This document shows, piece after piece, positions 1 to 64,000 of a DNA stretch of 64,000 nucleotides (within the stretch, counting starts at the first letter, position 1; each line of letters opens with the position of its first letter). Where the stretch lies: positions 930,001 to 994,000 of the forward strand of contig NZ_CP090365.1 of assembly GCF_021432065.1 (NCBI RefSeq), in the 5' to 3' direction. The translations under genes were made by a program, and so were the position numbers. Under the pieces are notes generated by a model, which saw nothing but the letters and a program-made list of their open reading frames with translations, had not been told where the DNA came from and did not search any database. The DNA comes from Photobacterium sp. TLY01. Its GTDB lineage: Bacteria; Pseudomonadota; Gammaproteobacteria; Enterobacterales; Vibrionaceae.

Positions 1-801
1 AAGTGTGGCGGCATTGTTTCTTTCGAGCAGCCAGAACAGTAAGGTACCGGACAGAAGCAGCGTTGGCGTGGCAACCAGCATCAATTTAGAATGTAAACGC
101 AGTCTGTGGTGCCGTGTTTTTGACCATTTAAATAAGTCGGCCACCACAGTGAAACCCAGACCGCCGCAGATAAACAACAGCGAGATAGTCATCAGAAGCA
201 GGGGATCGTCCTGATACCTTGTCAAGCTGTCAGAAAACAGTGAAAACCCCGCATTATTAAAAGCAGAAATGGCATGAAATACGGCAGTAAACAGCCCCTC
301 GGTCACACCAAATTCAGGCACCCAACGGATAGCCAGGATCATAGTTCCGATTGTTTCTACAATGAACGTAAACAGTATGATGAGAATGACCAGACGACGA
401 ATGTTAATTGAGTTCTCTTGCCCTAAAGCGCCTTTCGTGACAGCTTGCTGTTTCAGGCTGAGTCGAGCCCCGAACATGTAAAGCAACACTGCCGACAAGG
501 TCATCTGTCCCAGTCCGCCAATCTGCATCAGAATCATCAGCAGTACTTTTCCGCTATGTGTGAAATGGGTACCGGTATCGACAACGCCTAACCCGGTGAC
601 ACTGATTGCTGAAGTTGCGGTAAATAACGCATCAATAAAACTTAACCCTGTCAGAGAAAACAGGGGTAATGTCAGCAATACCGAGGCGGGCAACAGGATG
701 GAAAGAAAGCTGACAATGATGATTTTAGGCTCAGACCATTGCGATTGTTTATGCGGTGTTTTGAGATGAAAGATACCGCCTTTACCGATAAAACCTTTCA
801 T
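1..801 (-). CDS. ktrB: KtrB potassium-translocating subunit, C-terminus missing
   Basis: This is the membrane pore of a Na+-dependent KtrAB potassium uptake system, reading off the left edge with no stop. The frame is open from the ATG at 801 to base 1 (267 codons). It begins MKGFIGKGGIFHL and contains the filter motif SVTGLGVVDTG in the first pore loop and FNNAGFSLF in the second, both typical of the Trk/Ktr/HKT superfamily. Hydrophobic segments alternate with these loops. The start overlaps the ktrA stop as ATGA (798-801), so the two are translationally coupled. A full KtrB is about 450 residues, so roughly 40% is missing. The family assignment is firm; K+ versus Na+ preference cannot be read here. 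Confidence 0.93.
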   Translation of the reverse strand, partial: MKGFIGKGGIFHLKTPHKQSQWSEPKIIIVSFLSILLPASVLLTLPLFSLTGLSFIDALFTATSAISVTGLGVVDTGTHFTHSGKVLLMILMQIGGLGQMTLSAVLLYMFGARLSLKQQAVTKGALGQENSINIRRLVILIILFTFIVETIGTMILAIRWVPEFGVTEGLFTAVFHAISAFNNAGFSLFSDSLTRYQDDPLLLMTISLLFICGGLGFTVVADLFKWSKTRHHRLRLHSKLMLVATPTLLLSGTLLFWLLERNNAATL

Positions 802-1460
802 ATGCGTTTTAACAATACGCTGAGTTCTGATTCCGGCCCAGCGATGATCAGAATATCGCCGATTTCCATGCGGGTGTCTTTATCAGGATGTGGTCTGAGT
901 TCAGGTCCTCGTTTTAAGGCTAAAAGGTGAGTGTGCTGGCCCTGACAGCAAGGATGAGCAGAAAGTGGGTTGCCCATCATCGTTGTCAACACCACAACTT
1001 CGGCAATCGCCAGGCCACTACCCAGTTCGAGATAATGAAAAATACGTGTATCCAGCATGATACGGGCAATGCGCTGCCCCATCTCTGTTTCCGGCATCAC
1101 AACACGATCGGCACCAATTTTGTGCAGAATTTTAGCGTGGTATCTGTCTTTGGCCTTCACCCAAACCTGTTTTACTCCTGATTCTTTTAAAATCAGTGTG
1201 GTCAGAATACTGGCGTTGACGTTATCGCCGATAGCCACCATCGCGATATCGTAATCATCCAGTTTGAGTTCTGAAACCGTATCTTCCACGGAGCAATCGG
1301 CGACTATGGCTTGCGTGACATGATCTGCGGCTTTACGTACCAGATCTTCATTTATGTCGATAGCCAGAACTTCGGCGCCATGCTGATTCAGTTCATGACA
1401 AAGTGCCATTCCAAACCGTCCCAAGCCAATGACGGCGACTTGCTTACTTTCAGCTGCCAT
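798..1460 (-). CDS. ktrA: KtrA regulatory RCK subunit
   Basis: This 220-residue cytosolic RCK protein gates KtrB by binding nucleotide. The N-terminal Rossmann fold has the dinucleotide motif VIGLGRFGMAL (about residues 9-19), followed by an acidic residue closing beta-2 (AIDIN). The C-terminal part (about 135-220) is a TrkA-C domain. Its length matches KtrA rather than TrkA, which has two tandem RCK units. AGGACA precedes the ATG. It is the first gene of a ktrA-ktrB pair overlapping by 4 nt, the usual Vibrionaceae order. Confidence 0.94.
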   Translation of the reverse strand: MAAESKQVAVIGLGRFGMALCHELNQHGAEVLAIDINEDLVRKAADHVTQAIVADCSVEDTVSELKLDDYDIAMVAIGDNVNASILTTLILKESGVKQVWVKAKDRYHAKILHKIGADRVVMPETEMGQRIARIMLDTRIFHYLELGSGLAIAEVVVLTTMMGNPLSAHPCCQGQHTHLLALKRGPELRPHPDKDTRMEIGDILIIAGPESELSVLLKRI

Positions 1461-1513
1461 GCTGTTGTCCTGTAAATAATGTGTTCACTGACACAAAGCA
1501 TGCATAAAAGATA

Positions 1514-1535
1514 GGCCAGAAATGTCTATCTGGCC
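1514..1535 (-). terminator. Probable terminator of the thi operon
   Basis: The arms GGCCAGA and TCTGGCC pair around an 8-nt loop, and on the minus strand the stem is followed by TATCTTTTAT. It lies between tenA and ktrA and would separate the two transcription units. The U-tract is interrupted, so the call is moderate. Confidence 0.5.
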
Positions 1536-1637
1536 GTCTTATAAGCTGAATTTAAAAGAAAAATTGTCCAGAAACTGAATATTCTTCACATGAACCGATG
1601 AAAGAGGGAATGAACCTCGTCCCCTCCGAAGAACGCA

Positions 1638-2300
1638 TTAAGCGGCGTCCAGACCTTGCTGCCAGAACGCAATTTCCATGCGGGTGGCCGTTCGGAAAAT
1701 GTTGATGAGCTGCTGGCCCCGTGGACTTACCAGTGACACAGGCTCTAGCAATTCGTCCAGATGTTGGATACTGGTTTGCACATCGTGCTGGAAGCTGTCG
1801 CCGCCATAGAGCTGAATCCAGCTGGCGTAAGGGTTGCCTTGAATACGGGTGTCAGGCGCTTTTATCAGCCTTTCGCCAATCATGGCATAGCCGATCGCGC
1901 ATGGCGCCAGCGCAGTAAATAAGTCTGTCAGATCGCCCGCCATGCCCGTGTCTAAAACATAACGGGTATAGGCGACGGTTCCGACATCTTCTGCCTCTGC
2001 TTCCATGTCCGATTCTGTCAGCCCCCATTGTTGGCAATAGGTGACATGGTGGTGCATTTCACTGCCAATCAGTGCCTGTAGGCTGGGCAGCGGACGTCGC
2101 ATTTCTTCCAGTGTCGTTGCTTTATAAATGGCCAGTGCATAGGCACGGGCATAATGTTTCAGAAACAGGAAATCCTGTTTCAAGTAATGAAGATAGGCAG
2201 TTGAAGGTAATGATCCTTGTGCCAGTTGTGCGACGAAGTGATGGTGTGTATACGCTTGCCAGTCGTCCTGGCAGGCATCAATTAAATCTTGATGTTTCAT
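1638..2300 (-). CDS. tenA: TenA aminopyrimidine aminohydrolase (thiaminase II)
   Basis: This 220-residue all-helical TenA/THI-4 protein hydrolyses aminomethyl-pyrimidine breakdown products of thiamine to HMP for salvage. Family signatures include YLHYLKQDFLFLKHYARAYA near residues 36-55, a YCQQWG stretch, PCAIGYAMIGERL around 133-145, and YGGDSFQHDV around 164-173. It is the last gene of the riboswitch-controlled operon thiD-thiZ-thiX-thiY-tenA, 40 nt after thiY. No strong Shine-Dalgarno is seen, so coupling or reinitiation is possible. The position beside an HMP-type ABC importer fits salvage rather than degradation of intact thiamine. Confidence 0.93.
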   Translation of the reverse strand: MKHQDLIDACQDDWQAYTHHHFVAQLAQGSLPSTAYLHYLKQDFLFLKHYARAYALAIYKATTLEEMRRPLPSLQALIGSEMHHHVTYCQQWGLTESDMEAEAEDVGTVAYTRYVLDTGMAGDLTDLFTALAPCAIGYAMIGERLIKAPDTRIQGNPYASWIQLYGGDSFQHDVQTSIQHLDELLEPVSLVSPRGQQLINIFRTATRMEIAFWQQGLDAA

Positions 2301-2340
2301 GGGTTATTTCATCCCGGTTAAAGTGGCATTCATGCAGCAA

Positions 2341-3282
2341 TTAAAAGGCAGGCACAAAGTCTTTTGCTTCAGGCGCATTATCGATAATTTTGTGCTGATA
2401 CATAAACTTAGAGAACTGATTGTAGCGTTCCTGATCCACGGCAGCAGGGCGGAGAGCAAAACGAGGTAAAGTATCGCGCCAGGCCAGTTTGTTTAACTCG
2501 TTATTCAATGTATCGGGAGAATAAGAGACAAAGGTTTGCCAGGCTTTATCCGGGTGGTTCACGAGATACTGTGTGGCTTTCTCAATGGCGAGGTTGAATT
2601 TTTTCAGATCGTCAGCGTTGTACTGGTTTTTATTGGCGACAACGACCAGCTCGTCGTAAGGAGGCACGCCATGTTCTTCCGGGAAGAAAGATTTTGCTTT
2701 ATACCCTTCCAGCGCCAGTTGGTTCGATTCGAAATTGCGTAATCCACCCCAGATGGCGTCAACTTTCCCGGAGGCGAGTGACGAGGAGAGCGCCCATCCG
2801 ACATTGACAATCTTAACGTCTGTGAAGTCGACACCTGCTGTTTTGAGCATGGTGCCGACGGTTGCCTCTTCATTGCCGGCAATTGCGATACCAATCGTTT
2901 TTCCTTTTAAATCTGCCATGGTCTTGATCTTGTTATTATCCAGTACCATCAAGGTATTGAGCGGTGTTGCAATGAGCGTCGACGCCCTGATGAGCGGCAG
3001 CCCTGCTGCCACATCAATGGTCAGACTGGTTTGGTAAGAGATCGCCAGATCCACTTTTCCCGCTGCAACCAGTTTGGCTGGCATGGAAGGGTCGGCAGGC
3101 TCCTGAATCTTGATGTTTAAGCCCTGCTCTTCGAACAATCCGTTTTTCTGCGCAATAATGATCGGGCCGTGATTCGGGTTAACAAACCAGTCCAGCATTA
3201 AGGTCATGTCTTTGGCCTGAGCCTGACTGGCCACACTTGTAATGGCAAGGGCGATGGCACTTCGGGCCGGTAAGTAAGTCAT
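2341..3282 (-). CDS. thiY: ThiY-type pyrimidine-binding periplasmic protein
   Basis: This is the substrate-binding protein of an ABC importer for thiamine pyrimidine precursors (formylaminopyrimidine/HMP type). The 313-residue protein has a Sec signal peptide ending SQAQA-KD, then an NMT1/THI5-like domain. Family hallmarks are LDWFVNPNHGPIIIAQKNG at about 30-48 and VAAGKVDLAISYQTSL near 70-90. AAGGA lies about 9 nt upstream of the ATG. It sits between the permease and tenA in the thi operon. The exact ligand is inferred from the operon and family, not from binding residues. Confidence 0.9.
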   Translation of the reverse strand: MTYLPARSAIALAITSVASQAQAKDMTLMLDWFVNPNHGPIIIAQKNGLFEEQGLNIKIQEPADPSMPAKLVAAGKVDLAISYQTSLTIDVAAGLPLIRASTLIATPLNTLMVLDNNKIKTMADLKGKTIGIAIAGNEEATVGTMLKTAGVDFTDVKIVNVGWALSSSLASGKVDAIWGGLRNFESNQLALEGYKAKSFFPEEHGVPPYDELVVVANKNQYNADDLKKFNLAIEKATQYLVNHPDKAWQTFVSYSPDTLNNELNKLAWRDTLPRFALRPAAVDQERYNQFSKFMYQHKIIDNAPEAKDFVPAF

Positions 3283-3310
3283 CTGTTATTTTCCTTATGT
3301 ATGATGAATT

Positions 3311-4126
3311 TTATTGGGACTGGCCATTCTCTGGCAGCCAGGGGATAGCACGTTTAAGCAGGTAATCTGTCGCAAAATACAGCGAGACAGAGAGTCCTGC
3401 TAAAATCAGCAAAGCGGCAAACATTTCATCGATCATCATGCGGGCGTTGGCCTGCAGCATCAGGTAGCCGAGTCCTTCGCTGGCGCCAACCCATTCTCCG
3501 ACAACAGCGCCAATCGGTGCGACGACCACGGCAACCCGTATTCCTGAGGCCAGGGCGGGCAGGGCCGCCGGCAGCCGGATATGCCACAACATTTGCCATG
3601 TGGTGGCATTCATTGTTTTCGCGAGATCTAAATAGCCCTGCGGGGTGTGTCGCAAACCGTCATAGCAGCAGGTTGTCACCGGAAAGAAGATGATAATGGC
3701 CGCCATGACGACTTTTGATGCAATGCCATAGCCCAGCCAGAGCATCAGAATCGGGGCAATGGCAAAAACAGGAATAGCCTGGCTGGCGATGAGCAAAGGG
3801 AGCAACCAGCGTTTCACCGGATTAAAAAGCAACATCATCAGCGCGCAGACCAGACCAATGCCAAGCCCGAAGGCCAACCCCAGGACAATTTCGCTGATAG
3901 TGACAGCCGCATGGCTGAGTAAGACATCATGGCGCTGAATTAATTTGCGGAATACGGCGAGCGGCGCCGGCAGAATAAAGCCGGGAAGCTGAAACAGGCT
4001 GACAATACCCTGCCAGAAACCGATCAGAACCGCCGAACTGAGCGCAAGTCGACTCAGAGAATGATGAAAAAGTGGCCGAAAATTCATCGGTGTCAACACA
4101 CGTTTGTCTGCCAGTGCTTTAAACAT
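3311..4126 (-). CDS. thiX: ThiX-type ABC permease for thiamine pyrimidine precursor
   Basis: This is a BPD_transp_1 inner-membrane permease with about six hydrophobic segments and the cytoplasmic EAA-loop region at DLAKTMNATTWQMLWHIRLP, which contacts the ATPase. I chose the ATG at 4126 (MFKALADKR, 271 residues) because AGGGTGAG lies just upstream and the start overlaps the ATPase stop by 8 nt. A longer frame begins at 4210 but runs deep into the ATPase gene. It is closely related to SsuC/TauC permeases; the thi context decides the substrate. Confidence 0.9.
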   Translation of the reverse strand: MFKALADKRVLTPMNFRPLFHHSLSRLALSSAVLIGFWQGIVSLFQLPGFILPAPLAVFRKLIQRHDVLLSHAAVTISEIVLGLAFGLGIGLVCALMMLLFNPVKRWLLPLLIASQAIPVFAIAPILMLWLGYGIASKVVMAAIIIFFPVTTCCYDGLRHTPQGYLDLAKTMNATTWQMLWHIRLPAALPALASGIRVAVVVAPIGAVVGEWVGASEGLGYLMLQANARMMIDEMFAALLILAGLSVSLYFATDYLLKRAIPWLPENGQSQ

Positions 4127-4931
4127 TGCGCTCACCCTGGCTGGAAAGTTGCTCGATAATGGCTTGTTGTTTGACGGCCAGTTCAGCGTTGATGGCTCTC
4201 GGCGGTGCACCTTCGGGAATGGGCAAATGCTTTAATCGTCCTGGTCTCCCTTGCATTAAAAACAGGTGGTGACCCAGCCTTAATGCTTCCTGAGGATCAT
4301 GGGTGATCAGCAGAACGGTGCGCTGAGCCAGCAACTCAGTGGCGAGATCCTGGAGCTTATATCTTGTCACGGCGTCCAGAGCGGAAAACGGTTCATCCAT
4401 TAACACCAGCGGTTTGTCCTGAATTAAGGTGCGAACAAGCGCAACGCGCTGTCGCATTCCCCCTGATAATTGCGATGGACGGGCGTGCAATTTTTCACCT
4501 AATCCAACTCGATGGAGGAGCTGGATTGCACGCTCCTGCACGGCTGCACTGGCCTTACCCTGTTTCAGTCTGAAGCTGAAGCAGACGTTGTCCAGAACAT
4601 TTAACCAGGGTAGCAGCAGATCTTGCTGCGCCATATAGGCGACACGGCCACTGATACTTTGGTTATCAGAAGCAGACAGTTCGCCGCTCCATGCCACATC
4701 TTTGGGTAACAGATCGGCGAGCAGGCGCAGCAAAGTGGTTTTACCGCAGCCACTCTGACCCAGAATGCAATGCCATTGCCCGGGCTGGAGCGTTAAATCC
4801 AACTGGCTGAATAAAGGGATCTTTTGACCTGAAAAGGCCAAGCTCAGCTGCTTTATATGAATACCGGGTTTGTTCAATTCAGTTTCAGGCGGCAATAATG
4901 GATAACTTACCGGGGGAGTGAATGTGCTCAT
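4119..4931 (-). CDS. thiZ: ThiZ-type ABC ATPase
   Basis: This is the energy-coupling subunit of the ThiXYZ importer. It has Walker A GQSGCGKTT, Q-loop YMAQQDLLLPW, signature LSGGMRQRVAL and Walker B VLMDEPFSALD followed by the switch histidine in ITHDPQEA. The start at 4931 (MSTFTPPVSY, 270 residues) overlaps the thiD stop as ATGA (4928-4931); the longer frame to 5015 would lie inside thiD. This tight coupling places the importer in the same transcript as thiD, under the TPP riboswitch. Confidence 0.92.
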   Translation of the reverse strand: MSTFTPPVSYPLLPPETELNKPGIHIKQLSLAFSGQKIPLFSQLDLTLQPGQWHCILGQSGCGKTTLLRLLADLLPKDVAWSGELSASDNQSISGRVAYMAQQDLLLPWLNVLDNVCFSFRLKQGKASAAVQERAIQLLHRVGLGEKLHARPSQLSGGMRQRVALVRTLIQDKPLVLMDEPFSALDAVTRYKLQDLATELLAQRTVLLITHDPQEALRLGHHLFLMQGRPGRLKHLPIPEGAPPRAINAELAVKQQAIIEQLSSQGERNV

Positions 4932-5812
4932 CCCTGATCCCTCAACGAGTGAAGTGCATAGAAGTGATGAACGGGTCCGTGTCCCTGACCAATGCTGAGC
5001 AGATCTGCATGGCACAGGGCTTCGGTCAGATATGTTTTGCCTTGATTGACAGCGTCGGCGAGGCTAAAGCCTTGTGCCAGGTAGGAGGCAATAGCAGCGG
5101 ATAAAGTGCACCCTGTACCGTGAGTATTACGAGTTACTACACGCTCGGCTGAAATGGTGACGGTGTCACTTTTTGTAATCAGGTAATCCGTGCTGAATGC
5201 GTCATGTTCCCAATGACCGCCTTTGAGCAACACAGCATTGTTGCTGATGGCTCTGAGTTGCTCAATCAGCATTTCTTGATCAAGACACTTGAGGGCTGGT
5301 GGATCGATATGCCGGCCGGCGGAGCCTGTGAGTGTCACGGCCTCGGGAAGGTTCGGGGTTATCAGGTTGGCTAAAGGAATGAGTTCATTTTTCAGCGTAC
5401 TGATAGCGTCTTCTTCGAGTAAAAGATCCCCGCTGGTGGCCACCATCACAGGGTCCAGCACGATAAATTCAGGCTGGTACTGGCGAAGCTTTTTTGCGAC
5501 GGCCTGGATGATACCGGCATCACTCAGCATCCCGATTTTGACGGCCCGGATGTCGAGATCACTGAAAACGGCATCCAATTGCTGTTCAACAAACGCAGGG
5601 CTGACAGGAAAGATGCCGGAGACACCCAGTGTATTTTGCGCCGTCAGTGCAGTGATGACGGAACAGGCATAGCCACCTGTTGCTGAAATCGCTTTAATGT
5701 CTGCCTGAATGCCCGCACCGCCGCCGCTGTCTGAACCGGCAATGGTCAGCGTAATCGGAGTACGTGCAGGATTATTTAACGGAGAAGGTTTGGCTATTGT
5801 GGGCGTGTTCAT
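4928..5812 (-). CDS. thiD: ThiD hydroxymethylpyrimidine (phosphate) kinase
   Basis: ThiD phosphorylates HMP to HMP-P and then HMP-PP for thiamine synthesis. The ribokinase-like fold shows TIAGSDSGGGAGIQADIKA near the N-terminus, TPNLPEAVTL in the middle and the anion hole/catalytic NTHGTGCTLSAAIA near residue 240. An ATG at 5818 is possible, but AAGGG abuts it. The second ATG at 5812 has correct spacing and gives 294 residues. It is the first gene of the thi operon, about 110 nt after the riboswitch, followed by the importer with a 4-nt overlap. Confidence 0.94.
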   Translation of the reverse strand: MNTPTIAKPSPLNNPARTPITLTIAGSDSGGGAGIQADIKAISATGGYACSVITALTAQNTLGVSGIFPVSPAFVEQQLDAVFSDLDIRAVKIGMLSDAGIIQAVAKKLRQYQPEFIVLDPVMVATSGDLLLEEDAISTLKNELIPLANLITPNLPEAVTLTGSAGRHIDPPALKCLDQEMLIEQLRAISNNAVLLKGGHWEHDAFSTDYLITKSDTVTISAERVVTRNTHGTGCTLSAAIASYLAQGFSLADAVNQGKTYLTEALCHADLLSIGQGHGPVHHFYALHSLRDQG

Positions 5813-5924
5813 CGGCATCCCTTGCTATCAAAATCATCGTTTGATTACGCAGGGGTGACGAACAGTCGCCGGGTTACACTTCGTGAGCATCCTGGTCAGG
5901 ATGAGAAGGTGACGGGCAATGCTG

Positions 5925-6008
5925 CTAGTTCCCTACGCCAGTATTAACTGGATCAGGTTCAACGGGTCCCACTCTGTGGTCTCAGCCTTACGGCTCCCCG
6001 ACTAACGT
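5925..6008 (-). promoter_or_regulatory. TPP riboswitch (Thi box)
   Basis: On the minus strand the conserved TPP-aptamer pieces occur in order: GTCGGGGAGCC, GCTGAGA, ACCCGTTGAACCTGATC and CTGGCGTAGGGAAC. It heads the thiD operon. Between it and thiD lies a hairpin CATCCTG-AC-CAGGATG (plus-strand 5890-5905) that may be part of the expression platform. High TPP should switch off HMP salvage and import. Confidence 0.96.
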
Positions 6009-6202
6009 ATTTCTTCATCTGATGCGATGTGCTGAAACTAACATTTAAGCACTTTTTCGCGCCGGTCATTCTAACCTTGTTGTTTCTCAGAAAGCAAAAG
6101 AATTACACCAAATTGGTGACAGGTGAGTTTAATGAGGTAAAACCAGCTAAGCTTTCGTTGTCGATCATGTCTTTTGAAATCAGCCATTAAGGAGCCGCCA
6201 CA

Positions 6203-6553
6203 GTGAAAAAGCACCATCAAATAAATTATGTTGAATTTCCCGCAGCCCAACTATCTAAGACAAAGGCGTTTTTTGAGCGCGTTTTTGGCTGGTCATTCAT
6301 CGATTATGGTGATGAATACACTGCATTTTCAGAGCAGGGGCTGGATGGCGGATTTTATGCTGCGCCATTGTTTTCTCAGGTTGAAAAAGGGTCTGCACTG
6401 ATTGTGATTTACAGTGACAATCTGGAAGCCACTGAACAGGCCGTGATCGCGGCAGGTGGGGTGATTGTGAAGCCGATTTTTTCTTTTCCTGGCGGCAGAC
6501 GCTTTCACTTCACTGAGCCAAGTGGTAATGAACTGGCAGTATGGTCTGAATAA
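6203..6553 (+). CDS. VOC (glyoxalase/bleomycin-resistance) family protein
   Basis: This is a single VOC module of 116 residues. It opens with INYVEFPAAQLSKTKAFFERVFGWSF, where the glutamate in VEFP is a candidate metal ligand. It ends FTEPSGNELAVWSE, the usual second glutamate strand. The start is GTG with AAGGAG 7 nt upstream. It is monocistronic, facing the chitobiase across a terminator. The domain does not define a substrate; lyase, dioxygenase and ligand-binding members look alike. Confidence 0.85.
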   Translation: MKKHHQINYVEFPAAQLSKTKAFFERVFGWSFIDYGDEYTAFSEQGLDGGFYAAPLFSQVEKGSALIVIYSDNLEATEQAVIAAGGVIVKPIFSFPGGRRFHFTEPSGNELAVWSE

Positions 6554-6586
6554 GCTCAGGGTCAGAACATCAGGGTTGAAATGAAA

Positions 6587-6608
6587 CAGAGCTCCCGAAG
6601 GAGCTCTG
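6587..6608 (-). terminator. Rho-independent terminator of the chitobiase gene
   Basis: The 9-bp arms CAGAGCTCC and GGAGCTCTG flank a tetraloop that reads TTCG on the minus strand. TTTCATTT follows on the minus strand. It sits between convergent genes. Confidence 0.75.
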
Positions 6609-6625
6609 TGAGTCGGTGATATCAC

Positions 6626-9214
6626 TTAGTTAACTGTTGCTACCCGGCTGGCTCGCAGACCGGAAACAGTTCTCAGCTGAACACCTGCCGCAACCGCGGG
6701 TGGGTTGAGATGGTCGTACGACTGCCAGCTCGCGCCTTGATCGGTTGAGTACTCAATCGTCAGACCCGGGAACGTCGAATTGGCTTGAAGGACACCATTC
6801 TCAATCACACCGCCGGGAACTGGCAGGTTAAACGCGATACCCGCTTGCTCCAGTTTCGGCAGTACTTTCTGACCCAGCAGGTTGGCGAACTGGTTGTAAT
6901 CTGTGTTACGTCCGGTTTCATCCAAAGCAATGCCAGCGTTGTCATTGGCTTCCCAAGTAGCCGTGTGCCAGGCACGTTCAGCCAGGCCTAACACGCGAGG
7001 GAAGACCATCCCTTCAAACTGGTCTTCGGTACGGACAGTTTCGGCCCAGAGCGATCCCTGAAGACCCAGAACATTCTCAGGCTTGAGCAGCTTTTTCACA
7101 CCTGCTGAAGCAACCACTTCGGCTTTGGTGATCGGTGCACCGGCGCGAGTGAAGTCAGCATTGGCGAAGACATCATCTGGCATGAAACCAAAGGTTTTAC
7201 GGGTGTCGGTAAAGCGTGGTGCCCAGTAGTAGCCACGCTCGTTTGGATCGGGCTCATATGGGTGGTCAAAGTACAGGTGGGTCGCATGGTTATAGACGAC
7301 TTTATAGTCGTTATTGGCCAGATTGTAGGCACGATCTGCGACACCCCATTCCCAGATATTCTGCCATGCGTTCCCCCAGAGCTGGCTGTTTGCCATTTGT
7401 GAGCGAGGGTAAACCTGACCATCGTGCATCAGTCCGTCTTCCCAGCCTGCCATATCCAGACCATAGTTGGCTGTGATCACAGAAATACGTTCAACAAAGT
7501 AACGGCTCAGATCCGAGACGCTGTTCACACCATCAGTATTGTTGGCAATGAAATCCTGACAGGCAGGCGAGTTAATCCACGCACCAGCAATTTCGTCACC
7601 CCCGAAGTGGAAGGTTTTGAGGGGCTGAACGCCCTGATGCAGGCTGACAAGGCCGCTCACGACGGCATCAACAAAGTTATAGGTTGATTCCATACACACG
7701 TTGATGGCGTTGTCTGTGAACATCTGAACCGACAGATACTGAGTGGTATCGTTAAAATCGGTCAGCAGATATTTGTTCGCTTCTGCCATGTTTCCTTGTG
7801 CCGCGTAATGGTCATAGCGAGCTTCCATCGCTTTGATCGCCGCGTGTGCATGTCCTGGGATATCGATCTCTGGCACGACTTCGATGTTCAGTGCAGCGGC
7901 ATGGCTCAGAATTTCCTGATAGTCTGCCGCTGTGTAATAACCATTGGATTCAGGTGAACCCTCAGGGCCAGCCCCCAGGAAAGGTAACAGACAGGTTTTT
8001 TCTTCAGGATCATGACAGCGTGTTGCACCAACATCTGTCAGCTCAGGCAAACCGGCAATTTCTATACGCCAGCCTTCATCATCAGCCAGGCGCAAGTGCA
8101 GTTTGTTCAGTTTAAATGCGGCCATTTGGTCGAGTAGCTGAAGAATCGAATCTTTGGTACGGAAGTTACGGACTGCATCGACGGAGAAGCCACGGTATGC
8201 AAAACGAGGGGCATCAGCAATCTGTACTGCGGGAACTTTATTGCCGTCAATTAATTGCAACAATGACTGGGAGGCATAAAGTGCACCTGCAGGATCTGCA
8301 GCACCGATGGTGATGACCTCACTGGCGGCGTCAACGTTTAGGTTATATGCCTCTTCCCATTTTTGGACGCCATTGATGTTGACCTGGCCCCAGCCCATAT
8401 TGATACGTTTTTGTGTCGTGGGTGACCAGGGCGCAGCGGTGATACCCAGTTGGTTGGCCAGGAACATGGCCTGATCTTCATAACCGTTGCCGTAAACGAT
8501 GACCCAGGTTGAATCCAGCGTGACATCACCAGTACCAAGCGTCATTTCGGCTGGCGTAGGAATCACGCCATTGGCATTGCTGATGACATTGAGATCAGCA
8601 TTACGCTGGTATCTGTCTTGCGCGGTAAAAGGATCGTAAAAATCGGTTATGGCAGCACTTCCATAACGTTTCCATTGTTGTGGCGTTGAAAAATCCGCTA
8701 CGAAAGGAAGTTCTTCTGATGGCTTGGTCGGGACCAGGCCATTCACGCGGTTACTGGTACTGGTGATCAGCGATGTGATGGTCTGGCCCTGATCTTCAGA
8801 CACGAAATACCAGTTTGGCATTACGTCAGTTTTTGCGACCTGCCAGTTTGCTGCGTCAAACTCAATGGCAAGCGATTGTCCCGGAGCCAGAGGTACAAAG
8901 TTTGCGGTAGGCTCGAGTTTAAACATATCCCCGTTAACATGGCTGATTTTCACCTGGTCGGTTAAGACACTTTCAACCATGCGAATATGGCTGAAGTAAA
9001 TTGACCAACCTGTCGCGGGTAATGTTTTACTGCTTTGGTTTGTGAAATCAATCTTCGCGCGGAAAGTGACCCAGTCATCCTGAGTGTTATCCAAAACGGT
9101 GTAAGTCACATCCAACCCCTGACCTAGCTGGTCCAGGTCTGCAGCAGGAATAGCCATCGCAGGTGCAGCAAATACAGCTGACAATGCAAGTGCTAATACT
9201 GACGTTTTTATCAT
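6626..9214 (-). CDS. chb: Secreted GH20 beta-N-acetylhexosaminidase (chitobiase)
   Basis: This 862-residue enzyme cleaves N,N'-diacetylchitobiose and chitin oligosaccharides to GlcNAc. Domains in order are: signal peptide (1-21, ends APAMA), CHB_HEX carbohydrate-binding domain (about 25-185), GH20b domain starting near VIPTPAEMTLG (about 215-335), the TIM-barrel catalytic domain (about 340-790), and a small CHB_HEX_C domain at the end. The catalytic Asp-Glu pair is visible in FHFGGDEIAGAW. AGGAACC precedes the start. It is monocistronic with its own terminator. The length and four-domain layout match Serratia and Vibrio chitobiases. Confidence 0.93.
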   Translation of the reverse strand: MIKTSVLALALSAVFAAPAMAIPAADLDQLGQGLDVTYTVLDNTQDDWVTFRAKIDFTNQSSKTLPATGWSIYFSHIRMVESVLTDQVKISHVNGDMFKLEPTANFVPLAPGQSLAIEFDAANWQVAKTDVMPNWYFVSEDQGQTITSLITSTSNRVNGLVPTKPSEELPFVADFSTPQQWKRYGSAAITDFYDPFTAQDRYQRNADLNVISNANGVIPTPAEMTLGTGDVTLDSTWVIVYGNGYEDQAMFLANQLGITAAPWSPTTQKRINMGWGQVNINGVQKWEEAYNLNVDAASEVITIGAADPAGALYASQSLLQLIDGNKVPAVQIADAPRFAYRGFSVDAVRNFRTKDSILQLLDQMAAFKLNKLHLRLADDEGWRIEIAGLPELTDVGATRCHDPEEKTCLLPFLGAGPEGSPESNGYYTAADYQEILSHAAALNIEVVPEIDIPGHAHAAIKAMEARYDHYAAQGNMAEANKYLLTDFNDTTQYLSVQMFTDNAINVCMESTYNFVDAVVSGLVSLHQGVQPLKTFHFGGDEIAGAWINSPACQDFIANNTDGVNSVSDLSRYFVERISVITANYGLDMAGWEDGLMHDGQVYPRSQMANSQLWGNAWQNIWEWGVADRAYNLANNDYKVVYNHATHLYFDHPYEPDPNERGYYWAPRFTDTRKTFGFMPDDVFANADFTRAGAPITKAEVVASAGVKKLLKPENVLGLQGSLWAETVRTEDQFEGMVFPRVLGLAERAWHTATWEANDNAGIALDETGRNTDYNQFANLLGQKVLPKLEQAGIAFNLPVPGGVIENGVLQANSTFPGLTIEYSTDQGASWQSYDHLNPPAVAAGVQLRTVSGLRASRVATVN

Positions 9215-9824
9215 CTTAGGTTCCTTTTTTTGATGAGCGAAATAAACATTTCTAGCCTAACTACAAGAGCTGATTGATGAAAATAGCAACAGCAAAAAAT
9301 TCAAAAAAAGATAGTAAAACTGGCAGCTGTGCCTAATAAAGCATACTTGCTGTACATAAAATCAACAGATGTTCGTGATGGAGATTTAATTTTAAGCGGG
9401 GTGGGAGATGATGCCTGGTTTCGCAGGGCATTTCTGGCAACTGTGGTGTCAGCGTGAATCGTGCTTACTACGCGTTATAAAATATTGAGCACTGATAACC
9501 AGGTGCTGAAGGACTGCTTCAGCAGATGAATTATTCTGAGGTAGAACGTGTATTGAAATTCGGGGAAATCATACTGATTCTTGCTGATGAACGGTGATTT
9601 TAACGCAAAGTGTCATGAACAGCACACAGATTTCAACAAAGACGGCCACCATGTTGGGTATAAAAGCGGCGACTTACACATAAAATGTAAATCCATTCAG
9701 TAAACAAATCAGTTGCTTTGCAAAAATGGCAGCCAGCTATCAGTTTCACGATTAGAAGTGGATTTCCGCTCACTGGTAGAAGATACTCACCCGGCAATAA
9801 CCTGATACGACAAAGGATAATAAT
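9215..9824. other. 610-bp intergenic region
   Basis: This AT-rich region holds the divergent promoters of the chitobiase and of the lipoprotein at 9825. I see no convincing gene, hairpin terminator or regulator box. Confidence 0.5.
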
Positions 9825-10310
9825 ATGACAAGAGCAGCAGTAATTTTATGCTCATTACTGGCCCTGGCTGGCTGTGATGAAGAGACGCTTGAAAATTTGA
9901 TTGATCACAAGGTCGAAGTTTTTTCTATTGATGGAGCCCAAATTGAAGGGGCAGCACCTGCATTAGAGAATGGGTACTATAGCTGGGATGTACTTAAATC
10001 AAACCTTAATATACCGGTGAACGCACCAGATGGTGATCTCATTGATCTCAGTAACTATGGTGGAGAGGAAACTGGTTGCGCCAAGATTGAAGTTCCTGCA
10101 TCAGGTCTGTGTTTTAAGGAGGGGGACGCCGACAGTTGTGTGCCGGAGCAAGTTAAGATGATAGGGTTGAAGACCTATACAATTGATTTAGATTATGTGT
10201 CAGATGCTATAGATGTAGGTTTCTATCCTGTTGAGGTGGAAACTCTATCAAAGTTCGGATTCAGTACGGCGTTTACGATTGAAGACACTGATTGCACAAA
10301 TTTACAATAA
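9825..10310 (+). CDS. Small lipoprotein of unknown function
   Basis: This 161-residue protein has a lipoprotein signal: a charged start (MTRA), a hydrophobic stretch and the lipobox LALAGC, predicting a lipidated Cys16 followed by DEE. The mature part is acidic and carries several cysteines (near 86, 96, 106 and 158), so disulfides are likely in the periplasm. I do not recognise a domain. AAAGGA precedes the ATG and a terminator follows the stop. Asp at +2 of the mature protein may favour inner-membrane retention; that rule is less reliable outside Enterobacteria. Confidence 0.75.
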   Translation: MTRAAVILCSLLALAGCDEETLENLIDHKVEVFSIDGAQIEGAAPALENGYYSWDVLKSNLNIPVNAPDGDLIDLSNYGGEETGCAKIEVPASGLCFKEGDADSCVPEQVKMIGLKTYTIDLDYVSDAIDVGFYPVEVETLSKFGFSTAFTIEDTDCTNLQ

Positions 10311-10333
10311 GTAATATCGAAGTGGAATGATTT

Positions 10334-10356
10334 GGCCAGGAATTTTCCTGGCTTTT
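10334..10356 (+). terminator. Rho-independent terminator after lipoprotein gene
   Basis: GCCAGGAA and TTCCTGGC form the stem, closed by a short T loop and followed by TTTTT. Confidence 0.8.
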
Positions 10357-10613
10357 TAATTCAATTTTTTAGCAGTAAATTGTGGTTGAATGAGTAAAGC
10401 GAGGGATAACCATGTCGTTATCCACAAAAGCTGTGTATAACTCTGTGGGAAATGGCCGAACCCCAGAAGCCGTATCGTCTTGGCCAATGTCAAGCATTCA
10501 ATGTTGGATTTTTGTGGTATTTTTTTGTCCTGAACATGAGCAATGTTACACAAATAAACCCTTGTATTTAAAGGGAATAGTCATTTTTAGCGGAAGACGG
10601 TTGTAAGTAAGGG

Positions 10614-11255
10614 TCAGCTTTCTGGCCCGGATGGCGACTGCAATTTTAATAGCTGAGAATGGCTGGCGTTAAAGGTGACTGTATTGAATTGCTTTCCGGA
10701 AAACTCAGGGTGCAGCTCGTAGAAAAAGTTGCGATCCCTTTCTAGCGCATAACTGTGTGTCAGATAACCTTTCCCATTGGGATAATCTGTGTTCCACAGT
10801 GAACTTCGGGAAACTTTACTACTGGCAATAAACTCGCCCAGATAAGTAATTTCTCCTGGCTTGACAGAAAAACTTAAATCCAGCTGTTTATCGGTTTGTG
10901 TATGGACAGTTTTTCGACCGTCCGTACCTGTAAACGTGATCGTATGAAGCAGATAGTTCCCCGATGGCAGTGGCACAGTAAATAAAGAACTTACAGCGGT
11001 GGTGCTGCGGAAGTCAGTGGAGTCGTTCGTATTTGAAATTGTGAAATTTTGCTCTGACTCAGCTCGACTGAAATACAGTGTTGTTTTTAAGTTTTCACCG
11101 GTAGACGGCCAAATCGTTGATGCGCCAATGCTACCGACTAAAAAACCGGTATCCGGCAATTCAGCCGATTGTAAGCTTTCAGGAATAGAGACAAGAACGC
11201 CCTTGCTACATCCGGCCAGAGACAAACCGATCAGACTGTAAACCAAAGGTTTCAT
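10614..11255 (-). CDS. Lipoprotein of unknown function
   Basis: This 213-residue predicted lipoprotein has a signal MKPLVYSLIGLSLAGC with lipidation at Cys16. The start at 11255 is chosen because GGAAGGA lies upstream; the longer frame to 11285 adds residues in front of the signal. The mature region alternates beta-type stretches (for example FTISNTNDSTDF and NYLLHTITFTG), resembling an immunoglobulin-like or DUF2846-type beta fold, but I cannot name a family. It is preceded by the 11407 terminator, so it is likely monocistronic. Confidence 0.72.
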   Translation of the reverse strand: MKPLVYSLIGLSLAGCSKGVLVSIPESLQSAELPDTGFLVGSIGASTIWPSTGENLKTTLYFSRAESEQNFTISNTNDSTDFRSTTAVSSLFTVPLPSGNYLLHTITFTGTDGRKTVHTQTDKQLDLSFSVKPGEITYLGEFIASSKVSRSSLWNTDYPNGKGYLTHSYALERDRNFFYELHPEFSGKQFNTVTFNASHSQLLKLQSPSGPES

Positions 11256-11406
11256 GCTTAATTCCTTCCAATGAATCGTTAACATTTGATAACTATACGA
11301 AAAACAGTTTATTGCGCAGATGCAGACACACTAAGCAATAAAGCACATTTATGCCACACAACGCACAAAATCTCATGGGTTAACGTTAAAATCTTGGGGA
11401 TATCAT

Positions 11407-11434
11407 AAAACTTTGAGCATTAGCTCAAAGTTTT
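11407..11434 (-). terminator. Bidirectional-type hairpin terminator
   Basis: This is a perfect 12-bp inverted repeat (AAAACTTTGAGC/GCTCAAAGTTTT) with loop ATTA. The T-run on the minus strand serves the gene at 11495-11956. Confidence 0.8.
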
Positions 11435-11494
11435 ACTGAATATTCTCTGAAGAGACAAAGGTGGCACGGTGCAGTAACCGACTCACCTGCTACG

Positions 11495-11956
11495 CTATTT
11501 GACAGCAATCACATTTTTGAACTTGCTTGCTTTCGTAAACAGGTAGTCAAGATCTGGTGGAAAGTCCTTATTCGCCTTTGCATGGTGCATCATATCGAAA
11601 ACGGTAAATTCTGTGAGTATCGCAAACTGATAGGATGTGAAATCGCCATTCGCCTGTAATGTCGGATCGTAATACTGATCACCTGAGCGAATGATCGCAT
11701 GATCAACGATCGGATCTTCGCAGCGAAACCCTAACACGTACCGCTCTCCCTTGCGGTAAATGACATTCATGTAAGAGTTATAGAAACATTCATTTTCCTG
11801 AGTCGTGCAAGTTTCTAATAACTCTGGAGTCATCGCTGAAACCGTCACAATTCTGATCCCTTCCGGGCGGAAGCCTAAGTCAGACAGCTGTTGTTGAATC
11901 GATTCAATGGAGAGATTGGACACTTTACTTTCCGAGTAACTGATAATCCTGCGCAT
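11495..11956 (-). CDS. Hypothetical protein
   Basis: This is a 153-residue soluble protein without signal or membrane segment, and I do not recognise it. It has an N-terminal helix pair (SIESIQQQLSDLGFRPEGI), then a stretch with two close cysteines (ETCTTQENECFYNSYMN). A cysteine followed later by histidine and aspartate (CEDPIVDHAIIRSGDQYYDPT) is reminiscent of transglutaminase-like or papain-like folds; that is only a resemblance. The terminator at 11407 lies 60 nt downstream. The RBS is weak. Confidence 0.65.
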   Translation of the reverse strand: MRRIISYSESKVSNLSIESIQQQLSDLGFRPEGIRIVTVSAMTPELLETCTTQENECFYNSYMNVIYRKGERYVLGFRCEDPIVDHAIIRSGDQYYDPTLQANGDFTSYQFAILTEFTVFDMMHHAKANKDFPPDLDYLFTKASKFKNVIAVK

Positions 11957-12206
11957 TATATCGTTCCAGTTTCTTCAGGTCACTGTCTACCATCCGGATT
12001 GTTCTGAATGCGTGATTTGGCCTGATCTGCGCCGTGCTGTTGTGGCAGAGGCGGAAGCAAAATTTCCGGATTTTATAGTTTAAATGAGATTTGTTTTCAA
12101 CTAAGATGTGTGACCAGTCACTCAGCTTAATGAGTCATTGAATAGTGATGGGAAGTTGGCTCAATAGCTTGCTTTTGAACAGGATGCTTAAGGTAACGGC
12201 TCCAAG

Positions 12207-12971
12207 ATGAACATGATGAAATCCAGTCTGACCGTGATTGCACTCGGTCTGAGCATAAATGCAGGCGCCAATACACTTGAAGTGGCCCGCAATATTGAGA
12301 GCAAAATCAATCAGTCTGCCCAACAAAGCCAGAACAAGATTGATAAAAGTGCAGATGCAACGCTTTCAATGAAGGCTGACATTGAAGCTCTGCAGGAAGA
12401 AGTGAAAAACCTGATCGTCTATCGGGATCATCTGGCTCGTCTGGTTGAGAGCCAGGAATCAGAAAAAAGCAGTCTGAGCGAGCAGATTTCAGGCATCAAA
12501 GAAACCCGCCAGGGTGTGGTGCCATTGATGTACAAAATGATCGATGGTCTGAAATCTGTGGTAGAAGATGACAAACCGATCAAACGAGAGCAAAGGTTAG
12601 CGCGGATTGCAAAGCTGGAGTTCATGATGGCTCAGGCCGATATCAGCGACGCTGAGAAGTATCGTCGTATTCTCGAGGCTTACCAGATTGAAATGGACTA
12701 CGGTACTAAGCTGGGTGTCTATCAGGGCAAATTGGCCCTGAGTGACGCGGAAAATATTGAAGCCGATCTGCTGTATCTCGGCCGTGTGGCCTTCGTGGCA
12801 CGTAGCCTTGATGGCCAGCGCTACTGGGCATGGAATGACGGCACACATCAATGGCAATCATTGGAATCTCAGGCTGGGACTGAGCTGGATAAAGCATTTG
12901 CTATGGCATCGAAACAAATCGCCCCGGGTCTGATCTCTCTTCCTGTTTCTGTAAATCTGGAGGCGAACTGA
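12207..12971 (+). CDS. DUF3450 periplasmic coiled-coil protein, first gene of TonB2 operon
   Basis: This 254-residue protein has a Sec signal (ending NAGA-NTLEV) and a long coiled coil (about 30-115, with ALQEEVKNLIVYRDHLARLVESQESEKSSL). A globular C-terminal region around YWAWNDGTHQWQSLES completes the DUF3450 family. In Vibrio the homologous gene precedes ttpC in the TonB2 cluster. It probably works in the periplasm with the TtpC coiled coil. The ttpC start follows its stop by 1 nt, so co-translation is expected. Confidence 0.87.
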   Translation: MNMMKSSLTVIALGLSINAGANTLEVARNIESKINQSAQQSQNKIDKSADATLSMKADIEALQEEVKNLIVYRDHLARLVESQESEKSSLSEQISGIKETRQGVVPLMYKMIDGLKSVVEDDKPIKREQRLARIAKLEFMMAQADISDAEKYRRILEAYQIEMDYGTKLGVYQGKLALSDAENIEADLLYLGRVAFVARSLDGQRYWAWNDGTHQWQSLESQAGTELDKAFAMASKQIAPGLISLPVSVNLEAN

Positions 12972-12972
12972 G

Positions 12973-14307
12973 ATGAAACTGAAAACGTTAGCACTCGCAC
13001 TGACGCTTGTCTCGGTGTCGACTTCTGTACTGGCTGTTGATGGCCTGGTAGAAAAGACCCGGCAGGCACAAAAATCAGAACAAGTTCACAATCAAGCCCG
13101 TGAAGCCGGGTTTAAGCAGACAGAAGCAGAGATACGTGCTCAAAAAGATGCGCTGCTGGCTCAGCGTGAATCACTGAATACTGAGATTGATCAACTAAGC
13201 AGCTCTTTCAGCGAAAACGAACAATCACTGGCTCAACTGGAAGAAGAGCTAAGACTTGAATCCGGAAGTCTGGGTGAGCTGTTTGGCGTGGTACGCCAGA
13301 CGGCAAAAGACTTGCAGGCGGAGCTGGAAACATCGGTCACCGGTGCTGATCGTCATCAGTATGCTGCTGTTGTAGACAATATCGTTGATGCGAAGGCATT
13401 GCCTTCACTGAAACAGCTGAATGGGTTGTGGCAAGGTATGCTTGAGCAGATCACGGCCAGCTCGGAAGTGCGTAAAGTGTCTGTCTCTTATATCAACGGA
13501 GAAGGGTATCAATCCACTGTGGATGCGTACCGCCTTGGCAGTATTGGCTTGATTGGTGAGCAGGGCTATCTGGCCTGGAATGGGATTCGCCAGGTGGCGA
13601 CGCCGTATTTGAAGCAACCAGAGAACGGCCCGGTAGCCAGCCAGATTGCCTCGTTGAAACAAGCAGGTTTGCAAATGGCTGTCGTTGACCCATCTCGCGG
13701 TAAAATGCTGGAGCAGTTGGCGCATACACCCTCTTTGGCAGAACGCCTGTCCCAAGGCGGTGTCGTAGGTAAAATTATTCTTGGATTGCTGGCGATTGGC
13801 GGCATCATTGCTTTGTATCGCGGTTGTAAGTTGCTCTGGATTCGCCAGCAAATCAATGCCCAACTGAAGCAACCAGAAAAACCAGGCAACAACCCGCTGG
13901 GCCGTGTTCTGAATGTGTACGACACCGATCAAAAGCGTTCTGTTGAAGCCTTGGAACTCCGGTTGCTGGAAACCATTGTTGATGAACAGCAGGGGCTGGA
14001 ACGTGGTTTATCTATGTTGAAACTGCTGGCCGCGCTGGCACCAATGCTGGGCCTGCTGGGAACTGTAACCGGCATGATTGAAACCTTCCAGGTCATTACT
14101 CAGTTTGGTAATGGTGATCCGAAAGTAATGGCGGGCGGGATCTCCATGGCATTGGTGACAACCGTATTGGGTTTGATATCAGCAATGCCTTTGCTGCTTG
14201 CACATAATCTGTTGAGTGCGCAGGCAGATGCGATCCGCAGTATTCTTGAGAAGCAGGGGATCAGCTTGGTCGCTGCTGAAGCAGAAAAGACAGGAAGCAC
14301 GGCGTAA
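12973..14307 (+). CDS. ttpC: TtpC, TonB2-associated MotA/TolQ/ExbB-like protein
   Basis: TtpC is the extra component that Vibrio TonB2 systems need for energy transfer to outer-membrane receptors. Layout of the 444 residues: signal peptide (ends SVLA-VD), periplasmic coiled coil (about 30-105), a periplasmic domain, a membrane segment near 264-282 (GGVVGKIILGLLAIGGIIALY), then a TolQ/ExbB proton-channel domain. That domain includes LKLLAALAPMLGLLGTVTGMIETF and MAGGISMALVTTVLGLISAMPLLL. GGAGG precedes the ATG. The stop overlaps the exbB2 start by one base. Confidence 0.92.
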   Translation: MKLKTLALALTLVSVSTSVLAVDGLVEKTRQAQKSEQVHNQAREAGFKQTEAEIRAQKDALLAQRESLNTEIDQLSSSFSENEQSLAQLEEELRLESGSLGELFGVVRQTAKDLQAELETSVTGADRHQYAAVVDNIVDAKALPSLKQLNGLWQGMLEQITASSEVRKVSVSYINGEGYQSTVDAYRLGSIGLIGEQGYLAWNGIRQVATPYLKQPENGPVASQIASLKQAGLQMAVVDPSRGKMLEQLAHTPSLAERLSQGGVVGKIILGLLAIGGIIALYRGCKLLWIRQQINAQLKQPEKPGNNPLGRVLNVYDTDQKRSVEALELRLLETIVDEQQGLERGLSMLKLLAALAPMLGLLGTVTGMIETFQVITQFGNGDPKVMAGGISMALVTTVLGLISAMPLLLAHNLLSAQADAIRSILEKQGISLVAAEAEKTGSTA

Positions 14308-14855
14308 TGGATCTGGCACTGTTCAGTAACGATTTTGCCGCAACCTGGTGGATCTCCCTGCAGCAGTTCATGCAACAGGGAGGACAAATACTCTGGTGGC
14401 TGGCCGGTGTTGTGTTGGTCTCCTGGTTGCTGGTTACAGAGCGTTTGTTGTATCTGGCGTTTACCTATCCCAAGCAAAAACAGCAGTGGCTGGCTCTGTG
14501 GTATGCCAGAGACGATCAGACCTCCTGGTATGCGCATGCCATACGCGCCGGTTGGCTCAGTGAAGCCCATCTTGCTTTATCTCAGAATCTTAATGTGATT
14601 AAAGTCCTGGTAGCGATATGCCCAATGTTAGGACTGCTGGGAACCGTGACCGGGATGATCTCCGTCTTTGATGTCATGGCCAATCAAGGCAGCAGCCAGC
14701 CGAAACTGATGGCTTCGGGGATCTCACTTGCGACCTTGCCAACGATGGCGGGGATGGTTGCTGCACTGGCTGGCATGTTTATTCATGCCCGTCTTGCAAA
14801 AGCATGCAAGATGCGTGAGCAAAAATTAGAAAAATTGATGAGGAGTCAACGATGA
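14307..14855 (+). CDS. exbB2: ExbB2 proton-channel subunit
   Basis: This 182-residue inner-membrane protein of the TolQ/ExbB family has three hydrophobic segments and the signature CPMLGLLGTVTGMISVFDVM, then ASGISLATLPTMAGMVAALAGMF. With ExbD2 it converts proton-motive force into motion of TonB2. Start and stop both overlap the neighbours (TAATG with ttpC, ATGA with exbD2), showing strict coupling. Confidence 0.93.
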   Translation: MDLALFSNDFAATWWISLQQFMQQGGQILWWLAGVVLVSWLLVTERLLYLAFTYPKQKQQWLALWYARDDQTSWYAHAIRAGWLSEAHLALSQNLNVIKVLVAICPMLGLLGTVTGMISVFDVMANQGSSQPKLMASGISLATLPTMAGMVAALAGMFIHARLAKACKMREQKLEKLMRSQR

Positions 14856-15256
14856 GGTTAAGTCGCCCTTCTGTCGCTCGGGAAGAAGCTCAGATTGACC
14901 TGACTTCGATGCTGGATATCGTGTTTATCATGTTGATTTTTTTCATCGTGACCAGCTCTTTTGTTCGTGAGTCCGGTGTTGAAGTGAATCGTCCGCAAGC
15001 CAGTAATGTGGTCAGCCAGAAAGATGCGGGTATTTTTGTTGCGATCACTTCGGCAAATGACGTGTATATCGATAAGCGTGTTGTTGATGTTGAACGCGTA
15101 CAGGCAACACTGGAAACCTTGTTGCTAGACCAGCCAGATGCGTCTTTGGTGATTCAGGCTGACGAGCACGCATACAGTGGTACTGTGGTCAAAGTGATGG
15201 ATGCGGCAAAAGGCGCCGGAGTCAAAAATATCGCCTTGGCGGCGGAGAAACGCTGA
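14852..15256 (+). CDS. exbD2: ExbD2 subunit
   Basis: This 134-residue ExbD/TolR protein has a short cytoplasmic N-terminus and a single membrane helix beginning LTSMLDIVFIMLIFFIVTSSF. The aspartate in MLDIVF is the protonatable residue. A periplasmic domain follows, ending in the usual VKVMDAAKGAGVKNIALA segment. It overlaps exbB2 by 4 nt and tonB2 by 1 nt. Confidence 0.94.
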   Translation: MRLSRPSVAREEAQIDLTSMLDIVFIMLIFFIVTSSFVRESGVEVNRPQASNVVSQKDAGIFVAITSANDVYIDKRVVDVERVQATLETLLLDQPDASLVIQADEHAYSGTVVKVMDAAKGAGVKNIALAAEKR

Positions 15257-15876
15257 TGTTCAGGCTTCTATTGGCCGCACCGTTAGCGCTTCTGATTACG
15301 GGTGGCTTGTTTACATTTATGGCCTGGATGGTTGATGACGGAAATCGCCAACTGCCGGAAGCAAAAGAATCGCTGGCGTTTAATATGGTGATGGTTGAGC
15401 AGGAACGTGAAGCCCAGCGCAGACAACGGACAGTGCCGGAAAAACCGGAAACACCTGAGCCGCCACCACAGGCTATGCCGAAAAGCGCTCAGGCAAGTGC
15501 TGTGACACCTTTGGTATCGCCAACCATGCCTTCCATCGCCATGGATGCTTCAGTGAAAGGTCTGGCTATCAGTTTACCGACCGTTTCAGATGTCGGAAGG
15601 GATCAGCAGGCCATGCCGCTGTATCGCGTCGAGCCTAAATACCCAGCCCGGGCCCTCAAAAGAAACATTGAAGGTTATGTGGTGTTGTCATTTACGATTG
15701 ATCCGCAGGGCAGGCCAACCGATATCAAGATAGTTGAGGCAGAGCCAAATCGTGTCTTTGACCGTGAAGCCATCCGCGCTTTAAAGAATTGGAAATACCA
15801 ACCAAAGATAGAAGGCGGTCAAGCGCTATCCCAGTATGGTCAGCAAGTAAAAGTGGAATTTAATCTGAGTAAGTGA
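15256..15876 (+). CDS. tonB2: TonB2 energy transducer
   Basis: This 206-residue TonB has an N-terminal membrane anchor (about 1-24), a short proline-rich periplasmic spacer (PEKPETPEPPPQAMPKS, about 60-85), and a C-terminal TonB domain. The domain runs from YRVEPKYPARALKRNIEGYV to VKVEFNLSK and would contact the TonB box of receptors. The spacer is short, as in TonB2 proteins. The start overlaps the exbD2 stop. Confidence 0.93.
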   Translation: MFRLLLAAPLALLITGGLFTFMAWMVDDGNRQLPEAKESLAFNMVMVEQEREAQRRQRTVPEKPETPEPPPQAMPKSAQASAVTPLVSPTMPSIAMDASVKGLAISLPTVSDVGRDQQAMPLYRVEPKYPARALKRNIEGYVVLSFTIDPQGRPTDIKIVEAEPNRVFDREAIRALKNWKYQPKIEGGQALSQYGQQVKVEFNLSK

Positions 15877-17036
15877 TGAAAAAATTAGCTTTTATCATAG
15901 CGTTCTTATTTGCGCCTGTTGTGCTGTCAGCCCAACTGTCTCAGTACACAGCGGGCAAAGTCCAGCAGGCACAGAAACTGCAACTGGAAGATAAGGTGAG
16001 CGCTGCCATTGTTTTGCTCAGGGAGATGGATATTTCCCGTGCGTACGATCAAGCGTTTGTTAACCGTATGCTGGGTGTGTATTACTGGCAGGACGGCAAA
16101 CCGGCTTTATCGATTCAGCGGTTAACGCAATCGATTGAGAGTGGTTTGCTTGATGACGAGTATCTGAGATCCACACAACGTATGCTGGCTGATATATTGC
16201 TATCTCAGGCGCAATATCAAAAAGCTCTTCACTATTACTATCCACTCAGTCAATCGATTCCTGCGACTGAAAAAGCTGATGAGCTCTGGCTGAGAATTGC
16301 CCAGGCCAATTATCAGCTTGAAGAGTGGCGATCGGTACTGTCAGCGATTCAGCAGTATGAGCGTGTTCATCAACAAAAAGAAGTGCAGCCTTTATCATTA
16401 AAGCTGGGGGCTCAGCTACAGCTGCAGCAGTATCAGTCAGCGCTTCCAACCTTAAGCAGTCTTATTACGCTGGAACCGCAGAAAGTCGTTTGGTGGCGGC
16501 AGCTGGCAGGCATTGAAATGCGGCTGGAGAGAAGAAAACAGGCGATTGAAACGTTAGCGCTGGCAAAGCGTCAGGGTGTTGCCTTATCTCAGCAGGATCT
16601 GAAAACGCTTGGGCAGCTATACGCCCAAGAGGGAATGCCAGAGAAAGCCGCTCGGATTTTTGCATCACTGGACAACAGCGACAGTCATCTTGACTTATTG
16701 ATCTCCCGGGCGACTTACTGGCAAATGGCAAAAGAGTGGGATAAAGCCATAGAAACGTGGCGAAAAGCCGTTCAATTAGATACTCAGTATCGCTGGCAGC
16801 TTTCGACGCTTCTACTTCAGGAAGGACATTATCAGCTTGCGCTGAATGAACTGGATAAACTTCAGATAAAAGGTAAGCAAGCGGAAATTGAGCTGGCCAA
16901 AGTGCGTGCCTATTACAAATTAGAAAATCTTGAACTGGCCATTGTACATGCCAAGAAAGCGGATAATTTAGAATCGACAAAGGCTTCACAAAGTTGGATT
17001 AAGTATCTGAATCAATTGCGTGATATGGAAAGTTAA
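15876..17036 (+). CDS. TPR-repeat periplasmic protein of the TonB2 operon
   Basis: This 386-residue protein has a signal peptide (MKKLAFIIAFLFAPVVLSA) and multiple tetratricopeptide repeats. Examples are the ALSIQRLTQSIESGLLDDEY and EWDKAIETWRKAVQLDTQY regions. The ATG at 15876 overlaps the tonB2 TGA; a GTG at 15873 is an alternative. A TPR gene at this place is a normal part of Vibrio TonB2 clusters. It likely scaffolds the complex or receptors, but no mechanism can be read from the sequence. Confidence 0.87.
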   Translation: MKKLAFIIAFLFAPVVLSAQLSQYTAGKVQQAQKLQLEDKVSAAIVLLREMDISRAYDQAFVNRMLGVYYWQDGKPALSIQRLTQSIESGLLDDEYLRSTQRMLADILLSQAQYQKALHYYYPLSQSIPATEKADELWLRIAQANYQLEEWRSVLSAIQQYERVHQQKEVQPLSLKLGAQLQLQQYQSALPTLSSLITLEPQKVVWWRQLAGIEMRLERRKQAIETLALAKRQGVALSQQDLKTLGQLYAQEGMPEKAARIFASLDNSDSHLDLLISRATYWQMAKEWDKAIETWRKAVQLDTQYRWQLSTLLLQEGHYQLALNELDKLQIKGKQAEIELAKVRAYYKLENLELAIVHAKKADNLESTKASQSWIKYLNQLRDMES

Positions 17037-17060
17037 GTTCAAGATATGAAAGCAGAGATA

Positions 17061-17085
17061 AAAACGGCGCATGGCGTCGTTTTTT
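17061..17085 (+). terminator. Terminator of the TonB2 operon
   Basis: The arms ACGGCGC and GCGTCGT are flanked by an A-run upstream and TTTTTT downstream. Confidence 0.75.
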
Positions 17086-17206
17086 GCTAATATGCACCTG
17101 CAATTCAATCCAGCTCAAATGAATCCACTTGCCTGTTTATATAAAGGCGATAAAGTGGTTCCGCAATCATTAATCTGTCTCTAATGTATTTTAACTGAAC
17201 AGGAAG

Positions 17207-17539
17207 ATGCTGAATTTTCTGAAATATGTATTGTTGAGTAATCTGCTGGCAGCAGGGGCTGTCTGGGTCGGGCATAAATACGTTGAACAGCCGTTTAGTA
17301 TCAGCGGTGATGTTCTGTTTTATATGTTTGCATTGCAATGGCTACTTGCTGGTATGGTCTGGAATGGCGGTAAAGAGAGCCAGTCATTTGATGATGATAG
17401 GCCTGAGATAAAAGCGGTATCTATGTTGTCGGATCATGAGATAGAAGCAGACAGGCAGAACGAAATGAAAGCCAACTACCGTTTTGGTTTCATTTTCTTT
17501 TTATCGGGCTTATTTCCTTTATTTGCCTGTGTTTTATAA
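17207..17539 (+). CDS. Small inner-membrane protein of unknown function
   Basis: This 110-residue protein has three likely membrane segments: about 5-22, 34-52 and 92-110. Between the second and third lies an acidic cytoplasmic loop (SFDDDRPEIKAV and DHEIEADRQNEMK). I do not recognise the family. GAACAGGAAG precedes the ATG. It is separated from the TonB2 operon by a terminator and followed by a hairpin. Confidence 0.6.
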   Translation: MLNFLKYVLLSNLLAAGAVWVGHKYVEQPFSISGDVLFYMFALQWLLAGMVWNGGKESQSFDDDRPEIKAVSMLSDHEIEADRQNEMKANYRFGFIFFLSGLFPLFACVL

Positions 17540-17556
17540 TCGGTATTTCATTGAGA

Positions 17557-17582
17557 AGCTACCCGCTTCACGGCGGGCAGCT
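17557..17582. terminator. Hairpin between convergent genes
   Basis: AGCTACCCGC pairs with GCGGGCAGCT (one mismatch, 6-nt loop). No clear T-run follows on either strand, so termination is only probable. Confidence 0.4.
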
Positions 17583-17600
17583 ATAGCACTGGCGGATAAT

Positions 17601-18077
17601 TTATGCGGAATAGGGTAAATAACCGGTAAAGCCACAGATTTTCCAGCCTGCATCCGTGTGTTTCAGGTAGTAAAGCGACTGCCATAACAGTTCATCGGCC
17701 CCGCCATCTGCACGTTGGATGCTGCCACAGAATTGTTTACGGGCAATTGCACGTCCGTTCTCAATGCTAATGTCATTCAAGGTCGTGGCAGCATGAACCG
17801 CCGGCTCTAACGGTTCGCTGTACACGGTTTCTTGCGCGACCTTTGCCTGACGCAGCCACTCTTCTTGGTAGTCTGCCAGGGAGGAAAAAGCAAAAGTCCA
17901 TGCTGCCGGGTTATCTGACTTGTTTGCATTGATGGCATAAAATTCGTCTACCACAAAGTCCTCAGCGACCTGTGACCAGTCTGCCTCGCAGTAAGCTTTA
18001 ATATCACGCGCGACAAGCATATCCCAGATTGCTGCACGATCATTATCCGTTCCGGTAAATGGGTTGGTTTTTATCAT
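17601..18077 (-). CDS. SnoaL/NTF2-like fold protein
   Basis: This 158-residue protein has the SnoaL-like pattern: an N-terminal helix with the NDRAAIWDMLVARDIKAYCE stretch, a WSQVAEDFVVDEFYAINA segment, and a C-terminal sheet ending WQSLYYLKHTDAGWKICGFTGYLPY. No signal peptide. The ligand or reaction is unknown; the fold serves isomerases, hydrolases and binding proteins. It appears monocistronic. Confidence 0.75.
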   Translation of the reverse strand: MIKTNPFTGTDNDRAAIWDMLVARDIKAYCEADWSQVAEDFVVDEFYAINANKSDNPAAWTFAFSSLADYQEEWLRQAKVAQETVYSEPLEPAVHAATTLNDISIENGRAIARKQFCGSIQRADGGADELLWQSLYYLKHTDAGWKICGFTGYLPYSA

Positions 18078-18334
18078 ATTGGCTCTCCCTGAATATCAAT
18101 CCCAATCGGGTATACCACTCAGATCTGAATGGTGAATGAAACGACGGACATCAAACTTGAAATGAACCCTAAATTAAACTGGCACAGTTTAAGGTTGGGA
18201 TCTTGAACAATAAAAAGCGCCTGATACTCAGGGAATATACGAAAAAGGCATGGGGATGAAAGAAACAGGTATCTTTCGCAGGTCGATTATGTCACAGCTG
18301 AGTGGCTGCATGGAAAACGACAATGATGCGCTAA

Positions 18335-18365
18335 ACCGCTCAAACAGAGTGAAAGTCTGAGCGGT
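18335..18365 (-). terminator. Probable terminator after MaoC-family gene
   Basis: ACCGCTCA pairs with TGAGCGGT over a 15-nt loop, followed on the minus strand by TTTAGC. It lies 19 nt after the stop of the gene at 18384. The rest of the 306-bp gap (18078-18383) shows nothing else. Confidence 0.5.
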
Positions 18366-18383
18366 AGGGCACTGAGATATCGG

Positions 18384-19052
18384 TCAGAAATACAGCCGAA
18401 CGACTGATTCTGCGACACAACCAGGACGACGGCATCCTTCAATTTCTACGGAAATTTCCTGTACAATTTCCAGGCCACGTTTTATTGGCGTGACAGACTG
18501 AATCTTAGTGCGGGCTCGCACACGGCTGCCTTCTTTAACCGGATACGGGAAACGAACCTGATTTAAACCGTAATTCACCGTCATTTTTGCAGTCGGGAAT
18601 TTCTGGTTGTCAGGATCGACGCTATCGGTCAGCACAGAAAGTAGCGAGAGCGTCAGAAATCCGTGTGCAATTGTTGTCTTAAAGGGGGATTCAAGCTCAG
18701 CACGTTCTGGATCTGTGTGAATCCACTGATGATCATCAGTGACATCAGCAAATCGATTAATGCGCTCTTGATCGACAGTCAGCCAACTGCCAACGTGAAT
18801 CTCTTCTCCCAGCGATGCGAGTAGCTCTTCCATCAGCTTAGCGGCTTCTGGATGAATCTCGATTGCTGCTGTTTTTGGTACAGATTCGCCGTTTGAGGCA
18901 ATATTTTCTGCTTTCACCCAACCTGTAACATGGGCTTTGTTCAGAAATTCAATCCAATAGTCGCGAATTGACGGCGACAGCCAGTCTTTCAGCTCAAATG
19001 GGTGCTTGGCCAAAATTTCACTTTTCTGTTTGAGAAAGTCGACCACTTTCAT
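18384..19052 (-). CDS. MaoC/PhaJ-type hot-dog hydratase
   Basis: This 222-residue protein is predicted to be an (R)-specific enoyl-CoA hydratase. The hydratase motif FADVTDDHQWIHTDPERA supplies the catalytic Asp and His, followed by TIAHGFLTLSLLS. The N-terminal part (1-100) is longer than in simple PhaJ and lacks a clear domain. The start at 19052 (MKVVDFLKQK) has AAAGG upstream; a TTG at 19061 is less likely. It could feed polyhydroxyalkanoate or fatty-acid metabolism, which is inference. Confidence 0.85.
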   Translation of the reverse strand: MKVVDFLKQKSEILAKHPFELKDWLSPSIRDYWIEFLNKAHVTGWVKAENIASNGESVPKTAAIEIHPEAAKLMEELLASLGEEIHVGSWLTVDQERINRFADVTDDHQWIHTDPERAELESPFKTTIAHGFLTLSLLSVLTDSVDPDNQKFPTAKMTVNYGLNQVRFPYPVKEGSRVRARTKIQSVTPIKRGLEIVQEISVEIEGCRRPGCVAESVVRLYF

Positions 19053-19474
19053 GCTTACCAACCTTTATCGTTTTTTCTTCGTATGATTGAGGCGGCATAT
19101 TGAATCTCGGCTTCGCAGCAGCAGGATTAAAATGTGCCCTTGATCTCAAATAACTCATCGGATGAGTTCTCATTATTATAAATCAAATTGATGTCGTCAC
19201 TGTAAAGTGTGCGTCAAATCATACTTTTGCCTTGTAATGTGATCTTGATCACTATGTTTAGCGTGAGGATTCGCCACTGGCTATTGCTGGCTTCAGGTCG
19301 TTGGTTCGGATTCATAGGCTTGTGAGGCTCAATGTGACTGACAACAAACATCTGTTTTTCATCTATGTGATTATAGATTGTCGCAGGAAAAAGAAGTGAA
19401 TAGTGTGCGATTGATACCTGTTTTGACTTTCTTAGATTATACCTACCCTATGACCTGCTTGTGCAGGGGACAGG
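19053..19474. other. Intergenic region, divergent promoters
   Basis: This gap of about 420 bp lies between the divergent MaoC and beta-lactamase-fold genes. AT-rich stretches around 19170-19200 may hold promoters. No gene or structured RNA is evident. Confidence 0.4.
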
Positions 19475-20644
19475 GTGTCAGGTGGGGTTGTGTGCTGTCG
19501 GACCTGGTTGTGGTGTTGTGTGTTCATTTTAAGCATTCGGGGCGCATTAGCAGCCCCGGGTGATGAAATTGTTTTTGCGCTGGATAAATTTGTGAATCAG
19601 GCTGTGACGAGCTCAATCCCTGGCGCATCATTAGCTGTGTTAGTGAATGGTGAGATTCGTTTATTACGCGGTTACGGTGTCACTAAGGTGGGTGGTGATC
19701 AAAAGATCGATTCTGCCACCGTGTTTCCTCTGGCATCGATTTCTAAAACTTTTGCTTCAGCGGCAACAGCTCTGCTCGTTGATCGCGGCCTGATTGAATG
19801 GGATACGCACGTTGTGCCGTACCTTGAAAATGTTAAATTCAGTGATCCGGATTTAGGTAAAGTTGTTACATTGCGAAATGTCTTGTCGCATACGACTGGC
19901 CTGGTACCTCAGGCCTATTCCGACTTACTTGAAAATGATGTGAGCTATCAGCGAATTCTTTCAATCCTCAACAGAGTCAAATTTGTTTGTGAGCCCGGTG
20001 AATGCTACGGGTATCAGAATATTGTCTATAACCTGAGCGCTGACATGATTTCACTGGCATCGGGTATGGAATACAGCCAGTTTGTGACAGAGCATATTTT
20101 TATTCCGCTTCATATGCACAATGCAACGTTTGGCTTAAAGCGTTTTCTGGAGGCTGAAGACAGAGTTGTTCCCCATGTCAGAACCAAGTCAGGCTATGCA
20201 GCTGTTAAACCTGCGCCTTACTATTATGGTGTGCCAGCCGCGGCTGGCGTTAATGCCAGCGCACAGGATCTTGCACAGTGGATGCTGGCTCAGTTTGGTC
20301 AATATCCAGAGGTACTGAGCGCTGATAACCTCACACTTCTGCATAAGCCGTTCATTCGGGCGAATCAGTATCGATATCGGGCAAAGCTGAATAATGTGTA
20401 TTACGGGCTTGGGTGGCGAACATTTGATTATCAAGGCGTGCCTGGATTTGTTCATCACGGTGGCTGGGTGAAGGGGATAAGAACAGAGATGGTTTTTAAT
20501 CCGGCGACTCAGACTGGGATGGTTTTCCTGACCAATTGCGAAACCGATGTGGCGAGAGAAATCGTATTAGAATTTCTGGATTTGTATAAACGCTATATTG
20601 ACCCTGGTATTTCCGGATCTGAAGTAGCAACATCAAGAAATTAA
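19475..20644 (+). CDS. Class C beta-lactamase-fold serine hydrolase
   Basis: This 389-residue exported protein of the beta-lactamase/transpeptidase family (AmpC, esterase EstB and D-aminopeptidase relatives) carries the nucleophile motif SISK in FPLASISKTFASA, the YQN (Y-x-N) motif in CYGYQNIVYN, and HHGGWVKG in the position of the KTG box. The start is probably GTG at 19475; a hydrophobic signal ending ALA-APGDE follows. The replacement of KTG by HHG suggests an esterase or peptidase rather than a true cephalosporinase. Both cysteines in KFVCEPGECYG could form a disulfide. Confidence 0.82.
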   Translation: MSGGVVCCRTWLWCCVFILSIRGALAAPGDEIVFALDKFVNQAVTSSIPGASLAVLVNGEIRLLRGYGVTKVGGDQKIDSATVFPLASISKTFASAATALLVDRGLIEWDTHVVPYLENVKFSDPDLGKVVTLRNVLSHTTGLVPQAYSDLLENDVSYQRILSILNRVKFVCEPGECYGYQNIVYNLSADMISLASGMEYSQFVTEHIFIPLHMHNATFGLKRFLEAEDRVVPHVRTKSGYAAVKPAPYYYGVPAAAGVNASAQDLAQWMLAQFGQYPEVLSADNLTLLHKPFIRANQYRYRAKLNNVYYGLGWRTFDYQGVPGFVHHGGWVKGIRTEMVFNPATQTGMVFLTNCETDVAREIVLEFLDLYKRYIDPGISGSEVATSRN

Positions 20645-20765
20645 AGCGCTTTTTTTGAAATCTGAAGTCTAAAATTTATCTTGGTAATCTCTTGTATTTT
20701 TAAATGTCAGGCGTACACTTCGTTTGAAATTTGCCGGTAATCACTGACGAACTAAGGAGCATAAC

Positions 20766-20981
20766 ATGGCAAAGAAAAAGTGCTGTCAGCACACAGAGCA
20801 GGCCACATCGACTGGCTTTGAAACCGATCATGGTCGCGGAACAATCATGGACAATGCGCTGAAAGCCGTCGTCACCAGTAAAGTTTTCCGTAGCCGAGTT
20901 GAAAAAGCCCGAAAAGGCAAAGGCAGTTTTCAGCGTAAAGCAAAACACGGAGGACGAGAGTCCTGGCCAATCGCTGCTTAA
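20766..20981 (+). CDS. arfA: ArfA alternative ribosome-rescue factor
   Basis: ArfA recruits RF2 to ribosomes stalled on nonstop mRNA when trans-translation fails. This 71-residue protein matches the family core: MDNALKAVVTSKVFRSRVE followed by the basic KARKGKGSFQRKAKHGGRE. The N-terminus is extended by a cysteine- and histidine-bearing segment (MAKKKCCQHTEQ). TAAGGAG precedes the ATG. The last codons and stop lie inside a long terminator hairpin (20958-21005), so most transcripts should lack the stop codon. That is the known device that makes ArfA synthesis respond to tmRNA activity. Confidence 0.93.
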   Translation: MAKKKCCQHTEQATSTGFETDHGRGTIMDNALKAVVTSKVFRSRVEKARKGKGSFQRKAKHGGRESWPIAA

Positions 20982-21010
20982 TGTAAGCATGATTGCCCAG
21001 GACTCTTTTT
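20958..21010 (+). terminator. Terminator hairpin folded over the arfA stop codon
   Basis: The outer arms 20958-20972 and 20991-21005 pair at 14 of 15 positions. The interior TGCTTA-ATG-TAAGCA adds 6 bp, and TTTTT follows at 21006. The arfA TAA (20979-20981) sits at the hairpin tip. Termination or RNase III cutting here would produce a nonstop mRNA. Confidence 0.88.
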
Positions 21011-21109
21011 CAGGTGGAATATTTTTTGACTTCATGGTCAGGAAATGATTGTCAGGCATAGTTATCCGATTTACTCTGTCTGTCTTGTTCATTAGAAGGG
21101 AATCTGGGA

Positions 21110-21895
21110 ATGAAAAAGCTTTGGTTTGGTTTATTTGCTCTGTGCCTGCTGAATATGTCGCAGGCTGTTGCACAGGAAAAGGTGTTGGTTTTTGCTGCGT
21201 CTTCGCTCACCAATGCGCTGAGTGAATTGGCAGAAAGTTATGAAGATGCCAGTGGCGATGATATTGTGCTTTCGTTTGCATCTTCTTCAACCCTTGCCCG
21301 CCAGTTGGCTCAGGGCGCACCCGCGGATTTGTACCTGTCAGCAAATACCAAGTGGATGGATTATGCAGCAGAGCAGCAAGTAATCAATTCTGAGTCACGC
21401 AAAGATTTACTGCACAATCGGTTAGTTCTGGTGACACATCAGTCTGAATCGGTGGATTCAGTCGCGCTAGATAGCTCGTGGAATATCAGCAAAGCATTAA
21501 TGGGTAGCCGACTCGCCGTTGGCGACCCGAATCATGTACCGGCTGGCATTTATGCACAAGAGGCCCTGACATCATTGGGACTTTGGCAACAAGCCGAACC
21601 TTTACTGGCGAGAGCGAACAATGTTCGAGCGGCGCTCTTACTGGTGGAAAGGCAGGAAGCAAAGTTTGGTATTGTTTATCAGACAGATGCTCAGGTGGCG
21701 AAAAACGTCAAAGTTGTTGCCCACTTTCCAGAGCAAAGCCATCAGCCAATTACCTATCCGGTTGCATTAACCCAGCAGACACCATCGAAATCGGCGCAGG
21801 GATTTTATGACTACCTACAGACGTCTGATGCGGCTGAGGTGTTTCAGCGTTACGGTTTTTCAGTCAATGAACCAAGGGGAAGTGTGTCATTCTGA
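21110..21895 (+). CDS. modA: ModA molybdate-binding periplasmic protein
   Basis: This 261-residue solute-binding protein of the molybdate ABC importer has a signal peptide (ends QAVA-QEK). It then carries family motifs VFAASSLTNALSELAESYE, FASSSTLARQLAQGAPADLYLSA and GDPNHVPAGIYAQEAL. The serines in AASSL and SSST are the oxyanion ligands. AAGGGA precedes the ATG. It is first in modABC, 8 nt before modB. I looked for a ModE operator upstream and found nothing convincing. Confidence 0.94.
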   Translation: MKKLWFGLFALCLLNMSQAVAQEKVLVFAASSLTNALSELAESYEDASGDDIVLSFASSSTLARQLAQGAPADLYLSANTKWMDYAAEQQVINSESRKDLLHNRLVLVTHQSESVDSVALDSSWNISKALMGSRLAVGDPNHVPAGIYAQEALTSLGLWQQAEPLLARANNVRAALLLVERQEAKFGIVYQTDAQVAKNVKVVAHFPEQSHQPITYPVALTQQTPSKSAQGFYDYLQTSDAAEVFQRYGFSVNEPRGSVSF

Positions 21896-21903
21896 GTCAT
21901 CCC

Positions 21904-22602
21904 ATGGATACCTTTACCTTAACCGACTATGAAGTCACTGCACTACAACTGAGTTTGAAAGTTGCATTCACTGCAGTGATTGTCAGTCTGCCGGCAGGCA
22001 TTGGTTGTGCCTGGCTATTGGCGAGAGGGCAATTTTGGGGAAAATCCCTGTTGGATGGTTTGGTGCATTTGCCTTTAGTACTTCCTCCGGTTGTGATCGG
22101 TTACCTGCTGCTCGTCATGATGGGACGACAGGGTGTGATTGGCGCTTATCTGTACGATTGGTTTGGCATCACGTTTGGGTTTAGCTGGCGTGGCGCCGTT
22201 CTGGCTGTCGCTGTGGTTGCTTTTCCATTAATGGTAAGAGCAATACGGCTTGCACTGGAAAATGTCGATCCCAAATTAGAGCAGGCGGCACGCACGCTCG
22301 GGGCTAGCCCTGTCAAAGTCTTTCTGACCATCACTCTGCCATTGATGTTGCCGGGCATACTGACCGGCACTGTCCTTGCCTTTGCGCGGGCACTGGGTGA
22401 ATTTGGTGCCACCATCACTTTTGTCTCGAATATACCCGGCGAAACGCAAACGATCCCTCTGGCCATGTTTTCCTTCATTGAAACACCGGGAGCGGAAGCA
22501 GAAGCCGCCCGCCTGTGCGTGATCGCCATTATGATTGCTCTGTTGTCATTAGTGATCGCAGAGTGGCTGGCCCGTGCAGCACGAAAAAGAGTGGGTCACT
22601 GA
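21904..22602 (+). CDS. modB: ModB molybdate permease
   Basis: This 232-residue inner-membrane permease has five to six hydrophobic helices. The EAA-type loop is LEQAARTLGASPVKVFLTITLPLMLPG, followed by GTVLAFARALGEFGATITF, which is characteristic of molybdate/sulfate permeases. The stop TGA overlaps the modC ATG by one base, so the subunits are co-translated. Confidence 0.94.
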   Translation: MDTFTLTDYEVTALQLSLKVAFTAVIVSLPAGIGCAWLLARGQFWGKSLLDGLVHLPLVLPPVVIGYLLLVMMGRQGVIGAYLYDWFGITFGFSWRGAVLAVAVVAFPLMVRAIRLALENVDPKLEQAARTLGASPVKVFLTITLPLMLPGILTGTVLAFARALGEFGATITFVSNIPGETQTIPLAMFSFIETPGAEAEAARLCVIAIMIALLSLVIAEWLARAARKRVGH

Positions 22603-23687
22603 TGCTAGCGCTGAATTTTGTCAAGCAACTTGGACAAACCCGACTGGATGTTGACTTGTGCTTACCTGCGTCGGGCATTATTGCTATTTTTGGCCGCTCT
22701 GGCGCGGGTAAAACCTCTTTTATCAATATCGTCAGTGGCCTGAGTAAACCCGATGAAGGCCATATTGCATTTGGCGAGCACGTGCTTTGTGATACTTGGC
22801 AGGGGATTCATTTACCACCGGAAAAGCGCCGGATTGGCTATGTTTTTCAGGATGCCCGATTGTTTCCGCACTATACCGTGAAAGGAAATCTGCTTTATGG
22901 TAACCACGGAAAGCCTGACCCGGAACTGTTCAGTGAAGTCGTTCAACTGCTGGATATATCGCATTTATTGACTCGTTATCCTGCCAGTTTATCTGGCGGT
23001 GAGAAGCAGCGTGTTGCCATTGGCCGCGCGTTACTGAGTAAGCCCGATATGTTGCTGATGGATGAGCCCTTAGCCTCGCTGGATTTACCGCGAAAACAAG
23101 AGTTGATGCCTTATCTGGAATCGTTAGCGAAAAGTGTCAGCATTCCTGTACTTTATGTCAGCCACAGCCTGGATGAGATACTTCGCCTGGCAGATCATAT
23201 GGTGGTGCTGGATCAGGGCAAGGTGATTGGGAATGGCGCACTGACAGATGTATGGGCCTCCTCTGTGATGCGTCCCTGGCTCAGCGCCAGAGAACAAAGC
23301 TCAGTGTTGCAGCTAAAAGTCACCGAACATCATCCTTCCTATCCGTTGACCCAGCTTTGTATCGGACCCGATCTGCCGCTGTGGGTCAGCCGAGTGCGCC
23401 GGCCTGCCGGGGATATGGTCAGGGTGAGAATTCACGCCAATGACATTTCCGTTACCAGAATCAAACCCGTGCAGACCAGCATACGTAATGTGTTGCCTGT
23501 CACCGTCGAAGGCATAGAGCCACATCAATACCACGCTGATATCGTGGTGATTCGTTTAGCGATTGGCACCTCAATACTGACGGCGAACATCACGCCCTGG
23601 GCGGCAGATGAGCTGAACCTTCAGGTTGGCGATAAGCTGTATGCGCAGATCAAAGGCGTCAGTCTCAGCCAGCAGGATCTGGCCTGA
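22602..23687 (+). CDS. modC: ModC molybdate ABC ATPase
   Basis: This 361-residue ATPase has Walker A GRSGAGKTS, signature LSGGEKQRVAIGRAL, Walker B LLMDEPLASLD and switch histidine VSHSLDE. The C-terminal TOBE/mop domain (about 290-361, RVRIHANDISVTRI) binds oxyanion and gives feedback control. The start at 22602 (MLALNFVKQL) abuts modB; the longer frame to 22515 would lie within modB. Confidence 0.94.
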   Translation: MLALNFVKQLGQTRLDVDLCLPASGIIAIFGRSGAGKTSFINIVSGLSKPDEGHIAFGEHVLCDTWQGIHLPPEKRRIGYVFQDARLFPHYTVKGNLLYGNHGKPDPELFSEVVQLLDISHLLTRYPASLSGGEKQRVAIGRALLSKPDMLLMDEPLASLDLPRKQELMPYLESLAKSVSIPVLYVSHSLDEILRLADHMVVLDQGKVIGNGALTDVWASSVMRPWLSAREQSSVLQLKVTEHHPSYPLTQLCIGPDLPLWVSRVRRPAGDMVRVRIHANDISVTRIKPVQTSIRNVLPVTVEGIEPHQYHADIVVIRLAIGTSILTANITPWAADELNLQVGDKLYAQIKGVSLSQQDLA

Positions 23688-24102
23688 GTCGCCAACTGCT
23701 TGGTGTTCTAATCATCGTCTCATTTTCCCTGTGAATATCTTGCTTGCACCAATTTGCTGCGTGCGTTTTTTGTCAGAATCGAACAAAAAATAATCACCTT
23801 GTGTTGTGTGTATTTTGAACAATGTACGGGTGGTTTATCTGCTTGTTTCATGAAGATTAAGTTCGGCAGTGTGCTTAAAAACTGGCATATTTTTGTGTCA
23901 AATGATTGTCAGAATGTGCATTTTTTAAACGCCAACTATTGCTAGCAGATGTTCGCAGTCAGTATATTCCTCTCCCGTTGTTGGCTGATTTTATCTTTGC
24001 ATCTGTAAAGATTACTTATTGCAGAGACTTATCCCTGGCTACTGATTGTTTTGGCCTCTGCGTTATAAATCAGGATCTTATTATTATTAAGTGGATGTAC
24101 CC
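23688..24102. other. 415-bp intergenic region
   Basis: This AT-rich gap between modC and the CAP-domain lipoprotein must contain the latter's promoter. Short frames in it lack codon structure. I see no terminator of good quality after modC. Confidence 0.4.
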
Positions 24103-24777
24103 ATGCGAATTATTTCAGTTTTGATTCTATCTGTGTTTGCTCTTGTCGGATGTGGCGGTTCGGACGGCGGTTCAGGTAACAACTCGACTTCTCATAATGG
24201 TTCTACAGTCTCAAATGGCGGTTCTTCAGAGCGACCAACCACTGAAGATGGCGGTCAGACGACAGGTGGATCTACCGGCTCAGGCTCAAACACCGGCAGC
24301 TCCAACACAGGCGGCTCAGATCAAACAGGCACTGGCTCAGATACAGGCAGCTCAGATCAATCCTTGGCTGATGAAATGTTGACAGCGGTGAATGCTGCGC
24401 GTGCCCAGGGTCAGACTTGTGGTAGCACTTGGATGCCAGCCGTCGGCCCCCTGACATGGGATGCCACGTTAGAGCACACGGCCTACCTGCATTCCAGTGA
24501 TATGGCCAACTATGACTATTTCAGCCATACAGGCCTGGATAAATCATCGCCTAGCCAGCGTGTGACCGAACAGGGATACAACTGGAAAACTGTGGGTGAG
24601 AATATTGCGGCAGGTCAGAAGACGGTATCTGCGGTGATGCAGGGCTGGCTGAAAAGTGAAGGGCATTGCAAAAACATCATGAACGGCAGTTTCACCCAGA
24701 TGGGCGCTGCGTCTGATACGAACTCAGGCAGTACCTACGGTATTTACTGGACTCAGGTGTTCGCTTCACCAAAGTAA
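24103..24777 (+). CDS. CAP/SCP-domain lipoprotein
   Basis: This 224-residue surface or periplasmic lipoprotein has the signal MRIISVLILSVFALVGC lipidated at Cys17. A low-complexity Gly/Ser/Thr linker (about 20-92) is followed by a CAP (PR-1-like) domain. The domain contains LHSSDMANYDYFSHTG, VGENIAAG and NGSFTQMGAAS, the last with the usual late CAP strand. Two cysteines (QTCGS and GHCKN) probably form a disulfide. The ATG at 24103 is preferred because it starts the signal directly. Function in bacteria is poorly known; binding or hydrolase roles are both possible. Confidence 0.87.
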   Translation: MRIISVLILSVFALVGCGGSDGGSGNNSTSHNGSTVSNGGSSERPTTEDGGQTTGGSTGSGSNTGSSNTGGSDQTGTGSDTGSSDQSLADEMLTAVNAARAQGQTCGSTWMPAVGPLTWDATLEHTAYLHSSDMANYDYFSHTGLDKSSPSQRVTEQGYNWKTVGENIAAGQKTVSAVMQGWLKSEGHCKNIMNGSFTQMGAASDTNSGSTYGIYWTQVFASPK

Positions 24778-24791
24778 ATAGCAAAGAGTAA

Positions 24792-24830
24792 AGCCAAACT
24801 TGCCTGGACATTACCGGGCAAAGTTTGGCT
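24792..24830. terminator. Hairpin terminator after the CAP lipoprotein
   Basis: AGCCAAACTTGCC pairs with GGCAAAGTTTGGCT with one bulge, followed by ATTTTCG. It is probably used in the plus direction. Confidence 0.7.
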
Positions 24831-24840
24831 ATTTTCGTTG

Positions 24841-24894
24841 ATGCTATTGATGCTATTGATGCTATTGATGCTATTGATGCTATTGATGCCATTG
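24841..24894. repeat. 9-bp tandem repeat, six units
   Basis: Five exact units of ATGCTATTG are followed by one variant, ATGCCATTG. The array overlaps the 3' end of the minus-strand lipoprotein gene, whose TAG is within the fifth unit. Confidence 0.95.
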
Positions 24895-25434
24895 CTGGTA
24901 AGCCGCAATACAGCGGATCTGAGGAAGTTTATCTTTCAGCACATTATCAAAGCCGCTTTGCTTATAATTTCTGAGCTCAACATTGTATTTAGCTGTGGCT
25001 AGATCATAGTTGTTGGAATGGAGTATAGAACCGGCACAGGTTTTTTTATACTGATCCCAGTCACTGTAATACTTCACATAAAATGTCTGGATCCAAGCGC
25101 CTCCGGAATTATCCTCACCACCAGTTATTTTCTTATTGATGATACGCTCGGCATAATATTCCCAAGTACCATCGTCAAAAATTGTAAACTGAGCTGGATT
25201 ATCGTATTCCAGATTTTCACGGAAATAGGCCACATTGGTAAATTGAAAGACCGGATTTTTGGTGTTGGGCTTTTTATCGGTTCTTGCCGGCAAATAAATG
25301 TCCATCGTCTTATCGATGGGCGAGGCTGTAGGGGCTTGCGTGCTGGTTTCATCGTCACCTGAACTGCAACCTTGCAGTAATATCAGGCCCAGAACAGTAA
25401 AGGATGTGATGAAAATACTGCGATTGTAAGACAT
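24880..25434 (-). CDS. Lipoprotein of unknown function
   Basis: This 184-residue lipoprotein has the signal MSYNRSIFITSFTVLGLILLQGC with lipidation near Cys23. The start at 25434 is supported by AGGAG; the frame to 25491 adds residues before the signal. The mature part contains QFTIFDDGTWEYYAERI and a pair of cysteines (KKTCAGS and QIRCIAAY). I do not recognise a domain. The C-terminus QWHQ and the stop codon lie in a 9-bp tandem repeat, so the end of the protein may vary between strains. Confidence 0.72.
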   Translation of the reverse strand: MSYNRSIFITSFTVLGLILLQGCSSGDDETSTQAPTASPIDKTMDIYLPARTDKKPNTKNPVFQFTNVAYFRENLEYDNPAQFTIFDDGTWEYYAERIINKKITGGEDNSGGAWIQTFYVKYYSDWDQYKKTCAGSILHSNNYDLATAKYNVELRNYKQSGFDNVLKDKLPQIRCIAAYQQWHQ

Positions 25435-25635
25435 GAAAATTCTCCTACGATGGTTATGCATCTGCATAAATCTCAACGTATGCAATGTCATCTTTGAGAA
25501 TATCGGTAACGTCTCGTTTGTGACGTATCAACACTGAGACGCCAAGGACTTCTTCTGGACTCAACAAAGAAGTGTGTGACTTTACAGTAAGCTGGCCAGA
25601 ACGGTGGCTGAGTCCATTTCGCAATAAACCCTCCT

Positions 25636-26424
25636 TTATTTTATACCCTGCCAGAATGACAGTGAGTAACGGCAAACCCAGTCGGGGTCATCAAGGGGTA
25701 AGTCATGGCCGGCACTTGGGTGTATGTGTATGGGGCATTGCCAGTACTGGGCAAGCGTACGGCTGCAAGAAACATCGACCAGCTCGTCATGCTGCGAAGC
25801 AAGCAGTAATACGGGTTTATCCGGAACATCTTTATATCTGAAGCTCAAAGCCGCATTCAGTTGCCTGAGCAGATTACTCCTTTGGATAGGACATTCTTTG
25901 CGCCATCGAATCCATGTTTTCAGTGTGTCAGGATCTTCGGGGTACATGTTTGAGGTCATACGAAGAATGTATTTTTCCTGCTCTTCGGGTTTGCTCATCA
26001 TCAATCTGATGATATTGGGGTACTGCCGCCACCGTAATCGCTTATAAAAGGGGGATTGTTTGCCATCACTGGTATTGAGCAGCACCAGTGATTTTACTTC
26101 CTCCGGGTACAATCTTGCCCACTCAAGCGCAATCATCCCTCCCATAGAAATCGCCAGCAGATCATAGGTGCCGGCTTCTATTTTATTTTCCGTTTCGAGT
26201 TCCCGGGCGTGTAAAAAATGTAACTGCTGATGGAGGTCATCAACCATGGCACTGATGGTGGAGGGGGACGTCTCAAGAAACCGCTGACCGTTACCGGCCA
26301 GATCCAACGCGATCACTTTACGGAAAGGAAAGTGTGATCTTAATTGTTGGGTGAAATTGCCCCAGTGCCTTTGCTCGCGAAGTAAGCCTCGCAAAAGGAT
26401 AATAGGTCGTTGGCAGTGAGTCAT
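25636..26424 (-). CDS. Alpha/beta hydrolase
   Basis: This 262-residue cytosolic hydrolase has the oxyanion region IILLRGLLREQRHWG, nucleophile elbow AISMGGMIALEW, a late aspartate in ASQHDELVDV and the catalytic histidine in SAGHDLPLDD. The order and spacing match alpha/beta hydrolases such as BioH or esterase relatives. The start overlaps the stop of the upstream M14 peptidase gene as ATGA, so the two are translated together and may act on one substrate. Substrate unknown. Confidence 0.85.
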   Translation of the reverse strand: MTHCQRPIILLRGLLREQRHWGNFTQQLRSHFPFRKVIALDLAGNGQRFLETSPSTISAMVDDLHQQLHFLHARELETENKIEAGTYDLLAISMGGMIALEWARLYPEEVKSLVLLNTSDGKQSPFYKRLRWRQYPNIIRLMMSKPEEQEKYILRMTSNMYPEDPDTLKTWIRWRKECPIQRSNLLRQLNAALSFRYKDVPDKPVLLLASQHDELVDVSCSRTLAQYWQCPIHIHPSAGHDLPLDDPDWVCRYSLSFWQGIK

Positions 26425-27473
26425 GAGCAGTTATCCTGATGGTTTGATGAATACCAGAGCAACATAGCCTGGTGCCAGTCCGCAATATCTTCGTTGTGGC
26501 TGAACCAGTTGGTATAAGCTTCGGTCGCATTTATCAGAAAGTCTAACAGAACGAGGTGTTTGCGGAGTGTCCGTTGCACTCTGTGCTTTTTCATCGGATG
26601 AAATAATCCCAGAGGATGCCAGAGTTGCAATGGGTTTTTTCTCACCCACAACCAGGAGCCCATTTCCAGCGTGAGCGGCAACAGGGGACTTCCCTGATTT
26701 TCCGCTTCGTCATATAAGTAGTCCCACAAGTCACCGTGGCAGGTGTAATGTTTTGTCTGCGGTTCGAATACATAGTTCTGATGAGGGTATGCCTGAAAAA
26801 ACATGTCGCGGATCCGATACAGGTTGCCGAGTCGCGAGACAGGCTGCAGGGTACTTTTGGCGTAAGGGAACCAGATCCTGTCTCTGAGCCCAAAACCTGA
26901 ATGGCAATCCAGCGCGATGGTGAACGGGCTTTGCCGGGTTTGTTTGAGTACCTGATCAACCAGCAACTGCGCCTCTGCTTCCATCGGACGCCCTGCCGGA
27001 CCGCGATACCAGGGCAGGCGGGGACTGATTCTGTGACCCCCCACAAGCCACGCGGTTCGCTCTGTACTTTCGACCGGGGCATTGCGCATCAGATCCACAT
27101 GTCTGGCATTCGAGCGGCGTTGCAAGGCCATGCCCACAGGATTAAGCAACGGGATCGCCACGATTTGCATTTTTTCGAGGGTGCGTTTCAGGTTATTGTC
27201 CCAGGCAAGACGACGGCACAGGCTGGTCAGCAGAGAGAGTAAAACCTGAGTCCCGATGCGTTCAAGGCCATGCACGCCGCCAACCAGAAACAGACAGGGC
27301 AAACCTGGCCTGGGGTTGCCCAAGCGGCACTCATAAATGGGGAGATGCTGATCATGGAAAGGTAACCGGATCAACTCGCTGGCCTGAAGGCTCATGCGGT
27401 TTTGAATTGCCGCTTCACTTTTGATCAGTGCTTCAAGTTGTATCAGTTCAGGCAAACGCTCAGCTATAGTCAC
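26421..27473 (-). CDS. M14-family zinc carboxypeptidase
   Basis: This is a 350-residue metallopeptidase without signal peptide. Zinc ligands are visible as H and E in GGVHGLERIG (H-x-x-E) and H in ALDCHSGFGLRD. A likely catalytic glutamate is in LTLEMGSW. The substrate-carboxylate binding region includes NPVGMALQRRSNARHVDLMRN, as in M14 enzymes. It forms a two-gene operon with the alpha/beta hydrolase. The 235-bp gap upstream (27474-27708) contains no further gene. Substrate could be a peptide, an amidated peptidoglycan fragment or an N-acyl amino acid. Confidence 0.83.
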   Translation of the reverse strand: MTIAERLPELIQLEALIKSEAAIQNRMSLQASELIRLPFHDQHLPIYECRLGNPRPGLPCLFLVGGVHGLERIGTQVLLSLLTSLCRRLAWDNNLKRTLEKMQIVAIPLLNPVGMALQRRSNARHVDLMRNAPVESTERTAWLVGGHRISPRLPWYRGPAGRPMEAEAQLLVDQVLKQTRQSPFTIALDCHSGFGLRDRIWFPYAKSTLQPVSRLGNLYRIRDMFFQAYPHQNYVFEPQTKHYTCHGDLWDYLYDEAENQGSPLLPLTLEMGSWLWVRKNPLQLWHPLGLFHPMKKHRVQRTLRKHLVLLDFLINATEAYTNWFSHNEDIADWHQAMLLWYSSNHQDNCS

Positions 27474-27708
27474 ATTGAATCCCTGTTTTCATCATCACTA
27501 TACCTGCCCCACTTGAAGCTGCAGCGGTGTTGGCTACATTCATTCACTGGAACGCCAGCCCGGCCCAATCACATAGTTCAGCTATGTTCATGGGGATTCA
27601 TTCACTTGCCGCCTACCTGCATCATCAAGTAGTTTAGGTATACACTTATCATGGTTCATAGTGGCGTGAAAAGCTGACAGCTTTATTGCAACTGAGCGCG
27701 TTAATGTT

Positions 27709-28389
27709 CTAGGCCAGTGCCCAGCGAAAAGCCTGAGAAAAGAGATGCTTGCCGTTCGCAGGGATCACTTGCCCATGGGCGAACAGAATTCTGTCAAATG
27801 GCCAGGTCAGAATTTCCTGTAAGGACTGACGTAACCGGGTTTTGTTGTGGAAGCTGTGACGCCAGTAGAGGGGCATCGCAGGGTGGAAATAGCAGCCATT
27901 GGCGAATGCCAGGGCCACGGTTGCCGGGTTGTGACTGTTCCGCAGCCAGGCCATGGCGTCGCCAAGAATCAGGGTTTGCGAGTCGGGATCGCAAAACACC
28001 ACTTCTTCAACCTTATCGCTGCCTCTTAACAGCGTCTGCAATAATTGTCCTCGCCAGAGTGCTGGCGTTTCAGCACCCAGTGCATCATCAAATACCAGAT
28101 CCGTGCGCTTGAATTGAAGCCCTGGCGGGGCATAAAAGGTTGCCTGGGAATAGGCCAGCCACCACTCCGATAGAAAGAGATGATGGTTCAGATTAGGCGT
28201 CACTATCGCAGCAACCCGACCGAGTTTGGCTAACTGAAGCTGGATCGCTGTGGTGAGCTGAACCGGTGAATGGATCAGAAGGTTATCGTTTTTAAGCCGT
28301 ATCACCGTCATGCGACAGCCAACAGGTACGCCAAATCGTTTCCACGGCATATCCTGATACCAGATTCGATCTTTACTCCATTCGATCAT
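27709..28389 (-). CDS. DUF4336-like protein
   Basis: This 226-residue protein resembles DUF4336, a degenerate metallo-beta-lactamase-like fold. The matching features are LLIHSPVQLT near the start, LGRVAAIVTPNLNHHLFLSEWWLAYSQA in the middle, and the aspartate in LILGDAMAW. A histidine near the end (LFAHGQVI) is in the place of a further metal ligand. Metal binding is possible but the HxHxDH motif is not intact. It is monocistronic; function unknown. Confidence 0.75.
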   Translation of the reverse strand: MIEWSKDRIWYQDMPWKRFGVPVGCRMTVIRLKNDNLLIHSPVQLTTAIQLQLAKLGRVAAIVTPNLNHHLFLSEWWLAYSQATFYAPPGLQFKRTDLVFDDALGAETPALWRGQLLQTLLRGSDKVEEVVFCDPDSQTLILGDAMAWLRNSHNPATVALAFANGCYFHPAMPLYWRHSFHNKTRLRQSLQEILTWPFDRILFAHGQVIPANGKHLFSQAFRWALA

Positions 28390-28937
28390 CGCTTTATTCC
28401 TGAAAGCATCACCTGTATTTTCGGCGGAGTGTATCAGAGAAAAGTCTGCTTATATATAGAGTGAACAGCAGATAAGTTACACCGTAGTTAAAGACATGAA
28501 TTGCATAACAGGCTGAATATAAAAAGTAATTATTTCGCCAGGAGTTGGTTGATTTCGCCATGCTCTGAGTTTAGCTTTTGTTTATCTTATTGAATTATAA
28601 TGGGAATGTATTTTTGGTATGTAACTTGCTAAATGCGTGTACCAACGATGAATCAGGTATATTGAACATGAATAAATTTATTCAATACAGACAGGATAAT
28701 TATTCCGTTTTTTATCAGAGTTAACATATTCAGAACAATACAGTTAAAACACTGAAGCTCTGCTTTTTATCTTCTACGCACATCAGTAGAATTCAGTTTG
28801 ATTTATTCGTTGCTTTTTCATGTGCAATCTCACAGTCGCAATTTTATGTGATTACTCAATAACAAAATGAATCGCGCGAAATTGCATTAGACTTGAGTTG
28901 TAGCGATTGGTGACGTTTCGTCATAAAAAAGGAGAAT
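28390..28937. other. 548-bp intergenic region before the RND operon
   Basis: This AT-rich, gene-free region is upstream of the efflux operon and presumably contains its promoter. I see no clear operator palindrome and no adjacent regulator gene. Confidence 0.45.
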
Positions 28938-30065
28938 ATGATGAAAGGACTACACACCGTGTTACGGTGGTTGGCGGCTAGGCCTTATATTTATGCCATT
29001 GGTATTACGGTCTTAATTATTGGCTGGATGCTGTCTGGCACTCAGTCTCAGACTGACAGCGCCGCGAATCAGACATCCGGTCATGAAAACGGTGTGTCTG
29101 TTCAGGCTCAGAATCAGGATAAGGCGCCGGTACCTAAAGTCAGAATCACCACTTTTGAAGCCGAACCCGTTTTTCGGAGTCTGACGCTCTACGGTAAAAC
29201 AGAGCCCAGCCGGCAGGCGACCGTTAAAGCTGAAGTCGCTGGCCGGGTGGTTGATGTGATAGCGCAGCGTGGCTCGTTGGTGAAAGAAGGGCAGATCATT
29301 GCCCGTCTTGCTCAGGATGACTGGCCGGAGCAATTAAAACGGGCGAAAGCGGTACTCAAACAACGGCAGATTGAATACGACGGAGCAAAACAACTCAATG
29401 AAAAAGGGTTTCAGGGCCGTGTTCTGTTAGCGCAAACCGAAGCCGAGCTCGTCGATGCAAAGGCAACCATAGCGACCTTGACGCTGAAGCTGGAAAAAAC
29501 CACGATCCGGGCACCGCTGAGCGGTATTCTAAATGATCGGATGGTGGAAGTGGGGGATTATGTGCAGGAGGGCGATCCGGTCGGCACGATTGCGGATATC
29601 GATCCGCTGATCGTCAGAGCGGATGTCACTGAAACGGATATTCAGCATATTCGTTTGGGCCAGGAAGCAGAAGCCAGATTGGTTGGCGATCACTCCGCCA
29701 CAGGCAAGGTACGTTATCTTTCTAAAGTGGCGAATGAAACCACCAATACATTTCGTATTGAGGTGGCTTTCGACAATGAAGCATTGCAATTACTGGCGGG
29801 GACGAGTGCAGAGCTGATCGTCCCGATCGAAAAAACGGAAGCGATTAAAGTGACACCTGCCGTTCTGGCACTCGATGAAGCCGGTAATCTTGGCGTCAAA
29901 ACCGTCGAGCAAGATCATGTGGTCTTTACCCCGGTGCGCGTCGTGAAAAGTGATGGTGACGGGACCTGGCTGGGTGGATTTTCAGGCATGGTGGATGTCA
30001 TCACCGTTGGCCAGGGTTTTGTACGCCCGGGCGAGCGTGTTGAAGCAATCAGGATGGAGAACTGA
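28938..30065 (+). CDS. RND efflux periplasmic adaptor (MFP)
   Basis: This 375-residue membrane-fusion protein has an N-terminal anchor (about 18-36) and a biotinyl-lipoyl half-domain VKAEVAGRVVDVIAQRGSLVKEGQIIARL. The alpha-hairpin is short (about 110-170), the second lipoyl half is TTIRAPLSGILNDRMVEVGDYVQEGDPV, and a beta-barrel domain follows. GGAG precedes the ATG. The permease follows after 2 nt. No TolC-type outer-membrane gene is adjacent, so an unlinked one is likely used. Confidence 0.92.
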   Translation: MMKGLHTVLRWLAARPYIYAIGITVLIIGWMLSGTQSQTDSAANQTSGHENGVSVQAQNQDKAPVPKVRITTFEAEPVFRSLTLYGKTEPSRQATVKAEVAGRVVDVIAQRGSLVKEGQIIARLAQDDWPEQLKRAKAVLKQRQIEYDGAKQLNEKGFQGRVLLAQTEAELVDAKATIATLTLKLEKTTIRAPLSGILNDRMVEVGDYVQEGDPVGTIADIDPLIVRADVTETDIQHIRLGQEAEARLVGDHSATGKVRYLSKVANETTNTFRIEVAFDNEALQLLAGTSAELIVPIEKTEAIKVTPAVLALDEAGNLGVKTVEQDHVVFTPVRVVKSDGDGTWLGGFSGMVDVITVGQGFVRPGERVEAIRMEN

Positions 30066-30067
30066 GC

Positions 30068-33000
30068 ATGCTTGGGATGATAGATGCCGCTTTGCATCGT
30101 ACCCGCACCGTTGTCCTTATTTTGCTGCTTCTTTTGGTTGCCGGGTATATGAGTTACCAGAGTATTCCCAAAGAAGCAGAGCCGGATATTACGATTCCCT
30201 TTATTTACGTCTCGATATCTCATAGCGGTATTTCACCGGAAGATGCTGAACGCTTGTTGTTGCGTCCGATGGAAAAGGAGTTGCGGGGTATCGATGGTGT
30301 GAAAGAAATGACCTCAACTGCCAGTGAAGGTCATGGCTCGGTATTGCTGGAGTTCGTCGCCGGGGCTGACACCAACAGCGCATTAGCGGATGTCCGCGAG
30401 AAAGTGAGTCTGGCAAAGGCGAAATTGCCGGACGGCACAGACGAGCCGACGGTGAATGAAGTCACCATGGCTTCTGAAAACCCGGCCATCACAGTCATGT
30501 TGTCGGGCACAGCGCCAGAGAGGGCGCTGATTACTATCGCCCGCGATCTGAAAGATAAGCTTGAAAGCATGCGGGAAGTGCTGGAAGTCGATATCGGTGG
30601 TGATCGGGAAGACATGATTGAGATCCTGGTCGATCCGCTGTTGATGGAAAGCTACGATCTGGACCAGCAGGATATTTATAACCTGATCGCCCGTAATAAC
30701 CGGCTTGTGGCAGCAGGTACGCTTGACAGCGGACAGGGACGCTTTCCGATCAAGCTGCCATCAGTCTTTGACAACATCAAAGATGTGATGGAAATGCCGG
30801 TCAAAGTATCCGGCGATAAAGTGATTACTTTTGGGGATGTGGCAACCGTTCGCCGGACGTTTCAGGATGCAGAGTCCTATGCCCGTGTGAACGGCAAACC
30901 TGCCGTATCGCTGGAAGTCAAAAAGCGGCCGGGCGAGAACATCATTCAGACCGTCGAAGGCGTCAAGGCCCTGATTGAAAGTGAGCGCGAATTCTGGCCG
31001 CCAACTATTACGGTGGATTACACCGGCGATCAGTCAAAACATGTCAAAACCATGTTGAATGATCTGCAAAACAATGTGCTGTCTGCCATTTTACTGGTGG
31101 TTATTGTCATTATCGCCATTCTTGGTGCACGAACGGCATTGCTGGTGGGTATTGCTATCCCCGGCTCATTCCTGACCGGGATTCTGGCATTGGCTGTGCT
31201 GGGTTATACGGTCAACATGGTCGTGCTCTTTGCCCTGATCATGGCTGTTGGCATGCTGGTAGACGGCGCCATCGTGGTCACTGAATACGCCGACCGTGAA
31301 ATGAGTGAAGGCACGCCGCGCTATGAAGCCTATAAAAAGGCCTCGAAGCGTATGGCATGGCCGATCATTGCTTCCACCGCAACAACGCTAGCCGCTTTTG
31401 GCCCGTTACTCTTCTGGCCGGGAATCATGGGCGAGTTCATGAAATTTCTGCCATTGACTCTGATCATGACCTTAGTTGCCTCTTTGGCGATGGCATTGAT
31501 TTTTGTGCCGACATTAGGGGGCTTGTTTGGTAAGCCGCGCCCCATCTCTGCTGAAAAACGTCAGCAGCTGATCGAAGCTGAAGAAGGGGATATTGAGCAC
31601 CTGCCAGGTTTCACCGGTCATTATGTCCGGGTACTTAAAGCGGCAGTCAAGCGGCCATGGCGGGTATTATTCGGCGCGTTGGCGTTCTCGTTTGCGGTTA
31701 TTCTACTTTACGGTAAAGCCGGCAATGGAACGGAATTCTTTCCTGAGGTAGAACCTGAAGGGTTTAATATAGTCATTCGGTCTCAGGGCGATCTCTCTAT
31801 TGAAGAAAAAGATCGCCTGATCCAAGAGGTGGAACGCCAGATCGTGAACTTACCAGAGGTAGAAACCCTGTATGCGCGCTCGGGTGGCGATGACCAGATT
31901 GGTATGCTCCGGGTTAACCTGATTGACTGGCAGGACAGACGTCCGGCGGCGGAAACGATCGAAGAGATTAAGCAGCGCACGGGCGGGCTTGCCGGACTGG
32001 AAATTGAAGTGCGACAAGATCAGGCTGGCCCTCCGACAGGTGATAAAGATATCAACCTGCAAATCAGCTCGCGTTTTCCTGAGCTGCTCAAAGACACTGT
32101 TGCGAAAGTCCGCAAAGAGCTGGAATCCAACCCTGCCTTTACCAACATTGATGATACCGGACCTAAACCGGGTATCGAATGGCAGATCAAAGTGGATCGG
32201 GCCGATGCCGCGCGGTTTGGCGCAGATGCCACTTTGGTGGGTAATAATGTTCAGTTTGTCACAACAGGGTTAACGCTCGGCGAATACCGAGCTGATGACG
32301 TTGATGATGAAATGGATATTCGTGTGCGCTTTCCGGAACAGTACCGGCATATTACCCGCCTGGAAGAGCTTCGCCTGAAAACGGCGCAGGGGCAAATTCC
32401 GCTCAGTAATTTCAGTACCCTTGAGGCTGCCAATAAACTGGATACCATCAAGAAAGTGGATGGACGGCAGGCGCTGTCTGTGACGGCTGACATGGCGCCC
32501 GGATACAACTTAAGTAAAGTTATTCCCGAAGTCATGGCGCGGCTACCCGAGTTGGGGCTGGATCCCAGGGTGCAGATTACGCTCAGAGGGGAGAATGAAG
32601 AGCAGGAAAAAGCCTCGGCTTTCCTGAGTAAAGCCTTCCTGATTGCGATGGCCGTGATGGCGATTATTCTGGTGACGCAGTTTAACTCTTTCTACCAGGC
32701 TTTTCTGATTCTGACTGCTGTGTTGTTCTCAACAGTTGGCGTACTGCTTGGGATGCTGGTGTTTAACCAGCCGTTCGGCATAGTGATGTCCGGGATAGGT
32801 ATTATCTCGCTGGCCGGGATTGTGGTGAATAACAATATTGTTCTGATTGATACTTATAACGTTCTCAGAAACCAGGGTATGGAGGCGATTGAAGCGATTC
32901 TTCGCACCGGTGCCCAGCGTTTGCGTCCTGTCTTGATGACAACGGTCACCACCATTTTAGGTTTGATGCCTATGGTCCTGATGGTGAATGTGGATCTGAT

Positions 33001-33247
33001 CCAGCGCAAAGTGGAGTTCGGCGCGCCGTCGACGCAAATGTGGGCACAGCTTGCCACTGCGGTGGCGGGAGGATTGGCCTTTGCAACAGTTTTGACGCTG
33101 GTCATCACCCCTTGCATGCTGGCGCTGGGCGTTCATCGCCAGCAGCGTAGGAAAGACAAAGCAAACAGCAATAACTCACCGCATTTCATTGATGATGCAA
33201 TGATAGATGACGATGAAGAAGTGAAATCGCTGGAAAAAGTCAGTTAA
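30068..33247 (+). CDS. RND efflux permease (AcrB/MdtB-like)
   Basis: This 1059-residue inner-membrane pump has the standard 12-helix layout with two large periplasmic loops (about 35-335 and 560-870). TM4 reads MAVGMLVDGAIVVTEYADRE, so the proton-relay site has one aspartate followed by glycine instead of the Asp-Asp pair of AcrB. The second-half motif LAGIVVNNNIVLIDTYN and RLRPVLMTTVTTILGLMPM are typical. The C-terminal tail is acidic. Substrates cannot be read from sequence. Confidence 0.92.
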   Translation: MLGMIDAALHRTRTVVLILLLLLVAGYMSYQSIPKEAEPDITIPFIYVSISHSGISPEDAERLLLRPMEKELRGIDGVKEMTSTASEGHGSVLLEFVAGADTNSALADVREKVSLAKAKLPDGTDEPTVNEVTMASENPAITVMLSGTAPERALITIARDLKDKLESMREVLEVDIGGDREDMIEILVDPLLMESYDLDQQDIYNLIARNNRLVAAGTLDSGQGRFPIKLPSVFDNIKDVMEMPVKVSGDKVITFGDVATVRRTFQDAESYARVNGKPAVSLEVKKRPGENIIQTVEGVKALIESEREFWPPTITVDYTGDQSKHVKTMLNDLQNNVLSAILLVVIVIIAILGARTALLVGIAIPGSFLTGILALAVLGYTVNMVVLFALIMAVGMLVDGAIVVTEYADREMSEGTPRYEAYKKASKRMAWPIIASTATTLAAFGPLLFWPGIMGEFMKFLPLTLIMTLVASLAMALIFVPTLGGLFGKPRPISAEKRQQLIEAEEGDIEHLPGFTGHYVRVLKAAVKRPWRVLFGALAFSFAVILLYGKAGNGTEFFPEVEPEGFNIVIRSQGDLSIEEKDRLIQEVERQIVNLPEVETLYARSGGDDQIGMLRVNLIDWQDRRPAAETIEEIKQRTGGLAGLEIEVRQDQAGPPTGDKDINLQISSRFPELLKDTVAKVRKELESNPAFTNIDDTGPKPGIEWQIKVDRADAARFGADATLVGNNVQFVTTGLTLGEYRADDVDDEMDIRVRFPEQYRHITRLEELRLKTAQGQIPLSNFSTLEAANKLDTIKKVDGRQALSVTADMAPGYNLSKVIPEVMARLPELGLDPRVQITLRGENEEQEKASAFLSKAFLIAMAVMAIILVTQFNSFYQAFLILTAVLFSTVGVLLGMLVFNQPFGIVMSGIGIISLAGIVVNNNIVLIDTYNVLRNQGMEAIEAILRTGAQRLRPVLMTTVTTILGLMPMVLMVNVDLIQRKVEFGAPSTQMWAQLATAVAGGLAFATVLTLVITPCMLALGVHRQQRRKDKANSNNSPHFIDDAMIDDDEEVKSLEKVS

Positions 33248-33301
33248 CGATCCGGCTTGTTCTGTACTGATCGGATTTGCTCATCTGTGAATCATAAAAA
33301 G

Positions 33302-33332
33302 AACCGCCACCTTGTTAAGGGTGGCGGTTTTT
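33302..33332. terminator. Bidirectional terminator between RND and nhaC-like genes
   Basis: The 10-bp stem AACCGCCACC/GGTGGCGGTT has T-runs on both strands (TTTTTC plus, TTCTTTTT minus) and lies between convergent operons. Confidence 0.9.
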
Positions 33333-33374
33333 CTTGGGCTAGGGTGTTGCATTGTTATCAGGCGTGCATGGTTA

Positions 33375-34850
33375 TCAGGCGATAACCAGGAAGAACACAG
33401 CGGTTGCAACAATACCAATCAGTGCATAAGGGATCTGAGTCAGTGCGTGCTGCATAGCGGTACAGCCACTGCCTTGTGCAGAAAGCACCGTTGAGTCACT
33501 GAAGAAGCATGAGTGACTGCCGGCTGCAGACGCTGACAGCAGGGCACCGATGGTGATAGAGACCGGTACACCCAAATGCGCACCCAGCGGGAATACAATC
33601 GGCATGGCGACTGCAAACAGTCCCCAGGATGATGCGGTCGCAAAGACCAGGGCTGCCATCACAAGGAAGATGATTGCAGGGAACATTTGTGCCGACAGGT
33701 AAGGCGATACGGTTTCGATCACATACGTTGTCAGGCCCAACTGGTCATTGACGTTTTTCAGCATGAAACCGGCGATAACGGTTGCCAGAGGTAGCATCAT
33801 GATTTTGATACCGTCATAGACAGCCTCAAACATGGTGTTCACCGGCATCAAGCGTTGTACGCCATACAGGAACATGGTGAAAATCATGGCAACGAAGACA
33901 CCAGCCAGCAAATCAATATCGAAATACCAGCTTGCGGCAACCAGCACTATCATAGGCAAGGCAAAGTTCAGCACGCCAATGGTTGAGTTAGGATGCGCTT
34001 TCACATCTTCACCCAGCGCAATGTCAACGCCACCGTCAGGTTGCACCTGGCCATTCTGTGCCCGTTTTTCTGCGGCCTTCATCGCGCCCAAATCAGGGAT
34101 CTTTCCAGTCGCCACCAGGAATACAACCAGCAGTGTTACCCAGCCGTATGCCATGTAAGGAATCGCCTCCATATAGGCCGTGATCCCTTTGCCGGCTTCG
34201 GCAATGTCGTTATCTTCCAGCAGTGAGCTGAAGAAAATCGCCCAGGTGGAAATTGGCAGCAGGATACAAACCGGTGCGGCAGTGGAGTCGACCAGATAAG
34301 CCAGTTTCTCACGGGAGATTTTGTAGCTGTCTGTAATGCGCTTCATCGATGATGAAATCGCAATCGCATTCAGGTAGTCATCAATGAAGACCAGAATACC
34401 CAAAACGAAGGTCAGCACCATTGACTGGCGTTTGCTTTTGACTTTAGTGACCAAAGCTTCACTGAAACTCAGGATACTGCCGCCTTTTTCCAGCATGGTA
34501 ATCAAACCACCCATTAAGCCACAGACCAGAATCAGCCAGGCAATGGTTTCATCCATCATGACTGTCATCGACATATCGACGACATTACCGACGATTTGCT
34601 GAGGATCGATCATGATCAGACCCGCGATTGCTCCACTGAACAGAGCCTCTACGGTGCGGTGAGTCAGTAACGCCACGGCCAGAACAAAAAGGGTTGGTAA
34701 TAAACTGTACCAGCCATAAGGCGTTCCGGTCTCATGGGTGTTACCAATCATGGCAAAAGTGCCGATGATGCCAGCAATGGCCAGAATAGCCGACATGCTC
34801 TTCGCATTTGGCTTCTGCGGCGCATCTAATGCAGGTGTTTTCACTGTCAT
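33375..34850 (-). CDS. NhaC-family antiporter in the puu cluster
   Basis: This 491-residue membrane protein of the NhaC/MleN Na+/H+ antiporter superfamily has about 11-12 hydrophobic segments. Signature stretches are VFIDDYLNAIAISSSMKRITD, STAAPVCILLPISTWAIFF and ASAAGSHSCFFSDSTVLSA. It lies 26 nt after puuA on the same strand, so it is in the polyamine regulon. Transport of agmatine, putrescine or a related amine by cation or amine exchange is a reasonable inference; plain Na+/H+ exchange is the alternative. AAAGGA precedes the start. Confidence 0.85.
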   Translation of the reverse strand: MTVKTPALDAPQKPNAKSMSAILAIAGIIGTFAMIGNTHETGTPYGWYSLLPTLFVLAVALLTHRTVEALFSGAIAGLIMIDPQQIVGNVVDMSMTVMMDETIAWLILVCGLMGGLITMLEKGGSILSFSEALVTKVKSKRQSMVLTFVLGILVFIDDYLNAIAISSSMKRITDSYKISREKLAYLVDSTAAPVCILLPISTWAIFFSSLLEDNDIAEAGKGITAYMEAIPYMAYGWVTLLVVFLVATGKIPDLGAMKAAEKRAQNGQVQPDGGVDIALGEDVKAHPNSTIGVLNFALPMIVLVAASWYFDIDLLAGVFVAMIFTMFLYGVQRLMPVNTMFEAVYDGIKIMMLPLATVIAGFMLKNVNDQLGLTTYVIETVSPYLSAQMFPAIIFLVMAALVFATASSWGLFAVAMPIVFPLGAHLGVPVSITIGALLSASAAGSHSCFFSDSTVLSAQGSGCTAMQHALTQIPYALIGIVATAVFFLVIA

Positions 34851-34876
34851 ACAAGAATTCCTTTCCTATCTTTCAG

Positions 34877-36223
34877 TTACGCTGAATGAAGCATCCACTC
34901 AATTTCCAGTGGTGTGACGGCTTTTTCAAAGTCCGCCAGTTCACGTTGCTTGCATGCTAGATAAAGCGAGATAAATGATTGCGGTAGGTACATCGACATT
35001 AGCTCGCTTGATGCAAGCTTTATTAGTGCGTCCGGCATGCGAAGAGGTAACTCTACCGCATTGTCTGCCAGTTGTGGTGGGCATTGCTCAAAAGTAAAAC
35101 GTTCGCTGGCAAGCAAGCCAGCCAAGAGTACTGAAGCAAGCACATACGGGTTGACGTCTGCTCCAGCGATACGATGTTCAATACGGCGGTTGTGGCTGTC
35201 ACTCATTGGTATTCTGAGTGCAACCCCGCGGTGGTTTTCTCCCCAGTTGGCATGTGTGGGTGTGTACATAGAGGCCGAGAAACGGCGGTATGAATTCACG
35301 TTCGGGCAAAGCAGTGCCATGGAATCCGGCATCATGGCCAGCATGGCGGCCAGTGTCTGATAATAAAACGGGCTGGCTTCGCCTTCCTGATCGGAAAACA
35401 GGTTCCTGCCGTCTTTATCGACCACACTCAGATGCATGTGTTTGCCGTTACCGGCTTCGTCAGCATAGGGCTTGGCCATGAAAGTCACATCGAAATCATG
35501 GGCCTGAGCGACCTGACGAATCAACCGCTTCGCTAGAATGACCTGATCACAGGCATTAACGACATCTTGCTGGTGGTTAAAGTTAATCTCGAACTGACCC
35601 GGTGCCGATTCCGACAGTGCGCCTGAAGTATTCAATCCCTGAGCAACCGCAGCGTCATTGAGATCTCGTAAAAACGCGGAATAATCATCCAGGTTTTCTA
35701 CGTTGTATACGTCAGAACGGTATTCTCTGTCATGGTGGATTGGGTTAAGAGGTGGCTGGATTGCCCCATGTGTACCGCGATTTTTATCCAGCAGATAAAA
35801 CTCAAGCTCAATCGCAACAACCGGGAACTGTTCGCGTTGGTGAAGCTGCTCAAGCAAGTTCACCAGAACAGAGCGTATACAAAGATCCGTTGGCCGGGTT
35901 CCTGATTCATCCATCATTGTCAGCATGACTTGGCCGACTTCAGGATTAAAGGTGGTGGTCAGTGTGCCTGGTACCGGGTAACAGATATGGTCTGGTTCAC
36001 CCAGTGCCTCGCCGAGTCCCGCTTCCTCAACCACATTCCCTTCAATGCTTAGCGAGATAGTCGAGAGAGGCAAGTAAACACCTTTCTCAATTTTTTCAAC
36101 CGCTTCGACTGGAATACGTTTGCCTCTAGGGGTGGCGTTGATGTCGGTAAAGAGCAAATCAACAAACCTGATCTCTGGCCACTTTTGTTTAAAATTTTTA
36201 ACTTCTTCTTTAAATCCGTTCAT
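34877..36223 (-). CDS. puuA: PuuA gamma-glutamylputrescine synthetase
   Basis: This 448-residue glutamine-synthetase-fold ligase joins glutamate to putrescine with ATP. Visible elements are the N-terminal beta-Grasp part (VDLLFTDINATPRGKRIPV), metal-binding IELEFYLLDKN and GQFEINFNHQ, ATP-binding NGKHMHLSV, and VNSYRRF followed by NRRIEHRIAGADVNPYVL near the C-terminus. It is transcribed divergently from puuD, with two palindromes between them. GAGGTG precedes the start. The gene context separates it from GlnA and other GlnA-like ligases. Confidence 0.93.
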   Translation of the reverse strand: MNGFKEEVKNFKQKWPEIRFVDLLFTDINATPRGKRIPVEAVEKIEKGVYLPLSTISLSIEGNVVEEAGLGEALGEPDHICYPVPGTLTTTFNPEVGQVMLTMMDESGTRPTDLCIRSVLVNLLEQLHQREQFPVVAIELEFYLLDKNRGTHGAIQPPLNPIHHDREYRSDVYNVENLDDYSAFLRDLNDAAVAQGLNTSGALSESAPGQFEINFNHQQDVVNACDQVILAKRLIRQVAQAHDFDVTFMAKPYADEAGNGKHMHLSVVDKDGRNLFSDQEGEASPFYYQTLAAMLAMMPDSMALLCPNVNSYRRFSASMYTPTHANWGENHRGVALRIPMSDSHNRRIEHRIAGADVNPYVLASVLLAGLLASERFTFEQCPPQLADNAVELPLRMPDALIKLASSELMSMYLPQSFISLYLACKQRELADFEKAVTPLEIEWMLHSA

Positions 36224-36304
36224 TCACGAAACACCTCGTGTGGATACATCCTGTAACTTATATTTAACAGATGAACGAGAAATGGCAATAATTGTGTTTA
36301 AAAT

Positions 36305-36320
36305 GTTCGAAATATCGAAC
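36305..36320. promoter_or_regulatory. Palindromic operator, puuA-proximal
   Basis: GTTCGA-AATA-TCGAAC is a perfect 6-bp inverted repeat in the puuA/puuD divergent region. A near-identical copy lies 85 bp away. It is a probable binding site of the PuuR-like regulator at 37176. Confidence 0.75.
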
Positions 36321-36389
36321 GTTGATCAAATTTTAGTAACAATTTTGTAAATTGCAGGTTGATTTCCCTTAGTGCTCTAAGCTAGGTTT

Positions 36390-36405
36390 GTTCAATAAAT
36401 CGAAC
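36390..36405. promoter_or_regulatory. Palindromic operator, puuD-proximal
   Basis: GTTCAA-TAAA-TCGAAC is the second copy of the palindrome, 20 nt before the puuD start. It would overlap the puuD promoter or its early transcript. Confidence 0.75.
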
Positions 36406-36424
36406 ACTGATGGCAGGAGAGACC

Positions 36425-37189
36425 ATGATGAACTCAACAAAAGCTGGACCGGTAATTGGCGTTGTATGCTGCAAAAAATCACTGGAAGGCTATGGCATTC
36501 AAAGTGTTAATGAGTTCTATCTTCATGCGATTAAGCAGTTCGGTGCCAACCCAGTACTGTTTCCGGCGGGTTCTACTGCTGAAGAAATCAAGCAACTGAT
36601 TGGCTTAGTCGACGGTGTACTGCTGACCGGCAGCCACTCAAACGTTGCACCGGCGCGTTACGGTGCAGAGCATGACGAACCAAAGAAAGATGAAGGCCGG
36701 GATGCCTTGTCATTTGCACTGATAGACACCTGTATCAAAGAGAACGTGCCTATCCTTGGTATCTGCCGCGGATTTCAAGAGATGAATGTAGCGCTTGGCG
36801 GATCACTGCACCCGAAAGTGCATGAAGTTGAAGGCTTTAACGACCACAGGGAAAGCCCGCTCAATGACATGGTCATCAAGTATTCACCGGCTCATCCGGT
36901 AAATATTTCTGACAACGGCACCTTCGCTGAGTGGTTGGCACCGCTGGATAACATTGAAGTGAACTCTCTGCACGGCCAGGGGGTTAATCAATTGGCGCCG
37001 AGTCTTACCGTGGAAGCGGTTGCACCGGATGGTTTGATTGAAGCCTTTAGTTTACAAGCGCATCCATTCTTCATCGGTGTGCAGTGGCACCCAGAATGGC
37101 AAGCGACTGAAAACCATTTTTCACGAATTTTGTTTGATCAGTTTATGATATCGGCTTCAAAACGAAGGAGCCTCTATGATGGAAACTGA
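36425..37189 (+). CDS. puuD: PuuD gamma-glutamyl-GABA hydrolase
   Basis: This 254-residue class I glutamine-amidotransferase-fold hydrolase releases GABA and glutamate from gamma-glutamyl-GABA. It has the nucleophile cysteine in ILGICRGFQEMNVALGG, an H/E pair in GVQWHPEWQAT, and DGVLLTGSHSNVAP upstream. The ATG at 36425 follows GCAGGAGA with good spacing; the upstream ATG at 36410 lacks this. The 3' end overlaps puuR by 14 nt. Confidence 0.93.
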   Translation: MMNSTKAGPVIGVVCCKKSLEGYGIQSVNEFYLHAIKQFGANPVLFPAGSTAEEIKQLIGLVDGVLLTGSHSNVAPARYGAEHDEPKKDEGRDALSFALIDTCIKENVPILGICRGFQEMNVALGGSLHPKVHEVEGFNDHRESPLNDMVIKYSPAHPVNISDNGTFAEWLAPLDNIEVNSLHGQGVNQLAPSLTVEAVAPDGLIEAFSLQAHPFFIGVQWHPEWQATENHFSRILFDQFMISASKRRSLYDGN

Positions 37190-37733
37190 CTCAATTGGTA
37201 AAAAAATCGCACAGCTAAGAAAAGAATACAAATTGTCTCAGCGTGAACTGGCAGAAAAAGCCGATATCACCCACAGCGCTATCTCGTCAATTGAGAACAG
37301 CAAGGTGAGCCCGTCCGTCAGTTCATTACATAAGATAGTGAAAGTGTTTGATATGTCCTTGTCTGAATTTTTTACACAAGATCAGGCATTTGATGAGCGT
37401 CCGGTGGTGATTAAGCCTGATCAGCTCATTGAAATGGGCAACGAGCAAGTTTCAATGAAATTGGTCTGCGACGGCCGCAAAGACAGACAAATGGGCTTTT
37501 TGATTGAGGTCTACCAGCCTCATTCGAGCACAGGACTGATCAGCATCAAACACGAAGGTGAGGAAAGCGGCACGGTACTCGAAGGTGAAATAGAACTGGC
37601 GCTGGGTGACAAAACTTATGTCATCGGCGAAGGGGAAAGTTACCTGTTTGATACCAGTATTCCTCACAAGTTTACCAACAGAACGGACAAACTTTGCCGG
37701 ATTGTCAGCGCACATACCCCGGCAAGTTTCTAA
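37176..37733 (+). CDS. puuR: PuuR-like XRE-cupin regulator
   Basis: This 185-residue regulator has an N-terminal helix-turn-helix (SQRELAEKADITHSAISSIENSKVSPSVSSL, about 21-52) and a C-terminal cupin (about 110-180, GEIELALGDKTYVIGEGESYLF) for ligand sensing. It is a PuuR type, which in E. coli represses the puu genes and is relieved by putrescine. It sits inside the cluster it probably controls, and the two palindromes at 36305 and 36390 are candidate targets. AAGGAG precedes the ATG. Confidence 0.9.
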   Translation: MMETDSIGKKIAQLRKEYKLSQRELAEKADITHSAISSIENSKVSPSVSSLHKIVKVFDMSLSEFFTQDQAFDERPVVIKPDQLIEMGNEQVSMKLVCDGRKDRQMGFLIEVYQPHSSTGLISIKHEGEESGTVLEGEIELALGDKTYVIGEGESYLFDTSIPHKFTNRTDKLCRIVSAHTPASF

Positions 37734-37758
37734 CGTCCCAACCCCGAAAGGAAGGCGT

Positions 37759-39246
37759 ATGAACACTCAACAGCAATGGATCGCACTTAAGCAGCGGATA
37801 GACATCGAAGCCAGAGCATTCATCCATGGTGAATACCAGGATGCCCAAAGCGGCCAAACTTTTGCCGTAATCAACCCGGCGACAGATGAGCATCTTGTTG
37901 ATGTTGCCCGCTGTGATGGAAAGGATGCAGCAATTGCTGTTGAGATGGCCAGAAGTGCCTTTAACCGCGGAGACTGGCAAAACCAGAGTCCGGCAAAACG
38001 GAAAGCCGTATTACTGGCGTTCGCTGACCTGATCGATCAGGAGCGCGAAACCCTGGCCTTGCTGGAAACCCTGGATACAGGGAAACCGATCAGTCACAGT
38101 TACAGTACTGATATTCCAGGCGCTGCCGCGGCCATTCGCTGGTACGCAGAAGCTGTTGACAAAACTTACGGCGAAGTAGCGCCTACGGAAGTCAATGTCC
38201 ATGCCTATATCACGCATCAGCCTATTGGTGTTGTGGCGGCTATTGTGCCCTGGAACTTTCCACTCTGGCTGGCGTGCTGGAAATTAGGACCTGCGCTAGC
38301 GGCCGGAAACAGCGTGATACTCAAGCCATCAGAAAAATCACCGTTAACCGCCATTCATCTTGGCAAACTGGCCAAACAAGCCGGCATTCCGGACGGTGTA
38401 TTCCAGGTATTGCCGGGATTCGGGCATGAAGTGGGCGATGCTTTAGCGCGCCACGAAGATGTGGACTGTATTACGTTCACCGGTTCCACCAGAGTTGCGC
38501 GCCAGCTGATGATTTGTTCCGGCGAATCCAACATGAAACGTGTCTGGGCCGAAGCGGGCGGAAAAAATGCCAACATCGTGTTCGCCGATTACAAGAATCT
38601 GGACAAAGCCGCGGCGGAAACCGCATCGGGCTGCTTCTATAACCAGGGTGAAGTCTGTGTCGCAGCAACGCGCTTGCTGGTGCACGAAAGCATTAAAGAT
38701 GCGTTTGTTGCCAAAGTGATCGCAGCATCACACGCCTTTACTCCGAAAGATCCGCTCGATCCGGCTTCGTCGATGGGCGCACTGATCGATCAGGAGCACA
38801 AAGCCAAAGTGCTGGACTATGTCGCCAAAGGCCAAGCGGCCGGTGCCAAAGTGCTGTGTGGCGGTGATGTTGCAGGACAAGGCGCTTTTGTTGCCCCAGT
38901 GGTGCTGGATGATGTCAGTAATGACATGGCGGTTGCCCGTGAAGAAATTTTTGGTCCTGTGTTGTGTGTGATCCCGTTCAGCACAGAAGAAGAAGCGATT
39001 GCGATCGCCAACGATTCCCCCTACGGACTGGGTGCCGCGCTATGGACGTCCGATCTGGACCGTGCACACCGGGTTGCCCGTCAGCTTCAGGCGGGTTCGG
39101 TCTGGATTAATAACTACAACGAAGGTGACATGACAGTTCCGTTTGGCGGCTTTAAACAAAGCGGCAATGGTCGGGATAAATCACTGCATGCCCTGGAGAA
39201 GTTCACAGAGGTGAAAACCACTTGGCTTCGTCTTGAGTCGTACTAA
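37759..39246 (+). CDS. puuC: PuuC gamma-glutamyl-gamma-aminobutyraldehyde dehydrogenase
   Basis: This 495-residue NAD(P)+-dependent aldehyde dehydrogenase has FTGSTRVARQL for the cofactor, the general base Glu in WAEAGGKNANIVF and the nucleophile Cys in YNQGEVCVAATR. It oxidises gamma-glutamyl-aminobutyraldehyde made by PuuB. The start at 37759 (MNTQQQWIAL) has AAAGGAAGG upstream. The longer frame to 37606 would overlap puuR and is rejected. Confidence 0.93.
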   Translation: MNTQQQWIALKQRIDIEARAFIHGEYQDAQSGQTFAVINPATDEHLVDVARCDGKDAAIAVEMARSAFNRGDWQNQSPAKRKAVLLAFADLIDQERETLALLETLDTGKPISHSYSTDIPGAAAAIRWYAEAVDKTYGEVAPTEVNVHAYITHQPIGVVAAIVPWNFPLWLACWKLGPALAAGNSVILKPSEKSPLTAIHLGKLAKQAGIPDGVFQVLPGFGHEVGDALARHEDVDCITFTGSTRVARQLMICSGESNMKRVWAEAGGKNANIVFADYKNLDKAAAETASGCFYNQGEVCVAATRLLVHESIKDAFVAKVIAASHAFTPKDPLDPASSMGALIDQEHKAKVLDYVAKGQAAGAKVLCGGDVAGQGAFVAPVVLDDVSNDMAVAREEIFGPVLCVIPFSTEEEAIAIANDSPYGLGAALWTSDLDRAHRVARQLQAGSVWINNYNEGDMTVPFGGFKQSGNGRDKSLHALEKFTEVKTTWLRLESY

Positions 39247-39258
39247 AAGGAGTTTACT

Positions 39259-40536
39259 GTGATTAATCATACCGGTTCTTTCTACGCCGCGACGGCGAAC
39301 TATACGCGAGAGTTTCCAACGCTCACTGACAATATCGAATGTGATGTGTGTATCGTGGGTGCGGGTTTCAGTGGTTTGTCTTCTGCGCTGCACCTGGCGA
39401 AAAAAGGCTTTAAAGTGGTGGTCCTCGAAAGTGCCAAAGTAGGCTTTGGTGCGACGGGCCGTAACGGCGGCCAAATTGTCAACAGCTATAGCCGCGATGT
39501 CGATGTCATCGAGAAACGTTACGACAAAAAGACCTCAGATGCGCTGTGCAGCATGATTTTTGAAGGCGGCGATATCATTCGCGACCTGATTGAAGAATTT
39601 AACATTGACTGTGATCACCGCCAGGGCGGTTTGTTCACCGCGGTAAACAAAAAGCAGTTTGAAGGACTGAAACACCATAAAGCCAACTGGGAACGTTACG
39701 GCAACAAGGAACTGACGCTGCTCGACAAAGCCGAGCTGCAAACTATGGTCGGTACTGACGTCTACGAAGGCGGTTTGCTGGATATGCGTGGTGGCCATAT
39801 TCATTCGCTCAATCTGGCGCTGGGTGAAGCCGAAGCCATTATTCAGATGGGCGGACAGATTTTTGAACAGTCAGCCGTTACCCGAATCGAAAAAGGTGCC
39901 AAACCTGTTGCCCATACGGGCCAGGGCTCAGTCAAAGCGCAATATCTGGTACTGGCCGGCAATGCTTATCTGGGTGGTCTGGCGCCAAATATCAGCAATA
40001 AAGCCATTCCATGTGGCACACAGGTGGTGACTACCGAGCAACTGTCGGAAGCCCTGTGTGACGAGTTGCTGCCGCAGCGTTACTGCGTAGAAGACTGCAA
40101 TTACCTGCTGGATTACTTCCGCATTACCGGCGACAACCGCATGCTGTTTGGCGGCGGCGTGGTGTACGGCGCCCGTGATCCGGCTAACGTAGAGAAACTG
40201 ATCCGTCCGAAGATGGAAAAAGTCTTCCCTCAGTTAAAAGGCGTGAAACTTGACTTTGCCTGGACCGGTAACTTCCTGCTGACCTATTCACGGATGCCGC
40301 AATTTGGCAGTTTTGCTGACAACATTTACTACCTGCAAGGATACAGCGGCCATGGCATTACCTGTACGCATCTTGCCGGCAAGCTGCTGGCCGAAGCGTT
40401 AACCGGACATGCTGAGCGTTTTGATGCATTTGCGTCTCTGCGTCACTACGCCTTCCCGGGCGGGCGCCATTTCCAGGTGCCGTTTACGGCGCTTGGGGCC
40501 GCTTACTACAACTTACGCGACAAGCTCGCTATCTAA
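39259..40536 (+). CDS. puuB: PuuB gamma-glutamylputrescine oxidase
   Basis: This 425-residue FAD-dependent DAO-family oxidoreductase has the dinucleotide motif CIVGAGFSGLSSALHLAKKGFKVVVLE near residue 30 and GATGRNGGQIVNSYS after it. FAD-contact sequence GYSGHGITCTHLAGKLLAEA lies near the C-terminus. It oxidises gamma-glutamylputrescine to the aldehyde, releasing ammonia and H2O2. The start is GTG at 39259 preceded by AAGGAG. Confidence 0.92.
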   Translation: MINHTGSFYAATANYTREFPTLTDNIECDVCIVGAGFSGLSSALHLAKKGFKVVVLESAKVGFGATGRNGGQIVNSYSRDVDVIEKRYDKKTSDALCSMIFEGGDIIRDLIEEFNIDCDHRQGGLFTAVNKKQFEGLKHHKANWERYGNKELTLLDKAELQTMVGTDVYEGGLLDMRGGHIHSLNLALGEAEAIIQMGGQIFEQSAVTRIEKGAKPVAHTGQGSVKAQYLVLAGNAYLGGLAPNISNKAIPCGTQVVTTEQLSEALCDELLPQRYCVEDCNYLLDYFRITGDNRMLFGGGVVYGARDPANVEKLIRPKMEKVFPQLKGVKLDFAWTGNFLLTYSRMPQFGSFADNIYYLQGYSGHGITCTHLAGKLLAEALTGHAERFDAFASLRHYAFPGGRHFQVPFTALGAAYYNLRDKLAI

Positions 40537-40558
40537 GGATTGGAAAAGGAAGAGAACA

Positions 40559-41428
40559 ATGTCAAAGACAGTGACTTTTGCTTCAGTGCAGCTTTCGATG
40601 TCGTGGGATATCGATCATAACCTGAAAAAGATCAGCCAGGCGGTAAAAGAAGCCGCCGACAATGGCGCGAACGTTGTGGTGCTGCAGGAACTCTTTGCCG
40701 CTCCTTACTTCTGCAAAGAACAGGTCGCCAGGTATTTCGATCTGGCAGAAGAAACCGATAACAGCCCGTTAATTGATCACATGAGCCAGCTGGCGCGTGA
40801 ATTCAATGTGGTCATCCCGGTGAGTTATTTTGAGCGTTCTGGCAACAGCTTCTTTAACTCTCTGGTGATGATCGATGCTGACGGCACCGTGATGGACAAT
40901 TACCGTAAATCACACATTCCTGATGGTCCGGGTTACAGCGAGAAATTCTACTTCAGCCCTGGTGATACCGGCTTCAAAGTCTGGGAAACCCGGTTTGGTA
41001 AGTTTGGCGTGGGCATCTGCTGGGATCAGTGGTTCCCGGAGCTGGCACGCTGTCTGGCGCTGGCGGGCGCAGAAGCGATTTTCTATCCGACCGCCATTGG
41101 CTCTGAGCCGCAGGATCCGACGCTGGATTCCCGTGATCACTGGCAGCGCACCATGCAGGGACACGCTGCAGCCAATCTTGTGCCTGTCATTGCCGCCAAC
41201 CGCACCGGTGTCGAAACCGATGATGGCATTGAAACCACCTTCTATGGTTCGTCATTTATTACCGATCATACCGGCAAGAAACTGGCCGAAGCGGGGCGTG
41301 ATGAAGAAACCATCATTTATGCCACCATTGATCTGGAAGCGACAGCCAAAGCGCGCTACAGCTGGGGATTGTTCCGTGACCGACGTCCTGATCTGTACAC
41401 ACGTATCAATTCCCTGACGGGCAAGTAA
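40559..41428 (+). CDS. aguB: AguB N-carbamoylputrescine amidase
   Basis: This 289-residue nitrilase-superfamily amidase has a catalytic triad at Glu in VLQELFAAPYFC, Lys in YRKSHIPDGPGY and Cys in GVGICWDQWFPE. It splits N-carbamoylputrescine into putrescine, CO2 and ammonia. The ATG at 40559 follows GGAAGAG; the frame to 40409 would overlap puuB. Together with aguA it supplies putrescine to the flanking puu genes. Confidence 0.94.
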   Translation: MSKTVTFASVQLSMSWDIDHNLKKISQAVKEAADNGANVVVLQELFAAPYFCKEQVARYFDLAEETDNSPLIDHMSQLAREFNVVIPVSYFERSGNSFFNSLVMIDADGTVMDNYRKSHIPDGPGYSEKFYFSPGDTGFKVWETRFGKFGVGICWDQWFPELARCLALAGAEAIFYPTAIGSEPQDPTLDSRDHWQRTMQGHAAANLVPVIAANRTGVETDDGIETTFYGSSFITDHTGKKLAEAGRDEETIIYATIDLEATAKARYSWGLFRDRRPDLYTRINSLTGK

Positions 41429-41458
41429 TACACTCGGAATTTAGAAAGGAAGACTGCC

Positions 41459-42562
41459 ATGGAACGACAGGGCACCCCTTCAGAACACGGCTATTATTTC
41501 CCTGCGGAGTTTGCGCCGCAGGAACAGGTTTGGCTGGCATGGCCGGAGCGGCCTGATAACTGGCGTGAGTCTGCGAAGCCAGCGCAGCACGCTTTTACTC
41601 AGGTTGCGACGGCCATCAGCCAACATACCAAGGTCTGTGTGGCAGTCAGCCCCAATCAGTACCTGACGGCAGCACTGATGTTGCCGGAAGACATCGAGAT
41701 CGTTGAAATGCCGCTCAATGATGCGTGGATGAGAGACATCGGCCCGACTGTTGTGGTGAACGCTCAAGGTGATCGTCGTGGCATCAGCTGGCAGTTCAAT
41801 GCATGGGGCGGGGCAGTCGATGGTCTGTACGCGCCCTGGAATGACGACGATCAGGTGGCTGCGGCGATCTGCGACCACTTAGGGCTGGATTACTATCGTG
41901 CACCTTTCGTGCTGGAAGGGGGCGCGATTCACACTGACGGTGAAGGCACCCTGTACACCACAGAAGAATGTTTGCTGTCTGCCGGACGGAATCCGCATCT
42001 CAGCAAAACAGAGATCGAAGCGTGTCTGGCCGATTATCTGTCAATCAACAAGGTGATCTGGCTGCCGGATGGCTTGTTTAACGACGAGACCAATGGCCAT
42101 GTCGATAATCTGTTGCACGTGATCGCACCGGGCGAAGTGGTCTTGAGCTGGTGTGACGATCCTGAGGATCCTCAGTATGCGATCTCTCGCCGGGCGCTTG
42201 ATGTACTGGAGAGCAGTACTGATGCCAAAGGACGTCGTATCCGGGTACACAAGTTGCCGATTCCGGGTCCGCTATATTTAACACAGGAGGAAGCGGCGGG
42301 CATTGAGCCTTCAGGCGGCATGAAACGCGAAGCCGGTGAACGCTTGGGCGGCTCCTACGCCAACTTCCTGATGTGTAACAAAAAGGTGTTTTTGCCCTTG
42401 CTGGACTCAGCCTGTGATCAGCAAGCCATGGATATTCTGCAAGCGGCTTTGCCGGATTACCAGATTATCGGCATTCCGACCCGTGAAGTGCTGCTGGGCG
42501 GTGGCAATATCCATTGCATTACCCAGCAAATCCCCGGCGCACTTGCCAGTAAACAGGGCTGA
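41459..42562 (+). CDS. aguA: AguA agmatine deiminase
   Basis: This 367-residue enzyme of the guanidino-modifying superfamily converts agmatine to N-carbamoylputrescine. It has DAWMRDIGPTVV, LEGGAIHTDGEGTLYTTEECLL, the catalytic histidine in NDETNGHVDNLL and the nucleophile cysteine in LLGGGNIHCITQQIP at the end. GGAAG precedes the ATG. The order aguB-aguA inside a puu operon makes the substrate secure. Confidence 0.95.
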   Translation: MERQGTPSEHGYYFPAEFAPQEQVWLAWPERPDNWRESAKPAQHAFTQVATAISQHTKVCVAVSPNQYLTAALMLPEDIEIVEMPLNDAWMRDIGPTVVVNAQGDRRGISWQFNAWGGAVDGLYAPWNDDDQVAAAICDHLGLDYYRAPFVLEGGAIHTDGEGTLYTTEECLLSAGRNPHLSKTEIEACLADYLSINKVIWLPDGLFNDETNGHVDNLLHVIAPGEVVLSWCDDPEDPQYAISRRALDVLESSTDAKGRRIRVHKLPIPGPLYLTQEEAAGIEPSGGMKREAGERLGGSYANFLMCNKKVFLPLLDSACDQQAMDILQAALPDYQIIGIPTREVLLGGGNIHCITQQIPGALASKQG

Positions 42563-42590
42563 AGGCCTGGTCAAATGAAAAGGTTTTATT

Positions 42591-44024
42591 ATGCAGCAAA
42601 TTAAGAATCGTACTCTGCTCGCCTTTGTTTGCGAGCCATCCGACACCTCACTGGCGGTGACCAATCCGGCTGATGGTGAAGTGCTGTGCCATATTCCGAC
42701 TCAGACTGAAGCGGAAATTAACTCTGCGATTGAACGTGCAAACACCGCGCAAAAGCGTTGGGCGAAAACCAGCGCGAAAGAGCGTGCTGGGATCCTGCGT
42801 CGCTGGTTTGATCTGATTATGCAGAACCAGGACGATCTGGGCCGTCTGATGACCCTGGAACAAGGCAAGCCGCTGGCGGAAGCCAAAGGCGAAGTGGCCT
42901 ATGGTGCCAGCTTTATCGAGTGGTTTTCAGAAGAGGCCAAACGCACCTATGGTGATTCGATTCCTGGCCCGACGACAGATAAACGCATCGTCACGATCAA
43001 GCAACCCATTGGTGTGGCCTGTGCGATTACGCCCTGGAATTTCCCGATTGCGATGATCACCCGTAAAGCGGCCCCCGCGCTGGCGGCAGGTTGTACCTTT
43101 ATTTGTAAACCTGCCAATCAGACGCCCTTGTCTGCTTATGCGGTGGCTGAATTAGGTTATCAGGCCGGTATTCCGCGTGACGCGCTTCAACTGGTGGTGA
43201 ATGCCTCGTCCAGTATGGTCGGCAAGGTATTCACCGGCAGTCCGCTGATTCGTAAGTTGTCCTTTACCGGTTCCACCGGTGTCGGACGTCTGCTGATGGC
43301 GCAATGTGCCGACAGCATTAAACGAACGTCGATGGAGCTGGGCGGCAATGCACCATTCATTGTGTTTGACGATGCCGATATTGATCTGGCGGTCAAAGGT
43401 GCGGTGGCTTCTAAATTCCGCAATGCCGGTCAAACCTGCGTGTGTGCCAACCGCTTTTACGTCCAGAACGGGGTTTACGATGCATTCGTTGCCAAATTCA
43501 AAGCTGAAGTTGAAAAGCTCAAAGTGGGCAACGGACTGAATGAAGGCGTGACGATCGGCCCTGTGATTGATGCATCGGCCAAAGAGAAGATCATGCACTT
43601 AACAGATCACACGGTTGCTCAGGGTGCCAAACTGGTCACGGGCGGACAGCAACTCGATGGTTTGTTTGTGCAGCCGACCATTCTGGCAGATGTCACGCAT
43701 GACATGGATATCGTGCAGGAAGAAATTTTTGGTCCGATCGCGCCGGTAATTCGTTTCAGCACGGATGATGAGCTGATCGACATGGCAAACGACACCATTT
43801 ATGGCCTCGCTTCTTACTTCTACAGCCAGAACATCAACCGGATCTGGAAAGTGGCTGAAGCACTGGAATACGGCATGGTGGGGATCAACGAAGGCATGAT
43901 TTCAACCGAAGTTGCTCCGTTTGGTGGAGTGAAACAATCCGGTATCGGGCGTGAAGGTGCCAAGCAAGGCATCGACGAATACATGGACATTAAATACCTC
44001 TGTTTTGGCGGCATTCAAGCATAA
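42591..44024 (+). CDS. gabD: GabD succinate-semialdehyde dehydrogenase
   Basis: This 477-residue aldehyde dehydrogenase has FTGSTGVGRLLM, general base in SMELGGNAPFIVF and the nucleophile Cys in FRNAGQTCVCANRF; the CVC pair is typical of redox-sensitive SSADH. It oxidises succinic semialdehyde from GabT to succinate. It starts 28 nt after aguA and lies 12 nt upstream of gabT. Confidence 0.92.
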   Translation: MQQIKNRTLLAFVCEPSDTSLAVTNPADGEVLCHIPTQTEAEINSAIERANTAQKRWAKTSAKERAGILRRWFDLIMQNQDDLGRLMTLEQGKPLAEAKGEVAYGASFIEWFSEEAKRTYGDSIPGPTTDKRIVTIKQPIGVACAITPWNFPIAMITRKAAPALAAGCTFICKPANQTPLSAYAVAELGYQAGIPRDALQLVVNASSSMVGKVFTGSPLIRKLSFTGSTGVGRLLMAQCADSIKRTSMELGGNAPFIVFDDADIDLAVKGAVASKFRNAGQTCVCANRFYVQNGVYDAFVAKFKAEVEKLKVGNGLNEGVTIGPVIDASAKEKIMHLTDHTVAQGAKLVTGGQQLDGLFVQPTILADVTHDMDIVQEEIFGPIAPVIRFSTDDELIDMANDTIYGLASYFYSQNINRIWKVAEALEYGMVGINEGMISTEVAPFGGVKQSGIGREGAKQGIDEYMDIKYLCFGGIQA

Positions 44025-44036
44025 GGAAGGGAAGTG

Positions 44037-45308
44037 ATGAGCAATCAAGCATGGCAAGCACGTAAGCAACAAGTGATCGCACAAGGAATGGGCAACCTGA
44101 ATCCGCTGTACGTAGAAACTGCAAAGAATGCCGAAATCTGGGATATCGAAGGCAATCGTTATATTGATTTTGGCTCAGGGATTGCGGTGAATAATACCGG
44201 CCATTCGCACCCGCGTATTGTCGAAGCGGTGAAAGCGCAGCTGGATAATTTTTCCCATACCTGTGCCATGGTTACGCCATACACCTCTTTTGTGGAACTG
44301 GCGGAGCAACTGACAGAACGCGCCCCTGGCAATACAGCGAAAAAAGCCGTCTTTCTGACCACAGGCGCAGAAGCGGTCGAAAACGCCATCAAAGTGGCCC
44401 GTGCGCACACCAAACGAAGTGGTGTGATTGCATTTAAAGGCGGTTTCCACGGCCGGACCAATATGACCATGGGTCTGACCGGCAAAGTTGCCCCTTATAA
44501 AGCCGGTTTCGGCCCCTTCCCGGGGGAGATTTATCATGTGCCTTACCCGAATGCGTTCCACGGCATCAGTATTGAAGACAGCCTGCAGGCGATTGACGAT
44601 CTGTTCGCCTGTGATATCGAACCATCGCGTGTGGCTGCCATTATTTTTGAACCTGTGCAGGGTGAAGGCGGTTTTTATCAGGCGCCGCCGGCGTTTGCTC
44701 AAGCGCTGCGTGAGCTGTGTGACAAACACGGTATTCTGCTGATTGCCGATGAAATCCAAACCGGTTTCGCTCGTACCGGCAAAATGTTTGCTACTGAATA
44801 TCTGGGTATTGAACCAGACATGATGACCATGGCAAAAGGGATTGCCGGTGGTTTCCCTATCTCTGCGCTTGTGGGTAAAGCCGAGATCATGGATGCTGCA
44901 GGGCCAGGTGGCTTAGGCGGCACCTATGCCGGTTCGCCTCTGGGATGCGCTGCAGGTCTGGAAGTGCTGAAAATCATTGATGAAGAGCAGTTGTGTGAGA
45001 AAGCGCTGAAAATCGGCGAAGTCATGACCAGCCATTTCCGCTCGCTGCAATCTGATTTCCCTGTGATCGGCGAGGTACGAAATCTGGGCGCGATGATTGC
45101 CGTCGAGTTCGTTGATCCGCAAACTGGGGCACCCATGGCTGATCTGACCAAATCCCTGGTGGCTCTGGCACGGGAAGAAGGTGTGATTCTGCTGTCTTGT
45201 GGCGTAAAAGGAAACGTGATCCGCTTCCTGCCGGCGCTGACGATTGAAGATGAGATCCTTGCCGAAGGCATTGAAAAAGTGAAAAAAGCACTGGCGGCAT
45301 TGGTGTAA
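44037..45308 (+). CDS. gabT: GabT 4-aminobutyrate aminotransferase
   Basis: This 423-residue class III PLP aminotransferase has LTTGAEAVENAIKVAR, the PLP-contact DEIQTGFARTGKMFA, the Schiff-base lysine in MAKGIAGGFPISA, and GGLGGTYAGSPLGCAAGLE. It transfers the GABA amino group to 2-oxoglutarate. The ATG at 44037 follows AAGGAAGGGAAG; a GTG at 44034 is possible. It is the last gene of the operon before a strong terminator. Confidence 0.94.
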   Translation: MSNQAWQARKQQVIAQGMGNLNPLYVETAKNAEIWDIEGNRYIDFGSGIAVNNTGHSHPRIVEAVKAQLDNFSHTCAMVTPYTSFVELAEQLTERAPGNTAKKAVFLTTGAEAVENAIKVARAHTKRSGVIAFKGGFHGRTNMTMGLTGKVAPYKAGFGPFPGEIYHVPYPNAFHGISIEDSLQAIDDLFACDIEPSRVAAIIFEPVQGEGGFYQAPPAFAQALRELCDKHGILLIADEIQTGFARTGKMFATEYLGIEPDMMTMAKGIAGGFPISALVGKAEIMDAAGPGGLGGTYAGSPLGCAAGLEVLKIIDEEQLCEKALKIGEVMTSHFRSLQSDFPVIGEVRNLGAMIAVEFVDPQTGAPMADLTKSLVALAREEGVILLSCGVKGNVIRFLPALTIEDEILAEGIEKVKKALAALV

Positions 45309-45337
45309 ATTCACATCTCTGGATTTGAGTTAGTAAA

Positions 45338-45368
45338 AAGGGCATACCTGAGTATGCCCTTATTTTTT
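45338..45368 (+). terminator. Terminator of the puu-agu-gab operon
   Basis: The 10-bp arms AAGGGCATAC and GTATGCCCTT surround loop CTGA and are followed by TTTTTT. Confidence 0.92.
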
Positions 45369-45427
45369 AAATTAAATCTGCCGTGTTCCATTGTTTCTTT
45401 GATGATTCAGACCCGCTGCTGAATCTG

Positions 45428-45883
45428 TCAAACGTTGGTCACCAATACACCAATGGCGTTTTGTTCGTGATAAATCGAGTGGTGAGCCGGGTCATTGGCA
45501 TAGTCCTGAAGGGCATGCCTTGCCGTTGCGCTATATCCGATCGCGACGACCCATCTTGAACCGGGGTTCGGCGCCGGATAATGTACGATTTTATTCATGT
45601 CCTGCTGAGCCGAGACAAGGAGGGCAGCACCTGCGTTCGTTGCACTTTCAACTTTCAGTTCAATCGCATACCTCCCATCATTATCCTGAGCCAGTGCATC
45701 TAAGCGCCAGTTTCCATTGGGCGGCGGATAAGGCACTTCACGAGTGGCTTGTATGCCAGCCTGACGGAAAAGAAGAATCAGTTCGACTTGCATCCATATT
45801 TCCCAGGCAGCACCGGTTGTAATGGCTTCTGTGATTCGCGCTGAATCATTGAGAATCATATAAGCTAAATTTTGGTTATTCAT
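45428..45883 (-). CDS. Small PD-(D/E)XK-like protein
   Basis: This is a 151-residue protein of unknown family. The central part WRLDALAQDNDGRYAIELKVESATN fits a PD-(D/E)XK nuclease core: an aspartate on one strand, then E-x-K (ELK) on the next. An upstream helix carries a conserved-type glutamate (WMQVELILLFRQAG). The rest, DMNKIVHYPAPNPGSRWVVAIGYS, fits the following helix and strand. GGAAGG precedes the ATG. It stands alone between terminators. Nuclease activity is an inference from motif geometry only; some such folds are catalytically silent. Confidence 0.68.
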   Translation of the reverse strand: MNNQNLAYMILNDSARITEAITTGAAWEIWMQVELILLFRQAGIQATREVPYPPPNGNWRLDALAQDNDGRYAIELKVESATNAGAALLVSAQQDMNKIVHYPAPNPGSRWVVAIGYSATARHALQDYANDPAHHSIYHEQNAIGVLVTNV

Positions 45884-46092
45884 GATTTACCTTCCTGATA
45901 ATTGAATGGAAAGCGGTTCACTCAGACTTATTGGTCCAGTGTGATGAACACGCACAGGGTAAGGTTATGCTTTCTCTTAAAAGCCGCCTTTTATCGGCTC
46001 ACAGAAAACTTTCTCAGAATCATTGATTAAAAAGGGGAGTAAGAGCAGCTCCCCAGAATGGGCTGAAAGGGGTGTCAGCGGTGAATAAAAAA

Positions 46093-46114
46093 CAGGCATA
46101 CCTGAGTATGCCTG
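46093..46114 (-). terminator. Terminator of the ABC-ATPase gene
   Basis: CAGGCATAC and GTATGCCTG form a 9-bp stem with loop CTGA on the plus strand. TTTTTTATT follows on the minus strand. The stem is nearly the same as the gabT terminator. Confidence 0.88.
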
Positions 46115-46149
46115 ATGAAAAGCGTGTGTTGCGTCTGAACAAGCGTGAT

Positions 46150-47796
46150 TTATTTAAACTCTGCTTTGCGCATCCGGTTCAGGACTGCCATCACATCGAC
46201 AACACGCGGCTTGGCTAAATCACCATAGTTCGGCATGCTACGGAACCATTCTTCCTGCAGCATCTTGCGGAAGGCAGTCACAGGTTGCTTTTCCCAGCCT
46301 TTGATTTGCGCGAGCTGACACCACAGCCAGCCGATAGTATGTAGCTGGCTGGCATCGGCAATTTGCTCTAAGGCCTGCAGATCGACAAACTCACGGCCAA
46401 AACGCAGACTTTGTTTGTTCTTGACCTGAATACGAAACTTGCCTTCTTCCAGCTGCGCCTGAAGTCCGGAGCGGTTCAGCTGACGAACACGCGGCTGTTC
46501 AATGGTATCACTGCCTTCCGGCTGGCGCTGTGTCGGGTGCGATTGCACGATGATTTTGGCTTTCGCAGTGACATCAACCGCTTCATAGTTGTGCATCTGG
46601 ATTACAGTATCAGCAACATCCAGATAGTCACCGGAACCGCCCATTACCAGCATGACAGACACATTCAGGTGATTGCGCAGCAAAGCAATGCGATCCACAA
46701 GAGGCGTGATCGGCTCATCTTCTTTCGCAATCAGCGCCTGCATGCGCTCGTCACGGATCATAAAGTTCGAAGCGGACGTATCTTCATCAATCAACAGGGT
46801 TTGAGCACCAGCCTCCAGCGATTCCTGCAACCAGGCTGCCTGCGAGGTCGAACCTGAGGCATTTTGCGTGCTAAAGCAGGTAGTATCTTTACCCATAGGC
46901 AGGTTATTGATGTAGGGCGACAAATCGACGCTGTGAACGCAGCGGCCATCTTCGGCACGAATTTTACTGGCGGTCTCATCGGCAACCACATATTCGCGGC
47001 CATCCCCCGGGACATGATCATACACAGCATTCTCGACTGCATTCAGCAGGGTCGATTTGCCGTGAAAGCCGCCACCGACAATCATGGTAATGCCGGTGGG
47101 GATGCCCATACCGCGTAGTTTGCCGGCATGAGGTGCATCTAGTTCAACAGCCAGGCTGTCCGGACTGATGAAGGGCACTGCGTCAGGCATCGGCTGTTCG
47201 CTGTTACCGGCAAGGCGTGGCAGTACGCTGTGATCGGCTACGAAGGCAATCAGGTTTTTCTCTTTGAGTTGCGCGCGCAGTGCTACCTGATCTTCAACGG
47301 TTTCACAATGGCGACGCAGATCGTCCATCGGCAGTTCACGTGCAATCGTCGCACGACGAATAATTTTCGGCAGCGTAAAGGTCAGCAGGTTGAGTGTTTT
47401 CTTGGCAATGATGGTGCGGCCATCTGCAGGGAGATCAACTCGGAAACGTAGTTCAATGGCATCGTCATCGAAAACGACAGCAGTGCGATCCAATACCGCC
47501 TGTCCCGGACGATCGATCTGAATCTCATTCACTTCTTTGGCCAGATCGGCAAACTGACGGGCGATAAAATCACGTGCCGCACGCTGATAATCTGCCGACT
47601 GCTCTTTCAGCCAGGCCAGATCCGTGAGTGACCACTGGCGCCGGGCGCGAACACGGGTTGCGGGCGCGAACGGATCCGACTGAGGGATATCGATAAAGAA
47701 ATCGTAATCAACAAAGTTGTACTGACCCCGCAGGCTGGAATAGCTGCGGTAATTACGACGGTCAATTTTTTTGAGTCTGGCTTCTAGTAAGTCCAT
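46150..47796 (-). CDS. Predicted ATPase of the ABC class (ABC_ATPase family)
   Basis: This 548-residue cytosolic protein has Walker A VGGGFHGKSTLLNAVE near residue 250 and a Walker-B-like LLIDEDTSASNFMIRDERMQALI further on, with VMLVMGGSGDYLDVADTVIQM after it. These match the stand-alone 'ABC class' ATPase family (PF09818), not transporters; no membrane or permease gene is near. The ATG at 47796 is preferred over a GTG at 47802. The biological role of the family is unknown. Confidence 0.88.
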   Translation of the reverse strand: MDLLEARLKKIDRRNYRSYSSLRGQYNFVDYDFFIDIPQSDPFAPATRVRARRQWSLTDLAWLKEQSADYQRAARDFIARQFADLAKEVNEIQIDRPGQAVLDRTAVVFDDDAIELRFRVDLPADGRTIIAKKTLNLLTFTLPKIIRRATIARELPMDDLRRHCETVEDQVALRAQLKEKNLIAFVADHSVLPRLAGNSEQPMPDAVPFISPDSLAVELDAPHAGKLRGMGIPTGITMIVGGGFHGKSTLLNAVENAVYDHVPGDGREYVVADETASKIRAEDGRCVHSVDLSPYINNLPMGKDTTCFSTQNASGSTSQAAWLQESLEAGAQTLLIDEDTSASNFMIRDERMQALIAKEDEPITPLVDRIALLRNHLNVSVMLVMGGSGDYLDVADTVIQMHNYEAVDVTAKAKIIVQSHPTQRQPEGSDTIEQPRVRQLNRSGLQAQLEEGKFRIQVKNKQSLRFGREFVDLQALEQIADASQLHTIGWLWCQLAQIKGWEKQPVTAFRKMLQEEWFRSMPNYGDLAKPRVVDVMAVLNRMRKAEFK

Positions 47797-47984
47797 GGTC
47801 ACTCGATATCACTGGCAATAAACATTGGGGGCAGGAGTGTACACCAAAGCACAGTTATGTGCATGTTATTCGGTGATCCAGCTCCCGCTTATCAGGCATT
47901 CCAACCTTAGTCTAATTGTTCACGTACCGGGTTTTCGTCACTGTGATGAGAAAAGAGACTTTCCACGCGATACAAGGAGTCAGT

Positions 47985-48221
47985 ATGTTGGAAATGGCAT
48001 CAAAATCGGCCGAATGGCTATTGCTGCTCAGCGGCGTGATCCTCATCTTGACCAGCATGGTGCAATACGGACGCCGCACCCGCAACTGGGGTGGGGTGAT
48101 GACGATGTTCTACAAGCGCGTCAGTATGACAACGGTAGAATTTAAGTTTTACCGTGCCGGGGTGGCCGCTGTCATTCTGGCGATCATCCTCAGAATGGTG
48201 AATCTGGTTTTCTGGCCATAA
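47985..48221 (+). CDS. Small two-helix membrane protein
   Basis: This 78-residue protein begins MLEMASKSAEWLLLLSG. AAGGAG at good spacing makes the ATG at 47985 the likely start rather than the upstream in-frame start at 47916. Two hydrophobic segments (about 10-27 and 56-77) flank a basic middle (YGRRTRNWG). I do not recognise the family. It is probably monocistronic. Confidence 0.65.
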   Translation: MLEMASKSAEWLLLLSGVILILTSMVQYGRRTRNWGGVMTMFYKRVSMTTVEFKFYRAGVAAVILAIILRMVNLVFWP

Positions 48222-48327
48222 TCGTGGTGGCGCTGAGCGCGCAGGTATAAAGCGAAAACTTGCCAGATGATGTGATTTGTCGCACACTTGCCGCCCATCA
48301 AGACTCAGACAAAATAAGGCGGGTATT

Positions 48328-48609
48328 ATGGCCTCTACCGCAGCAGCATTGCACATTCTGGTAAAACACAAAGAACAAGCTGACGATATTTTGCAGCAAC
48401 TGAAGAAAGGCGCCAAGTTCCAGACGCTGGCAAAGAAATACTCGACTTGTCCATCCGGTAAGCGCGGCGGCGATCTCGGTGAGTTTCGCAAAGGCATGAT
48501 GGTACCGGCATTCGATAAAGCCGTATTCACCGGCAAAGTGCTTGAGCCGATCGGTCCGGTGAAGACCAAGTTTGGGTATCACATTATTAAGGTGCTGTAT
48601 CGTACTTGA
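48328..48609 (+). CDS. ppiC: PpiC parvulin peptidyl-prolyl isomerase
   Basis: This 93-residue cytosolic parvulin is the same length as E. coli PpiC. It consists of a single rotamase domain with [40 protein letters not shown] and [12 protein letters not shown]. The two active-site histidines (HILV and YHII) and the cysteine in STCPSG are present. AAGGCGG precedes the ATG at 48328. Confidence 0.94.
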
Positions 48610-48681
48610 GTTTTTATGGCCTCTTTTGAGGGAGTTTGTTTGTCGCGCTTGAGTCTGAAGCATCCCTTCGCATTGTACTCA

Positions 48682-48808
48682 GCGCGCCAGGTACTCTTTT
48701 CCAGCAAAAAGAGTACCCAGAAATGCCTTTTTGTTCTCTGGTGTGGTCCGGTCGGTTGTAGGCGCTCCCGACGCCGATAACCTAAAAATTCGTCCTGAAT
48801 TTTTCCCT
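48682..48808. repeat. 127-bp dispersed repeat, copy 1
   Basis: The repeat runs from GCGCGCCAGGTACTC to AATTTTTCCCT. Copy 2 at 48944 is direct and about 90% identical by eye, and a partial inverted copy 3 is at 60903. It contains the short stem TACTCTTTT..AAAAGAGTA and the palindromic AATTCGTCCTGAATT region. No frame is conserved through it. Confidence 0.9.
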
Positions 48809-48843
48809 GATTTTGTACCATCAATATATATCACCAAGTCGTC

Positions 48844-48864
48844 ATTCCCGCGACAGGCGGGAAT
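48844..48864. repeat. REP-like hairpin
   Basis: ATTCCCGC-GACAG-GCGGGAAT, preceded by GTC and followed by CCAC, is the common extragenic palindrome form. It lies between the two 127-bp repeats. Confidence 0.7.
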
Positions 48865-48943
48865 CCACAAAGCGAGTGCGTTTTTGGTGGCTGGGTGAGT
48901 ATGTCGCGCATTGGGTTCTGTGGTTTATTTGACATGGGTTGAT

Positions 48944-49070
48944 GCGCGCCAGGTACTCTTTTAAGGCAAAAAGAGTACCCAGAAATGCCTTTTTATTCTT
49001 TGGTGTGGTCCGGTCGGTTGTAGGCGCTCCCGGCGCCGACAACCTAAAAATTCGTCCTGAATTTTTCCCT
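48944..49070. repeat. 127-bp dispersed repeat, copy 2
   Basis: This is a direct copy of 48682-48808 with the same length and scattered substitutions. Confidence 0.9.
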
Positions 49071-49161
49071 TGGGGAGAGGCAAGCCTCAAACTTTTCATT
49101 TCTGCTTTATAGCACACGCCAAATTCTATTAAAATTAAATATAATTCAATGGCTTACTGTA

Positions 49162-49181
49162 ATTTCCGCGCAGGCGGAAAT
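49162..49181. repeat. REP-like hairpin, second variant
   Basis: ATTTCCGC-GCAG-GCGGAAAT is a compensated variant of the hairpin at 48844; both arms changed together, so the structure is conserved. Confidence 0.7.
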
Positions 49182-49340
49182 CCATGCAGTGTGTGCAATT
49201 CTATAGTTTCTCTTTATTGGGTAAGTGAGCGATGTCGTTTTTCTCACAAGCGTATATGTCGTTGATTTTTGCGGTAAGTCATGAAATAGAAAAAATCAAA
49301 TAATATCAATTGGGTAGCATCAGGCGATTGAGTAAGATAT

Positions 49341-49355
49341 ACGACATGATGTCGT
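49341..49355. promoter_or_regulatory. Palindrome ACGACA-TGA-TGTCGT
   Basis: The 6-bp arms are perfect and extend partly into TATAC/GTATA. It is the first of two copies upstream of the gene at 49500. Operator function is inferred. Confidence 0.5.
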
Positions 49356-49453
49356 GTATATTACTGATAGATCTATCTGGTTGAGCGCACTTGGTTCAAT
49401 ATAATCAATCACTTAAGTTATTCCTGATTGAAAGAGTTATATGACAGAGTTAT

Positions 49454-49468
49454 ACGACATGGTGTCGT
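49454..49468. promoter_or_regulatory. Palindrome ACGACA-TGG-TGTCGT
   Basis: This is the second copy, 113 bp from the first and just before the first cassette boundary at 49479. A further half-site (TATATGTCGTTG) is near 49253. Confidence 0.5.
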
Positions 49469-49499
49469 TGAATAAAATGTTATACGCTGGAGTACGGAA

Positions 49500-50084
49500 G
49501 TGGAAGAATTTCAGTTAATTATTAGAGATTGCAACGTGTTAACGGTTGACGCTGAGTTCATGCGATCTCCGCGTAATATTGCTGCAATAGCTCTCTTTGA
49601 TCTTTGTCATGAACATGCAGAGTCAATTGATATCTTATGTGACTTAGGCAGACATTCCTCTTCTGCTGCTTTATATCGTTCATGTGTGGAAGCGTATATA
49701 CGTGGTAGCTGGGTATTGAATTGCGCAAGTGATGAAGAAGTCTCAAACACATTAAATAGTAACAAGAAGGGTAAGTCGTTAAGTACTCTGGTCGATGAGT
49801 TGATTATGGATTCTCAAGACTATAGCTTTTTAACTCGTTATGCCAAAAGTTCACTTAAAAATATACTAGATAGTTTGTCACATGGTAAAAGTACTCAAAT
49901 CGCCTACCGGTTTGACGGAGAAACTATTGGGTTTAAAAATGACCCAGAGGTTATAGAGTTACTTGTGCGTGAAGCATGCCTATTTACTCTTCTATCTCAT
50001 GCTGCAATAGCTCAGATCGCGCAAGACGAAGCTATGGGGAAAAAAGTCACGGAACTCCTTGAGCGCATGCATAAATGCGTATAA
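49500..50084 (+). CDS. Cassette gene, helical DUF protein
   Basis: This 194-residue soluble, mostly helical protein starts with GTG at 49500. I can note NIAAIALFDLCHEHAESIDILCDLG and SSAALYRSCVEAYIRGSWVLN, which recall the DUF5677/AbiV-like families of HEPN-type helical proteins, without a clear RxxxxH motif. Its stop is part of an attC start (TAACAAACTGC), and a GTTATAC core precedes it at 49479, so it is an integron cassette. Function unknown. Confidence 0.72.
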   Translation: MEEFQLIIRDCNVLTVDAEFMRSPRNIAAIALFDLCHEHAESIDILCDLGRHSSSAALYRSCVEAYIRGSWVLNCASDEEVSNTLNSNKKGKSLSTLVDELIMDSQDYSFLTRYAKSSLKNILDSLSHGKSTQIAYRFDGETIGFKNDPEVIELLVREACLFTLLSHAAIAQIAQDEAMGKKVTELLERMHKCV

Positions 50085-50156
50085 CAAACTGCTTAAGCCG
50101 GACTTGGACCTCACCCGCTTTAACGGACACACCTCGATAACGTAGAGAGGTGAGCC

Positions 50157-50498
50157 ATGCCAGCTTACAAAACGGGAAAGCGAACCCAGCAGTACAGCAA
50201 CGACTTCAAGATAAAAGCTGTTCTCTGGAGCCATGAAGAACACCGGAGTGTGAAGGAAGTTGCGGAAGCACTGGACATCCATCCCTTCATGTTGTCTCGT
50301 TGGCGCAAAGAGTATCGAGAAGGAAAATTCGGCATGACAAAACACCGTAAGACCCCGGCGCCCGAAGGCAAGCTGCAAGAGCAGGATGAGCTGAAGCGTC
50401 TGAAACGGCGGGTCGCTGAGCTTGAGATGGAGAACGATATCTTAAAAAAGTGGCACCGTTTCCAGGCGGAGGAACGGCGCAAAAGTACCGATTCATAA
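50157..50498 (+). CDS. IS3-family OrfA
   Basis: This 113-residue DNA-binding protein has a helix-turn-helix (VKEVAEALDIHPFMLSRWRKEYREG) and a leucine-zipper-like end (ELKRLKRRVAELEMENDILKKW). The slippery A6G at 50444-50450 is in register A-AAA-AAG within the zipper, so a -1 shift gives the OrfAB transposase. Confidence 0.92.
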   Translation: MPAYKTGKRTQQYSNDFKIKAVLWSHEEHRSVKEVAEALDIHPFMLSRWRKEYREGKFGMTKHRKTPAPEGKLQEQDELKRLKRRVAELEMENDILKKWHRFQAEERRKSTDS

Positions 50499-51334
50499 AG
50501 CATCATCAGGCATCGCTGCCGGTCAGGCAGCTTTGTGCCAGGCTCCAGGTTTCGCGCAGCGGTTACTACGATTGGCTCAAGCGGCAGCCAAGCCAGCGGC
50601 GGCAACAGGATGACGCACTATTGCTTGATATCCATCGTATTCACGCGGCTTCAAAGTCACGTTACGGCAGTCCGAAAGTACACCGGGCTCTACGTCAGGA
50701 AGGCATTCGCGTTGGGGTTAAGCGCGTGGCACGACTGATGCGGGAAGCCGGACTCAAGGCCAGAGTGGAGTGTGTTTATCGACGCATGCACAAACGCCGG
50801 GCAGAGCTGAAAGTACTGCCCAACTACCGGTTGGAGGAAAGCAAACCGACGGGACCCAATCAGCAGTGGTCAAGTGACGTCACCTATATCCGCCTGGGCC
50901 GCCGGCATGTCTTTCTGGCGGTGATAGTCGACTTGTGGTCACGTAAAATCGTGGGTTGGGCACTAGATGACAAACTCAATGCGCGATTGTCGACCACGGC
51001 CTTGTCCCGGGCGCTGAAGCAGCGAAAACCACGACCGGGATTACTGCTGCATACCGACCGGGGCATAGAGTTCCGCGCCTTGATGATGCAGCGCTGGCTG
51101 ACTCATTATGGCATTCGTCACAGCATGAACCGGCCAGGTAAGTGTACCGATAATGCGGAAGTGGAGTCGTTCTTCAAGACGCTAAAGGCTGAGCTGATCC
51201 ATGCCAGCAACTTCGGTTCACTCGAATCGTTGAGGAAACAGGTGGATTACTACATCCGGTATTTTTACAACAGGGTGCGGCTGCACAGTAGCCTCGATTA
51301 TGTATCTCCGATACAGTACGAGAAAGCCGCTTAA
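50450..51334 (+). CDS. IS3-family OrfB (DDE integrase domain)
   Basis: This is the 294-codon OrfB frame, probably expressed mainly as a -1 frameshift fusion with OrfA. It carries HTH_21 (ASLPVRQLCARLQVSRSGYYDWLKRQ) and a DDE core: D in WSSDVTYI, D in LLHTDRGIEF and E in CTDNAEVESFFKTLKAEL. The usual HSDRGSQY motif is HTDRGIEF. No premature stop, so it is probably active. Confidence 0.92.
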   Translation: MAPFPGGGTAQKYRFIKHHQASLPVRQLCARLQVSRSGYYDWLKRQPSQRRQQDDALLLDIHRIHAASKSRYGSPKVHRALRQEGIRVGVKRVARLMREAGLKARVECVYRRMHKRRAELKVLPNYRLEESKPTGPNQQWSSDVTYIRLGRRHVFLAVIVDLWSRKIVGWALDDKLNARLSTTALSRALKQRKPRPGLLLHTDRGIEFRALMMQRWLTHYGIRHSMNRPGKCTDNAEVESFFKTLKAELIHASNFGSLESLRKQVDYYIRYFYNRVRLHSSLDYVSPIQYEKAA

Positions 51335-51484
51335 CAACAATGTGTGTCCGTTTTATCGGGTGAACATCAACTGCCAACGCTCGGCGGTTTTACTTCTGGT
51401 TGGGTTTGGTGTTTACGGTGGTTTGTTTGAGTTTTGTGGCATGTTGGCAGCCACTTAGCAGCGCGTTAGCAATCAGGAGAAATA

Positions 51485-51956
51485 ATGAGCATCAATATCA
51501 GAAAAGCAGAAATCAGTGATGCGAAGTCAATCAGTGAATTGATTTTACCTTTAACAGCAAAATATGTTTGCCCAACTTGTGATGCGTCTGTCCACGATAT
51601 TTTGCTCGATTCAATGTCAGAGGAAAGCATCGGCAAATATCTATCCACAAATTATGACTATGTTGTCGCAGTAACAACGAACAATGAAGTGGTCGGTGTG
51701 GCTGGGATTCGAGACAACTCACACTTGTACCATCTATTCGTAGACGATAATTTTCAAGGTAAAGGACTTTCCCGAAAATTGTGGGAAACAATTAAAAAAA
51801 GAAGCAGTAAAAAACGGGAATAGAGGTGCCTTTACTGTTAACTCTGCGGTAAATGCGGAAAACGTTTATTTGCGTTTCGGTTTTAAACGCACAGAAGGAA
51901 TCAGAAACCGTCATGGAATGGTTGATATTCCAATGATGTTTGAGTCTGATTGCTAA
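51485..51956 (+). pseudogene. Cassette GNAT acetyltransferase with frameshift
   Basis: The N-terminal frame (51485-51823) encodes a GNAT start and acetyl-CoA loop (LFVDDNFQGKGLSRKLWETI). It shifts out after a run of seven A (51794-51800). In the +1 frame the natural C-terminus continues from GAFTVNSAVNAENVYLRFGF to the TAA at 51954 that opens the next attC. Removing one A restores a 156-residue acetyltransferase. It could be a real mutation, sequencing error, or slippage at the A-run. Confidence 0.82.
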
Positions 51957-52086
51957 CAAACGCCGTAAGAGGGACTGTCAACGCGTGGCGTTTCCAGTCC
52001 CATTGAGCCGCGGTGGTGATGGTTGTTGTGTTTGAGTTTAGCGGTATGCGTTGCCAGCCCCTTAGGCGGGCTACATGGACTCCCCC

Positions 52087-52335
52087 GGTTGTCAACAACA
52101 GCGTCAGGTTCTATAAGGTTTGGGACTGCCGCTTTACATTCGGTCTGTTGATTGGCATTGATGCCATGACCCTGATGACCCTGCTCGGTTGAGGTTCCTC
52201 ATTCGTTAGAAGGCATCAAACGTGCCCGCCGCATTATCAGGTTTTCCCGCAAAAGGTCTGAACCTTATATCATCATTGGCTGTTGCAATGATCCGGTGAA
52301 GCAATTGATTCCGCTGTACAAAAACATGCTCAATT
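52087..52335 (-). ncRNA. Candidate guide RNA (seekRNA/bridge RNA) of the IS1111 element
   Basis: This is the noncoding tail downstream of the transposase. IS1111 elements are known to encode their guide RNA there. On the minus strand it contains GGCGGGC (52230-52224), identical to the left target flank at 52065-52071. After 15 nt it contains TAACGAATGA (52208-52199), the reverse complement of the right junction TCATTCGTTA at 53418-53427. The RNA ends cannot be read. The match lengths make chance possible but unlikely at these positions. Confidence 0.65.
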
Positions 52336-53349
52336 TTATATCAGTTGATACTCAGTCTCGTTTCTCAATAACGACCAAATGATTCGGGCGTTATTGGCTG
52401 CGAGCGCGACAATCGCCCGTTTGAACCCTCGACGCTCGACCAGACTTTTGCACCACAAGCTGAGTCGGTCAGTTTTATCGCCGAGACTGGCGATAACAGC
52501 ACGTGCACCATGAACCAAGAGTGTCCGCAGATATCGGTCGCCTTTTTTGGTAATTCGTCCGAGCCTTGGCTTACCACCGGTTGAATACTGGCTGGGAACC
52601 AACCCGAGCCAGGCGGCGAAATCCCGTCCTTTATCGAATTGCTCACCTTTGCCGATACTGGCGATGACGGCTGTCGCTGTAATGGGTCCAATGCCTGCCA
52701 CCTTCATGATTTTCTTTGCTTGGCGGCTGCGAGAAACCAGCATATCGAAGCATTGTTCTTGGTCTGCAATACGTTGATTCAGAATGAGCAAGTGCCCGAA
52801 ACAGTCTGAAATGATCGCTCTGGCGAGATCAGGGAGTGGGTTGTCACCATCTTCAAGCGCTTCGGGGATAGCGGTTTGTAATGCGTGGCGTCCTTTCGGC
52901 GCGATAATGCCGAACTCAGCCAGCATGGCGCGAATTTGATTCAGTAATGCCGTTCGTTCATGGACCCAATGATCACGCGCACGATGCAGGAGCAAAATCG
53001 CTTGCTGGTCGGCCGATTTGATCCGGACGAAGCGTGTTGAAGGACGGATGACAGCTGTGCAAATGGCAAAGGCGTCATTGAGATCATTTTTGGCACCGGT
53101 TCTGAAAGGTGCCACATACTTCGACGCCATGATCTTTGGCGTATGGCCGAGCTTCGCCAGTTCTCGGGCCCAGTAATGAGAGGCACCGCAGGCTTCCATA
53201 CCGATAATTGCGGGTGGGATATTAGCAAACGTCTCAAGGACTTTTGACCGCGTTATTGTTTTGTGGATCAACACCTTGCCTTGATGATCTTCACCGTGGA
53301 TACTGAAGCTATGTTTGGCTAAATCAATGCCATAAATAGAATGTGACAT
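52336..53349 (-). CDS. IS1111-type transposase (DEDD)
   Basis: This 337-residue transposase has an N-terminal DEDD RuvC-like domain: D in YGIDLAKHSFS, E in IGMEACGASHYWARE, D in TGAKNDLNDAFAI. The C-terminal Transposase_20 domain contains VAGIGPITATAVIASIG and FAAWLGLVPSQYSTGGK. It also has the conserved serine region near the end of the family (GGKPRLGRITKKG). The ATG at 53349 has CCGGAGG upstream; the longer frame to 53421 runs through the IS end. The frame is intact. Confidence 0.93.
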   Translation of the reverse strand: MSHSIYGIDLAKHSFSIHGEDHQGKVLIHKTITRSKVLETFANIPPAIIGMEACGASHYWARELAKLGHTPKIMASKYVAPFRTGAKNDLNDAFAICTAVIRPSTRFVRIKSADQQAILLLHRARDHWVHERTALLNQIRAMLAEFGIIAPKGRHALQTAIPEALEDGDNPLPDLARAIISDCFGHLLILNQRIADQEQCFDMLVSRSRQAKKIMKVAGIGPITATAVIASIGKGEQFDKGRDFAAWLGLVPSQYSTGGKPRLGRITKKGDRYLRTLLVHGARAVIASLGDKTDRLSLWCKSLVERRGFKRAIVALAANNARIIWSLLRNETEYQLI

Positions 53350-53444
53350 GGTGGCCTCCGGTAGTTGCAAGATAAGACTTACCAAGTGTGGCAAAGCCTG
53401 ATGAGGGGGAGTCCATGTCATTCGTTATGTGGCAAAGAGGAAAT

Positions 53445-53915
53445 ATGGAAATTTCATTACTAGCGGATTGTCCGTCTGAAGCACCAAAAATAGCTAAGTG
53501 GTATTACGATGAGTGGGCGAGAATGGCTCCGAATGTAACCGAAGAAATGGTGCTCGAAAAGGTCATCGAAAAGTCAGTAAACCGAAACCAAATCCCCTTG
53601 TCATTTGTTGCTCATATTGACAGTGAACTCGCTGGTGTTTTAGAGCTCAAAGTTCGTGAAAACAAAAATTATCCAGAGTACGAAAACTGGGTTGGTGGTG
53701 TATACACAAATCCAAAGTATAGGGGTAAGGGTATCGCCAGCAAGTTACTTGAATCAGCAAAAGAAAAAGCAATCGATATTGGTGTTAAAAAGCTCTATCT
53801 GCAATGTGAAAGTTTTAATGTTTCCCTGTACTTAAATCATGGTTTTAGCGTTTTACACCAAGCGCAGCATCATGACATAGAAACAACTATTATGGTGTGG
53901 GAAGCTGCCACATAA
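53445..53915 (+). CDS. Cassette GNAT N-acetyltransferase
   Basis: This is a 156-residue GNAT protein. It has the acetyl-CoA motif VGGVYTNPKYRGKGIASKLLESAKEKA (pattern R-x-x-G-x-G/A) and a C-terminal LYLQCESFNVSLYLNHGFSVL strand. The ATG at 53445 follows AGAGGAAAT and lies 15 nt after the GTTATGT core, as cassette genes do; the upstream in-frame GTG at 53388 would lie in the IS. The acceptor substrate is unknown; similar cassette genes include aminoglycoside and protein acetyltransferases. Confidence 0.87.
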   Translation: MEISLLADCPSEAPKIAKWYYDEWARMAPNVTEEMVLEKVIEKSVNRNQIPLSFVAHIDSELAGVLELKVRENKNYPEYENWVGGVYTNPKYRGKGIASKLLESAKEKAIDIGVKKLYLQCESFNVSLYLNHGFSVLHQAQHHDIETTIMVWEAAT

Positions 53916-54038
53916 CAAACGCCTCAAGAGAGACTGTCAACGCTTAGCGTTTCCAGTCCCATTGAGCCGCGGTGGTTATAGTTGTAGTGTTTGGGGTTAG
54001 TGGTTGTGTGTTGTCAGCCCCTTAGGCGGGCGTTATAG
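53913..54038 (+). other. attC site 3, intact
   Basis: This site of about 126 bp runs from TAACAAACGCCTCAAGAG to CCCTTAGGCGGGCGTTATAG. The arms GCCTCAAGAG..GACTGTCAACGC and GTTGTCAGCCCCTTAGGCGGGC pair with the bulges normal for attC. It shares the central block CCATTGAGCCGCGGTGGT with attC 2 and is closely similar to attC 4. Confidence 0.93.
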
Positions 54039-54050
54039 CGCAAGGTAAAA

Positions 54051-54587
54051 ATGAAACCTATCGTTGATTTAATTAGAAAAGATCCTATTCGACTTGAAGC
54101 ACTGGAATGTGTTTATCAGCTTGAATTGCCTGAATGCTATATAGCCGCAGGTTTTGTACGAAACCTTGTTTGGGATTTCTTACATCACAAAGTAAAGCTG
54201 ACGCCATTAAATGACATTGATGTCATTTTTTTCGATGCCAATTGTTTAGATTCAGATTATGAAAAATCACTTGAACTCAAGTTGTTGGAGCAAATGCCCC
54301 AGCTCAATTGGCAAGTAAAAAATCAAGCCAAGATGTACTTACAAAATGGCGACAACCCTTACCAAAGCACATTGGATGCCATGAGCTATTGGCCTGAAAA
54401 AGAAACGGCGGTGGCTGTAAGAAAAGTCGAGCACGACGATTACGAATGTATATCAGCCTTCGGTTTTGAGAGTTTATTTCAAGGTCTCATCTCACATAAT
54501 CCTAGGCGGGCATATGAGACCTTCGAAAATCGAGTAAAGTCAAAAGGTTGGTTGGCTATGTGGCCTAACTTGAGAATTGCGCCATAA
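54051..54587 (+). CDS. Cassette nucleotidyltransferase-fold protein
   Basis: This 178-residue protein of the DUF925-type nucleotidyltransferase family has the early AAGFVRNLVWDFLH (G-x-x-R-N). The metal-binding DID motif is in LNDIDVIFFD, and FGFESLFQGLISHNPRR occurs in the C-terminal part. The ATG is 13 nt after the attC 3 core with AAGG upstream. The family's substrate is unknown. The gene is bounded by attC 3 and attC 4, hence a cassette. Confidence 0.87.
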   Translation: MKPIVDLIRKDPIRLEALECVYQLELPECYIAAGFVRNLVWDFLHHKVKLTPLNDIDVIFFDANCLDSDYEKSLELKLLEQMPQLNWQVKNQAKMYLQNGDNPYQSTLDAMSYWPEKETAVAVRKVEHDDYECISAFGFESLFQGLISHNPRRAYETFENRVKSKGWLAMWPNLRIAP

Positions 54588-54711
54588 CAAACGCCTCAAG
54601 AGTGACTGTCAACGCATGTCGTTTCCACACCCATTGAGCCGCGGTAGTTATGGCTGTTGTGTTTGAGTTTAGTGGTAGATCGTTGCCAGCCGCTTTAGGC
54701 TGGCGTTATAA
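54585..54711 (+). other. attC site 4
   Basis: This site of about 127 bp runs from TAACAAACGCCTCAAGAG to GCTTTAGGCTGGCGTTATAA. It is like attC 3 with compensating changes in the arms. It is followed after 11 nt by an IS3-family end. Confidence 0.92.
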
Positions 54712-54738
54712 GCACGTGCAATTGTAACCCTCCCTACT

Positions 54739-55560
54739 TTAATGGCAGCCTAAATTAGAGTTTTTCCTGCTTTCGTACCTTGCTAAGTATTCCCACGGGG
54801 TCAGATCATCAAGGGCATCATGAGGGCGTTCATCGTTATATTCCTTCATCCATTGTTCGGTTAACTCTCGAACTTCACTCAGCGTTTTAAAAACGTACAT
54901 ATCGAGAAGTTCTGTGCGATAGGTTCGATTAAAGCGCTCAATATATGAGTTCTCAGTGGGTTTTCCTGGTCGAATAAATTCAAGTTCAACTCGATTTTCT
55001 TCGGCCCATTCGGCTAACGCTGTGGAGATAAATTCTGGACCATTATCCATCCTGAGTTTGCCGGGCATCCCGCGCCACGCTGTGATACGCTCCAAAACCC
55101 GGATGACTCTTGGGGCTGGTAAATTTAAGTCCACTTCGATGGCTAACACTTCGCGGTTAAAATCATCGACAACATTAAACGTACGAAAACGTCTGCCGCA
55201 AGCCAGAGCGTCACTCATAAAATCAATCGACCAACAGCCGTTCACCCCGTCAGGACGTGCCAGCGTGACTGGCTCCCGTTTCGGTAACCGCTTTTTTCCT
55301 TTGCGTCTCATATTGAGCTTGAGTGAGCAGTAAACACGGTAAACGCGCTTGTGGTTCCATGGATATCCCCAGCGTCTGAGAACTTTAAATAACTTGCCAA
55401 AACCATAAGCAGGATATCGCTCTACGGCTTCTTGCAACTTGGCGATGACCTCATCATCTCGATGAGGGTCTGGTTGATATCGATAGACAGAATCACTGAT
55501 GCCAACTGCGCGGCAGGCCATTCTGAGACTGACCCGAAATTGCTGACGAACATACTCCAC
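54739..55560 (-). CDS. IS3-family OrfB
   Basis: This is the integrase half of the transposase. It has D in GCWSIDFMSDAL, D in LRMDNGPEFIS and E in NSYIERFNRTYRTELLD, with YNDERPHDALDDLTPWEYL at the end, as in IS407/IS2-type OrfB. It is probably made as a -1 fusion from orfA at an A-run (minus strand AAAAAAAG near 55598-55591). Confidence 0.92.
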   Translation of the reverse strand: MEYVRQQFRVSLRMACRAVGISDSVYRYQPDPHRDDEVIAKLQEAVERYPAYGFGKLFKVLRRWGYPWNHKRVYRVYCSLKLNMRRKGKKRLPKREPVTLARPDGVNGCWSIDFMSDALACGRRFRTFNVVDDFNREVLAIEVDLNLPAPRVIRVLERITAWRGMPGKLRMDNGPEFISTALAEWAEENRVELEFIRPGKPTENSYIERFNRTYRTELLDMYVFKTLSEVRELTEQWMKEYNDERPHDALDDLTPWEYLARYESRKNSNLGCH

Positions 55561-55583
55561 GAGTTCGCGTTTAACCGCTGGCT

Positions 55584-55853
55584 TTACAGCTTTTTTTCCA
55601 GAATATCTTTCACAATACGATGCTCAAGGCTGAGGTCAGCGAACATCTGCTTGAGTCGGCGATTTTCATCTTCAAGCTCTTTCAGCCGCTTCACATCGGA
55701 CGCTTCCATACCACCATATTTCGATTTCCAGTTGTAATAGGTAGCGTCAGAGATACCGTATTCACGACAGACTTCGTTGACCTTACGGCCAGCCTCCACT
55801 TCCTTCAGGATCTTCACGATCTGTGTTTCTGTGTAGCGTGATTTTTTCATCAT
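55584..55853 (-). CDS. IS3-family OrfA
   Basis: This 89-residue protein has a helix-turn-helix (YTETQIVKILKEVEAGRKVNEVCREYGISDATYYNWKSKYGG). A zipper follows (VKRLKELEDENRRLKQMFADLSLE). The sequence SKYGGM with RLKELEDENRRLK is typical of the IS407 group. The end KDILEKKL overlaps the slippery site. Confidence 0.92.
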   Translation of the reverse strand: MMKKSRYTETQIVKILKEVEAGRKVNEVCREYGISDATYYNWKSKYGGMEASDVKRLKELEDENRRLKQMFADLSLEHRIVKDILEKKL

Positions 55854-55931
55854 GCGTTCTCCGTTTATTTCAGTGTAAACGGAAAAGCTCTAATTACTAG
55901 CGACATGTTTTTCGGGGAGGGTTACACCATC

Positions 55932-56957
55932 ATGGACAATTTACATATTCTTGGTATCGATCTAGGCAGACATACTTTTCACTGTATCGGACATGACAAG
56001 CATGGGCATGAGGTGTGTCGTAAGAAATTCAATCGGGCTCAACTGCTTTTATGGCTCTCTAATTTACCGCAGACAACTGTGGCATTTGAGTCTTGCGGCG
56101 GCGCGCATTGGTTAGCCCGAAAATGTGAAAGTTACGGGCACGAAGCAAAACTCATCCCACCTCAATATGTAAAGCCTTATGTGAAATCAAATAAAAACGA
56201 TTTCATTGATGCGGCGGCGATTGCTGAAGCTGCATCCCGTCCATCAATGCGCTTTGCTGCCGTGAAGTCAGAAAACGCCCAGATCATCAGTACCATAAAT
56301 CGAGCAAGAGAGGCGTATATCAAAGAACGTACGGCGACCATGCTCAGAATTGGTGGAATTCTTGTTGAATTCGGACTCAGTCTTCCCAACGGTCATTCAA
56401 CGATGAAAAAGTTATTTCAATGGATTGCAGAGCAAAATCAATCACTGCCTCAAGCTTTACTCTTGGAGTTAAAAGAACTTCACGAGCACTACCTGTACCT
56501 CACTGAGCACGTTCAGAAGCAAGAACAGAAATTAATCCAAATGACCTCTGATAATGAAATCGGTGAATTGCTTATGACTATCCCTGGTGTTGCTCATATC
56601 ACAGCGAGCTCATGCTTGGCTGAGATTGCCTCTCCGGGAAATTTCAAGTGTGGCCGTGATATGGCAGCATGGATAGGATTGGTTCCGAGACAGTACTCTA
56701 CAGGTGGGAAAACCACATTATTAGGGATAAGCAAGCGGGGTAATAAAAAACTCAGAACATTATTTATTCATTGCGCCCGTGCTGTCTTATCTAAGCCAGA
56801 AACAACGGGAAAATGCTTCGAACCCTGGCTCAGTAATCTGAGGGCAAGCAAACCTTTTAATGTCGTTGTTGTCGCACTGGCTAACAAGTTAGTGCGGATC
56901 GCCTGGGCTGTGATGAATTCACACCGAGCGTTCAACGCCAACAACCTTGCTTGCTAA
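55932..56957 (+). CDS. IS1111-type transposase, second type
   Basis: This 341-residue DEDD transposase has D in LGIDLGRHTFH, E in VAFESCGGAHWLARK and D in KSNKNDFIDAAAIAEA. The C-terminal domain includes TIPGVAHITASSCLAEI and MAAWIGLVPRQYSTGGK. The ATG at 55932 (MDNLHILG) is chosen; the frame to 55905 starts inside the IS3-family end. The coding frame is intact, but its own upstream region has been replaced, so expression depends on outward transcription from the neighbour. Confidence 0.9.
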   Translation: MDNLHILGIDLGRHTFHCIGHDKHGHEVCRKKFNRAQLLLWLSNLPQTTVAFESCGGAHWLARKCESYGHEAKLIPPQYVKPYVKSNKNDFIDAAAIAEAASRPSMRFAAVKSENAQIISTINRAREAYIKERTATMLRIGGILVEFGLSLPNGHSTMKKLFQWIAEQNQSLPQALLLELKELHEHYLYLTEHVQKQEQKLIQMTSDNEIGELLMTIPGVAHITASSCLAEIASPGNFKCGRDMAAWIGLVPRQYSTGGKTTLLGISKRGNKKLRTLFIHCARAVLSKPETTGKCFEPWLSNLRASKPFNVVVVALANKLVRIAWAVMNSHRAFNANNLAC

Positions 56958-57189
56958 TAAACTCATTCACCCATTTTGCAATGACAATGATGACGATAAC
57001 GGTACATCGGCCAGATAGATAACCTGATGGCACAAATAGCACTGAGATGCTTGTACTCTTTTAAGGATTATCTGGCGCAGATATCATCGTGGAGCTGGAA
57101 TGCGAGAGAGCTTCCAAGAGAGACTCCGAATACATTAGCGCAAACCACTCCCGTTAAAATTGTAGTTGCAAAAACGGGGCGGACCATAC
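56958..57189 (+). ncRNA. Candidate guide RNA of the second IS1111-type element
   Basis: This is the noncoding tail after the transposase. It contains GGCACAA at 57029-57035, the reverse complement of the right flank TTGTGCC at 57191-57197. That is the arrangement of a right-target guide. The matching left guide cannot be tested because the left flank is lost. RNA ends unknown. Confidence 0.45.
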
Positions 57190-57459
57190 ATTGTGCCAGC
57201 AAAGAGTAACTGGCGCGCATCCTGCGGTGCTGAGAAAAACACCGAACTCAAGCGCGACATGCAATCCGCAAGAATTGATGTCCTTTTAAAGTGGTTCGTG
57301 GATTAACACCTTGCTTTGGTGATCTTCACCGTGGATACTGAAATTATGATTAGGCTAAATCAATGCCATAGACAAAATGTGACATGGTGGCCTCCGATAA
57401 TTTCGTAGTCAGACTTACCAAGCGTGGCAGAGCCTGATGAGGGGGAGTCCATGTCATTC
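57190..57459. repeat. Composite repeat copy 1 with IS1111 right-end remnant
   Basis: The first part (to about 57260) is the TGTGCCAGCAAAGAGTAACTGG..CTCAAGCGCGACAT repeat. After a short spacer comes a right-end fragment (about 57297-57459) of an IS1111 element like that at 52071, including its transposase start region and the GGGGGAGTCCA end. It abuts a cassette core GTTATAT at 57460. The transposase remnant is frameshifted. Confidence 0.85.
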
Positions 57460-57487
57460 GTTATATGTTTTTAGCATTGGAGAAATT

Positions 57488-57859
57488 GTGGAAATTTTGA
57501 TTGAGCAGGAAATAGCCTTACATCAATACGAAACTAGGCAAAATCTTGATGAAGTAACAAGGTTACTTCATCCGAGTTTCAAAGAGGTTGGTCGTTCTGG
57601 ACGTACTTTTGGCTATGCATCTATCGTAGAAATGATGCAAAGTGAAGAGCCTTCACGTGGTTATATTCACTCACAGGAATACGATTGTATTCAGCTGGAG
57701 CCTTACGTTCAGTTACTTTTGTATAAATCTGCTTGGGTATCTGAAACGGGCGAGATCGGAGCTTTTTCTAAGCGCTCTTCTATCTGGGTGTTCACTGGGA
57801 AAAATTGGCAAATGAAATACCACCAAGGAACGCCATGCCCAGAATTTGAACTTGTGTAA
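57488..57859 (+). CDS. SnoaL-like/DUF4440 protein in cassette context
   Basis: This 123-residue NTF2-like protein runs from IEQEIALHQYETRQNLDEVTRLLHPSFKEVGRSGRTFGY to SSIWVFTGKNWQMKYHQGTPCP, the usual DUF4440 pattern. The start is GTG at 57488 with TTGGAG upstream, 28 nt after a GTTATAT core. The frame also continues back into the IS remnant (57437) but that start is artificial. No attC follows, so it is a decayed or truncated cassette. Confidence 0.77.
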   Translation: MEILIEQEIALHQYETRQNLDEVTRLLHPSFKEVGRSGRTFGYASIVEMMQSEEPSRGYIHSQEYDCIQLEPYVQLLLYKSAWVSETGEIGAFSKRSSIWVFTGKNWQMKYHQGTPCPEFELV

Positions 57860-57922
57860 TCTTGATTTGGACAAAAGATAATTTGCTGGCCGAGTTATCC
57901 GCAACGCAGGGTATTTCGTTAA

Positions 57923-58069
57923 GCATCCTGTGAACATGAGCGACGAAGAATACATCGTGAAAAACGCAAGCGTGCCGTAGATGTTGCAAGCGCAATCCTT
58001 AATGGTTCTATTCATTACATTGACGGTGCAATTGAGTTGTCTGCTTTGCGGTTTGAGGTGTGGAAGTAG
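57923..58069 (+). pseudogene. Gene remnant, C-terminal fragment
   Basis: This open stretch ends in REKRKRAVDVASAILNG, SIHYIDGAIELSALRFEVWK and a stop, which reads like the C-terminus of a helical protein. No start or N-terminal part is present. TAACAAGCGAATGCGCC at 58081 after it looks like the first arm of a damaged attC. The rest of the gap 57860-58145 is otherwise empty. Confidence 0.45.
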
Positions 58070-58145
58070 AAATAGACGTCTAACAAGCGAATGCGCCGGC
58101 GTGTTGAAGCGTGAGATTTGCGGAATATCGGTAAGGAGATAAAAA

Positions 58146-58622
58146 TTGAGCAATATGTTAGAGGAAGGGAAAGAGATCTTGTCACAGCAATCTTTCAGTT
58201 TGCTTTTGGGGGCAAGGCTGGAAGTTTTTGAGGCAGGCACTGCTGAATTGAGCCTTAAGATGAGAGATGATCTCAAGCAAAACAATGGATTTGCGCATGG
58301 TGGTGTCGTTAGCTATTTAGCTGATAACTGTATAACCTTTGCCGGAGCATCAGTACTGGGAAGCTGTGTCACTTCAGAATATAAAGTGAACTATGTCAGG
58401 CCAGCCATCGGAGAGAGATTGGTTGCCCGGTCGACAGTATTATACTCAGGAAAGCGTCAAGCTACCTGTGAGTGCAAGGTATATGCGAAAACAGATAACG
58501 AAGAAAAACTGGTTGCGGTTTCTCTTGGAACAATCAACAAGATTGATGCATGTAAATTTAACCAAGCCAAACACAGCGACGCCTTTTCGTTGCACGACAA
58601 AGCCGCACGTGATGGCGGCTGA
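58146..58622 (+). CDS. PaaI-type hot-dog thioesterase
   Basis: This 158-residue acyl-CoA thioesterase of the PaaI/4HBT family has the core NNGFAHGGVVSYLADNCITFAG, including the HGG motif and the later acidic residue. It continues TSEYKVNYVRPAIGERLVARSTVLYSGKR. The start is TTG at 58146, spaced correctly from AAGGAG; an ATG at 58155 is the alternative. It probably forms an operon with the ABM gene 31 nt downstream. Confidence 0.85.
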   Translation: MSNMLEEGKEILSQQSFSLLLGARLEVFEAGTAELSLKMRDDLKQNNGFAHGGVVSYLADNCITFAGASVLGSCVTSEYKVNYVRPAIGERLVARSTVLYSGKRQATCECKVYAKTDNEEKLVAVSLGTINKIDACKFNQAKHSDAFSLHDKAARDGG

Positions 58623-58653
58623 TAGCTCACGTCAGATGACAGGGGAGATAAAA

Positions 58654-58950
58654 ATGTTAAATGTCCATCCTTTCGTAATTGCAAAAATTACTCCTAAGAC
58701 AGAATATTTTGAACAAGCTAAAGGTGAATTATTGGGAATGCTTGAGGCCACAAGAAATGAGGTGGGGTGTATCCAATTCGAATTGCATGAATCAGATTGT
58801 GGCAGATATATTTATCTTTATGAAGAATGGAAGAACAAAGCTGCATTGGAAAATCATCATCAAGAACAACATACTCAATCGGTCGCTCAAAAATTCGAGA
58901 ACTGGCTGGCGGCTCCAACGGAAGTGGCGTTCATGACTAAGTTAGCATAA
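58654..58950 (+). CDS. ABM-family (YgiN-like) monooxygenase
   Basis: This 98-residue single ABM domain matches putative quinol or antibiotic-biosynthesis monooxygenases: HPFVIAKITPKTEYFEQAKGELLGMLEATRNEVGCIQFELH, then IYLYEEWKNKAALENHHQ with the family's late histidines. The ATG at 58654 has GGGGAGAT upstream; the longer frame to 58393 overlaps the thioesterase gene. Confidence 0.85.
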   Translation: MLNVHPFVIAKITPKTEYFEQAKGELLGMLEATRNEVGCIQFELHESDCGRYIYLYEEWKNKAALENHHQEQHTQSVAQKFENWLAAPTEVAFMTKLA

Positions 58951-59085
58951 TGAACTTAAGCATGATTCTTAACATTGAATTGATAGGTTCGCCTCTGTTA
59001 TTGAAAATTCGAAGAAACCCTGTTTGGGATGTATTTAAACAGAAGCATTGAGTCGTTGGAGCCAAAGTGACATTGAAGGCATTTC

Positions 59086-59350
59086 TGGTTACGCTTTGTG
59101 CCAGCAAAGAGTAACTGGCGCGCATCCTGCGGTGCTGAGAAAAACACCGAACTCAAGCGCGACATACAATCCGCAAGAATTGATGTCCTTTTAAAGTGGT
59201 TCGTGATCAACAACTTGCTTTGGTGATCTTCACCTTGGATACTGACACTATGTTTGGCTAAATCAATGCCATAGACAAATTGTGACATAGTGGCCTCCGG
59301 TCATTTCGTAGTCAGACTTATCAAGTGTGGCAGAGCCTGATGAGGGGAAG
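59086..59350. repeat. Composite repeat copy 2 with IS1111 right-end remnant
   Basis: It has the same two-part structure as 57190-57459: the GGTTACGCTTTGTGCC..GCGCGACAT repeat (59086-59165), a spacer, then an IS1111 right-end fragment (about 59205-59350). On the minus strand that fragment encodes MSQFVYGIDLAKHSVSIQGE before decaying. The repeat-IS junction is at the same base as in copy 1. Confidence 0.85.
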
Positions 59351-59381
59351 TTTGTGTTATTTTTATGTGTAAGAGGTATGG

Positions 59382-59777
59382 ATGAAAGGTTTTAAGTTGG
59401 TGTTGTTATTTTTATTGCCTGTTATTATCGTAGGTAAAGAATATCTCCCTAGCTTTATGGAAAATCAGCAATTAGAAGACTTAAAAGAACAGTTTCAGAG
59501 TCTTTTATTTGATCAAGATAGCAAAGTAAAAGTTACTTCAATAAGAATGGAAGATAACGTTATAGCGCTAAAGGTTAATGTTTTAAATGTGGAGCTAAAC
59601 GAAAAAAATAAGGAATCTATCTCCCGAAACTCGAGGGAATTACTGCCTGGTAAAATATGCAATAGTGCAGGGTTGAGTGAATGGTTAGCGAATGGTAAGT
59701 GGATTTCAATTGATGTCACAGCTAACGGAACCAAGGCTGTAACTAATGTTAGAGTTACTTACGAAAATTGCACATAA
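59382..59777 (+). CDS. Membrane-anchored or secreted hypothetical cassette protein
   Basis: This 131-residue protein has an N-terminal hydrophobic segment (about 4-18) that is a signal peptide or anchor. The body is AT-rich in codon use and charged, and two cysteines (GKICNSAG and YENCT) could form a disulfide. I do not recognise it. Its stop TAACAGACGGCTCAAGAG opens a truncated attC, so it is a cassette gene. AAGAGG precedes the ATG. Confidence 0.68.
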   Translation: MKGFKLVLLFLLPVIIVGKEYLPSFMENQQLEDLKEQFQSLLFDQDSKVKVTSIRMEDNVIALKVNVLNVELNEKNKESISRNSRELLPGKICNSAGLSEWLANGKWISIDVTANGTKAVTNVRVTYENCT

Positions 59778-59815
59778 CAGACGGCTCAAGAGTTACTGTG
59801 ACTTGAACCCGATGA
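59775..59815 (+). other. Truncated attC remnant
   Basis: TAACAGACGGCTCAAGAGTTACTGTGACTTG resembles the left arm of attC 3 and 4 (TAACAAACGCCTCAAGAGAGACTGTCAAC). The right arm is absent. The DNA up to 60113 shows no supported gene. Confidence 0.6.
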
Positions 59816-60113
59816 AGCGTGAAAATCGCTACACAAATTGCAGCGATGACATGAAGATCATTGATTGCCTCCACTCTATTTTAGTTTTAGGAAAGACGAG
59901 CCAGTATTAGAAATTTCACAGATGATGCGAAGTAATCGGTTCAGTATGAATCTCCATTCTTTGTTAGTGCTATTCGCCGCATTGTTCTGTGAAGGACTCT
60001 CTGTTTATCATTTTATGGACTTAAAAGCATGGCGTGAATTGTTTATTGTAATTGTATCCACTCAGGGACAACTCTCCGTTTTTCCCTTCTTATAGACTAA
60101 AAGGCAAAACAAT

Positions 60114-60863
60114 ATGAATAATTTCAATCGCTTTCAAGGCAAGGTCGCTTTCATTCAGGGGGGTAGCAGAGGCATTGGCGCTGCAATTGTTGAGAGGTTG
60201 GCATTAGAAGGAGCATCGGTTGCTTTCACTTATGTTTCGTCTGACAGCAAAGCAAAAGCACTTGCCGATCATCTGATATCGAAAGGTGGAAAGGTTATCG
60301 CAATTAAAGCCGATAGCACTAAACCCGAAGACGTCAGAAACGCAATCGAACAAACTATCCATCAGTTTGATCAGCTGGATATCCTCATAAACAATTCCGG
60401 CGTTTTGGTCTGGGACAATATCGAAAACTTAACCATGGATGATTGGGAGAAGACGGTGAATACTAATGTAAGAAGTATATTTGTTGCCAGCCAGGAAGCC
60501 GCTAAGTTGATGAATAAAAATGGTAGAATTATCAATATCAGCAGCACAAATGCTCAGCGAATTCCATTTGTTGGGGGAGCTCTATATGGTATGAGTAAAG
60601 CGGCTCTCACCGGTTTAGTGAAAGCACTTTCTCGAGACTTAGGCCACAGAGGAATTACGGTAAATAATATTCTGCCAGGTCCTGTAGATACAGACTTGAA
60701 TCCGGATAATGGTGATACGTCTGAATCGATGAAAGCGATCGTAGCTTTGGGACGTTATGGACAAGCAGTAGAAATTGCACACTTGGTTGCATTTATTGCC
60801 AGTGACGAAGCAAGCTATATTACGGGTGCAGACTTAATGATAGATGGTGGCTTTTCTGCTTAA
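60114..60863 (+). CDS. SDR-family oxidoreductase (FabG-like)
   Basis: This is a 249-residue classical short-chain dehydrogenase. It has cofactor motif GGSRGIGAAI, NNSG in ILINNSGVLVWDN, catalytic Ser in NISSTNAQR, YxxxK in LYGMSKAAL, and the C-terminal GADLMIDGGFSA. The residues after beta-2 (TYVSSDSKAK) suggest NADPH preference. It is a single gene following the cassette region, with no attC after it. Substrate unknown. Confidence 0.9.
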   Translation: MNNFNRFQGKVAFIQGGSRGIGAAIVERLALEGASVAFTYVSSDSKAKALADHLISKGGKVIAIKADSTKPEDVRNAIEQTIHQFDQLDILINNSGVLVWDNIENLTMDDWEKTVNTNVRSIFVASQEAAKLMNKNGRIINISSTNAQRIPFVGGALYGMSKAALTGLVKALSRDLGHRGITVNNILPGPVDTDLNPDNGDTSESMKAIVALGRYGQAVEIAHLVAFIASDEASYITGADLMIDGGFSA

Positions 60864-60902
60864 TCACGTTATTTTCCAAAACTCGGAATGCTGAGAACTC
60901 CC

Positions 60903-60979
60903 AGGGAAAAATTCAGGACGAATTTTCAGGTTGTCGGCGTCGGGAGCGCCTACAACCGGCCCGGATAACACCAAAGAAT
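60903..60979. repeat. 127-bp repeat, partial inverted copy 3
   Basis: This is the reverse complement of the 3' portion of the repeat at 48682 and 48944 (from AGGGAAAAATTCAGGACG to CACCAAAGAAT). It is joined directly to another repeat at 60981. Confidence 0.85.
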
Positions 60980-60980
60980 T

Positions 60981-61060
60981 AGGTTACGCTTTGTGTCGGC
61001 AAAGCGTAATTGGCGCATATAGCACGATGTTGAAACAGGTGCCGGACTCAAGCGCGACAT
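60981..61060. repeat. Third copy of the GGTTACGCTTTGTG repeat
   Basis: It starts GGTTACGCTTTGTGTCGGCAAAGCGTAA and ends CTCAAGCGCGACAT, homologous to 59086-59165 and 57190-57260 but without an attached IS remnant. Its first 30 bases are an inverted repeat (TTACGCTTTG/CAAAGCGTAA). Confidence 0.85.
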
Positions 61061-61133
61061 ACCAATAACGTTTTTGAAATTGCACTCGCGAACAACGTTA
61101 TCAAATCACACCAAACCGAAAGGGCAATCACTC

Positions 61134-61793
61134 CTACATCCCGTAATAGGTCGACAGATACACAAGGATGGCTTCGCGATCGTCAGGCGCCAGCTCATCC
61201 ATCCCTTGTTCCTCAACCATCCATGTTAATAACTCATCCCACCTTTCTTTGCTGAGTCCTTGTTGCGTAACGAGGTGAAGAGAGTGGCAGGCGGAACAGG
61301 CGGACGCCACCAGCGCCATGTTTTCTCCCGGTGCCAGAATACCTTCACCGGGCGATTTTACCGGATCGCCAGCCGACTCAGTGATCCAATCCGGCGGCGT
61401 CGGGTTTTTAGTTGCCAGCCAGGCAATGATGGCAGCACGTGCCCCCGGGTCTTTTACGCCGGGAAAAACCATCTTGGTGCCGGGTGCAAACTCAGAAGGG
61501 GAGGCCAAAAACGCATCAAGTTTTGCGGCATCCCACTGTCCCTGATGCTGCTTGAGCGCCTCGCTGTATTGGAAGCCTTCAGCACTGGCGATATTGCGTT
61601 CGGCTAAACCCCAGAGTGGCGGCCCGATGGCCGTCACTCCGTTCGGTTCGACCTGATGGCAGGCTTTGCAGACCAAGGCTTGTTGTTCGCCTGCGGCAAT
61701 CAGGGTTTCATCGGCAGAAAGCGGCAGGCTGCTAAACAGAAGCAGAGAAAATGAGAGCGGGATAACCCGCTCGATGAAGCTTGCCCGATTCAT
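61134..61793 (-). CDS. Dihaem cytochrome c, partner of the molybdoenzyme
   Basis: This is a 219-residue periplasmic c-type cytochrome with a signal peptide and two haem motifs, CKACH (about 37) and CSACH (about 160). Methionines in KMVFPGV and later are candidate sixth ligands. It starts 4 nt after the stop of the molybdoenzyme gene, so it is the likely electron acceptor, like SorB. The two-haem arrangement differs from the single haem of the classical SorB. Confidence 0.88.
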   Translation of the reverse strand: MNRASFIERVIPLSFSLLLFSSLPLSADETLIAAGEQQALVCKACHQVEPNGVTAIGPPLWGLAERNIASAEGFQYSEALKQHQGQWDAAKLDAFLASPSEFAPGTKMVFPGVKDPGARAAIIAWLATKNPTPPDWITESAGDPVKSPGEGILAPGENMALVASACSACHSLHLVTQQGLSKERWDELLTWMVEEQGMDELAPDDREAILVYLSTYYGM

Positions 61794-61797
61794 GTGG

Positions 61798-63111
61798 TTA
61801 TCCGTTCACGACCAAAGCAACCCGGTGGAAGGTGTTGTTCAGGTAACCTTTGGGATTCCACGCAATGGCAAAAGGTTGGCTGATGCCTTGATCGTCTGTG
61901 GCTTTGGCCCAGATTTCATAGTAGCCGTGCTGCGGAAATTTCACCTTGGTGGTGAAGGTTTGCCAAGCGCCTTCATTGGCCGGGGCGGCAAGATCAGCAT
62001 CCTTCCAGGTTGCGCCAAAGTCGATGGAAACCTGTACTTTCTCTATCTTGCGATCGCCTGACCATGCATGTCCCCGGACTGATACTTCACTGCCAGACAC
62101 TGTGGTGTTGGTTTGTGGCGAAGTAATCAGAGATTTCACCGGCATTCGTTCAATGATCTCAAAATCTTTTTCGTCCACTTTTTCACCCGGTGCAACAGGG
62201 CGGTTGGGCACACGGTACGAGGTGCCTGTCATTTTAGGGCCATCGTGGATTTGCTCTCTGATCTGAATCCGTGTCAGCCATTTTTGCGAGCAGGAACCGG
62301 GCCAGCCGGGGACAACCAGCCGTAATGGGGCGCCATTCATCGGATGCAGTGCTTCGCCGTTTTGTGCAAAAGCAATCAGGTTTTCGCTGCCCATTGCTTT
62401 GGCGATGGGGACGCCCCTGGAAATGGGGATTTTTCCTTCTTTGCCGGACAGATCTTTATCTGCGCCGTAATGCGCGGTGTAAACGGCATTGTCTTTCACC
62501 CCTGCGGCCCTCAATACATCAGCGAGTCGCACCCCTGTCCAGGCTGAACAACCCACGGCGCCGTATGTCCATTGATTCCCTGTGGCTTTGGGTTCGAAGA
62601 ATGCGCGGCCATTCCCGCCGCATTCAAGCACGAGTTGCTGCTCTATAACCTCAAAATTTTTCTTCAGATCAGCAATGGTGAGCGTCATCGGATTGTCGAC
62701 CAGACCATCAATCGTTAATTTCCAGGCGTCCGGGTTCACATCCGTCGGCGGGATACCATTGTTGCGGATAAAATGCCGCGCGGTGGGAGTGATGTCGTCA
62801 TTGAGCAGGTGAGGCGGGGTTTCTGCGTTCATCGGCCTGTCGTTCAGAACCGTTAAGCCATCTTTTCCTTCAATCACCACATCATCTAAGCCTTCTGCGA
62901 AAGCGGCGGGGATCAAGCCGGCGGGCATGTTCCGATGAAAAGGAATCGCACCGCCAAGCACTGCTGCCATGGTCGCTAAGCCTGCGCCTTTCAAAAATCC
63001 GCGTCTGTCCGGAAAGCTGACCCGGCCAAAAACCTTGTTGTCTGCTGAATCCGGATTTTTCTCGTAGCACTCGAAGATACCTCGAGATGGATTTTTCTTG
63101 TCTTTAGCCAT
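61798..63111 (-). CDS. Sulfite-oxidase-family molybdoenzyme (SorA-like)
   Basis: This 437-residue periplasmic enzyme has a Tat signal (DRRGFLKGAGLATMAAVLGG). The oxidoreductase molybdopterin domain follows, with the molybdenum-ligand cysteine in LVLECGGNGRAFF. The C-terminal Mo-co dimerisation domain (about 320-437) includes GHAWSGDRKIEKVQVSIDFGATW. The ATG at 63111 (MAKDKKN) has AAGGTG upstream; the longer frame to 63156 lacks one. With the dihaem cytochrome it probably oxidises sulfite to sulfate and passes electrons to the respiratory chain. Other substrates in this family cannot be excluded. Confidence 0.9.
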   Translation of the reverse strand: MAKDKKNPSRGIFECYEKNPDSADNKVFGRVSFPDRRGFLKGAGLATMAAVLGGAIPFHRNMPAGLIPAAFAEGLDDVVIEGKDGLTVLNDRPMNAETPPHLLNDDITPTARHFIRNNGIPPTDVNPDAWKLTIDGLVDNPMTLTIADLKKNFEVIEQQLVLECGGNGRAFFEPKATGNQWTYGAVGCSAWTGVRLADVLRAAGVKDNAVYTAHYGADKDLSGKEGKIPISRGVPIAKAMGSENLIAFAQNGEALHPMNGAPLRLVVPGWPGSCSQKWLTRIQIREQIHDGPKMTGTSYRVPNRPVAPGEKVDEKDFEIIERMPVKSLITSPQTNTTVSGSEVSVRGHAWSGDRKIEKVQVSIDFGATWKDADLAAPANEGAWQTFTTKVKFPQHGYYEIWAKATDDQGISQPFAIAWNPKGYLNNTFHRVALVVNG

Positions 63112-63524
63112 GATTCGCACCTTAATCGAGTCAATTGTCGGGTGCCTCGGGTTCACAATACGCTCTGATTACCGACACATGCCGGCCGGAATGGTGGCAG
63201 AGGCACTTTCAGGGCGGAGATTCGAGCACTGAATCGCACATTGCGTGCTCATTGTGCTCATCGGTTGCAGCTATGTTGTTGAGTGTAGTTTGCAACGATA
63301 CTTCTCTCAAACCCGCTTTCTTTGTGTGGAAAATGGTCCCCGGACTTGATTCAAAGCAAAGCCAGGATGGGCGAATAGAGCTGGGGCCACGCATTAAAAG
63401 CAACTATATTTTGAGGGATAGTTCACTTGTCCTCTTATCGGTTCAAAAATCATTTCGGGATGTGATTCTTCTAACTCGTTATTTTTTAAGGATGATCCAA
63501 TTTCAGAATATGAGGAGAACCCTG
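63112..63524. other. Intergenic region
   Basis: This gap of about 410 bp lies between divergent genes and holds both promoters. No terminator or RNA gene is evident. Confidence 0.4.
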
Positions 63525-64000
63525 ATGAGTAAGCAATATGTTCGACTGGATAAAGACAATGCTGCCGTGCTCTTGGTTGATCACCAAACCGGGCTTTTAT
63601 CTCTGGTCAGGGATATTGATCCGGACAAATTTAAAAACAATGTGCTGGCATTGGCCGATATGGCACTGTATTTCAAGTTGCCCACCATATTGACCACCAG
63701 CTTTGAGCAAGGGCCAAACGGCCCCCTGGTGCCTGAGTTGAAAGAGATGTTTCCTGATGCGCCCTACATTGCCAGACCCGGACAAATCAATGCCTGGGAC
63801 AATGCTGACTTTGTTCAGGCCATTGAATCAACCGGTAAAAAGCAACTCATTGTTGCCGGTGTGGTGACGGAAGTCTGTGTTGCATTTCCGGTATTATCAG
63901 CAATAGAAGCGGGCTATGAGGTGTTTGTGATTGCCGATGCTTCCGGTACCTTTAATGCCATGACCCGTGATGCAGCCTGGGACAGAATGTCAGCTGCAGG
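63525..64000 (+). CDS. Isochorismatase-family (YcaC-like) hydrolase, cut at right edge
   Basis: 158 codons are visible, reading off the window. It shows the cysteine-hydrolase triad: Asp in VLLVDHQTGLL, a lysine in STGKKQLIVAG, and the nucleophile Cys in VVTEVCVAFP preceded by the usual cis-peptide position. The sequence resembles YcaC-type hydrolases, about 200 residues long, so perhaps a quarter is missing. GAGGAG precedes the ATG. Confidence 0.88.
   Translation, partial: MSKQYVRLDKDNAAVLLVDHQTGLLSLVRDIDPDKFKNNVLALADMALYFKLPTILTTSFEQGPNGPLVPELKEMFPDAPYIARPGQINAWDNADFVQAIESTGKKQLIVAGVVTEVCVAFPVLSAIEAGYEVFVIADASGTFNAMTRDAAWDRMSAA

What the first reader, a model, noticed from the sequence alone, without database searches (positions are those of the whole stretch)
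52087..53430. IS1111 noncoding tail carries both target guides for the attC site it sits in
Seen directly: the element is inserted between GGCGGG and CGTTATGT of attC 2. Its noncoding tail, read on the transposase strand, contains GGCGGGC (52230-52224), the same as the left target flank. Fifteen nt later it contains TAACGAATGA (52208-52199), the complement of the right junction TCATTCGTTA (5 nt of IS plus 5 nt of attC core). Known: IS110/IS1111 transposases use an RNA encoded in their noncoding end, with a left guide pairing one target strand and a right guide the other; IS1111-attC elements target attC. The inference is that this tail is an attC-seeking RNA whose guide loops are visible here.
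Basis: partly seen in the sequence, partly recalled or inferred. Interest (0 to 1): 0.85.

Follow-up and report, generated by a model that had tools for sequence, protein, structure and literature searches.

The report
Jumping gene with attC-seeking guide RNA

Summary
The element is real: an IS1111-type insertion sequence, 52072-53423 (-), in a VCR-like attC of a Photobacterium-like cassette array. In 105 parsed relatives the true right target guide is the 10 nt before a conserved hairpin (here AUAAUGCGGC(G), 52237-52227); it covaries with the target (0 of 5000 shuffles as good). The hairpin (52226-52212) has compensatory changes in all four pairs. In TAACGAATGA only TAACG is target guide. I also found two donor guides: the left one matches its own circle junction in 19 of 20 elements and foreign junctions in 0 of 120; the one miss is the window copy. 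Joined ends make a promoter (TTGACA-16-TAGAAT). SeekRNAs of attC-targeting IS1111 elements (ISKpn4, ISPst6) are published, so this is a new member of a known kind. Side finding: left ends of this IS outnumber right ends 105:25 in six genomes, unexplained.

The parts
52072..53423 (-). IS1111-family element, 1352 bp
   Evidence: ends by sTIR with 7/3-nt extensions, as in the extracted relatives
52336..53421 (-). transposase ORF (361 aa as listed; likely start at about 53349, MSHSIYGIDLAK, behind GGAGG, by eye)
   Evidence: Pfam DEDD_Tnp_IS110 + Transposase_20; NCBIfam IS110 family RNA-guided transposase 333.9 bits, cut-off 140
53405..53423 (-). left end: 7-nt extension GAATGAC + 12-bp sTIR
52072..52086 (-). 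right end: 12-bp sTIR + 3-nt extension GTA
52165..52278 (-). modelled core of the bridge/seekRNA
   Evidence: covariance model R1; 119.6 bits in own genome
52227..52237 (-). right target guide AUAAUGCGGC(G)
   Evidence: covaries with target in 105 elements
52212..52226 (-). hairpin P3 between the two target guides (GGCA...UGCC)
   Evidence: all 4 pairs with compensatory changes, 99.6% of cells paired
52204..52208 (-). left target guide UAACG
   Evidence: matches attC R' core; invariant with its target
52175..52179 (-). right donor guide GUCAU (complement of left-end nt 3-7)
52134..52139 (-). left donor guide AUGUAA (consensus AUGUAG); differs from its own junction at the last base
52090..52095 (-). 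-35 TTGACA of the circle-junction promoter; the -10 TAGAAT forms from 52073-52072 plus 53423-53420
51954..52071 (+). 5' part of the interrupted attC; its R' core GTTATGT is at 53424-53430

Best explanation
This is an IS1111-family insertion sequence of an attC-targeting clade of Vibrionaceae. When its ends join in a circle they make a promoter that would transcribe the transposase and the tail. The tail RNA carries four guides in the order right target, left target, right donor, left donor. The two target guides flank one hairpin in one internal loop and pair with the two strands of attC around TAAC|GC; the two donor guides pair with the joined ends. The transposase uses this RNA to recombine the circle into attC. 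Shown here: anatomy, loop structure, covariation of the right target guide with target and of both donor guides with the element's own ends, the junction promoter sequence. Inferred: that the RNA is made, binds this transposase and directs insertion; whether this particular copy is still active.
For: 105 parsed elements: own-target match of the right guide (best of two offsets) 7.76 of 10 vs 7.04 shuffled, 0 of 5000 shuffles as good; 54 distinct pairs 7.15 vs 6.34, 0 of 5000; 15 distinct guides 7.27 vs 5.60, 0 of 5000. Retargeted guides: UUAGCUUGG in TTAGCTTGGC (L206), CUAUAAAGC in CTATAAAGC (L204, L214), UGUGCUCAG in TGTGCTCAGC (L203, L205), UAUGCAGGC in TATGCAGGC (L042); L042 and L044 are 93.8% identical but carry different guides. 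Structure: 62 distinct RNAs, 90.4% of cells paired vs 82.6% shuffled, 15 of 23 pairs with double changes vs 9.1, 0 of 500; sliding the partner by 1-3 columns gives 24-51% paired. That alignment is fitted to the structure; on the unfitted alignment of 27 RNAs RNAalifold by itself finds the loop helices P2 and P3, with double changes in all four P3 pairs. Donor guides: left 19 of 20 own vs 0 of 120 foreign; right 13 of 20 exact, mean 4.55 vs 3.44 foreign (7 of 346 foreign exact), 0 of 20000 permutations. Junction promoter: strict rule 88 of 110 at joined ends, 0 of 110 at either uncut end. Published precedent: ISKpn4 and ISPst6 seekRNAs co-purify with the transposase, and ISPa25's is predicted with the same matches (PMC11187229, sections 8 and 9 read).
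Against: The window's own guide-target pair is poor: 5 of 10 in the strict register, 6 by best-of-two offsets, among the lowest 24 of 105. Its left donor guide has a base change seen in 1 of 110 relatives and its outer stem P1 a C-U mismatch (read by eye), so this copy may be worn. The 264-nt tail alone does not fold better than shuffles (z -0.58) and its minimum-energy fold lacks this loop. The left target guide does not vary, so it has no covariation test within the clade. Four elements with left end GAATGGC have a right donor guide matching only 3 of 5, and seven more of 110 do not match fully or were not found. In four of the 105 rows (L159, L160, L216, L217) the right flank looks, by eye, like another IS copy; they were kept in the counts. 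The 110 elements are 100 distinct sequences from 107 loci, so they are not all independent. RNAalifold also offers two pairs across the guide loop (columns 50-73, 51-72).
Confidence: 0.9

Rival explanations
1. One reading: GGCGGGC (52230-52224) is the right target guide, with TAACGAATGA reading the whole right junction.
For: Exact 7-nt and 10-nt matches in this copy; this copy's target fits GGCGGGC better than the family register. Over all 105 rows the register is slightly better than shuffles (107 of 5000 as good).
Against: 27 of 28 RNAs with GGCGGGC lie in targets without it; no covariation for distinct pairs (1425 of 5000); three of its bases are in a hairpin with compensatory changes; IS5075 and L218 follow the target, not the left end, at the second segment.
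Confidence: 0.05
2. This copy is a relic: the family RNA works as described but this copy's donor guide and outer stem are damaged, and it sits where it landed long ago.
For: Left donor guide AUGUAA instead of AUGUAG, 1 of 110; P1 mismatch (by eye); poor guide-target match; one full-length DNA match in the genome, with three RNA-model matches.
Against: Uninterrupted transposase frame and matching ends; single guide mismatches may be tolerated (recalled for bridge RNAs, not tested here).
Confidence: 0.35
3. The tail is conserved as DNA (ends, transposase binding) and not as a guide RNA.
For: Right end and sTIR lie in it; no expression data here.
Against: Compensatory RNA pairs, guide-target covariation, published seekRNAs in attC relatives (PMC11187229).
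Confidence: 0.03

Closest known systems
IS1111-attC elements ISKpn4, ISPst6, ISPa25 (seekRNA; PMC11187229, passages and sections 7-10 and 13 read)
   Same: DEDD transposase with downstream NCR, sTIR with 7/3 extensions, insertion at one end of attC, two target matches in the order top-strand complement then bottom-strand match
   Different: taken to be another clade (Photobacterium/Vibrio); here retargeted right guides and donor guides are shown by covariation; I did not obtain ISKpn4, ISPst6 or ISPa25 sequences to compare
IS621 bridge RNA, IS110 group (PMC11208160, passages and section 12 read)
   Same: target and donor guides in one RNA pairing with both strands
   Different: IS110-group RNAs lie mostly in the left end (PMC11208160) and their guide order is the reverse (PMC11187229); here the RNA is in the right end, right target guide first
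ISPa11 and five other elements with four predicted guides (PMC11208160 Extended Data Fig. 10 legend)
   Same: LTG, RTG, LDG, RDG predicted in one RNA
   Different: the figure itself was not held; no sequence comparison made
IS5075 / IS4321 (Tn21-family end targeting; target recalled and in a paper title)
   Same: CCUG-guide-hairpin-guide-CAUCAGG layout in IS5075 (hairpin by eye); the RNA model reaches the IS4321 locus at 24.8 bits but not the IS5075 locus
   Different: different target and different guides

Membership tests
IS1111 family | DEDD + Transposase_20 transposase | tested here: met
   GIDLAK, GMEACG, KNDLNDA align with IS4321/IS5075 (motif roles recalled)
IS1111 family | sub-terminal inverted repeats with 7- and 3-nt extensions | tested here: met
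   12-bp perfect sTIR, GAATGAC and GTA
IS1111 family | longer non-coding region downstream of tnp | tested here: met
   264 nt, 52072-52335
IS1111-attC group | inserted in attC next to the GTTRRRY core, one orientation | tested here: met
   108 of 110 extracted elements have a left flank ending AAC; targets listed
seekRNA / bridge RNA | RNA loop with guides to both target strands, covarying with target | tested here: met
   right guide covaries; left guide invariant, so not testable within the clade
bridge RNA | donor guides matching the joined element ends | tested here: met
   at family level; the window copy's left donor guide is the one exception of 20
seekRNA / bridge RNA | RNA is made, binds the transposase and is needed for movement | not testable with these tools
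   needs experiment

The most novel reading that the evidence does not exclude
Left ends of these attC-seeking elements, which were found about four times more often than right ends in six Photobacterium genomes, often with an exact AAC|GAATGACATG edge, have been kept because they do something at cassette boundaries: they replace the R' half of attC in composite sites (one composite of about 385 bp occurs at six places with different flanks in two genomes), serve as recombination sites, or drive the next gene.
Probability: 0.08. Interest if true: 0.65.

Novelty: new member of a known kind. Interest (0 to 1): 0.3.

Why it matters
It corrects which bases of the tail are the guide, and shows that a four-guide IS1111 RNA can be read by comparison alone. 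The clade is a natural series of retargeted guides within one niche (attC), including sister elements 93.8% alike with different guides, so the order of guide change and site change could be studied. The mechanism itself is already published.

Tried and rejected
Single-sequence folding of the whole tail: not informative (z -0.58). My first helix P0 (GATGA with TCATC) overlaps the right donor guide and has almost no covariation (2 pairs never vary, 1 cell with a double change), so I do not claim it. Helix 2 of the model is only 71.7% paired. Miniature copies (550-637 bp, 6 of 110: L003, L064, L072, L089, L107, L195; a seventh, L130 at 390 bp, is a doubtful left-end call) keep both ends and the RNA. 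I suspected a spreading guide-carrying MITE, but a 107-nt deletion-junction query matched across the junction in 2 of 52 genomes, at 100% (its own source) and 76% (16 of 52 genomes gave any match), and by eye the deletions look independent; rejected. Composite attC-like sites: I first took the upstream half for a native attC; one search found that half in 19 of 52 genomes, one search showed that in many loci it runs on into other sequence, and in L277 the neighbouring frame is an IS110-family transposase, so the composite is best read as two attC-seeking IS ends joined. One copy folds with its ends paired but not better than shuffles (z -0.89); a VCR-like attC folded as control has z -3.30. 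The idea that TAACGAATGA recognises the left junction was tested on L218, IS5075 and L063: supported in none, a tie in the exact match of L063 (L218 by eye because the script's anchor failed). L060 and L221 were dropped from the donor-guide tests because their ends could not be placed; of 21 candidate loci 12 gave an element, L063 was added, and 9 of the clade's elements were hand-picked for the tests. L046, L130, L197, L198 and L200 were not parsed; 14 profile hits not reaching the right end and 25 without a left end were dropped, repeats too. The structural alignment holds 27 of 33 deduplicated segments (66 distinct); the model search was given 75 chosen loci and matched 74. Literature: IS1111 + miniature + integron gave 3 papers (passages of one); attC + insertion sequence + Photobacterium + superintegron gave none; some searches were seen as listings, apart from the two 2024 papers cited.

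Full report
What is there. The window lies on the second contig of a 4.7-Mb genome. Its host is taken to be Photobacterium because the closest named transposase (98%) is in P. salinisoli. On the minus strand an IS1111-type element occupies 52072-53423 (1352 bp). Its ends are a perfect 12-bp sub-terminal inverted repeat with the 7-nt and 3-nt extensions reported for the family (convention from PMC11187229, passages read). The transposase has both Pfam domains and fits the NCBIfam RNA-guided IS110 model. It interrupts a VCR-like attC that starts at 51954; intact sister sites lie at 53913-54035 and 54585-54708.

The observation. The element's boundaries in the finding are slightly off.

The comparison set. 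A search of 296 genomes of the family with the tail found matches in 101 (two candidates per genome were scored, so counts per genome are lower bounds). From 217 loci I extracted 110 elements with both ends (100 distinct sequences) and parsed 105 guide loops; what was dropped is told under Tried and rejected. Left flanks end in AAC in 108 of 110. The set was gathered with this element and its tail as queries, so it is one clade and not a sample of all IS1111.

The right target guide. The 10 nt after CCUG and before a hairpin follow the target: own-target match (best of two offsets) 7.76 of 10 against 7.04 in shuffles (0 of 5000), 7.15 against 6.34 for 54 distinct pairs (0 of 5000), 7.27 against 5.60 for 15 distinct guides (0 of 5000). 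Matching retargeted guides occur in L203, L204, L205, L206, L214, L042 and L077 and in most of the UUAAUUGGG group; L207, L213 and L215 of that group sit in TTAACAGGGC. L042 and L044 are 93.8% identical with different guides; L212 and L214 84.6%. In the window this guide is AUAAUGCGGC(G), 52237-52227.

GGCGGGC begins inside this guide and ends inside the hairpin P3 (52226-52212). P3 has compensatory changes in all four pairs in 62 distinct RNAs, 99.6% of cells paired (on an alignment fitted to the model), and RNAalifold finds it unaided on 27 RNAs, again with double changes in all four pairs. 28 of 105 RNAs contain GGCGGGC; among the 105 targets only the window's ends in it. In its register the own-target match does not beat shuffles for distinct pairs (1425 of 5000). 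The window's own pair is poor in the family register (5 of 10 strictly; 6 by best of two offsets), which tells against a strong match in this copy. Other copies in the set also tolerate mismatches in the middle positions.

The left target guide. UAACG follows the hairpin. It is invariant, and so nearly is its target, so within the clade it rests on position and on other-target relatives. IS5075 has AUAUUUUC matching its target across the insertion point, against 6 nt for the left-end junction. L218 has GCUUUGUUGA (read by eye). L063 has CUUUA, a tie between target and junction, and nine of ten target bases by eye. The conserved GAAT of the left end has another possible use: it completes the junction promoter.

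Donor guides. Right after CCG(R) the RNA repeats the last right-end bases plus the first left-end base: 19 of 20 elements over seven classes, and 0 of 120 foreign classes there (anywhere in the tail body, 6 of 120). The only miss is the window copy. The complement of left-end nt 3-7 stands before a CANGG-like word: 13 of 20 exact, mean 4.55 against 3.44 foreign (7 of 346 exact), 0 of 20000 permutations. In the clade 83 of 110 elements pair ATGAC with GUCAU and 16 pair ATGAT with AUCAU; four with ATGGC do not follow, and seven others do not match fully or were not found. Four guides per RNA were already predicted for six published elements, ISPa11 among them (PMC11208160, legend of Extended Data Fig. 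10 read).

Expression. Joined ends give TTGACA-16-TAGAAT in the window; a strict rule holds in 88 of 110 at the joined ends and in 0 of 110 at either uncut end. This parallels the junction promoter of ISEc11 (PMC11187229, section 7 read).

Comparison with known work. ISKpn4 and ISPst6, which target attC, have seekRNAs that co-purify with their transposases, and the seekRNA predicted for ISPa25 holds the same target matches (PMC11187229, sections 7-10 and 13 read). The finding is therefore a new member of a known kind.

Side finding. With equal 150-bp queries, left ends gave 105 places and right ends 25 in six Photobacterium genomes. Of 70 solitary left ends examined, 47 have a flank ending AAC and 33 keep the exact AAC|GAATGACATG edge. 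One composite of 383-387 bp occurs six times, three times in each of two genomes, with different flanks, 82-93% alike; three of the six end in GTTA. Its other half is the end of what is best read as an IS110-family element. The genome has no integron integrase above the family cut-off, so here the arrays may be free to decay. Why left ends are kept is unexplained.

Noticed in passing
window 57292-57459 and 59205-59351; regions L245-L258: Solitary left ends of this IS without right ends. Left ends outnumber right ends 105:25 in six genomes with equal-length queries; 55 to 3 in regions chosen for left-end density plus the window.
   Followed up: partly
L248 1072-5261; also L067, L086, L247: Composite sites of 383-387 bp between gene ends and GTTA-like starts, made of an IS110-type end starting TAACAAACGACTATGG (one copy differs at one base) joined to an IS1111 left end; six copies in two genomes with different flanks, 82-93% identical.
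   Followed up: partly
L003, L064, L072, L089, L107, L195: Short copies of 550-637 bp with both ends and the guide RNA but no full transposase gene, each with an attC-like flank.
   Followed up: partly
own genome G000: No integron integrase above the TIGR02249 cut-off although attC-bearing cassettes are present.
   Followed up: no
window 55905-56957 (+): A second IS110/IS1111-type transposase; my search found no inverted-repeat ends for this copy, while a relative in the same genome, L025, has clear ends.
   Followed up: partly
window 55443-55585 (+): Rfam isrN match (52.1 bits) partly over an IS3-family transposase gene; probably IS sequence and not a separate sRNA.
   Followed up: no
L159, L160, L216, L217: Copies whose right flank looks, by eye, like transposase sequence of another IS copy, suggesting tandem or nested insertions.
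   Followed up: no
window 5913-6010 (-): TPP riboswitch, 74.9 bits.
   Followed up: no
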